A program made the translations under genes and the position numbers. Below, piece by piece: positions 1 to 64,000 of a stretch of 64,000 bases of DNA. Numbering within the stretch: position 1 is the stretch's first letter; the number at the start of each line of letters is the position of its first letter. The stretch is from Parolsenella massiliensis. GTDB lineage: Bacteria > Actinomycetota > Coriobacteriia > Coriobacteriales > Atopobiaceae. The stretch is taken from the NCBI RefSeq assembly GCF_900143685.1, contig NZ_LT671675.1, positions 1,791,985 through 1,855,984 of the forward strand, in the 5' to 3' direction. Under the pieces are notes generated by a model. It saw nothing but the letters and a program-made list of their open reading frames with translations. It did not search any database and was not told where the DNA came from.

Positions 1-197
1 GCGCGCGCTGAGGCCTCCGCCTCGGGCGGCGCCACGAGCAGCACGATGACGCGGATGACCCCGCGCACGTCATCGAGCGAGTCCAGGCAGCGCGCAAGCT
101 CGGGCAGGGGCTCGTCGATGGCCGTTGCGTGATCGTACACGCCCGGCTGCGATGGGTCATTTGCCCAATAGGTAGGTATGACTATGGCGGGGTTCAT
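1..197 (-). CDS. Probable family 2-like glycosyltransferase, N-terminal fragment
   Basis: The complement of the first 197 bases reads as an uninterrupted 65-codon start, MNPAIVIPTYWANDPSQPGV, continuing off the left edge. A short beta strand ending in IPTYW, followed by a helix-like stretch (LPELARCLDSL) and a second hydrophobic strand (VIRVIVLLVA), is the usual opening of a GT-A glycosyltransferase that binds a nucleotide-sugar. The ATG at 197 lacks a strong ribosome-binding site, and no better in-frame start lies upstream. Coding is supported by the protein-like composition and by high GC at third positions. The catalytic DxD and the rest of the protein are outside the window, so the family is tentative. 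Confidence 0.5.
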   Translation of the reverse strand, partial: MNPAIVIPTYWANDPSQPGVYDHATAIDEPLPELARCLDSLDDVRGVIRVIVLLVAPPEAEASAR

Positions 198-450
198 GCT
201 ATGCGCCGCCCAAAGGCTCGTGGAGAGGACCGCCTGCCCAAGGCATGACCCTGCCGGATCCGCCGCGTGGCGGCCCCTCCTCCAATACGTAATGACATTC
301 TACCCCACCGGGGAAATTCCACCGCTCGCCGAAGCAACTGAGCCGGCATTCATGGCCGGCGATATTTTTCGAAGTTTTGAGAATTTCGTTCACCCCATCG
401 CCTCGCCACGCATCGGCAAATGCTTGCAAACCCACGGCCGCCTCGAACGC
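198..450. other. Intergenic stretch with no recognisable gene
   Basis: Between the left-edge gene and the nifJ terminator there is no open frame with a ribosome-binding site or family resemblance. GC is lower than in the flanking genes, and the stretch around 295-400 contains several stop codons in all frames. It presumably carries the promoter of the left-edge gene, but no convincing -35/-10 pair was found. Confidence 0.5.
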
Positions 451-485
451 AAAAGGGCCCGCCCCGATGATCGGGACGGGCCCTT
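451..485 (-). terminator. Rho-independent terminator of nifJ
   Basis: Read on the minus strand, the arm GGGCCCGTCCCGA pairs with a near-perfect complement across a short loop and is followed by TTTT. It lies 38 bases past the nifJ stop codon. Confidence 0.85.
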
Positions 486-522
486 GCTAGCTCACGGAAC
501 TAGCGGCGCAGTCACTTGGGAC

Positions 523-3500
523 TTAGGCCTCGTTGTAGACGGCCTTGAGCTTGAGCAGGTGCGCGTAGCGCTGCATGGCAGCTTCCTCGTTCTCGGCGAA
601 GAGCTCCTTGGCGCGCTCGGGGAACGCGCGGGTGAGCGAGGCGTAACGAGCCTCGTTCATCAGGAACTCCTGGTAGCCACCAGCCGGCTCCTTGGAGTCG
701 AGCGAGAACTTCTTGCCCTCCGGCGCGGCCGGGTTGAAGCGGAAGAGGTTCCAGTAGCCGCAATCGACGGCCTTCTTCATCTCCTCCTGGCAGTGCATCA
801 TGCCGCCCTTCTTGATGGAGTGCATCTCGCAGGGGCTGTAGCCGATGACCAGGGACGGGCCGTCGTAGGCCTCGGCCTCGGTGATGGCCTTGAGCGTCTG
901 CGCGGGGTTGGCGCCCATGGCGACCTGAGCGACGTAGACGTAGCCGTAGGACATCTCGATCTCGGCGAGGGACTTCTTCTTGGTCATCTTGCCGGCGGCA
1001 GCGAACTGCGCGACCTGGCCAAGGTTAGAGGCCTTGGAAGCCTGGCCACCCGTGTTGGAGTAGACCTCGGTGTCGAAGACGAAGACGTTGACGTTGTGGT
1101 TCGAGGCGAGGACGTGATCCAAGCCGCCGAAGCCGATGTCGTACGCCCAGCCGTCGCCGCCGAAGATCCAGAAGGACTTCTTGGTGAGGTAGGCCTTGTC
1201 GGCGAGGATGGCCTTGGAGGCGTCACAGCCGCACTTCTCGAGCTCGGCGACGTAGGCGGCAGCGGCCGTCTTGGAGCCCTCGGTGTCGTTGCGGTTCTCG
1301 AGCCAGGCGGTGGCGGCGGTCTTCAGCGCGTCAGAGGCATCGCCCTCGAGCAGGGCCTCCGTCTGAGCGACAAGCTTGTCCTGGACGGCAGCATAGCCCA
1401 CGGCGAAGCCCAGGCCGTGCTCGGCGTTGTCCTCGAACAGGGAGTTGTTCCAGGCCGGACCGTGACCCTCGGCGTTGACCGTGTAGGGCGAGGTGGCAGC
1501 CGGGTTGCCCCAAATGGAGGAGCAGCCGGTGGCGTTGGAGATGAACATGCGGTCGCCACAGACCTGGGTGATCAGGCGAGCGTAGGACGTCTCGGCGCAG
1601 CCGGCGCAGGAGCCGGAGAACTCAAGGTAGGGCTTGGCGAACTGGCTACCCTTGACGTTGGCCGCAACGAGCTCCTTCTTCTCGGAGACCTTGTTGACGG
1701 CGTAGTCCCAGACGGGAGCCTGATCGAGCTCCTCTTCCTGCGGGACCATGGTGAGAGCGTCCTTCGGGCAGGTCGTCACGCAGTTGTAGCAGCCCATGCA
1801 GTCGAGCGGGGACACGGCGATGGTGAACCTGAGGCCCTCGGCACCCTTGCCCTTGGCATCGATCATGCGCATGTTCTCGGGCGCAGCGGCAGCCTCCTCG
1901 GCAGTCATCGCGATCGGACGGATCGTGGCGTGCGGGCAGACGTAGGAGCACTGGTTGCACTGGATGCACTTGGTCTCGTCCCAGTGCGGAACCATGACGG
2001 CAACGCCGCGCTTCTCGTACTGAGAGGCACCGAGCTCCCACTGGCCGTCGACGTGCTTCTCAAACGCGGAGACGGGCAGGGAGTCGCCGTCCATGCGGTT
2101 GATGGGCTCGAGGAGGTTCTTGACCTGCTCGACGATGGCGGCGCGGCCCTCGATGGAGAGCTCGTGCGGCTGATCCTCGGCAGCGGCCCAATCAGCGGGC
2201 ACCTCGAACTTGTGGAACGCGGTGGCGCCGGCGTCGATGGCCTTGTGGTTGGCGTCAACGATGGCCTGGCCCTTCTTCATGTAGGACTTGGTGGCCGCGT
2301 CCTTCATGTACTTGAGGGCGTCCTCGGCGGGCAGGACCTTGGCCAGGGCGAAGAAGGCAGACTGCAGCACGGTGTTGGTGCGCTTGCCCATGCCCACCTT
2401 GGCAGCCAGGTCGATGGCGTCGATGAGGTAGACGTTCACGTTGTTCTTGGCGATGTAGCGCTTGGCCACGGCCGGCAGGTGCTCGGCGAACTCCTCATCA
2501 GACCACTGGCAGTTCACGAGGAACGTGCCGCCAGGCTTGACGTCGCGGACCATCTTGAAGCCCTTGACGATGTAGGAGGGGTTGTGGCAGGCCACGAAGT
2601 CGGCCTTTGTGACGTAGTACGGCGAGCGAATCGGGGAGTCACCGAAGCGCAGGTGCGAGGTGGTGACGCCACCGGTCTTCTTGGAGTCGTACTGGAAGTA
2701 GGCCTGGACGTACTTGTCCGTGTGGTCGCCGATGATCTTGATGGAGTTCTTGTTGGCGCCAACGGTGCCGTCGCCGCCGAGACCCCAGAACTTGCACTCG
2801 ATGGTGCCGGGGGCAGCGGTGTTGGGCGCATCCTCGGGCTCGGGGAGGGAGAGGTGCGTGACATCGTCGTTGATGCCGATGGTGAACTCGCGCTTGGGCT
2901 CGTCCTTCTTGAGCTCCTCAAACACGGCGAAGGCGGACGCGGGAGGCGTGTCCTTGCTGCCGAGGCCGTAACGGCCGCCGGAGACGTGGATGTCGGTCTT
3001 GCCGGCCTCGTACAGGGCGCTCACGACGTCCTGGTAGAGCGGCTCGCCAATGGAGCCCGGCTCCTTGGTGCGGTCCATGACGGCGATCTTCTTGACGGTC
3101 TCGGGGAGCACGTCAACGAAGTGCTTGATGGAGAACGGACGGAACAGGCGGACCTTGACCAGGCCGACCTTCTCGCCGTGGGCGTTGAGGTAGTCGATAA
3201 CCTCCTCGAGCACGTCGCAGAAGGAGCCCATGCAGACGACCACACGGTCGGCGTCGGGGGCGCCGTAGTAGTTGAACAGGCCGTAGTCAGTGCCGAGCTT
3301 GGCATTGATCTTGCCCATGTACTCCTCGACGACAGCCGGCAGCTCGTCATAGGCCTTGTTGCAAGCCTCGCGGTGCTGGAAGAAGACGTCGCCGTTCTCG
3401 TGGGAGCCGCGGGCGTGCGGGTGCTCCGGGTTGAGGGCGTGGTCACGGAAGGCCTGGACGGCATCCATGTCGAGCATGTCCTTGAGGTCGTCGAAGTCCC

Positions 3501-4056
3501 ACATGGCGACCTTCTGGATCTCGTGCGAGGTACGGAAGCCGTCGAAGAAGTTCAGGAACGGCACGCGACCCTTGATGGCGGCGAGGTGGGCGACAGGCGA
3601 GAGGTCCATGACCTCCTGGACGTTGCCCTCGGCGAGCATGGCGAAACCGGTCTGGCGGCAGGCCATGACGTCGGAGTGATCGCCGAAGATGTTGAGCGCG
3701 TGGGAGGCGACGCAGCGGGCGGAGACGTGGAACACGCCCGGCAGGCCCTCGCCAGCGATCTTGTACATGTTCGGGATCATGAGCAGCAGACCCTGGGACG
3801 CCGTGTAGGTCGTCGTGAGGGCGCCAGCGCCAAGGGAGCCGTGGACGGTGCCGGCGGCGCCAGCCTCAGACTCCATCTCGACGACGTTGACCGGGGTACC
3901 AAAGACGTTCTTGATGCCCTGGGCGGCCCACTGGTCGACGTGGTCGGCCATCGGGCTGGACGGCGTGATCGGGTAGATGCCCGCCACCTCGGTGTAGGCG
4001 TACGAGACCCAAGCAGCAGCCTCGTTGCCGTCCATAGACTTGAACTTACGTGCCAT
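523..4056 (-). CDS. nifJ: Pyruvate:ferredoxin (flavodoxin) oxidoreductase
   Basis: A single-chain, 1177-residue enzyme that oxidises pyruvate with CoA to acetyl-CoA and CO2 and passes electrons to ferredoxin. It is the central anaerobic pyruvate step and is cytoplasmic. Length and domain order match NifJ-type PFOR: N-terminal pyrimidine-binding domain (YPITPSSPMADHVD near residue 33), the gamma/CoA regions, a 2[4Fe-4S] ferredoxin insert (CIQCNQCSYVCP near 695 and CMGCYNCVTTCP near 755), then the thiamine-diphosphate domain with CAGC near 820 and GDGWAYDIGFGG near 965. The chosen ATG is preceded by AGAAGGAGAGG; a longer frame upstream lacks a ribosome-binding site. It is monocistronic, with its own leader and terminator. 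The 2[4Fe-4S] ferredoxin at 28.7 kb is a plausible electron acceptor. Confidence 0.97.
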   Translation of the reverse strand: MARKFKSMDGNEAAAWVSYAYTEVAGIYPITPSSPMADHVDQWAAQGIKNVFGTPVNVVEMESEAGAAGTVHGSLGAGALTTTYTASQGLLLMIPNMYKIAGEGLPGVFHVSARCVASHALNIFGDHSDVMACRQTGFAMLAEGNVQEVMDLSPVAHLAAIKGRVPFLNFFDGFRTSHEIQKVAMWDFDDLKDMLDMDAVQAFRDHALNPEHPHARGSHENGDVFFQHREACNKAYDELPAVVEEYMGKINAKLGTDYGLFNYYGAPDADRVVVCMGSFCDVLEEVIDYLNAHGEKVGLVKVRLFRPFSIKHFVDVLPETVKKIAVMDRTKEPGSIGEPLYQDVVSALYEAGKTDIHVSGGRYGLGSKDTPPASAFAVFEELKKDEPKREFTIGINDDVTHLSLPEPEDAPNTAAPGTIECKFWGLGGDGTVGANKNSIKIIGDHTDKYVQAYFQYDSKKTGGVTTSHLRFGDSPIRSPYYVTKADFVACHNPSYIVKGFKMVRDVKPGGTFLVNCQWSDEEFAEHLPAVAKRYIAKNNVNVYLIDAIDLAAKVGMGKRTNTVLQSAFFALAKVLPAEDALKYMKDAATKSYMKKGQAIVDANHKAIDAGATAFHKFEVPADWAAAEDQPHELSIEGRAAIVEQVKNLLEPINRMDGDSLPVSAFEKHVDGQWELGASQYEKRGVAVMVPHWDETKCIQCNQCSYVCPHATIRPIAMTAEEAAAAPENMRMIDAKGKGAEGLRFTIAVSPLDCMGCYNCVTTCPKDALTMVPQEEELDQAPVWDYAVNKVSEKKELVAANVKGSQFAKPYLEFSGSCAGCAETSYARLITQVCGDRMFISNATGCSSIWGNPAATSPYTVNAEGHGPAWNNSLFEDNAEHGLGFAVGYAAVQDKLVAQTEALLEGDASDALKTAATAWLENRNDTEGSKTAAAAYVAELEKCGCDASKAILADKAYLTKKSFWIFGGDGWAYDIGFGGLDHVLASNHNVNVFVFDTEVYSNTGGQASKASNLGQVAQFAAAGKMTKKKSLAEIEMSYGYVYVAQVAMGANPAQTLKAITEAEAYDGPSLVIGYSPCEMHSIKKGGMMHCQEEMKKAVDCGYWNLFRFNPAAPEGKKFSLDSKEPAGGYQEFLMNEARYASLTRAFPERAKELFAENEEAAMQRYAHLLKLKAVYNEA

Positions 4057-4094
4057 ATCCTCTCCTTCTGTCGAGGTCACGCGCGGGCTTGACG

Positions 4095-4180
4095 AGAAGA
4101 GCCGCCTCCGCCACCTTGGCGGATGCCCGAGCACGCGAAATCACCCCGTGGCGACTTCCCCGATCGCCAGAGGGTGACAT
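4095..4180 (-). promoter_or_regulatory. Structured 5' leader of nifJ (two strong hairpins)
   Basis: On the minus strand, upstream of nifJ, TCACCC-TC-TGGCGA pairs with TCGCCA-CG-GGGTGA around a 9-nt loop (4140-4178). A second hairpin, TCCGCCA/TGGCGGA with a 3-nt loop, follows at about 4106-4122. Neither has a run of T after it, so they are not simple terminators. A GATAAT -10-like box lies further upstream near 4200. I do not recognise a riboswitch class. Function unknown. Confidence 0.45.
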
Positions 4181-4272
4181 CTCTTCATAGCGGTTTGATT
4201 ATCCCGCAAATGAGCACCGATTAGTCGTCAATTTGAGAAAGTGCTGCCGGCGTTCGGATATGCGTCCGGGCG

Positions 4273-4344
4273 TGCCAAAGGGGACGGGTTCCCGTGGCAC
4301 GGCGCCGGGGCCGGGCTCGCCACGGGAACCCGTCCCCAATGGCA
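4273..4344. repeat. 72-bp GGGGACGGG palindrome (REP-like)
   Basis: Two arms of about 26 bases (TGCCAAAGGGGACGGGTTCC and its complement ending TGGCA) form a nearly perfect inverted repeat between the hypothetical gene at 4347 and the nifJ leader. Related single units occur at 62187-62252, and variants at 42326, 45019 and 63915. It may also act as a terminator for the gene at 4347-5003. Confidence 0.8.
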
Positions 4345-4346
4345 TG

Positions 4347-5003
4347 CTAGCGGCGGCGGGCGCGGGTGAGCAGGCGGTCCCAGCCGCCGGCGAACTTCTG
4401 CGCCAGGGCGCCGGAGGCGTCCGTAGCGGGCGCGATGCCGTGCTCATCGGAGACGAGGAACGCCTCGGTGGGCCTCAGCGATCCGTCTGCGAGACGGGCG
4501 ATGAGCTGCGGGTCGCGCTCGACGGGCATGCCGAGCGTCTTGGCGAGGTCCTCGACGAGCGACGCCGTGCCGGAGGGGTGCTCGCCGGGCGCCATGCCCA
4601 CGGCAAGGCCGCGGCCGCGGGAGACCCAGATCGTCTCGGGGGCCACGTCGGTCTCGGACGCCTCGGTGCTGCCCTGCTCGGCACGCGCCAGCAGGGTGGC
4701 AAGCGTGGCATCGGGCAGCGGCTCGTAGTCGCCGCACGCCATGGCGGCGCGGCCCTCGGCGTCCACCATGAGCATGAGGACGCCGTCGGGGTGGTCGTGC
4801 GTGCCGTCCTCGAGCGTCCACTCCAGGTGCTGCTTGGCCCAGGCCAGAAGCTGGCGCGAGAGCTTCTTGCCCAGCACGTGGCGGCGGCCCAGCGCACGCA
4901 TGTGGCGGTTCTCGAGTGGAAGCGTGCCGTCCTGGAGGCGCCAGCGGCACACGAGCACGGGCGTGCCCACCTCGAACTCCTCGGGAATCTTGCCGTCTGC
5001 CAT
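4347..5003 (-). CDS. Hypothetical protein, possible class IV aminotransferase-like fold
   Basis: A 218-residue soluble protein beginning MADGKIPEEFEVG, with AGAAAGGCGG upstream of the chosen ATG. There is no signal peptide or membrane segment. The C-terminal third (ETIWVSRGRGLAVG, then VEDLAKTLGMPVERDP, then PTEAFLVSDEHGIAPA) loosely follows the order of strands in branched-chain aminotransferase and aminodeoxychorismate lyase proteins. The usual PLP lysine context is not visible, so this may be a degenerate relative or coincidence. It is monocistronic, divergent from the ABC transporter, and ends at a 72-bp palindrome. Coding is likely; function is unknown. Confidence 0.7.
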   Translation of the reverse strand: MADGKIPEEFEVGTPVLVCRWRLQDGTLPLENRHMRALGRRHVLGKKLSRQLLAWAKQHLEWTLEDGTHDHPDGVLMLMVDAEGRAAMACGDYEPLPDATLATLLARAEQGSTEASETDVAPETIWVSRGRGLAVGMAPGEHPSGTASLVEDLAKTLGMPVERDPQLIARLADGSLRPTEAFLVSDEHGIAPATDASGALAQKFAGGWDRLLTRARRR

Positions 5004-5211
5004 GAAGAACCGCCTTTCTGCGAGCGCTTCGCGCCAGGATCCGGAGACGCCGCGCGCACGACGCCCACACGCCCGCACACACGGGCGCCCAACATTACAT
5101 TTTTGCAACCACACTGTAAGCCAATTCGATGGCTCCGCAGGGACGGTCGCGCAACGATACTGGTGTCATGTAGCTGCGCCCCGACGACGGGACGTGAAAG
5201 AAAGGATACCC

Positions 5212-6060
5212 ATGGGCAACCACTATCAGCCCAACTCCAACATTCCTCTCGATGGGTCGCTGGTGCGCCAGGCACCTGCGAACTCGGTCCTCTCCGTCCA
5301 GCACCTCGAGAAGACCTACGGAAACCGCGGCAAGAAGGGTCGTGGGGCCACGACGCGCGCCCTGGCAGATGTCTCCTTCGACGTGAACGAGGGCGAGTTC
5401 GTCGCCATCATGGGTGCCTCGGGCTCCGGCAAGTCGACGCTGCTCAACTGCGTCTCGACCATCGACTCCGCCACGAGCGGCCACGTCTTCGTGCGAGGCG
5501 CCGACGTCACGTCCATGCGCACCAGCGAGCTCGCACGCTTCCGCCGCGAGCAGCTCGGCTTCATCTTCCAGGACTCGAACCTGCTCGACACCCTTACCGC
5601 TCGCGAGAACATCGCCCTGCCGCTCACCATCTCCCGCGTCTCTGCCGGCGAGACGCTTGCCCGCGTGGAGGAGATGGCCCGCCGCCTGAACATCGCGGAC
5701 GTCCTCGACAAGTACCCCTACCAGCTCTCCGGCGGCCAGCAGCAGCGCGTCGCCGCCGCCCGCGCACTCGTCACCAAGCCCGCCGTCATCATGGCAGACG
5801 AGCCCACCGGCGCCCTCGACTCCAAGAGCGCCCGCCTCCTGCTCGAGAGCCTCCAGCAGCTCAACGAGGAGAGGAGCGCCACGATCCTCATGGTCACCCA
5901 TGACAGCTTCGCCGCGAGCTACACGGGACGCGTCCTGTTCATCCGCGACGGCAAGATCTTCACCGAGCTCCGCCGCGGAAGCTCTCCTCGCCGCGAGTTC
6001 TTCGACCGCATCATGGAGGTCGTCGCGATGATGGGCGGTGAGGGTTCCGATGCTCTGTAA
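5212..6060 (+). CDS. BceA-type peptide/antibiotic ABC transporter, ATP-binding subunit
   Basis: A 282-residue ABC ATPase. Walker A (GASGSGKST) lies near residue 67, the Q-loop at IFQDSNLLD, the signature LSGGQQQR near 172 and Walker B (VIMADEPTGALD) near 191, followed by the H-loop (MVTHDS). TGALDSKS after Walker B is typical of the MacB/LolD/BceA branch. The chosen ATG follows GAAAGAAAGGA. The ORF overlaps the permease gene by 11 bases, implying translational coupling. With the BceB-like permease and the convergent two-component pair it forms a Bce module, which in Firmicutes senses and detoxifies cell-wall-active peptides. The substrate cannot be read from sequence. Confidence 0.93.
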   Translation: MGNHYQPNSNIPLDGSLVRQAPANSVLSVQHLEKTYGNRGKKGRGATTRALADVSFDVNEGEFVAIMGASGSGKSTLLNCVSTIDSATSGHVFVRGADVTSMRTSELARFRREQLGFIFQDSNLLDTLTARENIALPLTISRVSAGETLARVEEMARRLNIADVLDKYPYQLSGGQQQRVAAARALVTKPAVIMADEPTGALDSKSARLLLESLQQLNEERSATILMVTHDSFAASYTGRVLFIRDGKIFTELRRGSSPRREFFDRIMEVVAMMGGEGSDAL

Positions 6061-8254
6061 GCTCGCCTGGGGCAACGTCGCCCGTGCGCGGCGCGACTAC
6101 CTCATCTATCTGCTCACGCTCACGCTTGGCGTGACCGTCTTCTATGCGTTCAACACCATCAGCCTGCAGGTCGACCTCGCCGGCGTGGACATCGAAGGGC
6201 TGGGCGAGGTCCTCGGAGAGCTACTCAGCGGCCTCACCGTGTTTCTCGGCGCGGTCATGGGCTTTCTCATGGTCTACGCCAACAACTTCATCATGAAGCG
6301 TCGCAACAAGGAGTTTGGCCTCTACCAGGTGCTGGGCATGACGCGCGGCCAGGTCGCCCGCATCATGGCGCTTGAGACGGTCATCGTGTCAGTCGCGGCG
6401 CTGGTCCTCGGCATCATCTTGGGCGTTGGCCTCTCCCAGCTGATGGTCTTCTTCACCGCCTCGCTCTTCAAGACGCAGATCGCCAACTTCAGGTTCATCT
6501 TCTCCACGAGCGCCCTGGCGCTCACCGTGGGATGCCTCGCCACAATCTTCCTCGTGACGCTCGTGTTCAACCTTCGCGTGGTGCGTAAGTCATGCCTCAT
6601 CGACCTCATGGGGTCGGGACGCCGCAACGAGTCGGTCAAGACGCGTAACCCGCTGCTCGCAGGTCTGGTGTGCCTGCTTGGCGCCGTGCTCATCGGAGCG
6701 GCCTACTCCCGCCTGCTGCATGACGGCCTCCCCATCACCGCCAGGAGCGAAGAGCTCAAAGCCGCGATGACCCAGTTCGAGATCACCACGGGAATGGTGA
6801 CCCTCGGAACCGTCCTGTTCTTCTTTGGGCTCTCGGGGCTTTTGCTCAAGCTCCTCCAAACCGTGCGCGACATCTATTGGCGCGGCCTCAACGCCTTCAC
6901 GCTTCGCCAGCTCTCCGCCAAGGTCAACACCGTCTCGCTCTCGATGGCCATCATCTCGATGATCCTGTTCCTCGCCATCACGTCCGTCACCACCGGCATG
7001 TCTATCGTCAGCGCCACGTCCAATGCCATCGAGCGTGTGAACCCCGTCGACTTCAGCCAGAGCGTCTGGTACAACGAGAGCACAGGCGAGAGCCAAGATG
7101 GGGACGGCAACCCCGAGCACTACGTCATGCCAGACCGCCCGATTGACGCCGCAGACGAGCTTAGGACTCAGGGAATCGATATCGACTCCGTCTGCGACTC
7201 TCCCCTCCAGCTCGACCTCTACTTTTCCCTTACGAAGGACGAGGTCCTGCAGATTGTCAACGACGCCGACACGCAGGTAAGCACTCCGCTCAATATGAAC
7301 TCCCTCTCGAAGGCAAGCGGCGCCGAAACTCCCGCCGGCATGGAGAACTCCAACGCAGACGTCTTTGGTCTCTCCGTCATGAAAGAGAGCCAGTACAACC
7401 AGCTCCTCGCCTATTGCGGCAAGCCCGAGGTCAACCTCGACGAAAACGGCTACCTCATCACCTGCGACATGGGCAACAGCATCACCGATTTCTACGACAA
7501 GGTCCTTGCCTCCGGCGTGACCATCAGCCTGGGCGGCCACGAGCTCACGCCCGCGGCGCAAAAGGTGGATGTCGAGAACAGTGCCCTCGCAGACTCCGCC
7601 ATGGGCTCAAACGCCGGCACCATCATCGTGCCTGATGACGTCGTCGATGACGCGCACCTCCAGATCCAGACCTCGAATCTGCTCATCAACTACAACAAGC
7701 CAGGCGTCGGCACCGAACAGGGCGACAAGGTCATGGCTCAAGTCGACACGAACCACATCAGCTACAGCCCGGTCCATACGGAGAGCGGCATCATCGGCTA
7801 CTGGGGAACGAGTACGACCCGCACCACGATGTACGCCACGGCAAACACGACGAACGGCGCCGTCAGCTACCTCGCCATCTACATCGGCTTCGTGCTGGTG
7901 ATCGCCTGCGCCGCCATCCTGGCCATCCAGCAGCTCTCCGGCGTGTCCGACGCCAGCCGCAACTATCGTGTGCTCTCCGAGCTGGGCTGCGACAAGAGTC
8001 AGATTGCTCACTCCGTCCTCGCTCAGCAGACCGTGTTCTTCCTGTTCCCGCTTGTAATCGGCATCGCCCACTCGCTCGTGGCGCTCAAGGTGGTCATCGA
8101 CCTCGTCAGGATATTCGGAGGTCTCACCATCAGTGGCATGGTGGGCTTCACCTGCGCGATCTTCCTCGCGGCGTACGGCGGCTACTTCCTAGTCACCTAC
8201 GTCATGAGCCGCGGCATCGTGAATGACGCCATTCGTATTCGTTACGCGGCATAG
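6050..8254 (+). CDS. BceB-type ABC transporter permease (FtsX family)
   Basis: A 734-residue membrane protein with ten hydrophobic segments. Seven lie in the first ~320 residues and three at the C-terminus, separated by a ~280-residue hydrophilic, presumably extracellular domain (about 320-602). This is the BceB layout, in which the large loop contacts the peptide antibiotic or its lipid II complex and the permease signals to the partner histidine kinase. FtsX-like cytoplasmic motifs (RRNKEFGLYQVLGMTRGQV near residue 84) are clear. The ATG at 6050 lies inside the end of the ATPase gene behind GGTGAGGG; an in-frame ATG at 6038 has no such site. A strong terminator follows at 8291. Confidence 0.92.
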   Translation: MLCKLAWGNVARARRDYLIYLLTLTLGVTVFYAFNTISLQVDLAGVDIEGLGEVLGELLSGLTVFLGAVMGFLMVYANNFIMKRRNKEFGLYQVLGMTRGQVARIMALETVIVSVAALVLGIILGVGLSQLMVFFTASLFKTQIANFRFIFSTSALALTVGCLATIFLVTLVFNLRVVRKSCLIDLMGSGRRNESVKTRNPLLAGLVCLLGAVLIGAAYSRLLHDGLPITARSEELKAAMTQFEITTGMVTLGTVLFFFGLSGLLLKLLQTVRDIYWRGLNAFTLRQLSAKVNTVSLSMAIISMILFLAITSVTTGMSIVSATSNAIERVNPVDFSQSVWYNESTGESQDGDGNPEHYVMPDRPIDAADELRTQGIDIDSVCDSPLQLDLYFSLTKDEVLQIVNDADTQVSTPLNMNSLSKASGAETPAGMENSNADVFGLSVMKESQYNQLLAYCGKPEVNLDENGYLITCDMGNSITDFYDKVLASGVTISLGGHELTPAAQKVDVENSALADSAMGSNAGTIIVPDDVVDDAHLQIQTSNLLINYNKPGVGTEQGDKVMAQVDTNHISYSPVHTESGIIGYWGTSTTRTTMYATANTTNGAVSYLAIYIGFVLVIACAAILAIQQLSGVSDASRNYRVLSELGCDKSQIAHSVLAQQTVFFLFPLVIGIAHSLVALKVVIDLVRIFGGLTISGMVGFTCAIFLAAYGGYFLVTYVMSRGIVNDAIRIRYAA

Positions 8255-8290
8255 TTCCTGGCAGGCAGTCGCATAGAACGCTCGGCATTC

Positions 8291-8323
8291 GAGGGTCAGC
8301 CGCTTGGCTGGCCCTCTTTTTTT
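8291..8323 (+). terminator. Terminator of the BceAB-type operon
   Basis: GAGGGTCAGCC/GGCTGGCCCTC with a 4-nt loop is followed by seven or more T. The remaining ~85 bases before the convergent kinase gene hold nothing recognisable. Confidence 0.9.
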
Positions 8324-8407
8324 GCGATTGGGCAGCGGACGGCGGCGCTCGACCCAGCGGCAGCACCGAACGTTCGAGCGACCGGCCAAGGTGCCAGCGC
8401 GCAGCCG

Positions 8408-9499
8408 CTAGCCCTCGAAGTAGTGCATCTTGTTGGCGGGGAATCCCAGCGTCACGGAGAAAAACTCGCCCTCGGTAGAGTCAACCGCGACCAAGATACC
8501 CATCTTCTGGGCGAGACGCGCGACGAGCCAAAGGCCCAGGCCCGTCGTCTGCTTGTGGGTGCGGCCGTTATCGCCCGTAAAGCCCCGCTCGAGCACACGC
8601 AGCAGGTCCGCCGCACTCACGCCGCAGCCGTTGTCGCGCACGGTCAGTTCGACGCGCTCGTTCGCGAAGCCCTCGTCCAGAAGACGCGCATCAAACCACA
8701 CCTGGGGCCAGCCCTCGCAACCGGGACGCACGTAGCGAGCCGTGTTCTGGAGGAGCTGTCCCAGCATGAAGACGAGCCATTTGTCGTCCGTGAAGACCTT
8801 GATGTCGAGGCCCTCGCCCAAGCGCGGCGTCACGCCGGCGCCGATGAGCAGGCTCGCGTTGGCCTTGATGGCAGCGGCGACCATCTCGCGGAGAGGGTGC
8901 GTGCGGACAAGGAAGTCGCGCTCGAGCGTCTCGGAGCGCGCGTAGAACAGCGCCTGCTCGACGCAGCGCTCGACGCGGGAAAGCTCGTCTTCGACAGATC
9001 GCAGGCGCGGGACGAGGGGCTCCATCGCCCGCGAGCAGCCCGCGCATGCGCCCGCGTCCTCCTCGAGGTTCGAGAGCGCCAGGCGCGCGGCCGTTATCGG
9101 GCTCTTCGCCTCGTGCACCCACGTCTCGACGTAGGAGCGATAGTCCTCGACGAAGCGGCGCTGCTCGGCAACATCGTCGTTGGCGGACTTCACGACGGAG
9201 ACGAGCGCGTCATAGGCCGCCTGGCCCTCGGGAAACCCCGGGCGGTCGATGAGCTCTGGCAGGAGACGAACGTTGTCGAGCGAGGAGCACATCTCATCAA
9301 GGGCGCTCCAGAAGCCCTTCTCGCGGTAAAAGCCCAGCGCGATGATGATAAGCGCGGCGACAAGCGCAATCGTGCAGACAAGCGCGACAAATGCCGCGCC
9401 CTCCCCGGAGACGCGCAGCACGATCGCGAGCAGCGCCTCGAGTGCCGAGAAGACGCAGAGCTCAGGCGCGCGCGAGCGGATATAGCCTCCCAGCCTCAT
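8408..9499 (-). CDS. BceS-type intramembrane-sensing histidine kinase
   Basis: A 363-residue kinase with two closely spaced transmembrane helices (about 12-31 and 37-57) and almost no extracellular loop, the hallmark of intramembrane-sensing kinases that read their signal from a BceAB transporter. The phosphoacceptor motif WVHEAKSPI puts the histidine at 129; family members usually have WVHExKTPI. The ATPase domain shows the N-box (QLLQNTARY), G1 (DNGCGV) and G2 (TTGLGLWL). The ATG is 3 bases downstream of the response-regulator stop, so the two genes are one operon with the regulator first. The operon converges on the transporter genes rather than lying beside them head-to-tail. Confidence 0.93.
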   Translation of the reverse strand: MRLGGYIRSRAPELCVFSALEALLAIVLRVSGEGAAFVALVCTIALVAALIIIALGFYREKGFWSALDEMCSSLDNVRLLPELIDRPGFPEGQAAYDALVSVVKSANDDVAEQRRFVEDYRSYVETWVHEAKSPITAARLALSNLEEDAGACAGCSRAMEPLVPRLRSVEDELSRVERCVEQALFYARSETLERDFLVRTHPLREMVAAAIKANASLLIGAGVTPRLGEGLDIKVFTDDKWLVFMLGQLLQNTARYVRPGCEGWPQVWFDARLLDEGFANERVELTVRDNGCGVSAADLLRVLERGFTGDNGRTHKQTTGLGLWLVARLAQKMGILVAVDSTEGEFFSVTLGFPANKMHYFEG

Positions 9500-9502
9500 C
9501 GC

Positions 9503-10177
9503 TTACGCCTGGACCGAATAGCCCTGGCCACGGTGCGTGACCAGGAACCCCTCGACGCCCACCCTCGCGAGCTGGGCGCGAAGGCGGTTCACGTTGACCG
9601 TGAGCGTGTTGTCGTCGACGAAGGCGTCTGAGTCCCACAGTTCGCGCATAAGGTCCTCGCGCGAGACGATCGCGGGAGAGCGGCGCATGAGCAGGCCCAG
9701 GATACGCATCTCGTTCTTGGTGAGCTCGACGGTCTTGCCGTTCGCGGCGGCACAGGAGCGCGAGAGGTCGAGAGACACGGCGCCGCGCTCGATGGTCGAA
9801 GCGGGTGCCGCAGCCTGGCCCGCGCGGCGCAGCAGCGCCTGGATGCGGGCAACGAGCACGCGAGGGCTGTACGGCTTGGACACGAAGTCATCCGCGCCCA
9901 GCGTCATGGAGATCACCTCGTCCGTCTCGGTCACGCGGCTCGTGAGCACGATGACGGGGATGGAGGAGGTGGCGCGAATCTCGCGGCAGACGAGTTGGCC
10001 ATCCGTACCCGGAAGTGTGAGGTCGAGAAGAACGAGGTCCGGGGCGGCAGCGAGGGCAAGCTCCGCGGCGCGGGAGAAGTCCTCGCACGCCTCCGCCTCA
10101 AAGCCCTCGCGCTCGAGCATGCGGACGAGCTCGACGCGGATGCCTTCGTCGTCCTCTATGACGTAGATCTTGGGCAC
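9503..10177 (-). CDS. OmpR/PhoB-family response regulator (BceR-like)
   Basis: A 224-residue regulator. The receiver domain (1-~115) has acidic residues EDD at 8-10, phosphoacceptor D52 in LLDLTLPG, T/S near VLTSR and lysine in SKPYSPR. The C-terminal winged helix (about 130-222) contains LTKNEMRILGLL, SREDLMRELWD and the wing VTHRGQGYSV. It should act with the adjacent kinase to activate the BceAB-type transporter genes. The start MPKIYVIEDD fits the family. It is the first gene of the two-gene operon, immediately downstream of the folded element at 10209-10300. Confidence 0.94.
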   Translation of the reverse strand: MPKIYVIEDDEGIRVELVRMLEREGFEAEACEDFSRAAELALAAAPDLVLLDLTLPGTDGQLVCREIRATSSIPVIVLTSRVTETDEVISMTLGADDFVSKPYSPRVLVARIQALLRRAGQAAAPASTIERGAVSLDLSRSCAAANGKTVELTKNEMRILGLLMRRSPAIVSREDLMRELWDSDAFVDDNTLTVNVNRLRAQLARVGVEGFLVTHRGQGYSVQA

Positions 10178-10208
10178 GAACGCTCCTCATCAAACAATTC
10201 AAAAGGGG

Positions 10209-10300
10209 TTTCCTGGCGCCCCAGATTGGCCCGAAGGCAAGGCGACGCGTATTGGAATACGCGAGCCGAAGCCTGAGCGCCAAGATGGGGTGCCAGGGAA
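10209..10300. repeat. 92-bp cloverleaf-like palindromic element
   Basis: Outer arms of about 22 bases (TTTCCTGGCGCCCCAGATTG on the left and its near complement on the right) enclose a perfect inner hairpin, CGCGTATT-GG-AATACGCG (10246-10263), flanked by two small GCC-CGAA-GGC-type hairpins. The predicted fold is a closing stem with three internal arms. It sits between purH and the response-regulator gene, both on the minus strand, so it could terminate purH. It has no T-tract. Confidence 0.75.
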
Positions 10301-10305
10301 GCCCG

Positions 10306-11913
10306 TTAGTGGCGGAAATGCCTGTAGCCCGTAAACACCATCGCGATGCCGTGCTCATCGCAGGCCTGGATGGACTCCTCGTCGCGGATGGAGCCGCCGG
10401 GCTGGATGATCGCGGTGATGCCGTGCTCGGCGAGGACGTCGACGTCGTCGCGGAACGGCAGGAAGGCGTCGGACGCGGCGACCATGCCCTCGGTCGAGAC
10501 GCCCATGCGCTCGCAGGCGGCCTCGGCGCGCTCGCAGGCGATTCGGGCGGAGTCCGTGCGGTTGGGCTGGCCGGGGCCCATGCCGATGCCGGCGCGACCC
10601 TTAGCGACGAGGATGGCGTTGGACTTCACGGCCTTGCAGACGCGCCAGGCGAACAGCAGGTCATCCATCTCGGCGTCCGTGGGCTTGCGCTTGGTGGGCA
10701 CCGTGAAGGTCGCGGGGTCCTCGCTCACGTGGTCGATATCCTGGACGAGGACGCCGCCGTCGACGGTGCGGACCTCGTGGCCGATCGTGCGGTCGACGCC
10801 ACCGGTGGCAAGCACGCGCATGTTCTTGCGCTTGGAGAGGCGCTCGAGGGCCTCGGGCGTGTAGCTCGGGGCAATCATGACCTCGACGAACTGCTTGTTC
10901 ACGTCAGCGAAGTGCTCGCACAGCGACAGGGGCACCTCGCGGTTGACGGCGATGATGCCGCCATAGGCGGAAATGGGATCGCAAGCGAAGGCGCGGTCAT
11001 AGGCCTCCGTAACGTCCGCGGCGGTGGCGGAGCCGCACGGATTCTGGTGCTTGAGGATAACCACGGCGGGCTCGTCGAACTCGCGAACTGCCGCCCAGGC
11101 GGCGTCGGCGTCAAGGATGTTGTTGTAGGAGAGCGGCTTGCCCTGGATCTGCTCGGCGCGGGCGAGCGAGTGCTCCGGCGCGTCCGGGCTCACATAGAAC
11201 GCGGCAGCCTGCTGCGGGTTCTCACCGTAGCGGAGGTCCTGCTCCTTGGTGGCGGTGAGCACGAGCTTCTCGGGGAAGGCGCTCGTGGCCTCGCCCTCGG
11301 CGGAGGCCTTGGCGGCCTGCTCGCCCAGCCAGGCGGCGATGGCCGTGTCATAGGCGGCGGTGGTCTGGTAGACCTTCAACTGCAGGCGACGACGGGTCTC
11401 AAGCGTGGTGGCGCCATCATTGGCGCGCATCTCGGCGAGGACGGCATCGTAGTCCGTCGGATCGCTGACGACGGTCACGGCGTCGGCGTTCTTGGCGGCG
11501 GAGCGGAGCATGGAGGGGCCACCGATGTCGATGTGCTCGATGGCGTCCGCGAAGGTGACGTCGGGCTTGGCAACGGTCTTCTCGAACTCATAGAGGTTGA
11601 CGACGACGAGGTCGATCATGCCGATGCCATGCTCCGCGGCCTCGGCCATGTGCTTCTCGTCATCGCGACGGGCGAGGAGGCCGCCGTGCACCTTGGGGTG
11701 CAGGGTCTTGACGCGACCATCCATCATCTCGGGGAATCCCGTGTACTGCTCGATGGGGACGACGTTGACGCCGGCGTCCGCGAGCACGCGAGCCGTGCCG
11801 CCGGTAGAGATCACCTCGACGCCGAACTCATCCTCGAGCGTCTTGACGAACTCGACGACACCGGTCTTGTCAGTGACCGAGACGAGCGCCCTCTTGATGG
11901 AACCCTGTGCCAT
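10306..11913 (-). CDS. purH: Bifunctional AICAR formyltransferase / IMP cyclohydrolase
   Basis: A 535-residue enzyme for the last two steps of purine synthesis: formylation of AICAR with 10-formyltetrahydrofolate, then ring closure to IMP. The N-terminal cyclohydrolase (MGS-like) domain shows STGGTARVL, GRVKTLHPKVHGGLL and NLYEFEKT. The C-terminal transformylase domain contains the catalytic LKHQNPCGSA motif near residue 290 and ends with MVFTGYRHFRH, the typical PurH tail. The ATG follows CGAGGAGGTTTC. It is monocistronic. The leader region upstream has a possible hairpin (CTTGGGAGC/GCTCCCACAAG) but no recognised riboswitch. Confidence 0.97.
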   Translation of the reverse strand: MAQGSIKRALVSVTDKTGVVEFVKTLEDEFGVEVISTGGTARVLADAGVNVVPIEQYTGFPEMMDGRVKTLHPKVHGGLLARRDDEKHMAEAAEHGIGMIDLVVVNLYEFEKTVAKPDVTFADAIEHIDIGGPSMLRSAAKNADAVTVVSDPTDYDAVLAEMRANDGATTLETRRRLQLKVYQTTAAYDTAIAAWLGEQAAKASAEGEATSAFPEKLVLTATKEQDLRYGENPQQAAAFYVSPDAPEHSLARAEQIQGKPLSYNNILDADAAWAAVREFDEPAVVILKHQNPCGSATAADVTEAYDRAFACDPISAYGGIIAVNREVPLSLCEHFADVNKQFVEVMIAPSYTPEALERLSKRKNMRVLATGGVDRTIGHEVRTVDGGVLVQDIDHVSEDPATFTVPTKRKPTDAEMDDLLFAWRVCKAVKSNAILVAKGRAGIGMGPGQPNRTDSARIACERAEAACERMGVSTEGMVAASDAFLPFRDDVDVLAEHGITAIIQPGGSIRDEESIQACDEHGIAMVFTGYRHFRH

Positions 11914-12110
11914 GAAACCTCCTCGTTGAAGTGCAAATGCTTGTGGGAGCGGCCTCCGCCGGAGCCGGTGCGTGCCGGGCCGGGGTTTGAGCTCCCAAGC
12001 CTCTATTGTGCCGCAATGCACGGAGTTCGGCACCGCGGAAAGGATGCGAAGCCATCGGGTAGGCTGGGGACAAGCGACAGAGGCGTTAGCGTCATCGCCA
12101 AGGAGAGCGC

Positions 12111-12809
12111 ATGGAAAACGACGGCATCAGGTTCGAGCGGATTACGAGGACAGACCTCGATGACATCGTGGGGCTCGCGTCTGCGGCCTGGTACTCCCCC
12201 GATGGGCTCGGCGACCTCTCTGCCGCCGCGCTCGCGGGCGCAAGCCTCTCGGACGACGAGCGTAAGAGCGTCGCGAGGCTGCTGGCCACCGACGAGGTGT
12301 GCAGCTACCTCGCAGACATGACTTGGGGCGTAAAAGCGCTGCTCAACGGGCATGTCATGGGCGTCATCATCACGCATGGCACGCACGACGACCCCGAGGC
12401 GGCAGCGCGATGGGGGCGCATTGGCGCGCAGGCGCGCGAGGCCGCCGGGCAGCTGCTCGCTCGCGCCCGCGAGCGCGAGGAGCACCTCGCCGAGCCCAAG
12501 CCGCCGATCTACCTGGACGAGGCTCGCGCCACGGAGGCGATGCGCACCGAGGCCAGGCTCGAGGCGCAGCCGCGCGTGCTCCTACTTGTGGTGAGCGTCG
12601 AGGCACGGGGGCACGGCCTTGGCCGCAGACTGCTCTCGCAAGCCCGCGATCACTTTGCACGTCACGGCGCCGAGCGCTACTGGCTTGTGACGGACACGGA
12701 TTGTGACTGGCCGTTCTACGAGCACCTGGGGCTCAAGCGCCTGGCCGTGCGCAGCGGCACCGTGGAAGGCGCTCCGGAGCGCTACTTTGTCTACGGCGGC
12801 GAGGCATAG
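12111..12809 (+). CDS. GNAT-family N-acetyltransferase
   Basis: A 232-residue protein whose C-terminal half carries the GNAT core: strand LLLVVSVEARG followed by the acetyl-CoA pyrophosphate loop RGHGLGRRLL near residue 160-170, then YWLVTDTDCDWPFYEHLGLKRL, the usual motif-B strand and helix. The N-terminal ~110 residues include a predicted helix rich in Ala, Arg and Glu (about 95-125) that is not part of the core fold. The substrate is unknown. The start is supported by AAGGAGAG 3 to 10 bases upstream. It is transcribed alone, divergent from purH. Confidence 0.88.
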   Translation: MENDGIRFERITRTDLDDIVGLASAAWYSPDGLGDLSAAALAGASLSDDERKSVARLLATDEVCSYLADMTWGVKALLNGHVMGVIITHGTHDDPEAAARWGRIGAQAREAAGQLLARAREREEHLAEPKPPIYLDEARATEAMRTEARLEAQPRVLLLVVSVEARGHGLGRRLLSQARDHFARHGAERYWLVTDTDCDWPFYEHLGLKRLAVRSGTVEGAPERYFVYGGEA

Positions 12810-12852
12810 GCACGCTCCGCAAGCCATCTGCCAAAAACGTCGCCCCGTCAGC

Positions 12853-13013
12853 GGTCGCAAATTGCGTTTGTGTACGAGCTGGGCACCGGCCTCGACGGTT
12901 CGACGCATCGTCGGTTTTGCAAAATAGCAGGTAGATTGCTTGGAGCTAAAAAACAGCCGCGACGCGGGGGCTGGATCTCGCGCGGAGGTCGTACACTAAC
13001 GCAATTTGCGACC
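12853..13013. repeat. 161-bp element with 24-bp terminal inverted repeats (MITE-like)
   Basis: GGTCGCAAATTGCGTTTGTG at 12853 is matched by its complement ending at 13013 (24-base arms with one or two mismatches). The ~113-base centre is GC-rich with no open frame. It fills most of the gap between the acetyltransferase and DUF2207 genes. Size and termini resemble a miniature inverted-repeat element, but only one copy is seen here and no target duplication is obvious. Confidence 0.7.
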
Positions 13014-13064
13014 ATAAAAGAGCTCGATTTCCCGATAGACGGGCTGCGGCCCGAAGATTAAGCA

Positions 13065-13108
13065 GAAAAAGGGTGGGCCCAGTGCCGATTTGGCACCAGG
13101 CCCACCCT
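13065..13108 (-). terminator. Terminator of the DUF2207 gene
   Basis: On the minus strand, GGGTGGGCCTGGTGCC pairs with GGCACTGGGCCCACCC across a 5-nt loop and is followed by TTTTT. Confidence 0.9.
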
Positions 13109-13141
13109 CATCAACTCGCCTTGCGCGGGTGCGCGGAGGCG

Positions 13142-15082
13142 CTAGAACGCGCCGCCACCGCCGCCACCGCCGCCTCCTCCGCCGCCACCGCCGGAGAAGC
13201 CGCCGCCAAAGCCGCCGCCCGAGCTGCTCGAGGACGAGGCCAGGGCAGCCGTGCTCACATGATGGGCGCTCTCGTAGCTCGTAGTGAACGCAGTGGCCGG
13301 CGAACCGAGACGGCCGTAGGAGTGATACCAGTAGTAGCTGTAGAAGTACGGGCTCTCCAGGACCTCGGGGGCCACCATCTTCAGCTGCTCCACCACACGA
13401 TCGGCCACGCCAAGCACCACGGCCATGACAAGCAGGCGGTCCCACAGCGCGACGTCACGCGGGACGGCCTCCTTGAGCAGCGTGAACTCCTGGAGCCACT
13501 TGCGAAGCGCCGCCAGCTGGGCCCTGAGCTCCACTGCCTCGGAAGACAGCGGACGCAGACGCACGGCAACCAGGCAGGCCGCCACGCACGCCAGGACGTT
13601 GAGCGCCAGCGCGCCAATGCCCAGCGCATAGGCCTCCATGTCGAGCAGCACAAGTCCCGCGATGCACCCAACGATCGCAAGCAGGATGCTGAACACAAAG
13701 AGAGGCGCGCGGCCAGTGAAGCCGTTCTCGTCAAAGAAGCCGCGGGCCTCGCAGCGCCCGCTCACCTCGCTGCTCCACTCCTCGAGGGCCTCGGCATAGG
13801 TCTCGGGGGCCTTCTTGGCGGCACGCTTCACATCCGAGAAGCGCAGCGTGGTGTAGCCACCCGCAGGGGCGTCGCGCCAGCGGCGGTCCTTGCCGCGGGG
13901 CGCCACGACGTCAAACAGCAGCTTCATGGCGGCGTCATCGATGTCGTCGCTGGAGTTGCGGGTTCCGCGCTCGATCTGGTAGTCCTTCTCGCGTCCCTTG
14001 TCGTCCTTCACGAGCGACAGGCCAATGACGCCGTCGTCCGTAAGCTTCATGAGCGTGGCGGTGAACGCCTCGCCCGGCACTGTGCCGCCCTTCCACAGGG
14101 CCGCGAGCATGGCCGGGTGGTCGCTCGAGGGAACGTCGCGGAAGTAGGGGTCGGAGAAGCGCGCCTTGTGGTGGCGGCGATAGCGCATCGAGAGCAGCAC
14201 CGTCAGCACGACGATGCCCACGACGGCGCCTGCGCCAAGCACCGTGCAGACGGAGATCGTGCGGCGCGCCTGCTCGCGGCGGGCGTTCGCCTCATCTGCC
14301 CACTGCTGCTCCTCGGCCCTGATGTTGGGCAGCCGCGAGATGCTCGAGGGCACCATGCCCGTAAGCCAGGAGACGGGGAAGGTGATGCGGGCCTCGGCGA
14401 ACTCGTCGGTGCCCACGCCGGGAACGGTGTAGACGACGTCGTCACCGTCAAACGCAAGCGAAGCGTCGAGCGAGCCGTGGCCCCAGGCGCGCACGTTGTC
14501 GCCAGCCGTCACGCTCTCGCCGGCAGCCACGGGCAGGTGAACGCGGCACGTCACGTTGTTGGAGGAGACGTCCCAGCCGTCCGAGACGAACTTCCAGTAC
14601 AGCTCGCCGGTGTCTGCCCAGGCGTTCACGACGTTCGACATGGTGTAGGAGATGCGCACGGTGGCGCTCTCGTCCTCGTGCGGCGTGTAGATCTTGACGT
14701 CCGTGTAGGACGAGTAGTCCGTGACCTTGTAGGTGCCGGGCGCGCCGGCGTCAGACTGCGCAAACGGGCCGCCGCCGCGCGTGAGGTCCTCGACGGACAG
14801 GCTCGTGATCGCGGGGCCTGCGCCCGTGGAGTGCTGCGCGGGCGCCTCGGTGGCGATGTCCCAGTACACGCCGTTGAACGAGCCGTCGAAGTTGAACGTG
14901 CGGTCCTCGACGATGCTGATGGACCCATCCGTGTTCACGGTAAGGTCGATGTTCACGGCGTCGATGGAGTACTCGCGGGCCTGCGCAGAACGCGGGAACA
15001 GGCAGGGCGCGAGCGCCATGACGGTAAACAGCAGCGCGGCAAGGACGAGGCGGCGGGCGTGGCCCGGTCGTGACGTATCCAT
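13142..15082 (-). CDS. DUF2207 domain membrane protein with glycine-rich tail
   Basis: A 646-residue secreted/membrane protein. A signal peptide (about 1-35, ending SAQA) leads into the DUF2207 extracellular domain (YSIDAVNIDLTVNTDGSISI, then GSFNGVYWDI). One membrane helix lies near 280-300 and a pair near 448-495. The protein ends in a serine run and a striking glycine tract (GGGFGGGFSGGGG then Gly x14 before AF). This architecture is widespread in Gram-positive bacteria; the function is unknown. Homologues often lie next to lemA, but here lemA is 42 kb away. The start is behind a G-rich stretch (TAGGGGGG). Confidence 0.9.
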   Translation of the reverse strand: MDTSRPGHARRLVLAALLFTVMALAPCLFPRSAQAREYSIDAVNIDLTVNTDGSISIVEDRTFNFDGSFNGVYWDIATEAPAQHSTGAGPAITSLSVEDLTRGGGPFAQSDAGAPGTYKVTDYSSYTDVKIYTPHEDESATVRISYTMSNVVNAWADTGELYWKFVSDGWDVSSNNVTCRVHLPVAAGESVTAGDNVRAWGHGSLDASLAFDGDDVVYTVPGVGTDEFAEARITFPVSWLTGMVPSSISRLPNIRAEEQQWADEANARREQARRTISVCTVLGAGAVVGIVVLTVLLSMRYRRHHKARFSDPYFRDVPSSDHPAMLAALWKGGTVPGEAFTATLMKLTDDGVIGLSLVKDDKGREKDYQIERGTRNSSDDIDDAAMKLLFDVVAPRGKDRRWRDAPAGGYTTLRFSDVKRAAKKAPETYAEALEEWSSEVSGRCEARGFFDENGFTGRAPLFVFSILLAIVGCIAGLVLLDMEAYALGIGALALNVLACVAACLVAVRLRPLSSEAVELRAQLAALRKWLQEFTLLKEAVPRDVALWDRLLVMAVVLGVADRVVEQLKMVAPEVLESPYFYSYYWYHSYGRLGSPATAFTTSYESAHHVSTAALASSSSSSGGGFGGGFSGGGGGGGGGGGGGGAF

Positions 15083-15203
15083 GGGACCCCCCTAGGGATC
15101 GGTTCAACGTAGGAACATGGTACTCGAACGGCACGCGGTGTTTGGTGTCCGGCATGGCGGGTAGGCTAGTGCCGAACGTAGAAATCCGATGAAAGGACGC
15201 CAG

Positions 15204-15722
15204 ATGGCTATGAACGAGGAAGTCGCCAAGGTTCTGGAGAACCAGATCAACAAGGAGCTCTACTCCGCCTATCTCTACCTCACGTTTGCCGACTACTACG
15301 AGGACCGCGGCCTCAAGGGCTTCGCCAACTGGTACATGATCCAGGTCCAAGAGGAGACCGACCACGTCAAGGCGCTGCGTCGCTACCTGCTCGACAACGA
15401 CTACAAGCCCACGATGGAGGCCATCGACAAGCCCGACAAGACGTTCGAGAACGACCTCGAGCCGCTCGAGGCCGGCCTTGCGCACGAGGAGTACGTCACG
15501 AGCCTCATCCACCACTGCTACGAGGTGGCCCAGCAGACGCACGACATCCGCGCCACGCAGATGCTCGACTGGTTCGTCAAGGAGCAGGGCGAGGAGGAGG
15601 CCAACGCCCGCGACATGATCAACAACATGAAGCTGTTCGGCAGCGACCCCAAGGGCCTGTTCGACCTGGACCGCGAGTACGCCACGCGCACCTACGTTGC
15701 GCAGACGACACTTCCGATGTAG
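15204..15722 (+). CDS. Ferritin (non-haem, FtnA-like)
   Basis: A 172-residue four-helix ferritin that oxidises and stores iron. Ferroxidase ligands are visible: E17 in NKELYSAYLYL, the QEETDH motif (E50, H53), E94 (AHEEY) and the FVKEQGEEE helix near 127-131. The start MAMNEEVAKVL at 15204 is preceded by GAAAGGA. An in-frame ATG at 15189 would remove that spacing and adds MKGRQ, which is not family-like. It stands alone, upstream of gluQ. Confidence 0.95.
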   Translation: MAMNEEVAKVLENQINKELYSAYLYLTFADYYEDRGLKGFANWYMIQVQEETDHVKALRRYLLDNDYKPTMEAIDKPDKTFENDLEPLEAGLAHEEYVTSLIHHCYEVAQQTHDIRATQMLDWFVKEQGEEEANARDMINNMKLFGSDPKGLFDLDREYATRTYVAQTTLPM

Positions 15723-15741
15723 GAAGCCTGGGCGGCTGTGC

Positions 15742-15755
15742 CATACTGGATGGCA
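15742..15755 (+). promoter_or_regulatory. -10 box of a leaderless gluQ transcript
   Basis: CATACT at 15742-15747 is followed by exactly 7 bases and then the gluQ ATG. Transcription would start at or next to the A of ATG. There is no Shine-Dalgarno sequence. metN and the DEAD-box helicase have the same arrangement. Confidence 0.55.
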
Positions 15756-16774
15756 TGGCTACCTCGAACGACATGAACACCGAACGCCCGGCGACGCCAG
15801 CGCACGTCGTCGGGCGTTTTGCGCCCACGCCCTCGGGGCGCATGCACCTTGGCAACGTGGCGTCGTGCCTGGTGGCATGGCTCTCGGCCCGCGCGGCGAG
15901 CGGGCGCATGGTGCTGCGCATCGAGGACCTGGACCCGCGCGCACAGAGCCGCGAGGCCGCCGCGCTCATCATGGACGACCTGCGCTGGCTGGGCCTCGAC
16001 TGGGACGAGGGCCCCTACTGGCAAAGCGAGCGCGGCGAGGTCTACGAGGCCGCAATCGAGCGGCTGGGTGGCAGCGGCATCGCCGCGGGCACGCGCGGCC
16101 TGGGCCTCACCTACCCGTGCTTCTGCACGAGAAGCGAGCTGCACGCCGCAAGCGCCCCGCACGCGAGCGACGGCACCTATGTGTATGCGGGCACCTGCCG
16201 CGGCCTTTCTCGCGCCGAGGTTGCAAACCGGGCGGAGGCGCGGCCGCCGGCGACGCGGCTGCGGGTGCCCGAGGCGGGGAGCGACGGAGACGTCGTCTCC
16301 TTCCGCGACCTGGCGTTTGGCGAGGTGCGCGAGAACTTCTCGCGCGAGTGCGGGGACTTCCTTGTGCGGAGGAGCGACGGAGTGGTGGCCTACCAGCTCG
16401 CCGTGGCGGTTGACGATGCCGAGATGGGCGTCACGCAGGTGGTTCGCGGGCACGACCTGCTGGGGTCGGTGGCGCGGCAGATGTATTTGCAGCGGCTTCT
16501 TGGCTACGGCTCCCCCGCCTACGGGCACGTGCCGCTGCTTGTGGCGCCAGACGGCCGCAGGCTCTCCAAGCGCGAGCACGACCTGGACCTCGGGGCGCTT
16601 CGCGAGCGCTTCTCGGGTCCGGAGCCGCTACTGGGGGCCATCGCGAGCCGCCTGGGACTTGCCGAGCCGGGCGAGCGCGTGAGCGCAGACGTGCTTGTGG
16701 CGCGCTTCTCGTGGGACACGATCGCACGGCATCGCGACGACATCGTGGTCGACGAGGGCTTTCTGCCGCGCTGA
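15755..16774 (+). CDS. gluQ: Glutamyl-Q tRNA(Asp) synthetase
   Basis: A 339-residue paralogue of the GluRS catalytic core. It activates glutamate and attaches it to queuosine at position 34 of tRNA-Asp. The class I signatures are present: RFAPTPSGRMHLGN (HIGH-like, near 21-34) and RRLSKREHDLDL (KMSKS-like, near 270). It lacks an anticodon-binding domain. A zinc site of YPCFCTRSEL and Y/C from YVYAGTCRG is visible. Length is slightly above the usual ~300. No ribosome-binding site precedes the ATG; a CATACT box 7 bases upstream suggests leaderless translation. In-frame ATGs within the N-terminal 10 residues cannot be excluded. Confidence 0.93.
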   Translation: MATSNDMNTERPATPAHVVGRFAPTPSGRMHLGNVASCLVAWLSARAASGRMVLRIEDLDPRAQSREAAALIMDDLRWLGLDWDEGPYWQSERGEVYEAAIERLGGSGIAAGTRGLGLTYPCFCTRSELHAASAPHASDGTYVYAGTCRGLSRAEVANRAEARPPATRLRVPEAGSDGDVVSFRDLAFGEVRENFSRECGDFLVRRSDGVVAYQLAVAVDDAEMGVTQVVRGHDLLGSVARQMYLQRLLGYGSPAYGHVPLLVAPDGRRLSKREHDLDLGALRERFSGPEPLLGAIASRLGLAEPGERVSADVLVARFSWDTIARHRDDIVVDEGFLPR

Positions 16775-16788
16775 CGCACGAGCGATGA

Positions 16789-16857
16789 CGTTCGCTCTCG
16801 TTAATACAGTTGATGCGCCAGTCCTCGGCCGAGAACTGCCCTAGCGAGAGCGAACGC
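16789..16857. repeat. 69-bp CGTTCGCTCT-family palindrome, copy 1
   Basis: ACGTTCGCTCTCGTT at the left end is complemented by AGCGAGAGCGAACG at the right end. Read on the minus strand, the interior (GCAGTTCTCGG, then CGCATCAACTG) matches the interior of the copy at 33265. It lies downstream of gluQ. Confidence 0.8.
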
Positions 16858-16933
16858 AAAGCCGACGGCTCAAACTTGCCGCCTCCTCGGGGCACACGGT
16901 GTGAAGGCGCGCCGAGTTTGCGAGTTTGTCGCT

Positions 16934-16961
16934 TTGCAGTTGTGCGTGGGTGAGGTATGAT
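16934..16961 (+). promoter_or_regulatory. Promoter of tRNA-Ser(GCU)
   Basis: TTGCAG (16934-16939) and TATGAT (16956-16961) are separated by 16 bases, 17 bases before the tRNA. Confidence 0.6.
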
Positions 16962-16978
16962 GCTCTAGCACCTTTTCC

Positions 16979-17069
16979 GGAGAGCTGACCGAGAGGCCGA
17001 AGGTGCTCGCCTGCTAAGCGAGTATACCCCCTAAGGGTATCTGGGGTTCGAATCCCCAGCTCTCCGCCA
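16979..17069 (+). tRNA. tRNA-Ser (anticodon GCU)
   Basis: A 91-nt gene with acceptor stem GGAGAGC/GCTCTCC, anticodon loop CTGCTAA (anticodon GCT), a long variable arm (TACCCCCTAAGGGTA), T-loop GGTTCGAATCC and encoded CCA. The long variable arm confirms a class II serine tRNA. Confidence 0.97.
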
Positions 17070-17077
17070 GAACGCGC

Positions 17078-17108
17078 AGCCCCGTGGGATTTCCCGCGGG
17101 GCTTTTTC
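17078..17108 (+). terminator. Terminator of tRNA-Ser(GCU)
   Basis: GCCCCGTGGGA/TCCCGCGGGGC hairpin followed by TTTTT, just past the tRNA. Confidence 0.92.
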
Positions 17109-17214
17109 TTTGCCGAGGCAAGCGGCGGCCCTGGCGGCTGCATCAACTTGTCTCGACAAAACCGCAGGTAGACGCCATCAGCCGAAAAATATCTCATCTT
17201 TTTCGAAAAAATGC

Positions 17215-17243
17215 TTGACGCATGCCGGGCCGAGGTGCAATAT
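17215..17243 (+). promoter_or_regulatory. Promoter of tRNA-Arg(ACG)
   Basis: TTGACG (17215-17220), 17-base spacer, CAATAT (17238-17243) within an AT-rich patch, 13 bases before the tRNA. TATATT at 17241 is an alternative -10. Confidence 0.65.
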
Positions 17244-17256
17244 ATTTAACTGCGCT

Positions 17257-17333
17257 GCGGCATTAGCTCAGCTGGATAGAGCGTTTGACTACGAATCAAA
17301 AGGTCATAGGTTCGAATCCTATATGCCGCACCA
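17257..17333 (+). tRNA. tRNA-Arg (anticodon ACG)
   Basis: A 77-nt gene with acceptor stem GCGGCAT/ATGCCGC, anticodon loop CTACGAA (anticodon ACG, read as ICG after deamination), T-loop GGTTCGAATCC and encoded CCA. The tRNA adenosine deaminase needed for inosine-34 is present at 46366 (tadA). Confidence 0.97.
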
Positions 17334-17343
17334 TTACATGATC

Positions 17344-17377
17344 GAGGCCGGGGCCCACGGGTTCCGGCCTCTTTTGT
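17344..17377 (+). terminator. Terminator of tRNA-Arg(ACG)
   Basis: GAGGCCGG/CCGGCCTC arms with a 12-nt loop, followed by TTTTGTT. Confidence 0.88.
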
Positions 17378-17404
17378 TATCTCGGCCCGCCGCGCGGCAG
17401 GCCG

Positions 17405-17785
17405 CTATTCCCTGGACACAACCCCGCCCTCATACGCGCAGGCATAGGCATACCGAATGCCCCTAGCGTCCATGAGGTCGAGAAGGTCGGAGAACTCCGC
17501 TCCGCCATGCGAGAAGTACACCGCGAGGCCGCTCGCAAGGCCGGCGTATCCGACGGGCCCACCTCCAATGACGCGCAAGAGGCCCTTCTCGCCTTCATCG
17601 TCCATACGAACGCAGGAGACGCGCCATGCGGAACCGAACGCGTCCCGCGTCTGGTCGCCACGGGTGCCGTACAGGACGCAAGTCCCTTGCGGCCCGCGCC
17701 CCAGCGCCACCACGCGCTGGTCTCCTCCATGCTCGTCACTCAGCACAACGCCCTGCTCGCAGCACCCAATCCCCAGCTCGTCCAT
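17405..17785 (-). CDS. Hypothetical protein
   Basis: A 126-residue protein starting MDELGIGCCEQGVVLSDEHG, with AGAGGGG about 9 bases upstream of the ATG; a GTG at 17794 sits too close to that site. It is soluble, with no signal or membrane segment, and alternates hydrophobic strands and glycines (TCVLYGTRGD, LLRVIGGGPVGYAGLASGLAVYF). I do not recognise the family. The 3' end faces the tRNA-Arg terminator and the gene is isolated. GC and codon use resemble the neighbours. Confidence 0.55.
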   Translation of the reverse strand: MDELGIGCCEQGVVLSDEHGGDQRVVALGRGPQGTCVLYGTRGDQTRDAFGSAWRVSCVRMDDEGEKGLLRVIGGGPVGYAGLASGLAVYFSHGGAEFSDLLDLMDARGIRYAYACAYEGGVVSRE

Positions 17786-17930
17786 GCCTGCCACCCCTCT
17801 CTCTGGCCAACCTTTCGAGAATCATATGACCGGTATCGGACAACAAATCGAACTTGTGTTTGTATTTTGAATTCATGGGACAGCGCCCAAGCAGCAGCTT
17901 TGGCAAACAGGGATGTGGCGCCGCGGCATA

Positions 17931-17965
17931 AAAAAGGGGCCGCCGCAAAAGCGACGACCCCTTGC
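17931..17965 (-). terminator. Terminator of hsp20
   Basis: On the minus strand, GGGGTCGTCGC/GCGGCGGCCCC with a 4-nt TTTT loop is followed by TTTTTT, 30 bases past the hsp20 stop. Confidence 0.9.
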
Positions 17966-17994
17966 AGACACGCGATGCGCGCCCTGTACGATTG

Positions 17995-18417
17995 CTAGTC
18001 GATGGATACCTTCGTGACGTTAGCCTTTTCGTCCTGCTTGGGCACGTTGACGGTGAGGATGCCATCGGCGAGCCTGGCGGACAGGCCCGCGGTGGCGGCG
18101 TCCTTCAGGAAGACGCCACGCGTGCAGGTGTACTCGCCCGTCTCACGCTGCAGATAGTTCTTGGCCTTCTGCTCATCGGAGTCCTTCTTGTCCACCGTGA
18201 TGGACAGGCGGCCCTCATTGAGCTCGACGTCAATCTGATCACGCGTGACACCGGGCACGTGGGCGCTGATGACGTACTTGTCGCCCACATCCTCGACGTC
18301 CATCTTGAAGTCTGCCGGCGTGGACACCGGAGCCAGGAAGCTGTCGAACACGTCATCGAACGGGAAGACCGAACGAGCGAGCCTGTTGTAACGATCGTAA
18401 GGAATCATGCTTGCCAT
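17995..18417 (-). CDS. Small heat-shock protein (Hsp20 / alpha-crystallin family)
   Basis: A 140-residue holdase chaperone. The N-terminal arm (MASMIPYDRYNRLARSVFPF) precedes the alpha-crystallin domain (about 37-130), ending with the conserved GVFLKDAATAGLSARLADGI segment and ILTVNVPK. The ATG at 18417 follows GAAGGAG, whereas an upstream in-frame start has no family resemblance. It is monocistronic. The promoter region carries the ACCTAAG-N9-CTTAGAT inverted repeat shared with clpB and dnaK, so it is probably under the same heat-shock repressor. Confidence 0.94.
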   Translation of the reverse strand: MASMIPYDRYNRLARSVFPFDDVFDSFLAPVSTPADFKMDVEDVGDKYVISAHVPGVTRDQIDVELNEGRLSITVDKKDSDEQKAKNYLQRETGEYTCTRGVFLKDAATAGLSARLADGILTVNVPKQDEKANVTKVSID

Positions 18418-18548
18418 GGTTACCAACTCCTTCTGTTGGTTGCGGGCGCCCCGTGGATCCTGCGCCCCTCGTTTCATTAGTTGTTGTTCCCGCATGTCCC
18501 TGCTCTAAACACCTTGACGCAAGATTTCTGAGTTTTTTTGTTTATATA

Positions 18549-18571
18549 ACCTAAGTTGCCAACGCTTAGAT
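18549..18571 (-). promoter_or_regulatory. Heat-shock operator upstream of hsp20
   Basis: ACCTAAG-TTGCCAACG-CTTAGAT (plus strand), a 7-9-7 inverted repeat. On the minus strand the repeat is followed by TTATATAAAC, a -10-like element. Equivalent sites precede clpB (23867) and dnaK (28380). Confidence 0.7.
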
Positions 18572-18704
18572 ATTTGCCATCTCCCGCATCACAATGAAGC
18601 CCGATGCCACCAGGACTTCTCCATACACGACGGCCATCACGGTTAGCCATAGGCCGCGCGCGGTACACTCTCTGAGAACGCAATGAGTGCCTGGAAGAGG
18701 ACGC

Positions 18705-19139
18705 ATGAACACGGACGCCATGAACAACACCGAGGAAGACGGCGAGGACGTCGCCCAGAAGCCGGAGACGCAGCCCCAGGCGGAGGCACCAAGACAGCGC
18801 CCCGCCTATGTACGCGAGCCCCGCCATCACAAGAGCCAGCCGCCCGTGAACGACATCCAGGCCGATGAGACCTATGACAACCAGTACTCACACGAGTCTG
18901 ACTACACGCTCTCGACGCGCAGCCGCATGTCTCGCGGCGCATACCGCGGCGCCCGCTCCCAGGAGACGAAGGTTCGCCAGGAGCTCAAGTATGGCCAGTA
19001 CCTCTCCGTTCCCAAGGGCAGCAGGGAGATCTTTGGCTCGCGCGAGCAGCAGCAGCGCCGCACCATCGCCATGGTTGCCATCGTGGTGGCGGTCATTGCC
19101 CTCATCGTGCTGCTCGTGGCGTTCTTCCTCCAGCGGTAG
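18705..19139 (+). CDS. Small tail-anchored hypothetical membrane protein
   Basis: A 144-residue protein with a long charged, proline- and glutamine-rich cytoplasmic part and a single C-terminal membrane helix (RRTIAMVAIVVAVIALIVLL near 118-139) ending FFLQR. Just before the helix is a basic segment (REIFGSREQQQRR). The start MNTDAMNN is preceded by GGAAGAGG; a GTG at 18687 in the same frame lacks such a site. I do not recognise the family. It shares its upstream region with hsp20, transcribed divergently. Confidence 0.75.
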   Translation: MNTDAMNNTEEDGEDVAQKPETQPQAEAPRQRPAYVREPRHHKSQPPVNDIQADETYDNQYSHESDYTLSTRSRMSRGAYRGARSQETKVRQELKYGQYLSVPKGSREIFGSREQQQRRTIAMVAIVVAVIALIVLLVAFFLQR

Positions 19140-19160
19140 CGCCTGGCACGAAGACGAAGC

Positions 19161-19193
19161 GAGGCCCGCCTGGCAACGTGCCAGACGGGCCTC
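19161..19193. terminator. Bidirectional terminator
   Basis: GAGGCCCGCCTGGCA/TGCCAGACGGGCCTC hairpin between two convergent genes, with a T-rich tail (TTGCGTTT) on the plus side. Confidence 0.75.
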
Positions 19194-19205
19194 TTGCGTT
19201 TGAGC

Positions 19206-19385
19206 CTAGCTCCAGGGATCGCGCTCGAACATGGGCTCGGGCGCCGGCCTGCGGTCCGAATAGGGATCGTAGCCGTCGTCGTCCTCGTTCTCCGCGCGAA
19301 CACATGGGTCTACGGGCGCGTGGGCTACGGCTTCCCGGCGCTCGTTGGCGGCGTCGTGGGCCGCCACGCTCTTCTCGTCACACAT
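19206..19385 (-). CDS. Small acidic protein downstream of the PASTA gene
   Basis: A 59-residue open frame beginning MCDEKSVAAHDAANERREAV and ending EPMFERDPWS. It starts 10 bases after the PASTA-protein stop, and a good ribosome-binding site (GGGGGAG) sits across that stop. It is acidic and proline-rich in the second half (ENEDDDGYDPYSDRRP) and likely disordered, with no membrane segment. Operon position and RBS support translation. No family recognised. Confidence 0.55.
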   Translation of the reverse strand: MCDEKSVAAHDAANERREAVAHAPVDPCVRAENEDDDGYDPYSDRRPAPEPMFERDPWS

Positions 19386-19395
19386 CGCTCCCCCA

Positions 19396-20979
19396 TCAGT
19401 CCGTGCCCAGGGTGTAGGCAAGGTACACCCCAAGCGAGTCGCCATAGCCGCTCAGGTCCACGTCATCGTACAGGCCCCGCGGCGCGCACGTCACCACGAC
19501 GGAGCGGTCGCGCACGAGAATGGCCCAGACGCAGCCGTCCTGCTCGCCGTACCCCACAACGTAGCGGCGCTGCGCCGCAGGCCCTCCCATGACCTTGGCC
19601 ACATCGTCTGCCGCGAGCGTGCCCTCCAGGTTGTCCAGCCCGCAGCGCACGGCCCACGTCGAGATGGTCGAGGAGTTCACCTGCGGGTTTGCGTCGTCTC
19701 CGGCGAGCGCGGGCTCAAAGCGCACGCCGGCGATCGCCGAGCCTTGGGCCAGCACGTCGCTCGTAAACAGGCTCCCAAGAAACACGCCGTGCCTTGAGGA
19801 GAGCGGGCGGGGCGTGAACGTGAGCGTCCCCACGCCCGACTTCTTCCAGCCCGTCTCGGCGCACTCCTCGCCCGCAAGCGAGCCCATGCCGGTCTCCGTG
19901 ACGCCGTAGTCGAACGACCATCCCTTCCAACCGAGGTAGGCCGAGACGTCACGAGGGCTGAAGGCGAGGTAGTCTGCCACGTGCGTCTCCGAGCTGGCGC
20001 CCGGCGCTACGACCGTCACCGTCACCGTGGCGCCGGCGCTCGCGCGCTCGCCGGCCTCGGGCGAGGTGGACAGCACCGCGAGCGGCGTCCCTTCCGCCTC
20101 CTGCCACTCGACCTTTGACGAGAGGCCCGCCTCGCCGATGACGTGAGCGGCCTCGTCCTGGGACAGGCCCACGACGTCGGGCACGGTGTAGGGCTGCGCC
20201 ACCACAAGCGTCACCTGCTCGTCTGCGGTAACGACCGAGCCGGCCGCAGGCGAGCACGACAAGACCGTTCCCTCGTCCTCATCGGAGTTCTTGTACTCGA
20301 GGCGCAGGTCCGTGATGCCGGCGTCTCCGAGCAGCTCGCGAGCGTCATCGAGCGAGGCTCCCACGACGGACGGCACCGTCCTGGGGACGCCCACGCCGAG
20401 CTCCACGGACAAGCCGCGGCGGGCACGCGCACCGGCATCCGGATTCGTGTAGATCGCCGTTCCCGCACCGCCGTCTGTGGGGACGTCCTTCTCGGCAACG
20501 TCAAAGCCTGCCTCGCGCAGCGCCGAGGCGGCGTCCGCCTCCGTAAGGCCCACGACGTCGGGCACGCTGACGCCGCCCCAGAGCTCGGCCTGGTAGGTGA
20601 GCACGGCAACCGCGGCGCAGGCAACCACGACAGCGGCTGCGACAAGGGCAAGGACCGTGCGAGACGGGCGGCGGACGGGGCGCTGCGGCGCGGCGTCGGG
20701 CTCGGGTGCCGCAGGCGCGCCAGGCACGTCCGGCTCGCACGGGCCAGCTTCCTCGAGCTCCTCGGCGCCCTCGCCCAGGCTCTCGGTGGCGCCCGCCTCG
20801 AGCACGGTCGTGTCGTCGTCGGGACGTGACTGGGGCTTGGGCATGGGGAGCGTGGAGTCGTCGTCCGCGTCTCTCTCGGGCTCAGGACGCTTGCCCATGC
20901 CGCCGGGAAGCAGCTCGGTGGGCTCGTCTTGCCTGGGCTCGGAGGCGGGGCTGGCGTCCCTGTTGCTCTCGTCGCTCAT
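19396..20979 (-). CDS. Membrane-anchored PASTA-domain protein without a kinase domain
   Basis: A 527-residue type II membrane protein. The cytoplasmic N-terminus (1-~106) is acidic and disordered, with PTELLP and STLPMPK segments; one helix follows at about 108-129. Outside are three PASTA repeats, each opening with VPDVVGL or VPSVVGA (near 139, 203 and 268), then a unique ~190-residue C-terminal domain. PASTA repeats bind peptidoglycan fragments and usually sit on PknB-type kinases or PBPs; here neither domain is present. The ATG follows TTGGAG. It lies downstream of clpB after a terminator. Confidence 0.85.
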   Translation of the reverse strand: MSDESNRDASPASEPRQDEPTELLPGGMGKRPEPERDADDDSTLPMPKPQSRPDDDTTVLEAGATESLGEGAEELEEAGPCEPDVPGAPAAPEPDAAPQRPVRRPSRTVLALVAAAVVVACAAVAVLTYQAELWGGVSVPDVVGLTEADAASALREAGFDVAEKDVPTDGGAGTAIYTNPDAGARARRGLSVELGVGVPRTVPSVVGASLDDARELLGDAGITDLRLEYKNSDEDEGTVLSCSPAAGSVVTADEQVTLVVAQPYTVPDVVGLSQDEAAHVIGEAGLSSKVEWQEAEGTPLAVLSTSPEAGERASAGATVTVTVVAPGASSETHVADYLAFSPRDVSAYLGWKGWSFDYGVTETGMGSLAGEECAETGWKKSGVGTLTFTPRPLSSRHGVFLGSLFTSDVLAQGSAIAGVRFEPALAGDDANPQVNSSTISTWAVRCGLDNLEGTLAADDVAKVMGGPAAQRRYVVGYGEQDGCVWAILVRDRSVVVTCAPRGLYDDVDLSGYGDSLGVYLAYTLGTD

Positions 20980-21032
20980 GCTTGGCTCCAATCGGTTGGC
21001 GCGGGGCAGCACGCAAGTCTGCGGCGCCCAGA

Positions 21033-21070
21033 AGAGAAAAGCGCCCGAGGCCGTAGGGGTCTCGGGCGCT
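21033..21070 (-). terminator. Terminator of clpB
   Basis: On the minus strand AGCGCCCGAG/CTCGGGCGCT with an 11-nt loop is followed by TTTCTCTTC, between clpB and the PASTA gene. Confidence 0.85.
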
Positions 21071-21107
21071 ATCATCCCACGTTTCTCGCCCTGAGCGGGG
21101 CGGCCTG

Positions 21108-23744
<2,637 letters not shown>

Positions 23745-23866
23745 GTCGATCACCTCTCCTGGATGCCACCAGCACGCCCGATTCGGGGTGCGCGGGGCTG
23801 CCGCCCCTATGGGCGACGTCGCTTATCGAGGTTGTATATTCCCACCTACATGGGACGATATACAAA

Positions 23867-23889
23867 ATCTAAGTCTATTTGTAGTAGAT
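23867..23889 (-). promoter_or_regulatory. Heat-shock operator upstream of clpB
   Basis: ATCTAAG-TCTATTTGT-AGTAGAT (plus strand), 7-9-7. On the minus strand CTTAGAT is followed by TTTGTATATC, a -10-like element 2-3 bases beyond the repeat. Confidence 0.75.
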
Positions 23890-23901
23890 TTTTCGATTGC
23901 C

Positions 23902-23928
23902 AAAAAACGGGTGGCCGAGGCCACCCGC
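23902..23928 (-). terminator. Terminator of the dnaK-grpE-dnaJ-hspR operon
   Basis: On the minus strand CGGGTGGCC/GGCCACCCG with a 2-nt loop is followed by TTTTTT. It separates hspR from the clpB promoter. Confidence 0.9.
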
Positions 23929-23962
23929 GTGAGGAGACTCGCTATGCGGGAGCTCGAAACGA

Positions 23963-24397
23963 CTACTCGTCGTCCTTGCCCTCGACCTTGCCGCCGAGAA
24001 GGCCGCGCATGACCTTCTCGGGCGTCATGCCCTCGTAGGGGGCGAGCGCCGTAATGCGCTCGCGGGTCTTGAACTCGCGGACCTGGTCCTCGAGCTCGCG
24101 CATGCGGGCGCGCATCTCGTCTATCTCGTGCTCCATCTCCTCCTCGTGTTCGCGCATATCGAGGATGCGCACGACGCCGGCGAGGTTGATGCCCTCGTCA
24201 GTGAGGCGGCCGATGAGCTCAAGGCGCTCGATGTCTGCCTGCGAGTACAGGCGCGTGTTGCCGCGGGAGCGCCCCGGGTTCACGAGGCCCTTCTGCTCGT
24301 AGACGCGAAGCGTCTGCGGGTGCATGCCCGTGAGCTCGGCGGCGACGCTGATCATATAGAGCGGCTTGTTGCGGCCCTCGTCGTTCTTGTGCGCCAT
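23963..24397 (-). CDS. hspR: HspR heat-shock repressor (MerR family)
   Basis: A 144-residue regulator. The N-terminal MerR winged helix reads YMISVAAELTGMHPQTLRVY, then EQKGLVNPGRSRGNTRLYSQ, followed by a coiled-coil (about 85-118, rich in E and R) and a C-terminal tail. HspR of actinobacteria represses dnaK and clpB and uses DnaK as co-repressor. It is the last gene of the dnaK operon, so it would autoregulate. The ATG follows AGGAGGGGAG. Its probable operator here is ATCTAAG-N9-CTTAGAT rather than the classical HAIR box. Confidence 0.94.
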   Translation of the reverse strand: MAHKNDEGRNKPLYMISVAAELTGMHPQTLRVYEQKGLVNPGRSRGNTRLYSQADIERLELIGRLTDEGINLAGVVRILDMREHEEEMEHEIDEMRARMRELEDQVREFKTRERITALAPYEGMTPEKVMRGLLGGKVEGKDDE

Positions 24398-24469
24398 CTG
24401 CGGCTCTCCCCTCCTGTGGGGTGCTTGCACCCCATACGGGCGCCAGGCACGAGGCCCGGCGCCCGGAAG

Positions 24470-25408
24470 CTATGCCTTGAAGTACTTCTCGACGTCCTTG
24501 CGGTAGTCGCGCTCGTCGGCGTCGCGCAGGGCTTCGAGGGCCTCGCGCTCCTTGGCCGAGAGGCGCGTTGGGATCTGGGCGCGCACGGTGACGTACATGG
24601 CCCCGAACGTGCCGTGGCGCTTGACGTTGGGCGCGCCAAGGTCGCGGAAGCGGAACGTCTTGCCATCCTGCGTGCCTGCGGGAATGCGCAGCTTGAGCGT
24701 GTTGCCGCCAGGAGTCGGCACCTTGACCGAGGCCCCGAGCGCCAGGTCCCACACGCTCACGGGCAGCTCGAGGCGGACGTCAGCTCCGTCGCGCTTGAAC
24801 AGCGGGTGCTCGGCCACGCTCGTCGTGATGACGAGGGCGCCGCGCGGGCCGCCGTTGCTGCCGTACTCGCCGCGGTCGTGATAGCGCAGCTTCATGCCAT
24901 CGTAGGCGCCGGCAGGCACCTCGACCGTGAGCTTGGCGCGCTCGCCCGTCGAGGGGACCATGTACGAGACGTCACGCTTCGTTCCCCTGAACGCCTCTTC
25001 CGGCGTGAGGCTGATCGTGAGCGTCAGGTCGCTGCCACGCATGGACCTGCGCGCCTGCGCGCCCGCCGCACCGCCGAAGATCGAGGAGAAGTCGAAGCCG
25101 CCAAAGCCGTCGCCGCCGCGCATGTTCGTGAACATGTCGGCCCAGTTGCCGCCCACGTTGGTGGAGTAGGAGTATCCCCCGGCCCCGCCGCCCGGCATGC
25201 CGCCGAACATGAGCATCTGGTCATACTCGCGGCGCTTCTTCTCGTCACCGAGCGTCTCGTACGCCTCGCTGATCTCCTTGAACTTCTGCTCGTCTCCGCC
25301 GGCGTCGGGGTGGTACTTCACCGCGAGCTTGCGAAACGCCTTCTTGATCTCGTCGGCAGAGGCGTCTTTCTTGACGCCCAACACGTCGTAGAACGTCCTT
25401 TGCGCCAT
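24470..25408 (-). CDS. dnaJ: DnaJ-family co-chaperone lacking the zinc-finger domain
   Basis: A 312-residue J-protein. The J domain (1-~70) has the HPD motif in [14 protein letters not shown] Gly/Phe-rich segment (about 75-125, [11 protein letters not shown] and [13 protein letters not shown]) and two CTD beta domains follow. There is no CxxCxGxG repeat and in fact no cysteine at all, so it is a class B (CbpA-like) protein, yet it occupies the canonical dnaJ slot between grpE and hspR. It stimulates DnaK ATPase and delivers substrates. The start at [12 protein letters not shown] is family-typical; the in-frame extension upstream is not. Confidence 0.93.
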
Positions 25409-25476
25409 GGCGAAGGGCACCCCCCTCTCAATCAGATGCGTGCGCCCGAGCTGATGGCCCGGGCGCACGCGGTTCG

Positions 25477-26349
25477 TTACTTGGACTCGGCCTTGTCTTC
25501 GGCCGCGTCATCTTCCGCGGGTTCGGCCGGCCTCTTGGCGCCACCATAGGTGACGGTCACCATGGCGGGACGCACGACCTTGCCGCCCATGCGGTAGCCC
25601 TTCTGGTAGACGTCGGCGACGGTCTCATCGTACTCATCGGCGTTCTCCACGCGGCCCACCGCCTGGTGGTCCATCGGGTTGAACGGCTGGCCGGCGGGGT
25701 CGATGACCTCGACGCCCTGCCTCTCGAGCACCGAGACCACCTTCTCGTGCACCGCGGAGACGCCGTCAGCGAGCTGCTGGGCCACCTCGTTGCCCTCGGC
25801 AGACGCCTGGGCGTGCTGGATGGCACGCTCAAGGTCGTCGATGGCGGGCAGAAGGTCCTTCACGAGGCCCTCGCAGGCGCGCTCGCGCTCGGTCACGCGG
25901 TCACGCTCGGTGCGGCGGCGGTAGTTCTCCCAGTCCGCCTGGAGGCGCGAGAGCCTGTCCGCGGACGCAGCGGCCTCGGCCTTGGCGGCCTCAATGTCAT
26001 CCGAGACGCTCGCGAGCTTCTTAGCGAGCTCGTCGCGCTCGGCGCGCAGGCCGTCCGCCTCGGACTTGAAGTCCTGCTCGGCCGCGGCCTCGCCGGCCTT
26101 GATGGCCGCCTCGACCTTCGTCTGCTCGTCGGCATCGGCGTCGGCCGGCGCGTCGTCCTCGGCATCCGGGTCGATGACCTCGGCTTCTACGGTCTCGGGC
26201 TTCTCCTGCTGGGCGTCGGCGGCCTGCTCGGGCTTCTCGTCGCCCTCGACCTCGATGTCGACCTTCACGTCGTCCCCCTCGGGGCTCGGCGCGGGGGCCG
26301 CGGGGACCCCCGCCTGGTTCCTATCGTTCACGGTGGTGCGAGCCATCAT
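25477..26349 (-). CDS. grpE: GrpE nucleotide-exchange factor
   Basis: A 290-residue nucleotide exchange factor for DnaK. The first ~95 residues are an unusually long acidic, probably disordered extension ([20 protein letters not shown], then [16 protein letters not shown]). A coiled-coil (about 95-150, ending [17 protein letters not shown]) precedes the GrpE beta domain ([21 protein letters not shown], then [19 protein letters not shown]). Two consecutive ATGs follow GAGGGGTGAG; either is possible. It starts 14 bases after dnaK. Confidence 0.95.
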
Positions 26350-26362
26350 GACTCACCCCTCG

Positions 26363-28348
<1,986 letters not shown>

Positions 28349-28379
28349 TTATGCCCCCTGCGCTCCAATTCTATACATT

Positions 28380-28402
28380 ATCTAAGTCTCAACACATAAG
28401 AT
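28380..28402 (-). promoter_or_regulatory. Heat-shock operator upstream of dnaK
   Basis: ATCTAAG-TCTCAACAC-ATAAGAT (plus strand), 7-9-7. On the minus strand CTTAGAT is followed by AATGTATAG, a TG-extended -10-like element. It sits about 107 bases before the dnaK ATG. Confidence 0.75.
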
Positions 28403-28499
28403 TTTTTGACGGACCGATTATAGGGCGTCCGGGTCGCGTCGTCGCATGCCATCGCCACCATCGCCAAGCAGGGACGTTCGGCAGTTCCCGGCAGGTCGG

Positions 28500-28532
28500 A
28501 CAAAAATCCCCCTCAGGGGTGGGATTTTCTTA
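28500..28532. other. AAAATCCC hairpin between dnaK and ferredoxin promoters
   Basis: AAAAATCCCCC-TCA-GGGGTGGGATTTT is a symmetric hairpin with A/T tails, i.e. a bidirectional terminator shape. It lies between two divergent promoters, so it may insulate them from readthrough. Confidence 0.5.
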
Positions 28533-28579
28533 GCGATGTGGCCGATTTGGGGCAGTCCGCAACAATTGGCAATCGCGTC

Positions 28580-28607
28580 TTGCAAACGGGCGCGCGACTG
28601 GTATTCT
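28580..28607 (+). promoter_or_regulatory. Promoter of the ferredoxin gene
   Basis: TTGCAA (28580-28585), 16-base spacer, TATTCT (28602-28607), 95 bases upstream of the ferredoxin ATG. Confidence 0.6.
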
Positions 28608-28702
28608 CACCTAAAGGAGCTGGTAGAAAGGTTACCAAGGCTTACTTTTAAGCCCGACGACCCTTGCTCCCGGCAGTAAAAATCACGATGAAGGGAATCA
28701 TC

Positions 28703-28888
28703 ATGTCTCACCCCGTTATCAACGCTGACGAGTGCGTCGCCTGCGGCGTCTGCGTCGACACCTGCCCCTGCGACGTCCTCGAGCTCCAGGACGTTGCCAC
28801 CGTCAAGGACGAGGACTCCTGCGTGGCCTGTGGCTCCTGTCAGGAGGCCTGCCCCGCCGGCGCCATCACCGAGATCGCCGAGGACTAG
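28703..28888 (+). CDS. 2[4Fe-4S] ferredoxin
   Basis: A 61-residue clostridial-type ferredoxin. The cysteines are C11, C14, C17, C21 and C40, C43, C46, C50 in two CxxCxxCxxxCP motifs; each cluster takes three cysteines from one motif and the fourth from the other. An extra cysteine at 23 (CPCDV) is present. It probably accepts electrons from pyruvate:ferredoxin oxidoreductase. The chosen ATG has AAGGGA upstream, whereas upstream in-frame starts do not fit the family. It has its own promoter and terminator. Confidence 0.96.
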   Translation: MSHPVINADECVACGVCVDTCPCDVLELQDVATVKDEDSCVACGSCQEACPAGAITEIAED

Positions 28889-28972
28889 CTTCTCGCCAAA
28901 CGGGACACGCCGCGGAGAGGCAGCGTGAGCCCCGTGCGTCACGGGGAGCCCTCGGGCTTGGACGCACAAACG

Positions 28973-29012
28973 AAGAGGGACGGACACGCCAAGCGCTGTC
29001 CGTCCCTCTTCT
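28973..29012. terminator. Bidirectional terminator between ferredoxin and dapH
   Basis: AAGAGGGACGGACA/TGTCCGTCCCTCTT hairpin between convergent genes, with T-rich flanks on both sides. Confidence 0.88.
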
Positions 29013-29071
29013 TATATATGTGCGACATGCGCGGTCGCGGGGCCGCGACGTTCACCGCGACCGCCGGCTAG

Positions 29072-29776
29072 CTACAGCGTGCGCAGGGCGTCGACGAGCG
29101 ACACCTTGCCGCTCGCGACCTCGCTTGTCTGCTTGATAACCTTGGCGGGCACGCCGGCAACGACGGCACCCGCCGGCACGTCCTCGATGACAACGGCGCC
29201 GGCAGCCACGACGGCGCCCCTGCCCACGCGCACGCCCTCGAGCACCACGGCGTTCGCGCCGATGAGCACGTCGTCCTCGATGACGACGGGCGTGGCGCTC
29301 GCCGGCTCCACGACGCCCGCAAGCACGGTGCCGGCGCCGATGTGGCAGTGCTTACCCACCGTGGCGCGGCCGCCGAGAATGGCGCCCATGTCGATCATCG
29401 TGCCCTCGCCGATGACGGAGCCGATGTTGATGACGGCGCCCATCATGATAACGGCGTTGTCGCCGATCTCCACCTTGTCGCGGATGATGGCGCCCGGCTC
29501 GATGCGCGCGTGGATGCCCAGCTTGTCGAGCATGGGCACGCCGGTGTTGCGGCCGTCGTTCTCGACCACCATGTCGCCTATGGCGTCGGCGGCCTGCTCG
29601 AACACGGGGCCGAGAACGGCCCAGTCGCCAAAGATGACCTTGTTCTGCTCGGTGCCAAAGACGTGGTCGGCGCCCGACAGGTCGAGGCTCGCGCCGTCCT
29701 TGAGGCGCACGTAGACCTTGACCGGCGTCTTCTTGGGAGCGGTGGCGATGTAGTTGATGATTTCCTGAGCGTCCAT
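29072..29776 (-). CDS. dapH: Tetrahydrodipicolinate N-acetyltransferase
   Basis: A 234-residue left-handed beta-helix acyltransferase that N-acetylates tetrahydrodipicolinate in the acetylase branch of lysine/diaminopimelate synthesis. The DapH N-terminal domain ([20 protein letters not shown], then [12 protein letters not shown]) and hexapeptide repeats ([20 protein letters not shown], then [18 protein letters not shown]) distinguish it from the succinylating DapD. It is the last gene of the lysA-dapA-dapB-dapH run. The ATG follows AAGGGA with 7-base spacing. Confidence 0.95.
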
Positions 29777-29828
29777 GCATAGTCCCTTCGGGCTCGCCGC
29801 GAAGGGCGGCGGGCCGCAGCGTTATCCG

Positions 29829-30599
29829 TTAGTTGAACATGACCTCGTCGAAGCCATAGAAGCCCGGCTCGCGACCGGCCATCTTGCGGGCGGCGGCAAG
29901 CGCGCCGTTCACGAAGATCTGGCGGCTCGTGGCACGGTGCGTGAGCGAGACCTCCTCGTCGGTGCCAAAGAAGCTCACCGTGTGGACTCCGGCCACCGTG
30001 CCGCCGCGAAGCGAGTGCATGCCTACCTCGTGCGGGTCGCGCTTGCCAACCATGCCCTCGCGGCCATACACCGGGTAGAACTCGCCGCGGCCCTCCTCGG
30101 CCTGCGTGTCCACGACGGCGTCGAGCAAAAGCTTTGCCGTGCCGCTGGGGGCGTCCACCTTCTGGTTGTGGTGCGTCTCGACGATCTCCACGTCAAAGCC
30201 GGCGAGCTCGCGGGCGGCAAGGGCCGTGGCGTGGCGCAGCGCGGCGATGCCCAGCGAGTAGTTGCCCGAGTGCAGTACGGCGCTGTTCTCGGCCAGCGAG
30301 CGAAGCTCGGCCATCTGCTCGTCGGTGTAGCCCGTGGTGCCCGAGACAAGCGCGGCACCCGTGCGGCGCACGTAGCTCGCGACGGCGGGAAGCGTCACCA
30401 CGTTGGAGAAGTCGATGAGGACGTCCGCGGCGGGCGCCACGTCTGCGGCGGCAAGGTCGAAGCCGATCTGGGCCACGACCTCGAACGCGGCCGTGCCCTC
30501 CTCGGTACGCACGGCCTCGGCCGTGGAGCGGATGAGCGAGCCCATGCGGCCCTCGCCCATGATGGCGATGCGAATGGGAGCGGAAGTGCTGCTAGCCAA
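29829..30599 (-). CDS. dapB: 4-hydroxy-tetrahydrodipicolinate reductase
   Basis: A 256-residue NAD(P)H reductase. The Rossmann loop is GEGRMG (residues 15-20), SGTTGYT follows, then the catalytic HHNQKVDAPSGTA motif (near 145) with its conserved histidine and lysine, and the DapB C-terminal strands (VSFFGTDEEVSLTHRATSR). Translation appears to start at TTG (30599), which overlaps the last bases of dapA; the next in-frame ATG would cut off the first Rossmann strand. The 8-base overlap with dapA implies coupling. Confidence 0.95.
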   Translation of the reverse strand: MASSTSAPIRIAIMGEGRMGSLIRSTAEAVRTEEGTAAFEVVAQIGFDLAAADVAPAADVLIDFSNVVTLPAVASYVRRTGAALVSGTTGYTDEQMAELRSLAENSAVLHSGNYSLGIAALRHATALAARELAGFDVEIVETHHNQKVDAPSGTAKLLLDAVVDTQAEEGRGEFYPVYGREGMVGKRDPHEVGMHSLRGGTVAGVHTVSFFGTDEEVSLTHRATSRQIFVNGALAAARKMAGREPGFYGFDEVMFN

Positions 30600-31482
30600 T
30601 GAGACCAGCCCCCTTCATGGCGTCGAGAAGCGCCGCCTTGGGAGCTGCGCTCATGGGGACGAGCGGCAGGCGGTAGTTGGCGTCGATGAGGCCCATCTGG
30701 GCAAGCGCCTCCTTGACGGGGATGGGGTTCACCTCGCCGAACAGCGCGGAGATGAGCGGCTGGCCCTCCACCTGGATGCGCGTGGCGCGTGCCACGTCTC
30801 CGTCGAGGTAGGCGCGGCACATCTCGTGGACGAGCGCGGGCTGCACGTCTGCCCACACGCTGATGGTACCCGAGCCGCCCAGCGCCATGAGCGGCACCGT
30901 GAGGGCGTCCTCGCCCGAGTACAGGCGGAAGTCGTCGGACAGGCAGTGGGCGATGCTCGCGGCGTAGGCCATGTTGCCGCTCGCCTCCTTGATGCCCATC
31001 ACGTTGGGGTGGGCGGCGAGGCGCTCGACGTTGCGCACGGAGATGGAGCATCCGGTGCGTCCGGGAATGTTGTAGAGGATGCACGGGATGTCGGTGGCGT
31101 CTGCCGTGTGCTTGAGGTGCTGGTAGATGCCCTCCTCATTGGACTTGTTGTAGTACGGCGAGATGATGAGGGCGGCGTCTGCGCCCAGCTTCTGGTACGT
31201 GAGGCTCTTGGCGGTCTGCACGGCGGTGCAGTTGGAGCCCGATCCGGCGATGACGGGCACGCGGCCGGCCACGTGGTCCACGACGAACTTGACGACGGAG
31301 TTGTCCTCCTCGTCGGTCATCGTGGCGCTCTCGCCCGTGGTGCCCAGCGTGAGGATCGCGTCCGTGCCGTTCTCCACGTGGAACTCGAGTAGGCGCTCGA
31401 GCTGGTCAAAGTTGACGGACCCGTCCTCGTTGAACGGGGTGACGAGGGCAACGATCGATCCCTCGAGCTTGCGTACGTCCAT
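30592..31482 (-). CDS. dapA: 4-hydroxy-tetrahydrodipicolinate synthase
   Basis: A 296-residue TIM-barrel aldolase condensing pyruvate with aspartate semialdehyde. Motifs: GTTGESATM (near 47-55), YYNKSNEEGIYQHL (tyrosine relay), LYNIPGRTGCSI, and the Schiff-base lysine in GIKEASGN (near 162). The ATG follows CTAAGGAGACAAC. It lies 63 bases after lysA and overlaps dapB, consistent with one operon under the lysine riboswitch upstream of lysA. Confidence 0.97.
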   Translation of the reverse strand: MDVRKLEGSIVALVTPFNEDGSVNFDQLERLLEFHVENGTDAILTLGTTGESATMTDEEDNSVVKFVVDHVAGRVPVIAGSGSNCTAVQTAKSLTYQKLGADAALIISPYYNKSNEEGIYQHLKHTADATDIPCILYNIPGRTGCSISVRNVERLAAHPNVMGIKEASGNMAYAASIAHCLSDDFRLYSGEDALTVPLMALGGSGTISVWADVQPALVHEMCRAYLDGDVARATRIQVEGQPLISALFGEVNPIPVKEALAQMGLIDANYRLPLVPMSAAPKAALLDAMKGAGLIG

Positions 31483-31545
31483 GTTGTCTCCTTAGCGGGC
31501 GGCTTCGCGGGCCGCCCCGTTGGCGTGGCCAAGACGACGGCCTCG

Positions 31546-32973
31546 CTACTTGATTCCGGTAAGCCCCTCTGCCGCCGCGGCAAGCCTCGCGTGGACCTCG
31601 GGCAGCGCATCGAACGTGGCGAAGTAGTCCGCGGGCGTCTCGGCGCGGCGGATGAGCTCGGCCGAGCCGTCCTCGCGCAGCAGCACCTCGGCCGCACGCA
31701 GCCGGCCGTTGTAGTTGTAGCCCATCGAGAAGCCATGGGCGCCCGAGTCGTGAATCACGAGGAGGTCGCCGAGGTCGACGTGCGGAAGGCGCCGGTCAAC
31801 GGCGAACTTGTCGTTGTTCTCGCACAGGTTTCCCGTGACGTCGTAGGTCTCGGTGGCCTGGGCGCGCGTCTTGTCGGGGCCTCCGGCCTGGCCCACGACG
31901 CTCACGTGATGGTAGGCACCATACATCGCCGGGCGGATGAGGTCCACGGCGCTTGCGTCCACGCCGATGTAGTCCTTGTAGATGCGCTTCTCGTGGATGG
32001 CGCGCGTCACCACGCAGCCGTACGGCGCCAGCATGAAGCGGCCCATCTCGGTGTAGACAGCAACGTCTCCCATGCCGGCGGGCACGAGGACCTCGTCATA
32101 GGCGGCATGGACCCCCTCGCCGATGGCGCGTATGTCGTTGGCGGCCTGCCCCGGCAGGTAAGGCACGCCCACGCCTCCGGACAGGTTCACGAACGCCACG
32201 TGGGCGCCCGTCTTCTGCTCGAGGTCTGCCGCAAGCTGGAACAGGATGCGCGCCAGCTTGGGGTAATAGCCGTTCGTGACCGTATTGCTCGCGAGAAACG
32301 CGTGGATGCCAAAGTTCTTGGCGCCCTTGGCCTTGAGGATGCGGAATGCCTCGAAGAGCTGCTCGGTGGTCATGCCGTACTTGGAGTCGCCGGGGTTGTC
32401 CATGATGCCGTTGGCCAGCTGGAACAGCCCGCCGGGATTGAAGCGGCAGCTCACGGTCTCGGGGATGGGACCGGCGACCTTCTCGAAGAACTCGATGTGG
32501 CTGATGTCGTCGAAGTTCACAATGGCGCCCAGCTCGCGGGCCTTGGCGAAGTCTGCGGCGGGCGTGTCGTTGCTCGAGAACATGATCCGGTGGCCCGTGA
32601 TGCCCAGGGCCTCGGCGATCATGAGCTCGGTGTAGCTCGAGCAGTCGCAGCCGCAGCCGTACTCGTGAAGAATCGAGACGAGCGCGGGGTTGGGGTTGGC
32701 CTTCACGGCGAAGTACTCGCGAAAGCCGGGGTTCCAGGAGAACGCCTCGCGCACGGCTTCCATGTTGCGGCGGATGCCAGCCTCGTCATAGAGATGGAAC
32801 GGCGTGGGGAACTTCTCGGTGATGCACTCGAGCGTGGCCTTGCTCGCAAACGGGACCTTGAGGTCGTAGCCGTGGTTGGGAATGCGCTCGAGGTCCTCGG
32901 CCGTGCGAACGCCGAGGTCTGTGGTGGTGGCCGGCACCTGGTTTGGCTGGCCGTGGTCTTGCGGCGCGCTCAT
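31546..32973 (-). CDS. lysA: Diaminopimelate decarboxylase
   Basis: A 475-residue fold-type III PLP enzyme that makes lysine from meso-diaminopimelate. The PLP lysine is in EYFAVKANPNPALV (near 75), with the glycine loop LSGGVGVPYLPG and the C-terminal PAMYGAYHHVSVVG. The first ~40 residues, before FPTPFHLYDEA, are longer than in many LysA and somewhat variable. The ATG at 32973 follows TTGGAGA; the long in-frame extension upstream corresponds to the riboswitch and is not coding. It is first in the lysine operon. Some relatives act on other carboxylated substrates, but the dap neighbours settle the assignment. Confidence 0.95.
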   Translation of the reverse strand: MSAPQDHGQPNQVPATTTDLGVRTAEDLERIPNHGYDLKVPFASKATLECITEKFPTPFHLYDEAGIRRNMEAVREAFSWNPGFREYFAVKANPNPALVSILHEYGCGCDCSSYTELMIAEALGITGHRIMFSSNDTPAADFAKARELGAIVNFDDISHIEFFEKVAGPIPETVSCRFNPGGLFQLANGIMDNPGDSKYGMTTEQLFEAFRILKAKGAKNFGIHAFLASNTVTNGYYPKLARILFQLAADLEQKTGAHVAFVNLSGGVGVPYLPGQAANDIRAIGEGVHAAYDEVLVPAGMGDVAVYTEMGRFMLAPYGCVVTRAIHEKRIYKDYIGVDASAVDLIRPAMYGAYHHVSVVGQAGGPDKTRAQATETYDVTGNLCENNDKFAVDRRLPHVDLGDLLVIHDSGAHGFSMGYNYNGRLRAAEVLLREDGSAELIRRAETPADYFATFDALPEVHARLAAAAEGLTGIK

Positions 32974-32985
32974 GCGTCTCCAATC

Positions 32986-33162
32986 GATAGCGCTCCTGCA
33001 GGGATGTGGGGCCGCGCGGGCGGCCACTGCAGACAGTCTCGCGGGTGTCTCCCGCGAGCCCACCCGGCCGCCATGCCTGGACGCCGGGTTCGGCGGGGTT
33101 GCCTCCGCGCGCGCTCGACGCCTGCCGGCTTGCGCACGCCTCCTCTTCCCCGCGCCTCTATC
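32986..33162 (-). promoter_or_regulatory. Lysine riboswitch (L box) upstream of lysA
   Basis: On the minus strand the conserved L-box landmarks occur in order: GATAGAGGCGCG (P1 5' side), GAAGAGGA, CGCCGAAC, GGGTGGGC, ACTGTC, then GGAGCGCTATC (P1 3' side). P1 pairs GATAG with CTATC. P4 is GCTCGCGGG/CCCGCGAG, and P5 includes CTGCAG/CTGCAG. The P1 3' strand ends 13 bases before the lysA ATG and adjoins the TTGGAGA ribosome-binding site. No T-tract terminator is seen, so translational control is more likely. Confidence 0.85.
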
Positions 33163-33264
33163 AGTGGAGCTACCGTAGCACAAAGCACAGCGTGGACGGC
33201 GTGGCGAGCGGCCGCGTAACGTTCTCGCCACGAACGCGGCGGGAAGCGATCGGGGGCCGCGTTC

Positions 33265-33334
33265 ACGTTCGCTCTGGTTTGAGCAGTTCTCGGGCAACTT
33301 TTTCGCCAACAACTGCGCAAAGCAGAGCGAACGT
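33265..33334. repeat. 70-bp CGTTCGCTCT-family palindrome, copy 2
   Basis: Perfect 12-base arms ACGTTCGCTCTG/CAGAGCGAACGT. The interior GCAGTTCTCGG and CGCCAACAACTG resemble copy 1 (16789) read in the opposite orientation. It lies between the lysine riboswitch and the lipoprotein gene. Confidence 0.8.
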
Positions 33335-33408
33335 GCCAGCGTGTCAGCCGGATGGCCCGCGCGGGTAGAATCCGGAAGAACCACAGGCCCCCGCAAGAGA
33401 GGACCATC

Positions 33409-33849
33409 ATGAGCATGACGAGAAGGCAGTTCGTGGCAGGTGCGGGGAGCCTCGCGGCGTTGCTCGCGCTGGCCGGGTGCAGCAAGGGCCAGGTAAGCGG
33501 CGGCGCCCCTCTGTGGTCCGCCACCCAGGACGACTCGCTGCCCGTGCTCACCTTCGAGGCCTCGCCGGGAAACGACGTGGCCCTACCCGGCGAGGGCTGG
33601 GCCACGCGGGACGGCTACATCCAGCTCCAGCTTGCCGGCGGCTCCATTCCCGGTCAGAAGATCGAGCGCGTGGCCGAGAAGGACGGCGAGCTCACCGTCA
33701 CGCTCGAGACGGGCGACGGCCCGTCAACGATGGACCTGCTGCTCACGGAGTGGCGCCTTGAGGTGCGCGAGGGCAGCGTCGACGCCATCGAGCGCGTGAC
33801 GGTCGATCACGGAGGCGACGACGTCCGCGAGCTGGAGCGCTGCGACTGA
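33409..33849 (+). CDS. Small lipoprotein with twin-arginine-like signal
   Basis: A 146-residue secreted protein. The signal MSMTRRQFVAGAGSLAALLA contains RRQF, suggesting Tat export, and a lipobox (LAGC, cysteine near 24). The mature part is a small beta-rich domain with no recognised family. The ATG is preceded by AGAGAGGA. It lies between lysA and the amidohydrolase gene, on the same strand as the latter and 109 bases before it. Confidence 0.75.
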   Translation: MSMTRRQFVAGAGSLAALLALAGCSKGQVSGGAPLWSATQDDSLPVLTFEASPGNDVALPGEGWATRDGYIQLQLAGGSIPGQKIERVAEKDGELTVTLETGDGPSTMDLLLTEWRLEVREGSVDAIERVTVDHGGDDVRELERCD

Positions 33850-33958
33850 CACGGCAGGGGACGTCTCCTTTATTGAGTGGAGTGCCGCGCGGGCTTCGCG
33901 GCGTATAGTCATGGAAGCAAACCAGGCGGGCGGGCGCCCGCCACGAGACGGGAGACCC

Positions 33959-35110
33959 ATGGAAGACCTCGAGCTGCTCACGAAGTTCCGGCGAGACCTG
34001 CACCGCATCCCGGAGCTTTCCTTTGACCTGCCAGAGACGACTCGCTACGTCCGCAACGTGCTCGCCGGCCTGTCCTGCGAGGTCACGGAGCCGTGCGAGA
34101 GCTGCGTGTGCGCCTACTTCAGCGTGGACGAGGCGTGCGGGCGCGCGGCGGGCGGCCCCGCCACGGCCATCCGTGCCGACATGGACGCGCTCCCCATCAC
34201 CGAGAACAGCGGCGTTTCCTTCTGCTCCACGAAGCCCGGCCACATGCACGCCTGCGGCCACGACGGCCACATGGCCATGGCGCTTGCCGCCGCATGCTGG
34301 GTGAACGACGCTCTCGCCCAGGTGCGCGAGGGCGCCGCGTGCCCGCTGCCGCGCAACGTCCTGTTCGTGTTCCAGCCGGCCGAGGAAACCACGGGCGGCG
34401 CGCGCACCGTCTGCGAGAGCGGCGTGTTCGAGCGCTACCACGCAGACCGCATCTTTGGCTTCCACGTGTGGCCCGACCTGCCCACCGGCGTGGTGGCCAC
34501 CCGGCCCGGCCCCCTTCTCGCCCGAGCGAGCGAGACCCACGTCACCATCCACGGCACCTCGAGCCACATCGCCAAGAGCGCAGACGGGCACGACGCGCTG
34601 CTCGCCGGCGCCCACTTCCTCACGGGCGTCGAGGCCCTCATGGCCGAGCTCTCCGCCGAGGAGCCGTGCCTGCTCAAGTTTGGTCTCATGCAGAGCGGCA
34701 CGGTCTGCAACGCCATTAGCGCGCAGACGAAGGCCGCCGGCAGCCTGCGCGTCTTCTCGGACGAGATGTTCGATCGCGCCCGAGCCGGCGTCGAGCAGCG
34801 CCTCGCGGACGCCTGTGCCTCCTACGGCTGCACCTATGACCTCGACTTCGCTGACGGCTACCCGCCCGTCACGAACGACGAAGCGCTCTATCACCTCGCG
34901 AAGTCCGCCCTCGGAGACACGCTCGAGCTCGTGCCCGAGCCCCTTCTCATCGCCGAGGACTTCGCCTTCTACCAGCGCCACCTCCCGGGACTGTTCATGT
35001 TGCTTGGCACCGGCACCGGCATTCCGCTTCACTCGGATGAGTTCCGCATGGACGAGGACGTGCTCGTCCACGGACTCGAGACCTATCACGCCCTTCTGCA
35101 GTGCGAGTAA
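33959..35110 (+). CDS. M20 family amidohydrolase, candidate N-acetyldiaminopimelate deacetylase
   Basis: A 383-residue zinc hydrolase of the M20D type. Motifs: FRRDLHRIPELSF (near 10), AIRADMDALPI, the metal-binding GHMHACGHDGHMAM (near 100), PAEETTGGA, and the C-terminal LIAEDFAFY and GIPLHSDEF. This family covers N-acyl amino acid and hippurate hydrolases and N-acetyl-LL-diaminopimelate deacetylase. The DapH-type branch in the neighbouring operon needs such a deacetylase and none is inside that operon, so this gene is a reasonable candidate. The start MEDLELLTKF follows GGGAG; yfcE follows 10 bases later. Confidence 0.9.
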   Translation: MEDLELLTKFRRDLHRIPELSFDLPETTRYVRNVLAGLSCEVTEPCESCVCAYFSVDEACGRAAGGPATAIRADMDALPITENSGVSFCSTKPGHMHACGHDGHMAMALAAACWVNDALAQVREGAACPLPRNVLFVFQPAEETTGGARTVCESGVFERYHADRIFGFHVWPDLPTGVVATRPGPLLARASETHVTIHGTSSHIAKSADGHDALLAGAHFLTGVEALMAELSAEEPCLLKFGLMQSGTVCNAISAQTKAAGSLRVFSDEMFDRARAGVEQRLADACASYGCTYDLDFADGYPPVTNDEALYHLAKSALGDTLELVPEPLLIAEDFAFYQRHLPGLFMLLGTGTGIPLHSDEFRMDEDVLVHGLETYHALLQCE

Positions 35111-35120
35111 GGAGAACCTC

Positions 35121-35705
35121 ATGAAGTTCCTCATCGCTAGCGATATCCACGGCTCCGCCACCTGGTGCCGTCGCCTCATGGACGCCCTCGACGCCGAGCA
35201 GCCCGATCGCCTGCTCCTCCTCGGCGACGTGCTCTACCACGGCCCGCGCAACGACCTTCCCGAGGGCTACGCGCCCAAGGAGGTCATCGCCATGCTCAAC
35301 CCGCTCGCGTCGAGCATCATCGCCGTGCGCGGCAACTGCGAGGCCGAGGTGGACCAGATGGTTCTCGACTTCCCCTGCATGGCCGGCTGCACCACCATCT
35401 TTGACCCCACGGCCACGCTCGCCGCAGACGGCGGTGCGCGCGAGAAGCCCGGCTGCGAGCTGTTCCTCACGCACGGCCACGTGTACGGCGCCGGCTTCCA
35501 CAACAGCGTCGACAAGCTGCCCGAACTCCCGAGCGGCTCCATCCTGCTGTACGGCCACACGCACAAGAAGGTGAGCGAGCCGGCCGGCGGGCACGCGGGC
35601 GTCTGGGCGTTCAACCCCGGCAGCATCTCCATTCCCAAGGACGGCACGCACAGCTACGGCGTCTACGAGAACGGCGCTGTGAGACACGTCATTCTAGAGG
35701 CATAG
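35121..35705 (+). CDS. yfcE: YfcE-family metallophosphodiesterase
   Basis: A 194-residue calcineurin-like phosphoesterase. The metal ligands are in SDIHGS (7-12), LLGDVLYHGPRN (near 37), VRGNCEAEVD (near 74), LTHGHVYG (near 115) and YGHTHKK (near 140), followed by NPGSISIPK. This pattern, including the YHGPRN insertion, is that of YfcE, a phosphodiesterase with unknown natural substrate. The ATG follows AAGGAGAACCTC, 10 bases after the amidohydrolase, and the next gene starts 2 bases later, so these form one transcript. Confidence 0.94.
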   Translation: MKFLIASDIHGSATWCRRLMDALDAEQPDRLLLLGDVLYHGPRNDLPEGYAPKEVIAMLNPLASSIIAVRGNCEAEVDQMVLDFPCMAGCTTIFDPTATLAADGGAREKPGCELFLTHGHVYGAGFHNSVDKLPELPSGSILLYGHTHKKVSEPAGGHAGVWAFNPGSISIPKDGTHSYGVYENGAVRHVILEA

Positions 35706-35707
35706 GC

Positions 35708-36619
35708 ATGTTCTGCACGAACTGCGGCAAGCAGCAACCAGACGGCGCAAAGTTCTGTTCGAACTGCGGTACCACCCTAGCGGCGCCAAATCAGGCGACA
35801 ACGGCACCGTCAAACCAGGTCACAACCCAGTTACCTGGTAGAGTCCCGCCAGCGGCTCCAGATCCCATTGCGACCACAGCGCCCCTCCAGGTCCCGGCTG
35901 CGGCACCCAGTCAGGGCTCGTCCGCGACGCCGGGTCAGGCGGCCGCCCCGGCACCGGGCCAGAACTCAAACAAGAGGCCGGAGCGCGGCAGGACCGCAGG
36001 CATCATCGCCGCGTGCGTTGCCATCCTCGCGGTCGCCGGTGCTGCTATCTTCTTCATCACGTCCCCAGGCAAGGGAGAACACGAACCGGCTGCACCCGCC
36101 CCGGCAACCACCCAGGCAGCCACAACCGATGCTGCCACGAACGCCAGCACCCCGGCGGCGACGGCGGACGCCGCTATCCCCGAAACAAGCGCCGCCCCCT
36201 CGGCAAACACGGGAGAAGCCCGCGCCGACGGAGACGTCTCCTATACGGACCCCCACTACGGCTTCCAGCTCAGGCTCCCAGGCGACTACGCCATCACGAG
36301 CGACAGCAGCGACGGCGTGGTCTACTCCAGCACGTCGAGCCAGGTCACCGTCTCCGCCTACGCGACCGCACGCCAGGGCGAGACGCCCGAGAACATCCTG
36401 TCGGGCTATGAGAACAACTATCCTCTCGAATACGAGGCGTCAGGTGACACGTGGTGCGTCGCCTCGTGGAAGAGCGACGGATACGAGTACTACGACAAGT
36501 ACTACGTAACCGACGGATATATCTGCTACTTCAGCTTCAAATACCCGGCGTCTGCGGCCCAGGCGGGCTCCGACCTCATCGAGGCCTACATCCAGTACTT
36601 CAAGCCCGGAACCGAGTAG
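35708..36619 (+). CDS. Zinc-ribbon membrane protein with extracytoplasmic domain
   Basis: A 303-residue protein opening with a zinc ribbon (CTNCGKQQPDGAKFCSNCG, residues 3-21). A disordered Pro/Ala/Gln linker follows, then one membrane helix (about 97-117), an Ala/Thr-rich spacer (about 118-180) and an extracellular domain (YTDPHYGFQLRLPGDY to the end) of the type found in small secreted proteins. The start is 2 bases after yfcE. Function unknown. It shares its zinc-ribbon and membrane-helix design with the convergent gene at 36790. Confidence 0.82.
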   Translation: MFCTNCGKQQPDGAKFCSNCGTTLAAPNQATTAPSNQVTTQLPGRVPPAAPDPIATTAPLQVPAAAPSQGSSATPGQAAAPAPGQNSNKRPERGRTAGIIAACVAILAVAGAAIFFITSPGKGEHEPAAPAPATTQAATTDAATNASTPAATADAAIPETSAAPSANTGEARADGDVSYTDPHYGFQLRLPGDYAITSDSSDGVVYSSTSSQVTVSAYATARQGETPENILSGYENNYPLEYEASGDTWCVASWKSDGYEYYDKYYVTDGYICYFSFKYPASAAQAGSDLIEAYIQYFKPGTE

Positions 36620-36683
36620 CGCCGCGCGCATCCTGGCGTATTTGCCGCGAGGTTTACGGGGCCGCCGTCGCCGCCCTTAAACC

Positions 36684-36747
36684 CATCGTGCCGAACGCAC
36701 CTTATCGAGCCCTCGGGAGGCCCAGATAAGGTGTGCCCGGCACGATG
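36684..36747. repeat. 64-bp CATCGTGCCGAACGC palindrome, copy A
   Basis: CATCGTGCCGAACGCACCTT at the left is complemented by AAGGTGTGCCCGGCACGATG at the right. It lies between the two convergent zinc-ribbon genes. A near-identical copy in the same orientation is at 38240, on the other side of the 36790-38037 gene. Confidence 0.85.
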
Positions 36748-36789
36748 AGGCGGGTGGGAACATGTCGCTCCCACCCGCCTCGCATACGA

Positions 36790-38037
36790 CTAACTTTCGC
36801 TGAAGTACTCCACGTAGCTTGAGCCGTCGGTCTTCACCGAGCCAACGTTGTTGGCAAGGCCATTGAGGAGGGAGCCATCGCTGACAATGACATGGTCGTC
36901 TGCCCCAATTAGGCAGGCACCGTACTGGAAGGAATCCGGCAGTCCAAGATCCGTCTCATCTCCGCCTGCGACCGGGACAGCAAGATAGCCGTCTCCGTCA
37001 GACAGATAGACCGTGTCGTTGTTGGCACCGACGATGTCAATCTCATCATCCGAAACGTCGGTTATCTTCTTTGCGTCAGAGCCATCGGTGTTCATCGACG
37101 CCACATAGTAAGAGTACGCTGAACACGAACGGTCGTGGGCCGCAACGAGCACGCGATCACCCACGACGGTAATGCCCCTAACCGAACCGCCGTCTGAAGA
37201 GAAGATTCTCTTCGTATCGGAGCCATCGATTTTCATGGAGTAAACCGAGGACCCGCCACCGGTGCCATCGTCGGCCTCGTCGTCAGAGTAGTAGACCCTA
37301 TCTCCCGAGAGCGCAACACAGTGGCCGCTAGCGCAGGACATATCGAGATCGAGCTCATTAATAACGTCCGACCCATCCGTCGCCATGCTAACGATGTGCA
37401 GGGAATCCGTTTTGTTCTGATAGGCCTGATAAACGATGTAGATTCGCCCGTCCACAATATAGAGACAGGGGAAGTAGTTGTAATCCGCGTCGAGCGAATA
37501 AAGGGTTTTCCCGTCGGACCCGTCAGCCTTCACGCTCTTGATATCGTAGCTGTCGGCATTCGAGTCATAGCCCGCGTAGAACAGATAGCCGTCAGCGTAA
37601 TTGAGCATCCCCACATAGGTGCTATCAGAAACCGAACAAAGCTGCTTGACGCTTCCGGGGTCATTCGCCTTCGCGCGCTCAAGACCGTTGTCATCGAAAA
37701 AGTAGTCCATGCCGCCTGCCGACACAGCCTGACCCTCGCCAATGGCAATGCTGGTAACAGAATTGCCCATGCCGTTTGCGCCCGCCGCCTCCTTGGCACT
37801 GCCACCCTGCAAGCGAGTAGCCATGAACACGCCAATGGCTACAACCGCTACTACGACCACCGCTATGATCGCGAACGGGACGGGACGCTTGGGGAGAGCG
37901 GCAGTCGGCGCAGGCGCAGCCGCCCCAGGAGCATTGACAGGTGCTGGCGTTGCGGAAACGGGCCCAACCGGCGTCCCGCAGTTGGGACAGAATTTGACAC
38001 CCTCCCCCAAATTGGCGCCGCACTTCGAGCAAAACAT
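36790..38037 (-). CDS. Zinc-ribbon membrane protein with a beta-propeller-like (DUF5050) domain
   Basis: A 415-residue protein. N-terminal zinc ribbon (CSKCGANLGEGVKFCPNCG), Pro/Ala linker, one membrane helix (about 54-74), then an extracellular domain built of repeats: YADGYLFYAGYDSN, YIVDGRIYIVYQ, ALSGDRVYYSDDE, VVGDRVLVAAHD, with DGSD motifs between. These resemble DUF5050-type propellers. GC and codon bias are lower than in most neighbours, and the gene is bracketed by 63-64 bp direct copies of one palindrome, both hints of separate origin. ATG at 38037 follows GGAGGGAG; the GTG two codons upstream is too close. Confidence 0.82.
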   Translation of the reverse strand: MFCSKCGANLGEGVKFCPNCGTPVGPVSATPAPVNAPGAAAPAPTAALPKRPVPFAIIAVVVVAVVAIGVFMATRLQGGSAKEAAGANGMGNSVTSIAIGEGQAVSAGGMDYFFDDNGLERAKANDPGSVKQLCSVSDSTYVGMLNYADGYLFYAGYDSNADSYDIKSVKADGSDGKTLYSLDADYNYFPCLYIVDGRIYIVYQAYQNKTDSLHIVSMATDGSDVINELDLDMSCASGHCVALSGDRVYYSDDEADDGTGGGSSVYSMKIDGSDTKRIFSSDGGSVRGITVVGDRVLVAAHDRSCSAYSYYVASMNTDGSDAKKITDVSDDEIDIVGANNDTVYLSDGDGYLAVPVAGGDETDLGLPDSFQYGACLIGADDHVIVSDGSLLNGLANNVGSVKTDGSSYVEYFSES

Positions 38038-38239
38038 AGGCACTCCCTCCCGCCGCGTTAAGCGGCGCTAGCGCTGAAACGGTCGACGACGCCAACGCTA
38101 TCACCCCCCCCCCGCACTGTTCGCAAGCCCAAATCAAGGTAGAGGGGTGGAGCCTTCGCGCCAACGGTTGGAGCGCACCGGCATCCCCATGGCCCGCCTG
38201 CACCCATCGCCCTGTTTCACGCGTAGCCGCCCTGCCACC

Positions 38240-38302
38240 CATCGTGCCGAACGCACCTTATCGAGTCCTCGGGAGGCCCAGACAAGGCGCTTTCGGCACG
38301 AT
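38240..38302. repeat. 63-bp CATCGTGCCGAACGC palindrome, copy B
   Basis: Shares about 50 nearly identical bases with copy A (36684), in the same orientation, including the centre CTCGGGAGGCCCAGA. Its right arm is more diverged (AAGGCGCTTTCGGCACGAT). Confidence 0.85.
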
Positions 38303-38330
38303 AAACAGGCGGACTGAAATCACTGGGGAC

Positions 38331-38651
38331 CTACGACTTGGCAGATTTCCTCAGTACGCTCTTCCAATTCGAGGACGCGTTATACAAGCGCAGGAAAACA
38401 ACCCTACGGGCACGCGCGTCTATGCGAAACACCGCAACCCTCTTCTTAACCGGCACCCAACGATAATCCGAGCCCTCGACTTGCGGCATAAAGGCAGGAA
38501 AGGAAACCGCCGCATCTTTTGCCTGTTCGAAGGAATCGAGAAAGCTCGCAGCACTCCCCGGCCCCACTTCATGCGCTCGCCAGGCCAGCTCCGTATCCAA
38601 GTCTTCCTCGAAAAGGTTGGTGAGCACGGCCTCGTAGCCCTCAGCAGCCAT
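38331..38651 (-). CDS. RelE/ParE-superfamily toxin
   Basis: A 106-residue protein with the ParE/RelE strand pattern: an N-terminal helical pair (LFEEDLDTELAWRAHEVG, then AASFLDSFEQAKDAAVSF), then YRWVPVKKRVAVFRIDARAR and VVFLRLYNASSNW near the C-terminus. It overlaps the end of the antitoxin gene by 11 bases, as expected for a coupled toxin-antitoxin operon. RelE-type toxins cleave mRNA on ribosomes and ParE-type toxins block gyrase; sequence alone does not tell which applies. Confidence 0.8.
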   Translation of the reverse strand: MAAEGYEAVLTNLFEEDLDTELAWRAHEVGPGSAASFLDSFEQAKDAAVSFPAFMPQVEGSDYRWVPVKKRVAVFRIDARARRVVFLRLYNASSNWKSVLRKSAKS

Positions 38652-38919
38652 ACCTCGACCTCATCTCTGATACGACCTCGTTGGCGGAGCGGGTTTTGCC
38701 GGCCTCTACCTGTCTCTCCGCGTCCGCAATCCCCCGCCAGAACTCCTTTGCCGAAGTCACCTCCGGCAAAGGCGAGGGCATGGAGGCGATGTAGGCGTGT
38801 TCGCCATCCCAGAACCAGTACACGCGAGAGTCATCTGCAATGCCAAGCGCGGTACGGATCTCCTTTGGGACGGTCGTCTGCCCGGCCTTCGTCATCTTTG
38901 TGCTCATCATCGTTACCAT
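38641..38919 (-). CDS. AbrB/SpoVT-family antitoxin
   Basis: A 92-residue protein. The N-terminal swapped-hairpin DNA-binding domain reads TKMTKAGQTTVPKEIRTALG, typical of AbrB/MazE-like antitoxins. The C-terminal helical half (about 50-92) should bind the toxin. The ATG at 38919 follows GGGAGG; other ATGs 9 and 12 bases downstream are less well placed. Upstream is an AT-rich patch (38941-38958, TAATAAT and TATATT on the minus strand) that stands out in this GC-rich window and is a likely autoregulated promoter. Confidence 0.82.
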   Translation of the reverse strand: MVTMMSTKMTKAGQTTVPKEIRTALGIADDSRVYWFWDGEHAYIASMPSPLPEVTSAKEFWRGIADAERQVEAGKTRSANEVVSEMRSRYGC

Positions 38920-38991
38920 GGCAGCCTCCCGCCCATTGAGATTATTAATTTCAATATACCCAACAGCGGCAGCACGGACCAGGCCGAAAGC

Positions 38992-39057
38992 AAACTACGC
39001 AGCATTCGACTCGGCGGCGGCCAAACAGGGCCGTTCAAGTCAAATGCTGCGCAGTTA
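38992..39057. repeat. 66-bp AACTACGCAGCATT palindrome
   Basis: AACTACGCAGCATTCGACT is complemented by AGTCAAATGCTGCGCAGTT (17 of 19 pairs). Single copy here. It lies just past the metA stop and could terminate metA transcription. Confidence 0.7.
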
Positions 39058-39092
39058 GTTACGAGATGGGCTTGCAGCCGCGAGCACGTCCA

Positions 39093-40073
39093 CTAGAACT
39101 TACTCGGTACGCCGCCCTTGGCGAGGAGCTGCTCGGTGTGCTCGCGCAGCTCGGCCACGACCTCGGGCACGCGCTCGAGGTCGTAGGGCGTCGTCTGGTA
39201 GACGTAGTTGAGCCAGTTGCGATACAGCAGGTTGGCATGGCTGCGCCAGGTGAAGATGGGCTGCTTCTCCGGGTCATCGTCGGGGAAGTAGTTCACCGGC
39301 AGCTGGATGGGCAGGCCCGCATGGAAGTCGCGCCAGTACTCGTCCGCCAGCGTGTCTCGGCCATACTCGAAGTGACCCAGGGCATAGATCTCGCAGAAGT
39401 CACGCGTGGCGATAAGGGCCGGACCGCTCGTCTCACCGCGGCTGAGCACCTGAAGCGACGGATCGGCGTCGATCTCCTTCTCATCGGGCGCGGCATGGCG
39501 GCTGTGCGGCATGTTGTGAATCTCGTCGAAGCCGTTCGTGAGGAAGTTGTACTCATCACAGAGGCGCTGCGGGAACACGCCAAAGAGCTTGCTGCCCAGA
39601 AGGCGCTTGTGAACGCCGTGCAGGTGATAGAGGCCCGCGAACGCGCCCCAGCAAAGGAACATCGTAGAAAGCACGTGCTCCTGGGCCCAGTCCATGATCT
39701 GGCACAGCTCGTCCCAGTAGTCCACGTCCTCGAACGGCATCTGCTCCACGGGCGCGCCCGTGATGATGAGGCCGTCGTAGTTGTTGTGCCTGAGGTCGTC
39801 GAACGTGTCGTAGAACTTCACGAGGTGGTCGGCGGCGTGCGTGGCCTCGTGGCTCGAGACGCGCATGAAGTCGACGCTCACCTGGATGGGCGACTTAGAG
39901 ATGAGGCGCAGAATCTGCGTCTCCGTCTCGATCTTGGTGGGCATGAGGTTGAGAAGCGCCACGCGAAGCGGACGAATCTGCTGCTTGCGGGCCACGTCCT
40001 CCTCGAGGGCAAAGATGCGCTCCTGCTGCAGGATGCGCTTGGCGGGCAGTCCGTCGGGGATGTTGATGGGCAT
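39093..40073 (-). CDS. metA: Homoserine O-acetyltransferase, MetA type
   Basis: A 326-residue MetA-family acyltransferase for the first committed step of methionine synthesis. Catalytic Cys141 is in FLCWGAFAGLY; the histidine and glutamate are in LGHFEYGRDT. In this family the residue after TGAPV/L (111 in E. coli) selects the acyl donor: glycine in succinyltransferases, glutamate in acetyltransferases. Here it is glutamate (TGAPVEQMPFEDVDYW, E110), so acetyl-CoA is the likely donor despite the frequent 'succinyltransferase' label. The ATG has only a distant AGAAAGG. No SAM riboswitch was recognised upstream. Confidence 0.94.
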   Translation of the reverse strand: MPINIPDGLPAKRILQQERIFALEEDVARKQQIRPLRVALLNLMPTKIETETQILRLISKSPIQVSVDFMRVSSHEATHAADHLVKFYDTFDDLRHNNYDGLIITGAPVEQMPFEDVDYWDELCQIMDWAQEHVLSTMFLCWGAFAGLYHLHGVHKRLLGSKLFGVFPQRLCDEYNFLTNGFDEIHNMPHSRHAAPDEKEIDADPSLQVLSRGETSGPALIATRDFCEIYALGHFEYGRDTLADEYWRDFHAGLPIQLPVNYFPDDDPEKQPIFTWRSHANLLYRNWLNYVYQTTPYDLERVPEVVAELREHTEQLLAKGGVPSKF

Positions 40074-40269
40074 TGAGCCGAGAAACCTTTCTGGGCACGC
40101 GGCGGGGCAGATGAGACCCCAGGCGAGCCATGGCGCCGGTCGGTCTACCGCCGGCAGTCACACGTACGATACACAATGGTAACGCAGCCAGACAGGTTGC
40201 GAGTCGGCGCGCACCCGGCATGCGGCAAATGCCGATAATGGAGCGGAACGCCACGACAAAGGAGCATCG

Positions 40270-41646
40270 ATGCCAAAGCTCGCAAGCTACTACCTGCCCG
40301 GACTCTACATCGAGGACCACTCCGTTGAGGTGCCGCTCGACTGGCGCGGCACCGAGCCCGAGCGCGCCGCAGCAGATGGGCTGCCGGCCGGCGAGCGCAT
40401 CCACGTGTTCTACCGCACCGCCTGCGCACCACAGAATGTTGGCCGCGACCTACCGCTGCTCGTGTTTCTCCAGGGAGGCCCCGGCGGGCAGGGCCCGAGG
40501 CTCCTCTCACCCACCTCGGACGGCTGGATTGCCGAAGCCGTCAAGCACTTCCGCGTGGTACTGCCCGACCAGCGCGGCACCGGCCGCAGCGAGCACGCGA
40601 GCGCCAAGTCCGTCGCGAGGCGCGGGGACACGCAGGCGCAGGCGGACTACCTCAAGCGTCTGCTCGCCCGCTCCATCGTTCGCGACTTCGAGTACATCCG
40701 CCTCACGGAGTTCGGCGGCCGTGCCTGGACCACGCTCGGTCAGAGCTACGGCGGCTTCCTCACCCTCACCTACCTCAGCTTCTATCCGCAGGGCATCGCC
40801 GCAAGCTTCACGTGCGGCGGCATCCCGCACATGCCGGCAAGCGCCGCAGACGTCTACGCGCACACGTTCCCGCGCATGGCGACCAAGACGCGTGCCTACT
40901 ACGCCCGCTATCCGCAGGACGAGGCCCGCATGGCTGCCATCGCAGACCGCCTTGCCGCCGGCGACGTCACGCTGCCCGACGGAAGCCCCCTCACGCCGCG
41001 CCGCCTCCAGACGCTTGGCGGCGGCCTGGGCATGAAGCCCGCGCCCGAGCGCCTGCACAACCTGCTGGACACCGCCTTCGAGGCGGGCGACGGCTCGCTC
41101 GCCAGCACCGGCGCCGCGCCAGAGCTCACGGACGGCTTCCTCATGGGCGCGCTCGAGAACCTCACCACGGCGGGCAACCCGCTGTACTGGACGCTGCAGG
41201 AGTTCATCTACGCCAACGGCACGCTCGATGCCCCCATTAACTGGACGGCCGAGCACGAGTACGCACGCCACCCGGAGTTTGACGCCGCGGCGCGGCCGCT
41301 CATGCTCACGGGCGAGGCGGCCTTCCCGTTCATGTTCGAGGACGACCCGCTGCTGGCGCCGCTCAAGCCCGCGGTCGACCTGCTCATGCAGGACACGGAG
41401 TTCGACCTCATCTACGACGAGCGCCAGCTCGCAGCCAACGAGGTGCCCCTGCAGGCGGCGGTCTACTTCGACGACCTGTACGTGGACTCAGGCCTTCAGC
41501 TCGACACGCTCTCGCGCGTGGGCGCGAGCCATGCCTGGGTCACGAACGAGTTCGAGCACGATGGCCTGCACGGCAGCGTCGTGTTCGCGCACCTGTTCGA
41601 GGAGGCGCTCAACCGGGGCGACCTCGAGCGCGCCCTGCGCTCATAG
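40270..41646 (+). CDS. S33-family alpha/beta-hydrolase (proline iminopeptidase-like)
   Basis: A 458-residue hydrolase. The oxyanion-hole motif is QGGPGGQGPR (near 69), DQRGTGRSEHAS follows, and the nucleophile is in GQSYGGFLTLTYLSFYP (Ser near 158). A helical cap spans about 190-310, with the catalytic His in NEFEHDGLHGSVVF near the end. Length and motifs match prolyl aminopeptidases of family S33, which release N-terminal proline from peptides. There is no signal peptide. The ATG follows AAAGGAGCATCG. Divergent from metA. Confidence 0.9.
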   Translation: MPKLASYYLPGLYIEDHSVEVPLDWRGTEPERAAADGLPAGERIHVFYRTACAPQNVGRDLPLLVFLQGGPGGQGPRLLSPTSDGWIAEAVKHFRVVLPDQRGTGRSEHASAKSVARRGDTQAQADYLKRLLARSIVRDFEYIRLTEFGGRAWTTLGQSYGGFLTLTYLSFYPQGIAASFTCGGIPHMPASAADVYAHTFPRMATKTRAYYARYPQDEARMAAIADRLAAGDVTLPDGSPLTPRRLQTLGGGLGMKPAPERLHNLLDTAFEAGDGSLASTGAAPELTDGFLMGALENLTTAGNPLYWTLQEFIYANGTLDAPINWTAEHEYARHPEFDAAARPLMLTGEAAFPFMFEDDPLLAPLKPAVDLLMQDTEFDLIYDERQLAANEVPLQAAVYFDDLYVDSGLQLDTLSRVGASHAWVTNEFEHDGLHGSVVFAHLFEEALNRGDLERALRS

Positions 41647-41676
41647 CAATTCGAGGGCCTCACGCACCCGCCAGCG

Positions 41677-41745
41677 CGTTCGCTCTCGTTTATCGCGATA
41701 ATCGCGAGAATCACAGGCATGAACTCACCTAACGAGAGCAAACGT
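41677..41745. repeat. 69-bp CGTTCGCTCT-family palindrome, copy 3
   Basis: CGTTCGCTCTCGTT is complemented by AACGAGAGCAAACG (one mismatch). The interior differs from copies 1 and 2 but has its own small palindrome (TCGCGATAATCGCGA). It lies between the S33 peptidase and the nitroreductase. Confidence 0.8.
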
Positions 41746-41794
41746 TCGGCGGGAAGACAGGCGAGACAGACAACGCACGAGAAAGGACGTACGT

Positions 41795-42319
41795 ATGAAC
41801 GAGGTCATCGAGGCGCTCAAGCAGCGCCGCAGCTGCAGGAAGTTCTCGGACAAGCCCGTCGAGGACGAGAAGGTCGAGCAAATCGTCGAGGCGGGGCTCT
41901 TTGCCGCAAGCGGCATGGGCAGGCAGGCGACGCACCTGGTCATCGTGAGGAACGCCGAGGACGTGGCCCAGCTCAGCCGCATGAACGCCCAGATCATGGG
42001 CACAAGCTCCGACCCGTTCTACGGCGCCAAGACCGTGGTCGTGGTGCTCACGGACCCCAGCGTTCCCACGTGCGTCGAGGACGGCGCCCTCGTCATGGGC
42101 AACCTCATGAACGCCGCGCATGCCCTGGGCGTGAGCTCGTGCTGGATCCACCGCGCCCGTGAGGAGTTCGAGTCCGAGGAGGGCAAGGCCCTGCTCGCCA
42201 AGTGGGGCGTCGAGGGCGAGTGGAGAGGCGTGGGCCACTGCGTCCTTGGGTATGCCGAGGAGGGCGGCGAGCAGCCCGCGGTGGCGCGCAAGGAGGGCCG
42301 CGTCACCTTCGTGCTGTAG
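41795..42319 (+). CDS. Nitroreductase-family flavoprotein
   Basis: A 174-residue FMN-dependent oxidoreductase. The N-terminal KQRRSCRKFSDKPV binds the FMN phosphate, and AASGMGRQATHLVIV and the C-terminal GHCVLGYAEEG are family-typical. The shorter length and GALVMGNLMNAAHALGVSSC pattern fit the small nitroreductases of anaerobes. The substrate is unknown. The ATG follows GAAAGGA. A terminator follows at 42354. Confidence 0.92.
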   Translation: MNEVIEALKQRRSCRKFSDKPVEDEKVEQIVEAGLFAASGMGRQATHLVIVRNAEDVAQLSRMNAQIMGTSSDPFYGAKTVVVVLTDPSVPTCVEDGALVMGNLMNAAHALGVSSCWIHRAREEFESEEGKALLAKWGVEGEWRGVGHCVLGYAEEGGEQPAVARKEGRVTFVL

Positions 42320-42325
42320 CGAGCC

Positions 42326-42352
42326 TGACAAACGAACCCGTCCTCAATGTCA
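42326..42352. repeat. Degenerate GGGGACGGG-family palindrome
   Basis: TGACA...TGTCA ends around ACCCGTCCTCAA; a weaker version of the units at 45019 and 63915. It lies between the nitroreductase stop and its terminator. Confidence 0.6.
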
Positions 42353-42353
42353 C

Positions 42354-42390
42354 GGCGGCCCGGAGCCAACGGCTTCGGGCCGTTTTTATT
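42354..42390 (+). terminator. Terminator of the nitroreductase gene
   Basis: GGCCCGGAGCC/GGCTTCGGGCC with a 3-nt loop, followed by GTTTTTATT. Confidence 0.9.
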
Positions 42391-42481
42391 CCCGGTGCCA
42401 TAGCCCACGCCTATGGGATTTTATCGGAATTCCCTACCGGGTTTATGGGGTATTTCTTCAACTTCTTATCAGGTACGCTGC

Positions 42482-42495
42482 TATACTCAGCCACA
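42482..42495 (+). promoter_or_regulatory. -10 box of a leaderless metN transcript
   Basis: TATACT (42482-42487), 7 bases, then the metN ATG; no Shine-Dalgarno sequence lies before the ATG. Upstream at about 42411-42443 is an imperfect inverted repeat (TATGGGATT/AATTCCCTA) that could be an operator. Confidence 0.6.
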
Positions 42496-43253
42496 TGATT
42501 GAGCTAAAGAACATATCAAAGTCCTTCGAGACCGCAGCCGGCACGGTGCGCGCGCTCGACGATGTCAGCCTCACGATCGAGACGGGCGAGGTGTTCGGCA
42601 TCATCGGCGAGTCAGGCGCCGGAAAGTCGACGCTCGTGCGCTGCATCAACCTGCTCGAGCAGCCCACGAGCGGCTCGGTCGTCATCGACGGCCGCGACGT
42701 CACGAGCCTTCGCGGCCGCGACCTTCGCGAGCTTCGTGCCGACATCGGCATGATCTTCCAGCGCTTCTCCCTGTTCGAGCAGCGAACCGTGCTCGACAAC
42801 GTGATCTTCCCAGCCACGCTCGCAAGCACGGGCAAGCGCGTCTCACGCGCCGAGGCTCCTGAGCGAGCCCGCAAGCTGCTCGCGCTCGTGGGCCTCGAGG
42901 GCAAGGAGGGGTCCTACCCCTCGCAGCTCTCCGGCGGCCAGCAGCAGCGCGTCGCCATTGCCCGCGCGCTCATGACGCAGCCCAAGACGCTTCTGTGCGA
43001 CGAGGCCACGAGCGCCCTCGACACGCTCACGACGAGCCAGGTCCTCGACCTTCTCGGCAAAATCAACCAGGAGCTGGGCGTCACCATCGTGCTCATCACG
43101 CACTCGCTTGCCGTTGCGCGCCGCATCTGCGGACGCATCGCCGTCATGGACCATGGCCAGCTCGTGGAGCAGGGCACGGCAGCCGAGGTGTTTGGAAACC
43201 CGCAGGCAGACGTCACGCGCGCGCTGCTTCAGTTTGAGGGGGAGGGTCGCTGA
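42495..43253 (+). CDS. metN: Methionine ABC transporter ATP-binding protein
   Basis: A 252-residue ABC ATPase. Walker A GESGAGKST (near 37), the MetN-typical Q-loop IGMIFQRFSLFEQRTV, signature LSGGQQQR and Walker B LLCDEATSALD. The C-terminal regulatory ACT-like domain of longer MetN proteins is missing, so this is the short form without obvious trans-inhibition by methionine. The start MIELKNISKSF is family-exact. It lacks a ribosome-binding site and sits 7 bases after TATACT, implying a leaderless mRNA. It overlaps metI by one base. Confidence 0.94.
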   Translation: MIELKNISKSFETAAGTVRALDDVSLTIETGEVFGIIGESGAGKSTLVRCINLLEQPTSGSVVIDGRDVTSLRGRDLRELRADIGMIFQRFSLFEQRTVLDNVIFPATLASTGKRVSRAEAPERARKLLALVGLEGKEGSYPSQLSGGQQQRVAIARALMTQPKTLLCDEATSALDTLTTSQVLDLLGKINQELGVTIVLITHSLAVARRICGRIAVMDHGQLVEQGTAAEVFGNPQADVTRALLQFEGEGR

Positions 43254-43930
43254 TGGACTTCGCCGCGTTCTTCGACAAGTATGGGGCGCTCCTCGCCCAG
43301 GGCACGGTGGACACCATCGTCATGGTGCTCGCCTCCACGATTGGCGCCTACGTCATCGGCATCATCCTGGGCACGCTGCTCACGGTGCTCGCACCGAACG
43401 GCCTGCGCCCCAACCGCGGCGCCTACGCCGTCATCGGCTGGATCGTGAACACGGCGCGTTCGCTGCCGTTCATCATCCTGCTGCTGTTCCTCATCCCTGT
43501 GACGCGCGTCGTCGTGGGCACCACCCTCGGCGTCCCCGCCGCGGTGTTCCCGCTCATCGTCTCGGCCGCGCCGTTCGTGGCGCGCATGGTTGAGTCCTCC
43601 GAGGCCGAGGTCGACCGAGGACTCGTCGAGGCGGCCAGCTCCATGGGTGCCTCCACCTGGGAGATCATCACGAAGGTCTACCTGCGCGAGGGCCTGCCCA
43701 GCCTGCTTCGCGGTCTGCCCATCGTCATCATCACGATCCTGGGCTACACGGCCATGGCCGGCACGGTGGGCGCCGGCGGACTTGGCGACATCGCCATCCG
43801 CTACGGCTACCAGCGCTACCAGGACGACGTCATGGTTGCCACCGTCATCATCCTCGTCGTGATGGTGCAGGTCATCCAGACCGCGTGCAACCTGCTCGTC
43901 AAGCTCTGCGACAAGCGAATGCGCTCCTAG
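43253..43930 (+). CDS. metI: Methionine ABC transporter permease
   Basis: A 225-residue inner-membrane permease with five hydrophobic segments and the ABC contact motif EAASSMGASTWEIITKVYLRE (about 125-145, EAA-type loop). The ATG shares a base with the metN stop (TGATG), so translation is coupled. The D-methionine-type MetI signature RSLPFIILL and GTVGAGGLGDIAIRYGY are present. Confidence 0.95.
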   Translation: MDFAAFFDKYGALLAQGTVDTIVMVLASTIGAYVIGIILGTLLTVLAPNGLRPNRGAYAVIGWIVNTARSLPFIILLLFLIPVTRVVVGTTLGVPAAVFPLIVSAAPFVARMVESSEAEVDRGLVEAASSMGASTWEIITKVYLREGLPSLLRGLPIVIITILGYTAMAGTVGAGGLGDIAIRYGYQRYQDDVMVATVIILVVMVQVIQTACNLLVKLCDKRMRS

Positions 43931-44073
43931 CGAAGCGCCACGTCACCCGCGCGCCTCGCGCACGTGCCAGCACGAATGCCGGCAAAACTCGGGGATCTGC
44001 CCCGTCCGTACGGGCGGGCCGGGGCTTCCTATATCGATTTCTCGAATCAAAGGACAAACGGAAAGGAACCGCC

Positions 44074-44931
44074 ATGTCTCTCAAGCAGTACCTCAAGCCG
44101 CTCGCCGGCATCGCCGCCGTCGCCGGCCTCGCCCTCGCGCTCACCGCGTGCGGCGGCAACTCCGGCAGCGCCGCCACCACCGCCGCGGCCTCCGGCTCGG
44201 CCGACAACGTCATCACCGTGGGTGCCTCGCCCTCTCCCCACGCCGAGATCCTCAACGCCGTGGCCGACGAGCTCAAGAGCGAAGGCTACGAGCTCAAGGT
44301 CGTCGAGTACAACGACTACGTGCAGCCCAACGTCGCCCTCGCCAACGGCGACCTCGACGCCAACTACTTCCAGCATCTCCCCTACCTCGAGAACTACAAC
44401 CAGGAGAATGGCACCGACCTCGTGAGCGCGGGCGCCATCCACTTCGAGCCGATGGGCCTGTACGCCGGCAAGAGCTCCGACATCAAGAACGTGCCCGACG
44501 GCGCCAAGATTGCCGTTCCCTCCGACGCCACGAACGAGGCCCGCGCGCTGCTGCTGCTCCAGGACCAGGGCGTCATCAAGCTCAAGGACGGCGCCGGCCT
44601 CGAGGCCACGGCCAACGACATCGAGGAGAACCCGCACAACATCCAGCTCGTCGAGGTTGAGGCCGCGGCCGTTCCCCGCTCGCTCGACGACTGCGACTTC
44701 GCGGTGATCAACGGCAACTACGCCCTGTCCGCCGGTCTCGACACGAGCACCACGCTCGCCAGCGAGGGCGCCGACTCCGAGGCCGCGCAGACCTACGCCA
44801 ACATCGTGGCCGTGCGCAAGGGTGACGAGAACTCCGACAAGACCCAGGCCCTCATCAAGGCCCTGACCTCGGACACCGCCCGCAAGTTCATCCAGGAGCA
44901 GTACAAGGGCTCCGTCATCCCGGTGTTCTAA
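44074..44931 (+). CDS. metQ: Methionine-binding lipoprotein
   Basis: A 285-residue substrate-binding lipoprotein of the NlpA/MetQ family. The signal peptide ends with the lipobox LTAC (Cys26), followed by a Gly/Ser/Ala linker. VGASPSPHAEILNAV and NGDLDANYFQHLPYLENYN are MetQ-typical, and the protein ends ARKFIQEQYKGSVIPVF. The ATG follows GGAAAGGAACC. The 143-base gap after metI contains no terminator, so the three genes form one operon, closed by the terminator at 44957. Confidence 0.95.
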   Translation: MSLKQYLKPLAGIAAVAGLALALTACGGNSGSAATTAAASGSADNVITVGASPSPHAEILNAVADELKSEGYELKVVEYNDYVQPNVALANGDLDANYFQHLPYLENYNQENGTDLVSAGAIHFEPMGLYAGKSSDIKNVPDGAKIAVPSDATNEARALLLLQDQGVIKLKDGAGLEATANDIEENPHNIQLVEVEAAAVPRSLDDCDFAVINGNYALSAGLDTSTTLASEGADSEAAQTYANIVAVRKGDENSDKTQALIKALTSDTARKFIQEQYKGSVIPVF

Positions 44932-44956
44932 GCACGTCGCAAGACTCGGCACGCCA

Positions 44957-44996
44957 GCGCCCCGGCTCCCACCTCAGGGAGTCGGGGCGCTTCTTT
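44957..44996 (+). terminator. Terminator of metNIQ
   Basis: GCGCCCCGGCTCCC/GGGAGTCGGGGCGC hairpin followed by TTCTTT. Confidence 0.88.
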
Positions 44997-45018
44997 GTGC
45001 GACGGCACGGGGCGCCGA

Positions 45019-45050
45019 TGACAGTTTGACCCCGTCCCCAAGTGTCACCG
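45019..45050. repeat. 32-bp repeat identical to 63915-63946
   Basis: A 32-base sequence beginning TGACAGTTTGACCCCGTCCC and ending AAGTGTCACCG is identical, base for base, to the one at 63915. Its ends (GTGACA-like/TGTCAC) are palindromic, and the core ACCCCGTCCCCAA relates it to the GGGGACGGG family. Confidence 0.85.
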
Positions 45051-45074
45051 CGTGCATGAGCGGCCGCATTGCTG

Positions 45075-45088
45075 CATACTTGCAGGTA
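45075..45088 (+). promoter_or_regulatory. -10 box of a leaderless helicase transcript
   Basis: CATACT (45075-45080), 7 bases, then the ATG at 45088. No ribosome-binding site. Confidence 0.5.
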
Positions 45089-46347
45089 TGACTACTTCAT
45101 TTGCCGAGCTCGGGCTAAACGAGCAGATCCTCGCCGGGGTGGATTCCCTCGGCTTCACCACGCCAACCCCCGTCCAGGCCGCAGCCATCCCCGCCGTTCT
45201 CGACGGGCGAGACGTCCTAGCCAGTGCCCAGACGGGCACGGGCAAGACCTGCGCCTTCACGCTTCCCGCGCTCCAGCGCATCGCTGACAGCAAGAAGATC
45301 GCCAAGCCGGGCAGGCCGCTCGCCCTCGTCATCACGCCCACGCGCGAGCTCGCCTCGCAGATCGAGGACGTCACGAGCGAGGTCTGTGCCAAGACCGGAC
45401 AGACCACGGTCGTGGTCATGGGTGGCGCCAAGTTCGACCGTCAGATCCGCGCGCTCGAGGCCGGCTGCGACCTGCTCGTGGCCACGCCGGGCCGCCTCAT
45501 CGACCTCATGGAGCACAACCACGTCAACCTCGGCGACGTGCAGGTTCTCGTCCTGGACGAGGCGGACCGCATGCTTGACATGGGCTTTTGGCCTAGCGTG
45601 CGCCGCATCGTGAAGGCCTGCCCCGAGAAGCGCCAGACGTTGCTGTTCTCGGCCACCATCCCGCCAAGCATCAAGGGCACGGTGGACGCGATGCTCCCCG
45701 ACCCCTACGTTGTCGAGATTGCCCGCGTGGGCGAGACTGCCGCCACGGTTGACGAGCACCTCTGCCCCGTCACCCAGGGCGACAAGGTCTCGCTGCTCGA
45801 GGCCCTCATGAAGCAGGAGAGCTTCGAGCGCGTGCTCGTCTTCTGCCGCACGAAGATGCGTGTCGACGGCGTGTGCAAGACGCTCAAGAACGCCGGCATC
45901 AAGGTCGACGTCATGCACGCGGACCGTCCGCAGAAGGCCCGCGAGCGTGCGCTTGAGCGCTTCCGCGATGGCAAGATTCGCGTGCTCGTGGCCACCGACG
46001 TCATGAGCCGAGGCATCGATGTCTCTGGCATCGATGCCGTGGTGAACTTCGACGTGCCCATGGACCCCGAGGACTACGTTCACCGCATTGGTCGCACGGG
46101 CCGAGCTGGCGCCACGGGCCAGGCGTTCACGTTCATGGCACCCGACGAGGTGAGTCCCCTTCGAGAGATCGAGTACTTCACCAAGAAGCTCATCCCGCTG
46201 TTTGACCTTGAGGGGTTCCCCTACGCGGAGGGTCGCATCGTCCCCAACGCGCGCCGCAGTACGTCAAAGCCCACGCGCAGCCTGTTCAGCGGCTCGCGCA
46301 GCCGCGGACGCGGTCCGCGCGGCGGGCGCTACGGCAGGCACTACTAG
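45088..46347 (+). CDS. DEAD-box RNA helicase (RhlE/DeaD-like)
   Basis: A 419-residue ATP-dependent RNA helicase. Q motif (FAELGLNEQILAGVDSLGFT, then TPVQ), motif I AQTGTGKT (near 47), Ia PTRELASQ, Ib TPGRL, II VLDEADRMLDMGF, III SATIPP, V VATDVMSRGIDV and VI HRIGRTGRAG. The short basic tail (RSLFSGSRSRGRGPRGGRYG) resembles RhlE tails that bind RNA. Likely roles are ribosome assembly and mRNA turnover. No ribosome-binding site precedes the ATG; CATACT 7 bases upstream suggests a leaderless message. A GTG 36 bases upstream is in frame but lies before that -10 box. Confidence 0.94.
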   Translation: MTTSFAELGLNEQILAGVDSLGFTTPTPVQAAAIPAVLDGRDVLASAQTGTGKTCAFTLPALQRIADSKKIAKPGRPLALVITPTRELASQIEDVTSEVCAKTGQTTVVVMGGAKFDRQIRALEAGCDLLVATPGRLIDLMEHNHVNLGDVQVLVLDEADRMLDMGFWPSVRRIVKACPEKRQTLLFSATIPPSIKGTVDAMLPDPYVVEIARVGETAATVDEHLCPVTQGDKVSLLEALMKQESFERVLVFCRTKMRVDGVCKTLKNAGIKVDVMHADRPQKARERALERFRDGKIRVLVATDVMSRGIDVSGIDAVVNFDVPMDPEDYVHRIGRTGRAGATGQAFTFMAPDEVSPLREIEYFTKKLIPLFDLEGFPYAEGRIVPNARRSTSKPTRSLFSGSRSRGRGPRGGRYGRHY

Positions 46348-46365
46348 GCGCCACGCCGTCACAAT

Positions 46366-46857
46366 CTAGCAGCAGCCTTGGGCCTCGGAATCTTCGGGGC
46401 CCTTCTTCTTGGCACGGCGCGCGCGGAAGAAGCTGCGAAGCTCCGTGGCGCACTCCTCGGCCAGCACGCCGGAAGTGACCTCGAACTCGTGGTTGAGGCG
46501 CTCGTCGTGGCTCACGTCGAACAGCGTGCCCAGCGCGCCGCCCTTGGGATCGGGCGTCCCATAGACGCAGCGGTCGATGCGGGCGTTGACCATGAGGCCG
46601 GCGCACATGAGGCAGGGCTCGAGCGTCACGTAGACCGTGCACCCCGTGAGCCGCCAGCGATCGAGCACGCGAGCAGCCTCGCACATGGCCGAGAACTCCG
46701 CATGAGCGGAAGGGTCGCGATCTGTCTCGCGCCTGTTGTGGGCCCGGGCGATGACCTTGTCCTCGTGCACCACGACGGCGCCGATGGGCACCTCGCCCTC
46801 CTCGGCCGCAAGGCGGGCCTCGTCGAGCGCCATGCGCATGTAGTCCTCGTCCGTCAC
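46366..46857 (-). CDS. tadA: tRNA-specific adenosine deaminase
   Basis: A 163-residue zinc deaminase that converts A34 to inosine in tRNA-Arg(ACG), encoded at 17257. The zinc site is HAE (SAHAEFSAMC, near 53) and PCxxC (LEPCLMCAGL, near 83). A C-terminal basic tail (FRARRAKKKG) ends in QGCC. The start appears to be GTG (46857), placed after GAGGGAG; MTDEDYMRMALDEARLA is family-typical. It is convergent with the helicase, only 18 bases apart. Confidence 0.95.
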   Translation of the reverse strand: MTDEDYMRMALDEARLAAEEGEVPIGAVVVHEDKVIARAHNRRETDRDPSAHAEFSAMCEAARVLDRWRLTGCTVYVTLEPCLMCAGLMVNARIDRCVYGTPDPKGGALGTLFDVSHDERLNHEFEVTSGVLAEECATELRSFFRARRAKKKGPEDSEAQGCC

Positions 46858-46885
46858 GGCGGCTCCCTCTCGCGTCTTTGCCTAG

Positions 46886-46990
46886 CCGCCATCCGGCGGC
46901 TTCCCAAACATACAATGCGCCCGGAGCCAGTGGAAGGGGGGAACTGGACTCCGGGCGCGGGAGGCGGCTCACCTAAGACGGGTGTGAGCC
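46886..46990. other. Cluster of three hairpins between lsrF and tadA
   Basis: CCGCC-ATCC-GGCGG (about 46887-46900), GCGCCCGGAGCCAGT/ACTGGACTCCGGGCGC (46917-46958) and GGCTCAC/GTGAGCC (46966-46990) lie in a row. As both genes run on the minus strand, these could terminate lsrF, though T-tracts are lacking. The signal recognition particle RNA sequence expected beside tadA in Bacillus is not present. Confidence 0.55.
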
Positions 46991-47055
46991 ACGTGGTGCT
47001 TCATGTTTTCCCAGCTTGTGACATGCGCCAGCGGCTGGGGTGAGACGAGCGGACG

Positions 47056-47934
47056 CTACTTGGCGATGTCCTGGAACATCTCCCAAGCCTCAACGTCGGT
47101 CATGCCCTCGTGCACGATCTTGTTGACGCACTGGGCCATCTCGATGGGGTGCGTGGACTGGAAGATGTTGCGGCCCATGTCGACGCCGTGGGCACCCTTG
47201 CGGATGACGTCGTAGGCGAGGTGCAGGGCGTCCTTCTCGGGGAGCTTCTTGCCACCGGCGACAACGATGGGCACCGGGCAGGCAGCGACGACCTCCTCGA
47301 AGTCCTCGCAGTCATAGGTCTTGACCATCTGGCAGCCCATCTCGGCGATGATGCGCGTGGCGAGCTTGAAGAAGCGCGGGGTGCGCTCCATGTCCTTGCC
47401 CACGGCGCAGACGCCCAGCGTCGGGATGCTGTAGCGGAAGCCGGCGTTGATGGTCTGGCTCAGGTTGTCGATGGAGGACAGCTGGCCGTCGCCACCGATG
47501 AAGACCTGGGAGGCCATGCAGTCGGCGTTCATGCGGATGGCATCCTCGATGTCAACGGCGATGACCTCGTGGGAGAGGTCGGTCTGGAGCATGGAGGAGC
47601 CGGAGGTGGTGCGAAGGGCGATGGCCTTCGTGATCTCGGGCGGCACGCAGGAGCGGATGGCACCGCGGGTGCCCATGAAGCAGTCCACGTAGGGGGCAAG
47701 CTTCGGGAGGAGCAGGTCGAGGCGCTCGAGGCCGGCCGTGGCGCCCATGAAGTAGCCGTGGTCGAAGGCAAACATGACGGTGTTGCCGCTCTTGGGATTG
47801 AAGATGTTCGAGAGGTGCTTCTTCATGCCCCAGTCGAGGCTGTTGGCACCCTTGACGTAGAAGCCCTTGTCGTTGGCGAACGGCACGTCGACGTGGTAGT
47901 CGTGAGCGACCTTGAGACCATCCAGATCAGCCAT
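47056..47934 (-). CDS. lsrF: 3-hydroxy-5-phosphonooxypentane-2,4-dione thiolase
   Basis: A 292-residue class I aldolase-fold enzyme that cleaves the isomerised phospho-AI-2 product with CoA, giving acetyl-CoA and dihydroxyacetone phosphate. Matches to LsrF include FAFDHGYFMGATAGLERLD (near 54-72), the Schiff-base lysine region QMVKTYDCEDFEEVV (near 205) and VVAGGKKLPEKDAL. The ATG follows AAAGGAAC. It is the last gene of the lsrACDBF run and is separated from lsrB by a 227-base gap with strong hairpins. Confidence 0.95.
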   Translation of the reverse strand: MADLDGLKVAHDYHVDVPFANDKGFYVKGANSLDWGMKKHLSNIFNPKSGNTVMFAFDHGYFMGATAGLERLDLLLPKLAPYVDCFMGTRGAIRSCVPPEITKAIALRTTSGSSMLQTDLSHEVIAVDIEDAIRMNADCMASQVFIGGDGQLSSIDNLSQTINAGFRYSIPTLGVCAVGKDMERTPRFFKLATRIIAEMGCQMVKTYDCEDFEEVVAACPVPIVVAGGKKLPEKDALHLAYDVIRKGAHGVDMGRNIFQSTHPIEMAQCVNKIVHEGMTDVEAWEMFQDIAK

Positions 47935-48063
47935 GTGTCAGGTTCCTTTCCCCTTGTCTTCCCCACCCCTGGAGAAGACGCCTGTTATGGTGACGGTGCT
48001 TGCAGATGCGCGGCTAAATGCCGGCCGAACCGTCTCGCCATCCCTCAGCAGGGAGGCTCTCTA

Positions 48064-48114
48064 TCTGGTTCGCATACGAACGTTACCTGCGATAACGGCC
48101 CTATGCGAACCAGA
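48064..48114. repeat. 51-bp nested palindrome between lsrB and lsrF
   Basis: Perfect 13-base arms TCTGGTTCGCATA/TATGCGAACCAGA enclose CGTTA-N7-TAACG. Single copy in the window. Confidence 0.75.
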
Positions 48115-48115
48115 A

Positions 48116-48145
48116 GCGGGGGCACCGCGCCTGCGGCACCCCCGC
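48116..48145 (-). terminator. GC-rich hairpin after lsrB, possible attenuator
   Basis: GCGGGGGTGCCGC pairs with its imperfect complement across a 4-nt loop (two mismatches), 16 bases past the lsrB stop. No T-tract; it may reduce lsrF expression or stabilise the lsrB message. Confidence 0.5.
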
Positions 48146-48161
48146 CGCAGATCAATACAAC

Positions 48162-49295
48162 TTAGAAGTTGTAGTCGTTCATGTTGTCCTTGGTGAAGAC
48201 AAGGCGCTCGGGCAGCAGCACGACGCCGTTGTTCTTGTCGCCGGTCGTGGCACCCTCGGAGATGGAGTCGTTGGCCTCGACCTTGACGTCACCAATGCTC
48301 GGGATGGAGATGGTGTCGCCAACCTTGACCTCGTTGCCAGCGGCGAGATAGGCGGCCACGTAGCAGCCCATGGCGCCCTGGACGGCGCAGTCCCAGAGGC
48401 CCCAGTTGTAGATGGTGCCGTTCTCGCAGTAGGACTTGATGGACTGCGGGGAGGCGAAGCCGGTGATCGTGATCTTCTGGGCGTCGTAGCCGGCATCCTC
48501 AGCAGCGGCGAGCTGGCCGGGAAGGGCGGTGGAGTCGTTGCAGATGATCAGGTCGATCTCGGGGAAGGCGCTCAGCACTGCGGCGCCAACCGTCTTGGCC
48601 TGCTCGGCGTCCTGGTTGGAGTAGTAGTTGTCGGGGTGGACGTTCTCCCAGTTCGGGTAGTCCTTCTTGATGATGGCCTCAGCGGCAACCTGCCAGGAGT
48701 TCTGGTCGGTGACGGTGGCCTGAGAGTAGTGCCAGGCATAGGTGATCTTGTCGGCAGAGGGATCCTTGCCGCGCTGCTTGAGGCCGTCGACGGACATGTC
48801 AACGAGCATCTGGCCGAGGATCTCGGGCGTGCCCTGGGAGACCATGAGCGTACGGTCCTCGGGCTGGGCGTCGGAGTCCCAGGTGGTGACAACGATGCCG
48901 GCATCCGTGGCCTTCTTCAGGGCGTCGGACACGCCAGCGGCGTCAACCGTGGAGATGCAGAGGGCGTCGACGCCATTGGCGACGGCCTGGTTGATGATGC
49001 CCACCTGGTCAGAGGCGGAAGCGCTGGAGGAGCCGAGGTAGTCAACCGTGAAGCCCCAGTCCTTGGCGTACTTCTGAGCGCCGTCGTTCGCGGACTCGAA
49101 GAAGGCGTTGCCCGTGATCTTCGGGATGAAGGCAACGGTCTTGCCGGCGACGTCGCCGCCAGCGGCCTCACCGCTCGCAGCAGCGGTCGTAGCGGCGGAA
49201 CCGGAGCCGCCACCGCAGCCGACCAGGCCGAGGCCCGCGACGGCTGCACCAGCGCCAGCCACCTTCAGGAAACCGCGACGAGTCATGTTCTTCAT
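48162..49295 (-). CDS. lsrB: Autoinducer-2 binding lipoprotein
   Basis: A 377-residue periplasmic-binding-protein family I lipoprotein. The N-terminus MKNMTRRGFLKVAGAGAAVA combines a Tat-like RRGFLK motif with a lipobox (LVGC). The mature protein begins GGGSGSAATT and contains KTVAFIPKITGNAFFESAND and the LsrB-like WDSDAQPEDR (near 140), FASPQSIKSYCENGTIYNWG and VLLPERLVFTKDNMNDYNF. E. coli LsrB binds furanosyl AI-2 through comparable residues. The ATG follows AAAAGGGAGG. It lies between lsrD and lsrF. Confidence 0.93.
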   Translation of the reverse strand: MKNMTRRGFLKVAGAGAAVAGLGLVGCGGGSGSAATTAAASGEAAGGDVAGKTVAFIPKITGNAFFESANDGAQKYAKDWGFTVDYLGSSSASASDQVGIINQAVANGVDALCISTVDAAGVSDALKKATDAGIVVTTWDSDAQPEDRTLMVSQGTPEILGQMLVDMSVDGLKQRGKDPSADKITYAWHYSQATVTDQNSWQVAAEAIIKKDYPNWENVHPDNYYSNQDAEQAKTVGAAVLSAFPEIDLIICNDSTALPGQLAAAEDAGYDAQKITITGFASPQSIKSYCENGTIYNWGLWDCAVQGAMGCYVAAYLAAGNEVKVGDTISIPSIGDVKVEANDSISEGATTGDKNNGVVLLPERLVFTKDNMNDYNF

Positions 49296-49320
49296 AACGA
49301 ACCTCCCTTTTCTTTGCCCC

Positions 49321-50361
49321 TTACTGGGCACTTGCCTTAGAACTACCCTTCCTTGCAAACAGTGAGCGCAGCCACGGGACGATTCCCGTATTGGTCGCTG
49401 CAGAACGCCCGACGATAACCGCGACGAGCAGGATGCCCACCGGGATATCCAGATACTGGGTGCCGATCTTGAAGCACAGGGGAAGACCAAAGCGGAGCAG
49501 CGCGATGGCGAGAGACGCAAGCGCCGTGCCGATGACCGAGCCCTTGCCACCCGTGGAGAGCGTGCCACCAAGGACGACGGCCGTGATGATGTCCATCGTG
49601 AGGTCGCCACCGAGGTCGGACTTTGCAGTCCCCAGGTACGCGGTGAGCACGATGCCGGCAATTGCGGCCGCCAGTGCGCTCAGCACGTAAGTGGACATTA
49701 TCACGCGGCGGGTATTAATGCCGGAGTATTCGGCAGCCGACTGATTTACGCCGGTGAGGATGATCTTGCGGCCGTACTTGGTCTTGTGGAGCAGGATGAA
49801 CGCGACGACGAGCATGATCGCGTAGATAAGGATCTGGAACGGAATCACACCAGCTACCTGGTAGTTCGCGATGAACTTGAAGTCATCGGGGAAACCACTG
49901 ATGGACTCGTAGGACGCGGTGCTGGACAGTGTGGAGACGAGCAGGGCGAGGCCGGAGTACAGGAAGCTGCCGCCCAGCGTGATGACCATTGCTTGCACCC
50001 TGCAGTAGGCGATGAAGAAGCCTGAGAGTGCACCGCACAGGCAGACGACCACGGTTGCCAGGGCGCAGGCACCCCAGATGGAGAACCCAAAGTCCTGCCA
50101 AGCCACGCCGATGATGATTGACGTGAGGCCTACGAGCGACGCCACCTGGATGTCGATGCCACCGGTGCACATGACGAGCGTGACGAACAGGGCGAGCATG
50201 AACACCGCGAGGTTGTCGTTCACCGCGGTGAAGAGCAGCTGGGGGCGCAGGAACTTGGGGTTGGCAGCGCCAAAGATCACGAACTCGAGGACGAGCAGGG
50301 CAATGAGGATGAGGTTCCAGCTTGCCTGGCCCTTCGTGAGGAGCTTCTTGACCTTATCCAT
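49321..50361 (-). CDS. lsrD: Autoinducer-2 ABC transporter permease LsrD
   Basis: A 346-residue ribose-type (RbsC family) permease with about ten hydrophobic segments. Typical motifs are TGGIDIQVASLVGLTSII, VITLGGSFLYSGLALL, GVNQSAAEYSGIN and VLGGTLSTGGKGSVIGTALA. The ATG overlaps the lsrC stop by one base (TAATG). It is the second permease of the importer; LsrC/LsrD heterodimers are usual in Lsr systems. Confidence 0.94.
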   Translation of the reverse strand: MDKVKKLLTKGQASWNLILIALLVLEFVIFGAANPKFLRPQLLFTAVNDNLAVFMLALFVTLVMCTGGIDIQVASLVGLTSIIIGVAWQDFGFSIWGACALATVVVCLCGALSGFFIAYCRVQAMVITLGGSFLYSGLALLVSTLSSTASYESISGFPDDFKFIANYQVAGVIPFQILIYAIMLVVAFILLHKTKYGRKIILTGVNQSAAEYSGINTRRVIMSTYVLSALAAAIAGIVLTAYLGTAKSDLGGDLTMDIITAVVLGGTLSTGGKGSVIGTALASLAIALLRFGLPLCFKIGTQYLDIPVGILLVAVIVGRSAATNTGIVPWLRSLFARKGSSKASAQ

Positions 50362-51395
50362 TACGCCTCACCGCCTTTCTCGGCCTGGACGCTGGGGGCC
50401 GGGGTGTCCTGGGAGACGCGGGCCAGCAGACGGTCGTGCTTGTTCTTGACGAGGCTACGGTGCTGGATCACGGCGTCGATGACGACGATGACGAGCAGGA
50501 TGATGCCCGTGATGGCGTTGTCGTAGTTGGAGGAGAAGCCCATGAACACGAGCAGGTAGCTGATTGAGGACATGATGACGGCGCCGATGGCGGAGCCGAT
50601 CACGGAGCCAACGCCGCCGGCGAGCGAGATGCCGCCAAGCACGCAGGCCGCGATGGCCTTCATCTCGTAGCCGTTACCGCTCATCGGAGTCACGAAGCCA
50701 ATGCGGCTGCAGAAGATGACGCCGCCGATGGAGGCCATGACCGCGCAGATCACGTAGGCGAGCATCTTGGTCTTGAACGTGGGCAGGCCAACGAGCGTGG
50801 CGCCCTGGGCGTTGTCGCCCACGGCCACGAAGTAGCGGCCCTGACGCGTGCGGGTGAGCACGAGGTGAATCACGATGACGAGCGCGATGATGCAGCAGTA
50901 GTACACCGACACCGACCCAATGAGGTTCACCGAGGCGAAGTCCTTGAACGACTTGGGCAGGTTCTCAACCCAAGCGCCGTTCGTGTACAGGTAGATGAGG
51001 CCGCGCAGGATGCCGTTGACACCGAGCGTGAAGATGAGCGACGGGGCACCCATGACGCACACGCCCCAGCCGTTGATGAGGCCGATCACGACGCCGATGA
51101 TGATGGCGACGATGATGGCGAGCACGAGCGACTGACCGTCACGGAGCATCGTGCCCACGACGGCGGCCGTGAGGCCGAGGTTTGCGCCAACCGAGACGTC
51201 GATCTCACCGATGAACAGCACGAAGGCCATTCCCACAGCAACGAGCGTGTAGACGACGGACGAGTTGAAGCACGCGGAGACGTTGGACGGGTCGAGGAAC
51301 ATCGGGTTCATCGCGCCAACGATGATGAACAGCGCGATGAGGAAGACCAGGCTCGTGAGCTCGCGCGCCTTGAGAAGCTTCTTAACCTTCTCCAT
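50361..51395 (-). CDS. lsrC: Autoinducer-2 ABC transporter permease LsrC
   Basis: A 344-residue RbsC-family permease with about ten membrane segments. Motifs: FIGEIDVSVGANLGLTAAVV, LIFTLGVNGILRGLIYL, VGDNAQGATLVGLPTFKTKM and VLGGISLAGGVGSVIGSAIG. It begins MEKVKKLLKARELTSLVFLI, similar to the LsrD start MDKVKKLLTK, so the pair probably arose by duplication. It starts 65 bases after lsrA. Confidence 0.94.
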   Translation of the reverse strand: MEKVKKLLKARELTSLVFLIALFIIVGAMNPMFLDPSNVSACFNSSVVYTLVAVGMAFVLFIGEIDVSVGANLGLTAAVVGTMLRDGQSLVLAIIVAIIIGVVIGLINGWGVCVMGAPSLIFTLGVNGILRGLIYLYTNGAWVENLPKSFKDFASVNLIGSVSVYYCCIIALVIVIHLVLTRTRQGRYFVAVGDNAQGATLVGLPTFKTKMLAYVICAVMASIGGVIFCSRIGFVTPMSGNGYEMKAIAACVLGGISLAGGVGSVIGSAIGAVIMSSISYLLVFMGFSSNYDNAITGIILLVIVVIDAVIQHRSLVKNKHDRLLARVSQDTPAPSVQAEKGGEA

Positions 51396-51460
51396 CGATT
51401 ACACCCCTTCCCTCACATCGTTCGCTGACAGAGACATTCCAACCAACTGGCGGTCTAGGC

Positions 51461-53047
51461 TCATGCCGACACCGCCCCCTTGTCGCTTGTGACGCCAAAC
51501 GCCGCGGACATGAGGTTGTCCTGCGTGATGTCGCCCTTCTGGAACTCGCTGTTGATGCGGCCCTGGAACATGACGACCGCGCGGTCGGCGAGCTCGACGA
51601 CCTCCTCCATGTCGGAGGAGATGAGCAGGATGGAGACGCCCGACTCGCGAAGCTTGTTGAGCACGGCGTAGACGTCACCACGGGCGGCTGCGTCGATGCC
51701 ACGGGTGGGCTCGTCGAGGATGACGAGGCGCGGCTCGGAGGCGAAGATGCGGCCGATGATGATCTTCTGCTGGTTGCCGCCGGACAGGCCGCCAACCTCC
51801 TGGTCAAGGCCCGTGACCTTCGTGCGGAAGTCGTTCACGTACTGCTGGGAGATCTCCTCCTCCTTCTTGAAGTCGAGAAGGAAGCTGCCCAGGCGCTTGC
51901 CGCACAGAAGCGAGCTCGTCGTGTTCTCGGAGACGTCGCGGATGCGGAAGAGGGCGTCGGCGAAGCGGTCCTCGGGCACGTAGTTGATGCCGGCGTTGAT
52001 GACGTCGGCCGTGCTCTTGCCGGTGATGTCCTTGCCGTCGAGCAGGACCTTGCCGCCAAGGGGCTTCTCCATGCCAAAGATGGTGGTGGCCATCTCGGTG
52101 CGGCCGGCGCCCACGACGCCCGCCATGCCCACGATCTCACCGGGGTAGACCTTGAGGTCGACGTCCTTGAAGCCGTAGCCCGAGAAGCCCTTGAGCTCGA
52201 GGACGGGCGCTGCGTTGTAGTCGATGGCGCGGGCGGACTCGGCGGCGTCCGTGCGGATGTTGGAGGCATCCGGCGGCAGGAGGCCGCGCACGAGGTCCTC
52301 GCGCGTGAAGTCCTTGATGTTGCCCTGCATGGCAACGATGCCGTCACGAAGGATGGCGACGCTCGTGGCGAGCTCGAAGACCTCGGCCAGGCGGTGCGTG
52401 ATGTAGATGATGCCGATGTTCTGCTTCTGCAGCTCGCGCACGCAGTTGAACAGGCTCTGCACCTCGTCGAACGTCAGGGCGGAGGTGGGCTCGTCAAGAA
52501 TGAGGACCTCGGGGTTGCGCATGAGGCCGCGCAGAATCTCGACCATGCCCTGCTCGGCGATGGAGAGCGTCATGGCCTTGCGCTCGAGGTCCATGTGCCA
52601 GCCAGTCTGGCCCATGACCTTCTCGAGACGCTCGTTGAGGACGGACGCCTTCTCCTCGAAGCCGATGGTGATGTTCTCGCGAACGGTCATGTTCGGGAAC
52701 AGCATGGGCTCCTGCGGCACCATATAGATGCTGTGCGCCAGAGCCGCCTTCGGGTTCGAGATGTCCACCTTGTCGCCGTCGATGACGACGTCGCCGCTGT
52801 CTGCGGAGTAGATGCCCATGATGATCTTCATGAGCGTGGACTTGCCGGCACCGTTGCCGCCGATGAGAGCGAGCACCTCTCCGTGGTCGACCTCAAGGCT
52901 GATGCCCTTGAGGACCGCGTTCGTACCGAACGACTTATAGATGTCGCGGACGGACAGGAGCTTGTTGCGCGCCTGGATGTCCTCGACAACCTCACGGAGG
53001 GCGTCGGCGCTGCCCGCTGCGGGCGACGACTGGGTCTCGTTGGTCAT
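51461..53047 (-). CDS. lsrA: Autoinducer-2 ABC transporter ATPase LsrA
   Basis: A 528-residue sugar-type ATPase with two ABC domains. The first has Walker A GGNGAGKST (near 65) and LSIAEQGMVEILRGL with LILDEPTSALT. The second contains GVVGAGRTEMAT as a degenerate Walker A, signature GLSGGNQQK and VILDEPTRGID. The N-terminal ~40 residues are extra. The ATG follows AAGGGGAGGGG. It is the first gene of lsrACDBF and is divergent from lsrR across a 544-base regulatory region. Confidence 0.95.
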   Translation of the reverse strand: MTNETQSSPAAGSADALREVVEDIQARNKLLSVRDIYKSFGTNAVLKGISLEVDHGEVLALIGGNGAGKSTLMKIIMGIYSADSGDVVIDGDKVDISNPKAALAHSIYMVPQEPMLFPNMTVRENITIGFEEKASVLNERLEKVMGQTGWHMDLERKAMTLSIAEQGMVEILRGLMRNPEVLILDEPTSALTFDEVQSLFNCVRELQKQNIGIIYITHRLAEVFELATSVAILRDGIVAMQGNIKDFTREDLVRGLLPPDASNIRTDAAESARAIDYNAAPVLELKGFSGYGFKDVDLKVYPGEIVGMAGVVGAGRTEMATTIFGMEKPLGGKVLLDGKDITGKSTADVINAGINYVPEDRFADALFRIRDVSENTTSSLLCGKRLGSFLLDFKKEEEISQQYVNDFRTKVTGLDQEVGGLSGGNQQKIIIGRIFASEPRLVILDEPTRGIDAAARGDVYAVLNKLRESGVSILLISSDMEEVVELADRAVVMFQGRINSEFQKGDITQDNLMSAAFGVTSDKGAVSA

Positions 53048-53257
53048 TCGATTCCCCTCCCCTTGAGACAAATGATTCTGCAAACGACTAGTCAGTCGAT
53101 TTCGATTCCAAGGTATCCATTGAACTAGACGGGCTGTAGCTCTCGCAGAGCGAACGGTAGCAATTGGCACGCGGACGGTATTTTGCGCAGTGCGTGGACG
53201 ATTGTTCTCTCTCCACGCAGTCTGCTCGGCCCCTTGCTCTCCTATCGACCGGTTTGG

Positions 53258-53275
53258 TGAGAAAGCGTTTACCCA
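53258..53275 (-). promoter_or_regulatory. cre-like operator in the lsr intergenic region
   Basis: GAAAGCGTTTAC (53261-53272) is a near-palindrome matching the catabolite-response element core TGAAAGCGYTWWCA at 12 of 14 positions. It is about 210 bases upstream of lsrA and just downstream of the proposed lsrA promoter. A LacI-family regulator is implied. Confidence 0.45.
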
Positions 53276-53334
53276 CATCCGGCCTTGGCCCGTCTGCAGC
53301 GGCAGCCGCTTGCTGACCGCAAAATTCAGTACGT

Positions 53335-53363
53335 TCTATATGCGTGTTTCCCAAACGGAAACA
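53335..53363 (-). promoter_or_regulatory. Candidate lsrA promoter with GTTTCC palindrome
   Basis: On the minus strand TGTTTC and TATAGA are 17 bases apart. A perfect inverted repeat GTTTCC-N5-GGAAAC (53346-53362) covers the -35 and spacer, an ideal place for a repressor. Confidence 0.4.
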
Positions 53364-53422
53364 GATCGCTATTCGCTCGCCTAGCCCCCGCGACCCCTCG
53401 CGGGATTCTTGGCTCACCTCAA

Positions 53423-53451
53423 TTGACACCCCATTTTGGTCGCTGTATAGG
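53423..53451 (+). promoter_or_regulatory. Promoter of lsrR-lsrK-cupin
   Basis: Consensus TTGACA (53423-53428), 17-base spacer, TATAGG (53446-53451). About 140 bases upstream of lsrR. Confidence 0.75.
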
Positions 53452-53456
53452 TAACT

Positions 53457-53504
53457 CAGACTTTTGTTCGGCTTGATGACATATGTCTGACTTTTCGTGA
53501 GCTT
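53457..53504 (+). promoter_or_regulatory. 30-bp-spaced direct repeats at the lsrR start site, candidate LsrR operator
   Basis: CAGACTTTTGTTCGGCTT (53457) and CTGACTTTTCGTGAGCTT (53487) share GACTTTT-N5-GCTT and are exactly 30 bases apart, immediately downstream of the -10 box. SorC-family regulators commonly autoregulate, which makes this the best operator candidate. Confidence 0.55.
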
Positions 53505-53591
53505 AGGCTCAGGCGCAGGAGATGGCCGGGACAGCGTCACCGCAACCGCACATATGTAGGCGTCGCGTGCAAATGAACTGAAGGGAGCGAC

Positions 53592-54551
53592 ATGACCGAC
53601 GAAGAGTACCAGCTCATGCTGAAGGCAACGTGGTTCTACTACATGGAGAACTACACCCAGCAGCAGATCTCCTCGCTCATGGGCGTCTCCCGCGGCAAGG
53701 TCATCCGCCTGCTCGACGAGGCCCGCAGTGAGGGAATCATTCGCTTCCTCTTCCGTCAGAGCGACCAGGAGCGCATGGAGATCGAGCGCGACATCGTCTC
53801 GGAGTTCGGCCTGCACGACGCCTTCGTCGTCCCCACGCCCGCCCACAAGTCCGACCTCATCGACAGCATTGCCCGCGCGGCATCCATGTATGTGGCAGAC
53901 CACCTGCGGGCAGACGGGTTTCTCAACATCGGCTACGGCGACATGACGGGCCGCGTGCTCGACAACCTCGCTACGACCCGCCACTCTGACATCAACGTAA
54001 CGAGCCTCACGGGAGGCGTGAGCTACTACCTGCCCAAGGTGAGCTCAGAGGTGTTCGCGATGCACCTGTACCTCACGCCCTCACCTCTCATCCTCTCCTC
54101 GCCAAGCCTGCGAGACGCGCTGCTGCGCGAGCCGGCGATCCAGGACGTCTACCGCATGACGAGCCACGCCGACATGACGGTCGTGGGCATCGGCAGCATG
54201 GACGAGGAGGCCACGATTATCCGCAACGGCATCCTGAGCAAGACGGACTTTGCCCTGCTCAAGATGCAGGGAGCCGTGGGAGACGTCCTCAACCACTTCA
54301 TCGACAAGAACGGCGATCCGGTTGACACCGACATCGAGGACCGAATCATCAGCACGAGCCTCGACACGCTCCAGGGAATGAGGAACGTCGTTGGCGTGGC
54401 GGGTGGCACGGAGAAGATCCCGGCCATCCACGCCGTTCTCAAGCATGGATATCTCAACGTTCTCGTCACGGACGAGGTAACGGCACGGGGGCTTCTCGAG
54501 TATGCGAAGCCTTCCGTTGGCACGGTAGTCGAGTATCAGAGTTCGAACTAG
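53592..54551 (+). CDS. lsrR: LsrR-type transcriptional regulator (SorC family)
   Basis: A 319-residue SorC/DeoR-type regulator. The N-terminal HTH reads YYMENYTQQQISSLMGVSRG, then KVIRLLDEARSEGIIRF. The C-terminal sugar-binding domain has NIGYGDMTGRVLDNL, TSLTGGVSYYLP, VVGIGSMDEEATI and VGVAGGTEKIPAI. LsrR represses lsr genes until phospho-AI-2 binds. The ATG follows GAAGGGAGCGAC. It is the first gene of the lsrR-lsrK-cupin transcript, divergent from lsrA, as in enteric lsr loci. Confidence 0.95.
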   Translation: MTDEEYQLMLKATWFYYMENYTQQQISSLMGVSRGKVIRLLDEARSEGIIRFLFRQSDQERMEIERDIVSEFGLHDAFVVPTPAHKSDLIDSIARAASMYVADHLRADGFLNIGYGDMTGRVLDNLATTRHSDINVTSLTGGVSYYLPKVSSEVFAMHLYLTPSPLILSSPSLRDALLREPAIQDVYRMTSHADMTVVGIGSMDEEATIIRNGILSKTDFALLKMQGAVGDVLNHFIDKNGDPVDTDIEDRIISTSLDTLQGMRNVVGVAGGTEKIPAIHAVLKHGYLNVLVTDEVTARGLLEYAKPSVGTVVEYQSSN

Positions 54552-54563
54552 GAGATGGACAGC

Positions 54564-56126
54564 ATGGAAAAGTATCTCTTGGCAATGGACGCGGGAACCG
54601 GAAGCGTTCGCGCGGTCATCTTCTCCACGGACGGCACGCAGGTTGGCGTGGCGCAGCAGGAGTGGACCCACAACGAGGACCCTCGCTGGCCGGGAAGCAT
54701 GGACTTTGACTGGACGCACAACTGGGACCTCGCCCGCGGCTGCGTCCGCGAGGTGCTCGAGAAGACCGGCATTGACTCCAAGGCCATCGCCGCCGTCTCC
54801 ACCACCTGCATGCGCGAGGGCATCCTGCTCTACGACAAGGACGGCAACGAGATCTGGGCATGCGCCAACGTCGACGCCCGCAGCAACGACGAGGTGGGCG
54901 AGCTCATCGCGCTCGACCCCGAGCTCGAGGCCGAGCTGTACCGCGAGAGCGGCCAGACCTACGCGCTTGGCGCGCTTCCCCGCCTGCTCTGGGTGAAGAA
55001 CAAGATGCCCGAGATCTACGAGAAGACCGCCCGCATCGGCATGTTCAACGACTGGCTCATCTACAAGCTCACCGGCGAGATGGCCATCGAGCCCTCCAAC
55101 GGCTCCACGACCGGCATCATGGACCTCAAGACCCGCACCTGGGACCCCACGATCGCCGAGCGCTGCGGCCTGCGCACCGATATCTTTGGCCCGGTGAAGG
55201 AGTGCGGCGAGATTGCCGGCCACGTGAGCGCCAAGGGCGCCGCCGACACGGGCCTTGCCGAGGGCACGCCCGTCGTCGTTGGTGGCGGCGACTGCCAGCT
55301 GGGCATGATCGGCGTCAACGCCTGCCAGCCCGGCGAGGCCGGCGTGTTTGGCGGCAGCTTCTGGCAGTACGAGTTCAACACCGACAACGGCGCCACCGAC
55401 CCCAAGTGCCGCGTGCGCGTCAACTGCCATGCCGCCCCGGGCGTCTGGCAGTACGAGGCGCTCGCCTTCAAGCCCGGCCTCGTCATGCGCTGGTTCCGCG
55501 ACGGCTTCTGCCAGGCCGAAAAGGAGCAGGCCAAGGCCGAGGATCGCGACGTCTACGACGTCATGAACGAGCACGCCAAGGACATCCCCGCCGGCAGCTA
55601 CGGCATGCTGTGCTGCTTCAGCGACGTCATGAACTACATCCACTGGACGCACGCCGCGCCCACGTTCACGAACTTCGAGCTTGAGCCCGAGAAGTTCAAC
55701 AAGTACACGTTCTATCGCGCCATTCTCGAGAACACGGCCATGCTCGTGCGCGGCCACATCGAGCTCGTGCGCGAGGCGACGGGCAACGAGCCCGCCGAGC
55801 TCGTGTTTGCCGGTGGCGCCTCCAAGAGCCCGCTGTGGGCCCAGATCGTGGCCGACGTCACGGGTAAGCCGGTGAAGGTCCCTGTGGTCAAGGAGGCCAC
55901 GGCCCTTGGCGCCGCCATCCTCGCAGGATACGGCGTTGGCATCTACCCGAGCATCGCCGAGGGTGCCGCGAGCGTCGTGAAGTGGGACCGCACCTTTGAG
56001 CCCAACCCCGACAACGCCCCCGTCTACGAGGAGCTCTACCAGACGTGGCGCAAGGTCTACAAGCAGCAGTTCGAGCTGAGCGAGGCGGGCGTCACCAAGA
56101 GCATGTGGCGTGCCCCCGGCCTGTAG
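54564..56126 (+). CDS. lsrK: Autoinducer-2 kinase
   Basis: A 520-residue FGGY-family kinase that phosphorylates incoming AI-2 and so generates the LsrR inducer. It follows E. coli LsrK closely: YLLAMDAGTGSVRAVIF at the N-terminus, MREGILLYDKDGNEIWACAN (near 78), VVVGGGDCQLGMIG, FAGGASKSPLWAQIVADVTG, and the C-terminal SMWRAPGL. The ATG at 54564 is used because GGAG lies 9 bases upstream; the ATG at 54555 directly abuts it. It starts 12 bases after lsrR. Confidence 0.96.
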   Translation: MEKYLLAMDAGTGSVRAVIFSTDGTQVGVAQQEWTHNEDPRWPGSMDFDWTHNWDLARGCVREVLEKTGIDSKAIAAVSTTCMREGILLYDKDGNEIWACANVDARSNDEVGELIALDPELEAELYRESGQTYALGALPRLLWVKNKMPEIYEKTARIGMFNDWLIYKLTGEMAIEPSNGSTTGIMDLKTRTWDPTIAERCGLRTDIFGPVKECGEIAGHVSAKGAADTGLAEGTPVVVGGGDCQLGMIGVNACQPGEAGVFGGSFWQYEFNTDNGATDPKCRVRVNCHAAPGVWQYEALAFKPGLVMRWFRDGFCQAEKEQAKAEDRDVYDVMNEHAKDIPAGSYGMLCCFSDVMNYIHWTHAAPTFTNFELEPEKFNKYTFYRAILENTAMLVRGHIELVREATGNEPAELVFAGGASKSPLWAQIVADVTGKPVKVPVVKEATALGAAILAGYGVGIYPSIAEGAASVVKWDRTFEPNPDNAPVYEELYQTWRKVYKQQFELSEAGVTKSMWRAPGL

Positions 56127-56201
56127 GGAACGGCCGTCGCGCGGCAAGGTTCGCAGAGCAAGCAACAGCCCGCCTGGGCGGGCAGAGCAAAGGAGATAGA
56201 C

Positions 56202-56561
56202 ATGGCAGAGACGTTTGTCGTCAACGAGAACGACTTCGAGTACCGCTTTGGAGACTCGGGCCCCAAGTACCTCATGAAGGGCCCCCGCATGAACTATGCG
56301 CTCGTGCAGTTCCAGCCCGGCCAGAACTTCCAGGCCCACCACCACAACATCATGGAGGAGAACTTCTTCATCCTCGAGGGCAAGGTCGACATCGTGGTTG
56401 ACGGCGTCTGTCACACCATCAGCGAGGGCGACTTCATCCACATCGGCCCGGGCGAGGTCCACTTCGTGAACAATCCGTACGACAAGGTCGTCAAGATGGT
56501 CTCGACGCTCGCCCCCTTCCAGGAGGTCGACAAGATCGAGGATCCAAATCCGGAGTACTAG
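56202..56561 (+). CDS. Cupin-domain protein in the lsr locus
   Basis: A 119-residue single cupin. The metal-binding motifs are HHHNIMEENFFILEG (His x3 and Glu near 46-54) and GPGEVHFVNN (His near 86), within a beta-barrel. It is in the same transcript as lsrR and lsrK, 75 bases after lsrK with an AAAGGAGATAGAC site. In E. coli the step after phosphorylation needs LsrG, an unrelated ABM-fold isomerase, which is absent from this window; the cupin may fill that role. That is an inference. Confidence 0.88.
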   Translation: MAETFVVNENDFEYRFGDSGPKYLMKGPRMNYALVQFQPGQNFQAHHHNIMEENFFILEGKVDIVVDGVCHTISEGDFIHIGPGEVHFVNNPYDKVVKMVSTLAPFQEVDKIEDPNPEY

Positions 56562-56576
56562 GAGACGCACGTTGAC

Positions 56577-56660
56577 GCGGGGCCGGGCGCCTTCGTTCGG
56601 GGACATATCGCTGCGCGATCTCCCTTAGCCCCTCACGAAGACGCCCGGCCCCGCTTTCCT
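56577..56660 (+). terminator. Terminator of lsrR-lsrK-cupin
   Basis: GCGGGGCCGGGCGCCTTCGT pairs with ACGAAGACGCCCGGCCCCGC (one mismatch) around a ~38-base loop and is followed by TTTCCTTCTCC. Confidence 0.85.
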
Positions 56661-56758
56661 TCTCCTTGTGTCGCTCGCGCTTGAACTGACGCACAGGAAG
56701 CGGGCACGATGTTGTTAGGAGCACGGAGCGTAAGTGCCTGTTAGAATTGAATGACGCT

Positions 56759-56849
56759 GGAGGAGTGGCAGAGTGGTTGAATGCGGCGGTCTTGAAAACC
56801 GTTGGGCGGCTCGTCCGTCTCGAGAGTTCGAATCTCTCCTCCTCCGCCA
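56759..56849 (+). tRNA. tRNA-Ser (anticodon UGA)
   Basis: A 91-nt gene with acceptor stem GGAGGAG/CTCCTCC, anticodon loop CTTGAAA (anticodon TGA), long variable arm, T-loop AGTTCGAATCT and encoded CCA. Confidence 0.97.
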
Positions 56850-56859
56850 TGAGAGCGCA

Positions 56860-56890
56860 GGCCTCGTCGGGTTTCCGGCGAGGCCTTTTT
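56860..56890 (+). terminator. Terminator of tRNA-Ser(UGA)
   Basis: GCCTCGTCGG-GTTT-CCGGCGAGGC followed by TTTTT. Confidence 0.92.
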
Positions 56891-57008
56891 ATGCTGCGCG
56901 TTAAGCACGCAAACGGGCCGCTCGCGCCGATGGCCCGGCGAGGCGCACGTGGGCGGGTATACTCATCCCAAGCGCCGCACAAGGCGGCACTACCGAAGGG
57001 AGAACGCC

Positions 57009-57554
57009 ATGGGCGTCATCATCGCCATCGTTGCGATCGTCGTTGTGATCGCGCTGTTCTGCATTCATCTGAGCAACAACATCGTGAGGCTGTCCAACCG
57101 CTGCGACAACGCCTGGGACCAGTGCAACGCCCAGCTCAAGCGCCGTGCGGACCTTATTCCCAACCTCGTTGAGACCGTGAAGGGCTATGCCTCCCACGAG
57201 TCCGGCACGCTCCAGGCCGTCATTGCCGCCCGCAACGGCGTGACCAGCGCCACCACGCCCGAGGACGCTATGGCCGCCAACAACCAGCTCACGGGCGCGC
57301 TGCGCCAGTTGTTCGCGCTCTCTGAGAGCTACCCCGAGCTCAAGGCGAACATGAACTTCCAGCAGCTCCAGAACCAGCTCGAGGAGACCGAGAACAAGAT
57401 CGTCTACGCCCGCCAGAGCTACAACGACTGCGTCCTCATGTTCAACAACGCCATCCAGACGTTCCCGGGCAGCCTATTCGCGAGCGGCCGCAGCCCCAAG
57501 AATGGCTTCGAGATCTCTGACGCGGACGCTCAGGCCCCGCAGGTGAAGTTCTAG
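57009..57554 (+). CDS. lemA: LemA-family membrane protein
   Basis: A 181-residue protein with one N-terminal membrane helix (GVIIAIVAIVVVIALFCIHL) and the LemA helical bundle: NRCDNAWDQCNAQLKRRADL, IPNLVETVKGYASHE, and the C-terminal ENKIVYARQSYNDCVLMFNN, AIQTFPGSLFA. LemA proteins are often encoded next to DUF2207 genes; here the partner lies 42 kb away (13142). The ATG follows GAAGGGAGAACGCC. Function uncertain. Confidence 0.94.
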   Translation: MGVIIAIVAIVVVIALFCIHLSNNIVRLSNRCDNAWDQCNAQLKRRADLIPNLVETVKGYASHESGTLQAVIAARNGVTSATTPEDAMAANNQLTGALRQLFALSESYPELKANMNFQQLQNQLEETENKIVYARQSYNDCVLMFNNAIQTFPGSLFASGRSPKNGFEISDADAQAPQVKF

Positions 57555-57585
57555 GCACCCGGCGCAACAAAGCCCCAGACAAGAC

Positions 57586-57624
57586 GAGGGCCCCTCGCAG
57601 ACGCCTGCGAGGGGCCCTCTTTTA
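57586..57624. terminator. Bidirectional terminator between lemA and deoC
   Basis: GAGGGCCCCTCGCAG/CTGCGAGGGGCCCTC with a 4-nt loop and TTTTA on the plus side, between convergent genes. Confidence 0.9.
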
Positions 57625-57641
57625 CGCCTTTGAAGCGTGTA

Positions 57642-58286
57642 CTAGCAGCCAGCCATAATCTGGACGCCAGCGCTGCAGCCAAGGCGGTCGGCACCGGCCT
57701 CGACCATGGCCTTGGCCTCCTCGGCGGTGTGGATGCCGCCCGCGGCCTTAACCTTGCACTTGTCGCCCACGGTCTTGCGCATGAGGGCAACGTCGGCCAC
57801 GGTGGCGCCACCAGTGGAGAAGCCCGTGCTCGTCTTCACAAACGTGGCGCCAGCCTCGACGGACAGCTCGCAGGCCTTGACCTTCTCCTCGTCGTTGAGC
57901 AGACAGGCCTCGATGATGACCTTGACGCACTTGCCGTTGGCGGCCTTCACGACGCCGGCAATCTGGTCGCGCACGGCATCGTAGTCGCCGTCCTTGAGCC
58001 AGCCCACGTTGATGACCATGTCGACCTCGTCAGCGCCAGCCTCGACGGCCATGCGGGTCTCCTCGGCGATGGCGGCGGGGAGCATGGCACCCAGGGGGAA
58101 GCCCACGACGCAGCAGGTGTTGACGTCACTGCCAGCAAGCTTCTCGTGGCACAGCGGCACCCAGCAGGTGTTCACGCAGACGGAGGCGAAGTGGTACTCG
58201 AGAGCCTCGTCGCAGAGCTTCTCGATCTGAGCGCGGGTGGCGTTGGGCTTAAGCAGCGTGTGGTCGATCATGCGGTTGATTTCCAT
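57642..58286 (-). CDS. deoC: Deoxyribose-phosphate aldolase
   Basis: A 214-residue class I aldolase that splits 2-deoxyribose 5-phosphate to acetaldehyde and glyceraldehyde 3-phosphate. Catalytic lysine in [14 protein letters not shown] (near 150), with [19 protein letters not shown] and [12 protein letters not shown]. The start [14 protein letters not shown] is preceded by GAAGGAG and 6 bases; the upstream ATG abuts that site. It follows the PTS genes on the same strand but has its own upstream region with palindromes. Confidence 0.94.
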
Positions 58287-58397
58287 GTGCATCTCCTTCT
58301 CTCGCGCGCCCCTTGGCACGCATGCCTGCGGATAACGAGGCACGCTCGTGGCGTGCGCCGTAATGCACGGGCATCTCGCTAAAGTTCTCATCGACAG

Positions 58398-58480
58398 GAC
58401 ATTTGCTGAGAAGAGCATACGGCAAATGTCTTATATACAAGCGAAGCCCGGCATCGCCGCACGTTTGTACCGTACGAACG
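58398..58480 (-). promoter_or_regulatory. deoC upstream region with two operator-like palindromes
   Basis: GACATTTGC-N15-GCAAATGTC (58398-58430) lies beside TATATAAG on the minus strand, a possible -10 box. A second palindrome, CGTTTGTAC-C-GTACGAACG (58462-58480), lies further upstream. Both fit repressor sites in front of a separately controlled deoC. Confidence 0.5.
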
Positions 58481-58568
58481 AGGCCGGGCCACGTTTCTCT
58501 GGAAGTGTGCCGCAAAGCGGCAGGTGCGAATTGCTTCGCTATCCGGGAATCGAGTCCCGGAAGAGGTC

Positions 58569-58853
58569 TTAGCGGGCGAAGGCCTCGGTGAGCTTCTCCT
58601 GAAGCTCGTTCTTGTCAACGATGTTGTTGAGGATGACCTTGGCGTCATCAGGAACGTCCTTGATGAAGCCAGCGAGGTCGCGGCCCACGACGAACAGGTC
58701 GGCAGCGCCGGGCTTGACGTCGGAGGTGGTGGAGTGGCTGACCTGGATGCCAGTCTTGCCCATCTTCTTGAGGACGTCGTTGATGTTCATCTCGACCATA
58801 AGGCTGGAGCCGAGACCAGAGCCGCAGGCGCACATAATCTTGTGGACTTCCAT
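58569..58853 (-). CDS. PTS system IIB component (ascorbate/UlaB-like)
   Basis: A 94-residue phosphocarrier. The phosphocysteine is in IMCACGSGLGSSLMVEM (cysteine near 8-10), the signature of the lactose/galactitol/ascorbate IIB family. The protein is cytoplasmic and passes phosphate from IIA to the sugar. The ATG follows AGAGGAACC. It is third in the IIA-IIC-IIB run, 205 bases after IIC; a 10-bp-stem hairpin lies in that gap. Confidence 0.92.
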   Translation of the reverse strand: MEVHKIMCACGSGLGSSLMVEMNINDVLKKMGKTGIQVSHSTTSDVKPGAADLFVVGRDLAGFIKDVPDDAKVILNNIVDKNELQEKLTEAFAR

Positions 58854-58943
58854 GGTTCCTCTTTTCGTATCGCGACGCTCCCCCTTGGGCACGTCGCCCG
58901 CTTACACGCGACTTGGGCCGCGCACTGACAACGATGGTACCCA

Positions 58944-58979
58944 ATTGCGGGGCCAGAGCCGCAGCCCCAGCCCCGCAAT
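58944..58979 (-). other. Hairpin between PTS IIC and IIB genes
   Basis: ATTGCGGGGC/GCCCCGCAAT stem with inner GC pairs and no T-tract. It may adjust the ratio of IIC to IIB mRNA. Confidence 0.5.
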
Positions 58980-59058
58980 CGGTAAGGTGACACAAATTCG
59001 GGTCAAACTGGCTCTTGCTTAGTAAGCGGTCTGCCAGCGAGACCCTCCGCAGCAAATG

Positions 59059-60474
59059 CTACTCGGCAGCAACCTCGTGCTTCGGGGCGACGAAGTTGTA
59101 CACGATCGGCGCGGCGAAGAAGAGGATGCAGATGACGAGCAGGGGCATGCCCTGGACAGCCTGAGCGAGGTTGCCGAAGAGGATGCCGAGCCAGGAGAAG
59201 TCGGCGTCAGAGAACGTGGCGGAGGTGAAGCCAAGGCTCGTGAACACCGGCATGCAGATGGCCGGGAGGAAGGTGATGAGCAGGCCGTGGACGAAGGCAC
59301 CGGCGACGCAGCCCTTCCAGCCGCCCTCGGCGTTGCCGAAGACACCAGCGGTGGCGCCGCAGAAGAAGTGCGGGACAACGCCGGGGAGGATCAGGGCAAC
59401 GGGAGCGAGGTTGGCGTCGATGGCGGTGAGGATAAGCAGGCCCACGATGCCGGCGACGAAGGAGGTCAGGAAGCCGATGATGACCGCGTTAGGAGCGTAG
59501 GGGTACGCAACGGGGCAGTCGATGGCGGGGACGGCGCCGGGGACGAGCTTCTCGGCGATGCCCTTGAAGGCGGGGACGATCTCGCCGACGATCAGACGAA
59601 CGCCGGACAGAACGATGTAGACGCCACCAGCGAAGGAGCAGCCAGCGGTGAAGGCCCACACGACCCAGTTGGTCTGGGTCTCGGTGCCGACGTTGAGCAG
59701 CTCATTGAGGTAGGAGAACTGCGTCGGGTCCTCGCCGAGGAGGCCCTGGGCAACGGCAACACCGGTCACGATGATGAACAGGACGATCATCGTGATGGAG
59801 ATGGAGACGGTGGTGTCGCGCAGGAAGATGAGGCGCTGGGGGAAGTTGAGCTCCTCGGTGGACTTGCCACCCTTGAAGAGCTTGCCCACCTGGCCGGCGA
59901 TAGCGTAGCCGATGCCACCGAAGTGACCAAGGGCGACACCGTCAGTGCCGGTGACCTTCTTGAAGGTCGGCTGGCAGTAGGCCGGGGAGAGAACCATGAT
60001 GAAGGCGAGCACGCAGCCGCCGGCAATCCAGAGCTGGGCGCCGGAGAGGCCACCGATGCTCAGCACGACGGCGAGCATGCACGCCATGTAGAGTGTGTGG
60101 TGACCGGTGAGGAAGATGTAGTGCATGCGCGAGAAGCGAGCAAGCACGATGTTGAGGATCATGCCGAAGCACATGATGAGTGCGGAGTCCTGGCCGAAGT
60201 CGGTCAGAGCCATCGACACGACGGCCTCGTTGTTGGGAACGACGCCCTGCATGTGGAAGGCGTAGTTGAAGATCTCGCCGAAGGCGAGCAGGGAGCCGGA
60301 CTGCAGGAACGTAGCGCCAGCGGAGAGCACCAGGAAGCCCACGATGGTCTTGATGGTACCCATGACGATTTCCTCGATGGGCTTACCCTGGAGGGCAAGG
60401 CCGAGGAGAGCGAGAAGGCCAACTAGGATAGCCGGCGTAGACAGAATGTTGACGATAAAGTCGAGAACTGCCAT
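59059..60474 (-). CDS. PTS system IIC component (UlaA/SgaT family)
   Basis: A 471-residue sugar permease with about eleven membrane segments, beginning MAVLDFIVNILSTPAILVGL. GKPIEEIVMGTIKTIVGFLV, FGQDSALIMCFGMILNIVLA and TGHHTLYMACML are characteristic of the ascorbate-type (UlaA) EIIC family. The transported sugar is not certain: none of the ascorbate catabolic genes is present, and the neighbours are deoC and a transaldolase-family aldolase, which suggests a pentose or related ketose. Confidence 0.93.
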   Translation of the reverse strand: MAVLDFIVNILSTPAILVGLLALLGLALQGKPIEEIVMGTIKTIVGFLVLSAGATFLQSGSLLAFGEIFNYAFHMQGVVPNNEAVVSMALTDFGQDSALIMCFGMILNIVLARFSRMHYIFLTGHHTLYMACMLAVVLSIGGLSGAQLWIAGGCVLAFIMVLSPAYCQPTFKKVTGTDGVALGHFGGIGYAIAGQVGKLFKGGKSTEELNFPQRLIFLRDTTVSISITMIVLFIIVTGVAVAQGLLGEDPTQFSYLNELLNVGTETQTNWVVWAFTAGCSFAGGVYIVLSGVRLIVGEIVPAFKGIAEKLVPGAVPAIDCPVAYPYAPNAVIIGFLTSFVAGIVGLLILTAIDANLAPVALILPGVVPHFFCGATAGVFGNAEGGWKGCVAGAFVHGLLITFLPAICMPVFTSLGFTSATFSDADFSWLGILFGNLAQAVQGMPLLVICILFFAAPIVYNFVAPKHEVAAE

Positions 60475-60571
60475 TTCTTCCCTTCCTTCCTAACGTAGTA
60501 CTGCTTTTTCTACTTGCCACGTGGGACGGCTGCGGACGTCACACGCGGCGCGATCGCCACAACGCCTTGAT

Positions 60572-61027
60572 TTACTCCTCGGTGGGGGCGCAGAACTCGG
60601 CGTAAACCTCGTCTGCGTCCTTGGCCTCGGCAATCTTGGTGATGTTGGCGGGATCACTGAACATAACGGCCAGCTTGCGCATGACGTCGATGTGGGAGTC
60701 GGCATCCTCAGCGGCCAGGGTCACGAGAAGGCGGACGTCGGGGCCCTCCTCCTTGAAGCGGACCGGCTCGCGGAGCACGGTGACGGCAAGCTGACGCTTG
60801 ATGACGCCCTGCTCGGGACGAGCGTGGAGCAGCGCCAGATCGGGGCAGATGACGAAGTAGGGGCCAAACTCCTTGGCGTTGGAGATGATGCCATCGATGT
60901 AGTCGGACTTGACGTAGCCCTGGTCGACGAGCGGCTGAACCGCGACGTGGACGGACTCCTCCCAGTCGGAGACCTTCTCGACGATCTGGACGTTCTCGCG
61001 CTTGAGCATGTCCTCCATACCGGCCAT
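60572..61027 (-). CDS. PTS system IIA component (fructose/mannitol-type, UlaC-like)
   Basis: A 151-residue phosphocarrier. The phosphohistidine is in PDLALLHARPEQGV (near 68), with the GVIKRQLAVTVLREPVRF strand after it. The start MAGMEDMLKREN follows AGGAAGGGG; a second ATG lies three codons later. First gene of the PTS operon; promoter at 61073-61101. Confidence 0.92.
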   Translation of the reverse strand: MAGMEDMLKRENVQIVEKVSDWEESVHVAVQPLVDQGYVKSDYIDGIISNAKEFGPYFVICPDLALLHARPEQGVIKRQLAVTVLREPVRFKEEGPDVRLLVTLAAEDADSHIDVMRKLAVMFSDPANITKIAEAKDADEVYAEFCAPTEE

Positions 61028-61072
61028 GGACAAACCCCTTCCTGTAAACAACTGCACATAAAACCTTCATGC

Positions 61073-61101
61073 ATTGTACAGATTGGCTTCGCAGATTGCA
61101 G
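61073..61101 (-). promoter_or_regulatory. Promoter of the PTS operon
   Basis: On the minus strand CTGCAA and TACAAT are separated by 17 bases, 46 bases upstream of the IIA start. Confidence 0.6.
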
Positions 61102-61107
61102 CTTGAT

Positions 61108-61146
61108 TTCCTGATTTTTCCTGTTTGCCTGGTTTTGCTTCCTGTT
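61108..61146. promoter_or_regulatory. Helically phased TTCCTG repeats, candidate DeoR operator
   Basis: TTCCTG occurs at 61108, 61118 and 61139 (spacings 10 and 21, i.e. one and two turns), with GCCTGG at 61127. It is immediately upstream of the PTS -35 and between the PTS operon and its divergent DeoR regulator. Confidence 0.5.
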
Positions 61147-61299
61147 TGCGGTCGATTTTTACCGGCGAGCGGCGTTCGCCGATTGCAATCTGGAAGCTTC
61201 CTATAACATGTGATAAATGTGTCTGCCTGTCCCTAAATTGGGCCGCCCTGTCGCGGCAGGCGCTTGGAATCCGTCCGAATTCAAAGCCGGAGCAGCACG

Positions 61300-62097
61300 T
61301 TGTTTCCCAAAGAGCGCAGAAAAGAGATCCTCGCAATCGTGAACACCACGGGCTTTGCCACCGTGGAGGACCTCTCCAAGCGCTTTGAGGTGAGCGTGGA
61401 CAGCATCCGCAAGGACCTCAAGTCGCTTCAGCGCGAGGGCAAGATCAAGCGAGAGTACGGGGGCGCCCTCAAGATTGAGCCCGAGAAGAAGCCGGCGAAC
61501 AAGCTCATCGACTCCTCGCCCACCCTCGAGAGCATCGTCGCCGATGCGGAGGCCCGGGCCGAGGAGTGCCGCAAGTCCGTTGCCGCCCGAGCCTGGCTCG
61601 AGATCAACGACGGAGACGCCATCTTCCTGGGCGTCTCTCGCACGAACCTGCACCTCGCGGACCTCATCGCCGCCGGGGACAAGCGCCTCATCGTCACGAC
61701 AAACATGATTGACGTGCTCACGAGGGTCTCGGGAAATCCCCAGGTCACGGCCCTTGCAACGGGCGGCTACCTCAATGTGCTCAACAACGGCTTCACCGGG
61801 CCCGCCGCCATCAGCCTGCTCGAGCCGCTGCTGTTCTCGAAGGCGTTTCTGGGCACGTGCGGCATCGACCTTGGCACGAGCGCGGTGCTTGCCACCACGA
61901 CCGATGACGGCAACGTGGACGAGCGCGTGCTCAAGAACGCCTCGTATCGGTTCCTGCTCGCGGACAGCAAGAAGTTCCGCATCCACAGCGGGTACCGTTG
62001 GGCGTCCATCACGGACTTCACGGCCATCATCACCGACTCAACCGACCCCGAGGTGCTGCGCGCCATCCAGGCGACGGGAACGCCCGTACTCTGCTAG
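61300..62097 (+). CDS. DeoR-family regulator, divergent from the PTS operon
   Basis: A 265-residue repressor. The N-terminal HTH reads TVEDLSKRFEVSVDSIRKDL, then KSLQREGKIKREYGGA. The C-terminal sugar-phosphate sensor (DeoRC) includes DGDAIFLGVSRTNLHLADLI, IVTTNMIDVL and LLADSKKFR. The likely start is TTG at 61300 (MFPKERRKEILAIV, the canonical DeoR opening) behind CGGAG; an earlier TTG at 61264 gives an atypical N-terminus. It should control the adjacent PTS genes. Confidence 0.9.
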   Translation: MFPKERRKEILAIVNTTGFATVEDLSKRFEVSVDSIRKDLKSLQREGKIKREYGGALKIEPEKKPANKLIDSSPTLESIVADAEARAEECRKSVAARAWLEINDGDAIFLGVSRTNLHLADLIAAGDKRLIVTTNMIDVLTRVSGNPQVTALATGGYLNVLNNGFTGPAAISLLEPLLFSKAFLGTCGIDLGTSAVLATTTDDGNVDERVLKNASYRFLLADSKKFRIHSGYRWASITDFTAIITDSTDPEVLRAIQATGTPVLC

Positions 62098-62125
62098 GAG
62101 CGGCGAGGCCATGGCATACGAATAA

Positions 62126-62165
62126 GGGAGGGCGACGCACTCAATGGTGTCGCCCTCCCCCTTTA
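62126..62165 (+). terminator. Terminator of the DeoR gene
   Basis: GGGAGGGCGAC/GTCGCCCTCCC hairpin followed by CCTTTAT. Confidence 0.75.
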
Positions 62166-62186
62166 TGCGCGGACTAGATGCCAACG

Positions 62187-62252
62187 TGCCAACGGGACCC
62201 GTCCCCAATGGCAGCGTGCCGGCGTGCCAAGGGAACCCGTCCCCAATGGCAC
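62187..62252. repeat. Two tandem GGGGACGGG-family palindromes
   Basis: Units TGCCA-N17-TGGCA at 62187-62213 and GTGCCA-N17-TGGCAC at 62224-62252 share the core ACCCGTCCCCAA. They match the arms of the element at 4273-4344 and abut the transaldolase stop codon. Confidence 0.85.
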
Positions 62253-62253
62253 G

Positions 62254-62922
62254 CTACAGGCCGAGCTCGTTGCGGCCGTAGGCCTTCTCCCAGGAGGCGC
62301 TGAACTCGTCAACGGCAATCTGAGTGCCGGGGTGGTCGATCATGGCGTGCAGGATCGCCGGCGGGAACGTGATGGCCTGGATGCCAGCCTTGATGAGCTC
62401 GTGCACCTGGTTGGTGTTGTGCAGCGAGGCAGCCATGACCTTGGAGCCAAGGCCCTGGACGCGCAGCATCTCGATGAGGTCCTTGACCTGCTGGATGCCG
62501 TCGCCGTAGTTGGACATGCGGTTCGTGTACGGGGCGATGTAGTCGGCGCCGTTGACGGCAGCAAGGAAGCCCTGCTCGGAGGAGTAGACGGAGGTGGACA
62601 GGACGTTCAGGCCCTCGGCCTTGGCATCCTTGCAGGCCTTGAGGCCAGCCGGGGACACCGGGATCTTGGCGTAGGTGTTCTCGGGGCGCAGGGCGTTGAT
62701 CTTGCGGGCCTCGGCCATGATGCCGTCGTAGTCGGTGGAGACGACCTGGACGAACAGCTTCTGGTCTGGACGCAGGTAGTCGATGATCTCCTTGAGGGCA
62801 ACCTCGGGGGTCTTGCCGCTGCGCGTGATGATCGTGGGGTTGGTGGTGACGCCCGCGACGTTGAGCAGGGAGTCGAGCTCCTTAATCTCGTTGATGTCGG
62901 CGGTATCGATGATGACTTCCAT
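62254..62922 (-). CDS. Transaldolase-family protein (fructose-6-phosphate aldolase-like)
   Basis: A 222-residue small transaldolase of the FSA/TalC type. The Schiff-base lysine is in NTYAKIPVSPAGLKA (near 86). GVTTNPTIITRSG, QVVSTDYDGIMAEA, SVYSSEQGFLAAVNGADYIA and PYTNRM are family-typical. The start MEVIIDTADINEI follows AAGGGA. Small transaldolases of this type are commonly linked to PTS operons in anaerobes. Divergent from the second DeoR gene. Confidence 0.93.
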   Translation of the reverse strand: MEVIIDTADINEIKELDSLLNVAGVTTNPTIITRSGKTPEVALKEIIDYLRPDQKLFVQVVSTDYDGIMAEARKINALRPENTYAKIPVSPAGLKACKDAKAEGLNVLSTSVYSSEQGFLAAVNGADYIAPYTNRMSNYGDGIQQVKDLIEMLRVQGLGSKVMAASLHNTNQVHELIKAGIQAITFPPAILHAMIDHPGTQIAVDEFSASWEKAYGRNELGL

Positions 62923-63014
62923 GACACATCCCTTCGATTGCGCCGCCCGGCGGACCGGTGCGGCAGTCGCACGCATGCAGCGCTTCCTTCTCGGCCCATA
63001 AGATAGCGCGCGGA

Positions 63015-63062
63015 TTATCGTTTTACAAGTAGTTTTTCTTGTTTTATCGTATTTCGCGATAA
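63015..63062. promoter_or_regulatory. TTATCG repeats between aldolase and DeoR genes
   Basis: TTATCG at 63015 and 63044 (direct, 29 bases apart) and CGATAA at 63057 (inverted) occur in an AT-rich stretch ahead of both divergent genes. Likely DeoR operator. Confidence 0.5.
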
Positions 63063-63086
63063 GTCTTGGCACAGTAGGGAGGTCTC

Positions 63087-63842
63087 ATGTACTCGAGCGA
63101 GAGACAGGACGAGATTGCCCGCATCATTGACCTCGAGGGCCGCGTCACCGTGACGAGCCTCGCGAGGAAGTTCGACGTCACGGACGACTGCATCCGCAAG
63201 GACCTGCGCCAGCTCGTCTCGCAGGGCAGGTGCCGCAAGGTGTATGGCGGGGCCGTTCGCATCGAGGGCGAGGTCAACCGTAACGTTGCCGAGCGCGTGG
63301 ACACGCTGCGCCCCCAAAAGCAGGCCATCGCGGCGAAGGCCATGGAGCTCATCAGCCCCAGGCAGACCATCTACCTGGACTTCTCGTCCATCAACATTCT
63401 GCTGGGAGAGATGATCGCCGCAAGCAAGATGTCCATCACGATCGTCTCGAACTCGGTTGACGTCATGCGTGCGGCATGCCGCGGCGGCGCGGCGCGGGCG
63501 TTTTGCCCGGGCGGCACGTACAGCATGGAGTACAACGGCTTCGTGGGACCGCTCGCGGCGCATGCGCTCGATGCGTACCGGTTCGACGCCGCGTTCATGG
63601 GCGCCGTGGGCGTCGACGCGCAGGACGGCGACGTGCTCACGCTCGACCTCGACGACGTCCCGGCCAAGCAGGCGGCCATTGCGCGCGCAAGCCAGTGCGT
63701 GCTGCTGTGCGGCACCGACAAGCTGGGGAGAACGGGCACGTACCGCTATGCCTCGCTCGACGACTTTGACATCGCCATCTGCGACACCGACCGCCCCGGC
63801 GCCGTCGCGGGGCTTCGCGCGGCGGGCATCGAGGTGCTGTAG
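63087..63842 (+). CDS. DeoR-family regulator, divergent from the aldolase gene
   Basis: A 251-residue repressor. N-terminal HTH: SSERQDEIARIIDLEGRVTV, then SLARKFDVTDDCIRKDLRQL and CRKVYGGAVR. The C-terminal sensor domain has TIYLDFSSINILLGEMI, IVSNSVDVM, YSMEYNGFVGPLA and VLLCGTDKLGRTGT. The ATG follows GGGAGG. It probably regulates the adjacent transaldolase-family gene and itself. Confidence 0.93.
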   Translation: MYSSERQDEIARIIDLEGRVTVTSLARKFDVTDDCIRKDLRQLVSQGRCRKVYGGAVRIEGEVNRNVAERVDTLRPQKQAIAAKAMELISPRQTIYLDFSSINILLGEMIAASKMSITIVSNSVDVMRAACRGGAARAFCPGGTYSMEYNGFVGPLAAHALDAYRFDAAFMGAVGVDAQDGDVLTLDLDDVPAKQAAIARASQCVLLCGTDKLGRTGTYRYASLDDFDIAICDTDRPGAVAGLRAAGIEVL

Positions 63843-63883
63843 CGTTTTTGCGCGCTCCGGCGTGATCCAGCGTGCAAAAACGC
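63842..63883. repeat. 42-bp GCGTTTTTGC palindrome
   Basis: GCGTTTTTGCGCGCT is complemented by AGCGTGCAAAAACGC (14 of 15). It overlaps the stop of the DeoR gene and may act as its terminator. Confidence 0.7.
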
Positions 63884-63914
63884 ATCATGGACGACCGAGG
63901 GGCGCTAGCGACGG

Positions 63915-63946
63915 TGACAGTTTGACCCCGTCCCCAAGTGTCACCG
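63915..63946. repeat. 32-bp repeat identical to 45019-45050
   Basis: Perfect second copy of the TGACAGTTTGACCCCGTCCC repeat, in the same orientation, 18.9 kb from the first. Confidence 0.85.
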
Positions 63947-63951
63947 GGGCG

Positions 63952-64000
63952 CTAGTAGCCCATGGCTTGGAGCACGAACATCACCACGGTGAGGATGGCC
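63952..64000 (-). CDS. C-terminal end of a gene running off the right edge
   Basis: The complement ends with AILTVVMFVLQAMGY and a TAG stop. The last residues are strongly hydrophobic, as in a terminal membrane helix of a transporter, but too little is visible to name a family. No start in the window. Confidence 0.45.
   Translation of the reverse strand, partial: AILTVVMFVLQAMGY

Follow-up and report, generated by a model that had tools for sequence, protein, structure and literature searches.

The window, i.e., the whole stretch of 64,000 nucleotides of Parolsenella massiliensis DNA that was analyzed, contains a predicted propeller gene placed between two copies of a palindromic element, with a second zinc-ribbon gene on one side and a toxin-antitoxin pair on the other. 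The features of the locus are the following, in window coordinates.

35708..36619, + strand: second zinc-ribbon gene (ZnR2), the 3' end of which forms the border of the locus; internal deletion in the sister species
36666..36683, + strand: 18-bp native flank, repeated before element b; part of the 81-nt direct repeat D1, with 14/18 bases shared with 38222-38239
36684..36747, + strand: palindromic element a; arms 36685-36705 and 36726-36746
36790..38043, - strand: gene for a predicted zinc-ribbon / TM / beta-propeller protein, 417 aa from GTG, with an ATG at 38037; the sister species is without it
38104..38113: C10 tract (G10 on the gene strand) upstream of the propeller gene; no other C/G run in the window reaches 8
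38222..38239, + strand: 18-bp flank, copy two
38240..38302, + strand: palindromic element b; arms 38241-38261 and 38282-38302
38331..38651, - strand: toxin-like gene; weak ParE match (PF05016, E 0.0012, below the cut-off)
38641..38919, - strand: antitoxin-like gene, MazE/AbrB type
38990..39060: palindrome AAACTACGCAGCATT...AATGCTGCGCAGTT of a second, unrelated family, in the antitoxin-metA gap

The initial annotation had reported two palindromes of 63-64 bp in the same orientation (36684-36747 and 38240-38302) that bracket the zinc-ribbon/propeller gene, and re-checking showed this description to be correct. The two elements are 89% identical over 63 bp, lie in direct orientation with a start-to-start distance of 1556 bp, and both form strong hairpins, with z scores of -4.4 to -8.3 relative to 200 shuffles. 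Also in agreement with the initial annotation, no further strong copy was detected in the 64 kb window, where the sole extra match reached 13.5 bits, i.e., chance level. The direct repeat is longer than the palindrome and covers 81 bp (36666-36746 and 38222-38302, 86% identity), as the 18 bp preceding the palindrome are also shared, with 14 of 18 bases identical in register (p 1.6e-4 against random window pairs). The 18-mer before element a is native flank. Since the repeat runs 18 bp into this flank, a segment of the locus appears to have been duplicated around the gene, as opposed to two independent insertions of the element, although an extension of 18 bp is short and counts against this reading.

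The protein encoded by the bracketed gene carries an N-terminal zinc ribbon (PF13240, E 1.6e-8). Its later part was folded from the single sequence with low confidence (mean pLDDT 54), and the top PDB matches of the model were mostly beta-propeller proteins, which points, at low confidence, to a surface-protein-like product combining a zinc ribbon with a beta-propeller. No close relative of the gene was found in the family, and the best full-length matches (26-32% identical) come from other genera. Searching the genome contigs with the propeller protein retrieved zinc-ribbon matches only, and this palindromic element was not found at the loci of propeller homologues of other genera. The GC3 of the propeller gene is 0.667, versus 0.79-0.94 in other genes. 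The earlier statement that its GC is lower than that of its neighbours holds for the propeller gene itself, but the toxin (0.654), the antitoxin (0.763) and ZnR2 (0.78) have low GC3 as well, so that low GC is a property of the whole block. The toxin-antitoxin pair said to follow the gene is indeed present and consists of a MazE/AbrB-like antitoxin and a weakly ParE-like toxin. A C10 run (38104-38113) precedes the propeller start by about 60 nt, and over a dozen places in the window's genome hold C/G runs of at least 9; these runs suggest that phase variation may be possible. Outside the window, contig C1 of the same genome contains a near-unbroken poly-C stretch of about 80 bases (positions 1500675-1500757).

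In two other genera (G022, taken as outgroup, and G037), metA and the metallophosphoesterase gene lie next to each other in convergent orientation; in G022 the gap is about 10 bp, with no block between them. The order in the window's species is ZnR2, element a, propeller gene, element b, toxin-antitoxin pair, second-family palindrome and metA. In the sister species (G001), the sole other species of the genus among the genomes compared, the order is a ZnR2 remnant, an element with a third arm, the toxin-antitoxin pair, another element with a third arm, and metA. The propeller gene is absent, and here it is the toxin-antitoxin pair that has direct copies of the element on both sides. The left flank of element a matches the left flank of the sister's element and the right flank of element b matches its right flank, while the inner flanks of elements a and b match neither. 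Together with the 18-bp repeat, the matching outer flanks imply that the window locus has one extra segment, made up of the gene and a copy of flank and element. A gene-free, single-element site, which the initial annotation had proposed to look for in relatives, was thus recovered in the sister with the same outer flanks, except for an extra half-arm: the sister's element has a third arm 40 bp away and is therefore not exactly one copy. The toxin-side arm of element b occupies the position of this third arm. At the sister locus (L008 9514-10480), the toxin gene has an in-frame stop and the neighbouring zinc-ribbon gene has lost some 770 bp. Identity between the two species in the toxin-antitoxin DNA reaches 94.6%, above the 87-90% of most neighbours.

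Members of the element family have inverted arms of about 21 nt (ATCGTGCCRAACGCACCTTAT, starting by inspection with YATCGTGCC) around a variable 20-nt centre, and a single arm can form a small hairpin. A covariance model (R1) was built from 11 members after an arm search and run against 140 genomes of the family. It gave strong matches at five places in the window's genome (G000; 2.0 Mb, one contig) and at nine in the sister, whereas matches in the 138 other genomes stayed below 29 bits, compared to 30-78 bits for those accepted. Likewise, a 16-mer arm pattern occurred at about chance counts outside the genus across the 140 genomes. A 20-nt match at G000 1634481, which has the look of coding sequence and of a chance match, was dismissed. 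Over the 11 elements, 80% of the cells of the 21-bp stem are paired, and the stem arms are 52-88% alike between places. The 20-nt centre, on the other hand, is private to each locus: similarity is 80-95% for the four copies that the two species have at this locus (95% between elements a and b, which share a private centre), 100% in the pair at G001 1729420/1731303, and 10-75% otherwise. A third arm, located 38-40 bp outside and oriented like the nearest arm, accompanies six of nine elements in the sister and none of five in the window's genome. No Rfam family corresponds to the element, the only match being a meaningless one to mir-770. Plasmid and phage collections contained no relative of the gene or the element, and viral contigs held no relative of the toxin or the propeller and one isolated arm match without palindrome.

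To follow the elements between the two species, the flanks of element places were located in the other genome and the gaps were then compared. Six full sister elements (672775, 1020128, 1193094, 1196478, 1729420 and 1731303; for 1196478 the comparison was one-sided only) have no counterpart in the corresponding gaps of the window's genome, which indicates that the elements turn over. A lone arm of the sister (639054) is also absent from its matching gap, and the element at G000 216183 was not found beside the matching sister gene in a one-sided comparison. The gap between the HtrA-like gene and ligA holds an element in both species (G000 1491381 and G001 405429). The palindrome family is low-copy, genus-limited and mobile; no description of such an element was found for this group in the literature searched. 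The direct copies at G001 1729420/1731303 have two genes between them, one of the zinc-ribbon-YARHG type and one for an amidase, and in the window's genome these two genes are in place with neither element. Other genes flanked by the same palindrome, which the initial annotation had also proposed to look for, do exist in the sister, but the same genes are element-free in the window's species, so bracketing alone is no proof of a cassette. In three gaps that carry this family in the sister, the window's genome instead has palindromes from another family (AAACTACGCAGC-; one of the three is degenerate), which the sister is without. This second family (AAACTACGCAGC...GCTGCGTAGTTT) is represented at 38990-39060 and at G000 1211131, 315968, 388634, 1168940, 1219754 and 1242796, and, of the two species, was found only in that of the window.

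Genes resembling Y1_Tnp / REP_Tyr_transpos (RAYT-like genes) occur in both genomes, and three were found. They are flanked by short palindromes of their own and none by the 64-mer. The three genes (L108 1347-2084, L109 1107-1877 and L110 1494-2243) have flanking short palindromes TTGACAAAGGGACAGTCCCTTTGTCAA; TGCCAAACGAACCCGTCCCC... One RAYT-type repeat, CGTGCCAAACGAACC, is identical to an arm of the G001 672775 element and agrees with the arm variant CGTGCCAAACGCACC at 14 of 15 bases. This recalls the TIR repeats of the RAYT-like genes of TIRYTs and TIRtrons (PMC3733652), where RAYT-like genes are also palindrome-flanked. However, the repeats at the RAYT-like genes of the two genomes are about 30 bp long with another centre, and the 64-mer adjoins no such gene. 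The element resembles REPINs (PMC3116915) in its inverted arms of about 20 nt, variable centre, intergenic and dispersed location, occurrence as single arms and clusters, and presence/absence between relatives. It differs from them in having 5-9 copies instead of tens to hundreds, no RAYT flanked by a matching repeat and no conserved GTAG. As in BIMEs (PMC3733652; REP recognition in PMC8266576), arms are clustered at regular spacing, but the arms differ in sequence from the GTAG/CGTC REP superfamilies (PMC3733652, PMC8266576) and carry neither tag at the arm end. The element works like a REPIN/BIME-type miniature palindrome. Since copy number, GTAG/CGTC tag and cognate transposase do not agree, we do not file it as a member of either group.

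How the arrangement arose can be read in several ways. It is possible, but rather unlikely, that the palindromes were inserted independently around a resident gene, which the sister later lost by an unrelated deletion. The sister elements that bracket the YARHG and amidase genes are compatible with such a coincidence, as is the deletion of most of the neighbouring zinc-ribbon gene in the sister. Moreover, local clusters of elements are common in the sister (three close pairs among nine elements, p 0.001). It is harder to reconcile with the 18 bp of flank that the two copies share past the palindrome, with their private centre, and with the correspondence between the outer flanks of the pair and the flanks of the sister's single element. 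Far less plausible is that the elements are transcription terminators of neighbouring genes that are alike by chance. Each element does lie downstream of a gene, and element a sits between convergent genes, but 63 bp of sequence are shared, family members have empty sites in the other species, and a separate hairpin (about 36752-36781) is located beside the propeller stop codon. The terminator reading was rejected on account of the missing T run.

The initial annotation favoured a small cassette, i.e., a gene inserted or duplicated together with the element. The duplicated flank and the sister site partly support an insertion or duplication involving the element. A true cassette, in which gene and element would travel together and enter at a resident element by integron-like site-specific recombination, is improbable. 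On the one hand, the difference between the sister loci is a gene and one element, the sister's toxin-antitoxin pair sits between direct copies at the same locus, and, as in integron cassettes with their attC sites, the gene is accompanied by an imperfect palindrome roughly 60 bp long, with direct copies on both sides. On the other hand, no recombinase or integrase ORF was noticed beside the locus and no integron-type core site was seen by eye, most other copies have no gene attached, and the plasmid, phage and viral searches described above also count against it. A portable cassette is unsupported because the family brackets, in the sister, two resident genes that are element-free in the window's species. 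Furthermore, the members of the element family are scattered over intergenic gaps and move independently of genes, which argues against a dedicated cassette.

We consider it fairly probable that the locus is jointly accounted for by a pair of mobile palindromes, a hot-spot junction, and an event of recombination or duplication at the element that accompanied the arrival of the gene. The junction between the metallophosphoesterase gene and metA would be an insertion hot spot, filled in this genus by a low-GC block that comprises a zinc-ribbon gene, the toxin-antitoxin pair and palindromes. The ancestral locus would have carried one element, placed after the zinc-ribbon gene and before the toxin. 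The window's species has this element and its 18-bp flank in duplicate, one copy on each side of the propeller gene. Most likely, the gene arrived by way of a recombination or duplication event at the element, and mobilization of the element may have occurred in trans by a Y1/RAYT-like enzyme. The same direct repeats would permit precise loss of the gene, and the sister's state fits recombination between two copies. Thus, from the sequences compared, the gene was probably gained (or lost) at the locus together with one repeat copy. With only two species compared, gain and loss are indistinguishable, and the low GC3 and the absence of a close gene relative in the family would point to a gain in the window's species.

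A broader and more speculative possibility, which we regard as doubtful, is that genes are exchanged at a hot spot by way of the palindromic element. In this view, accessory genes (the propeller surface protein here and the similarly bracketed toxin-antitoxin pair in the sister) would be gained and lost between direct copies by integrase-free recombination, with an arm spacing fixed at about 40 bp. If this is true, short mobile palindromes acting as homology would provide a simple, integrase-free route for single accessory genes into and out of one chromosomal site.
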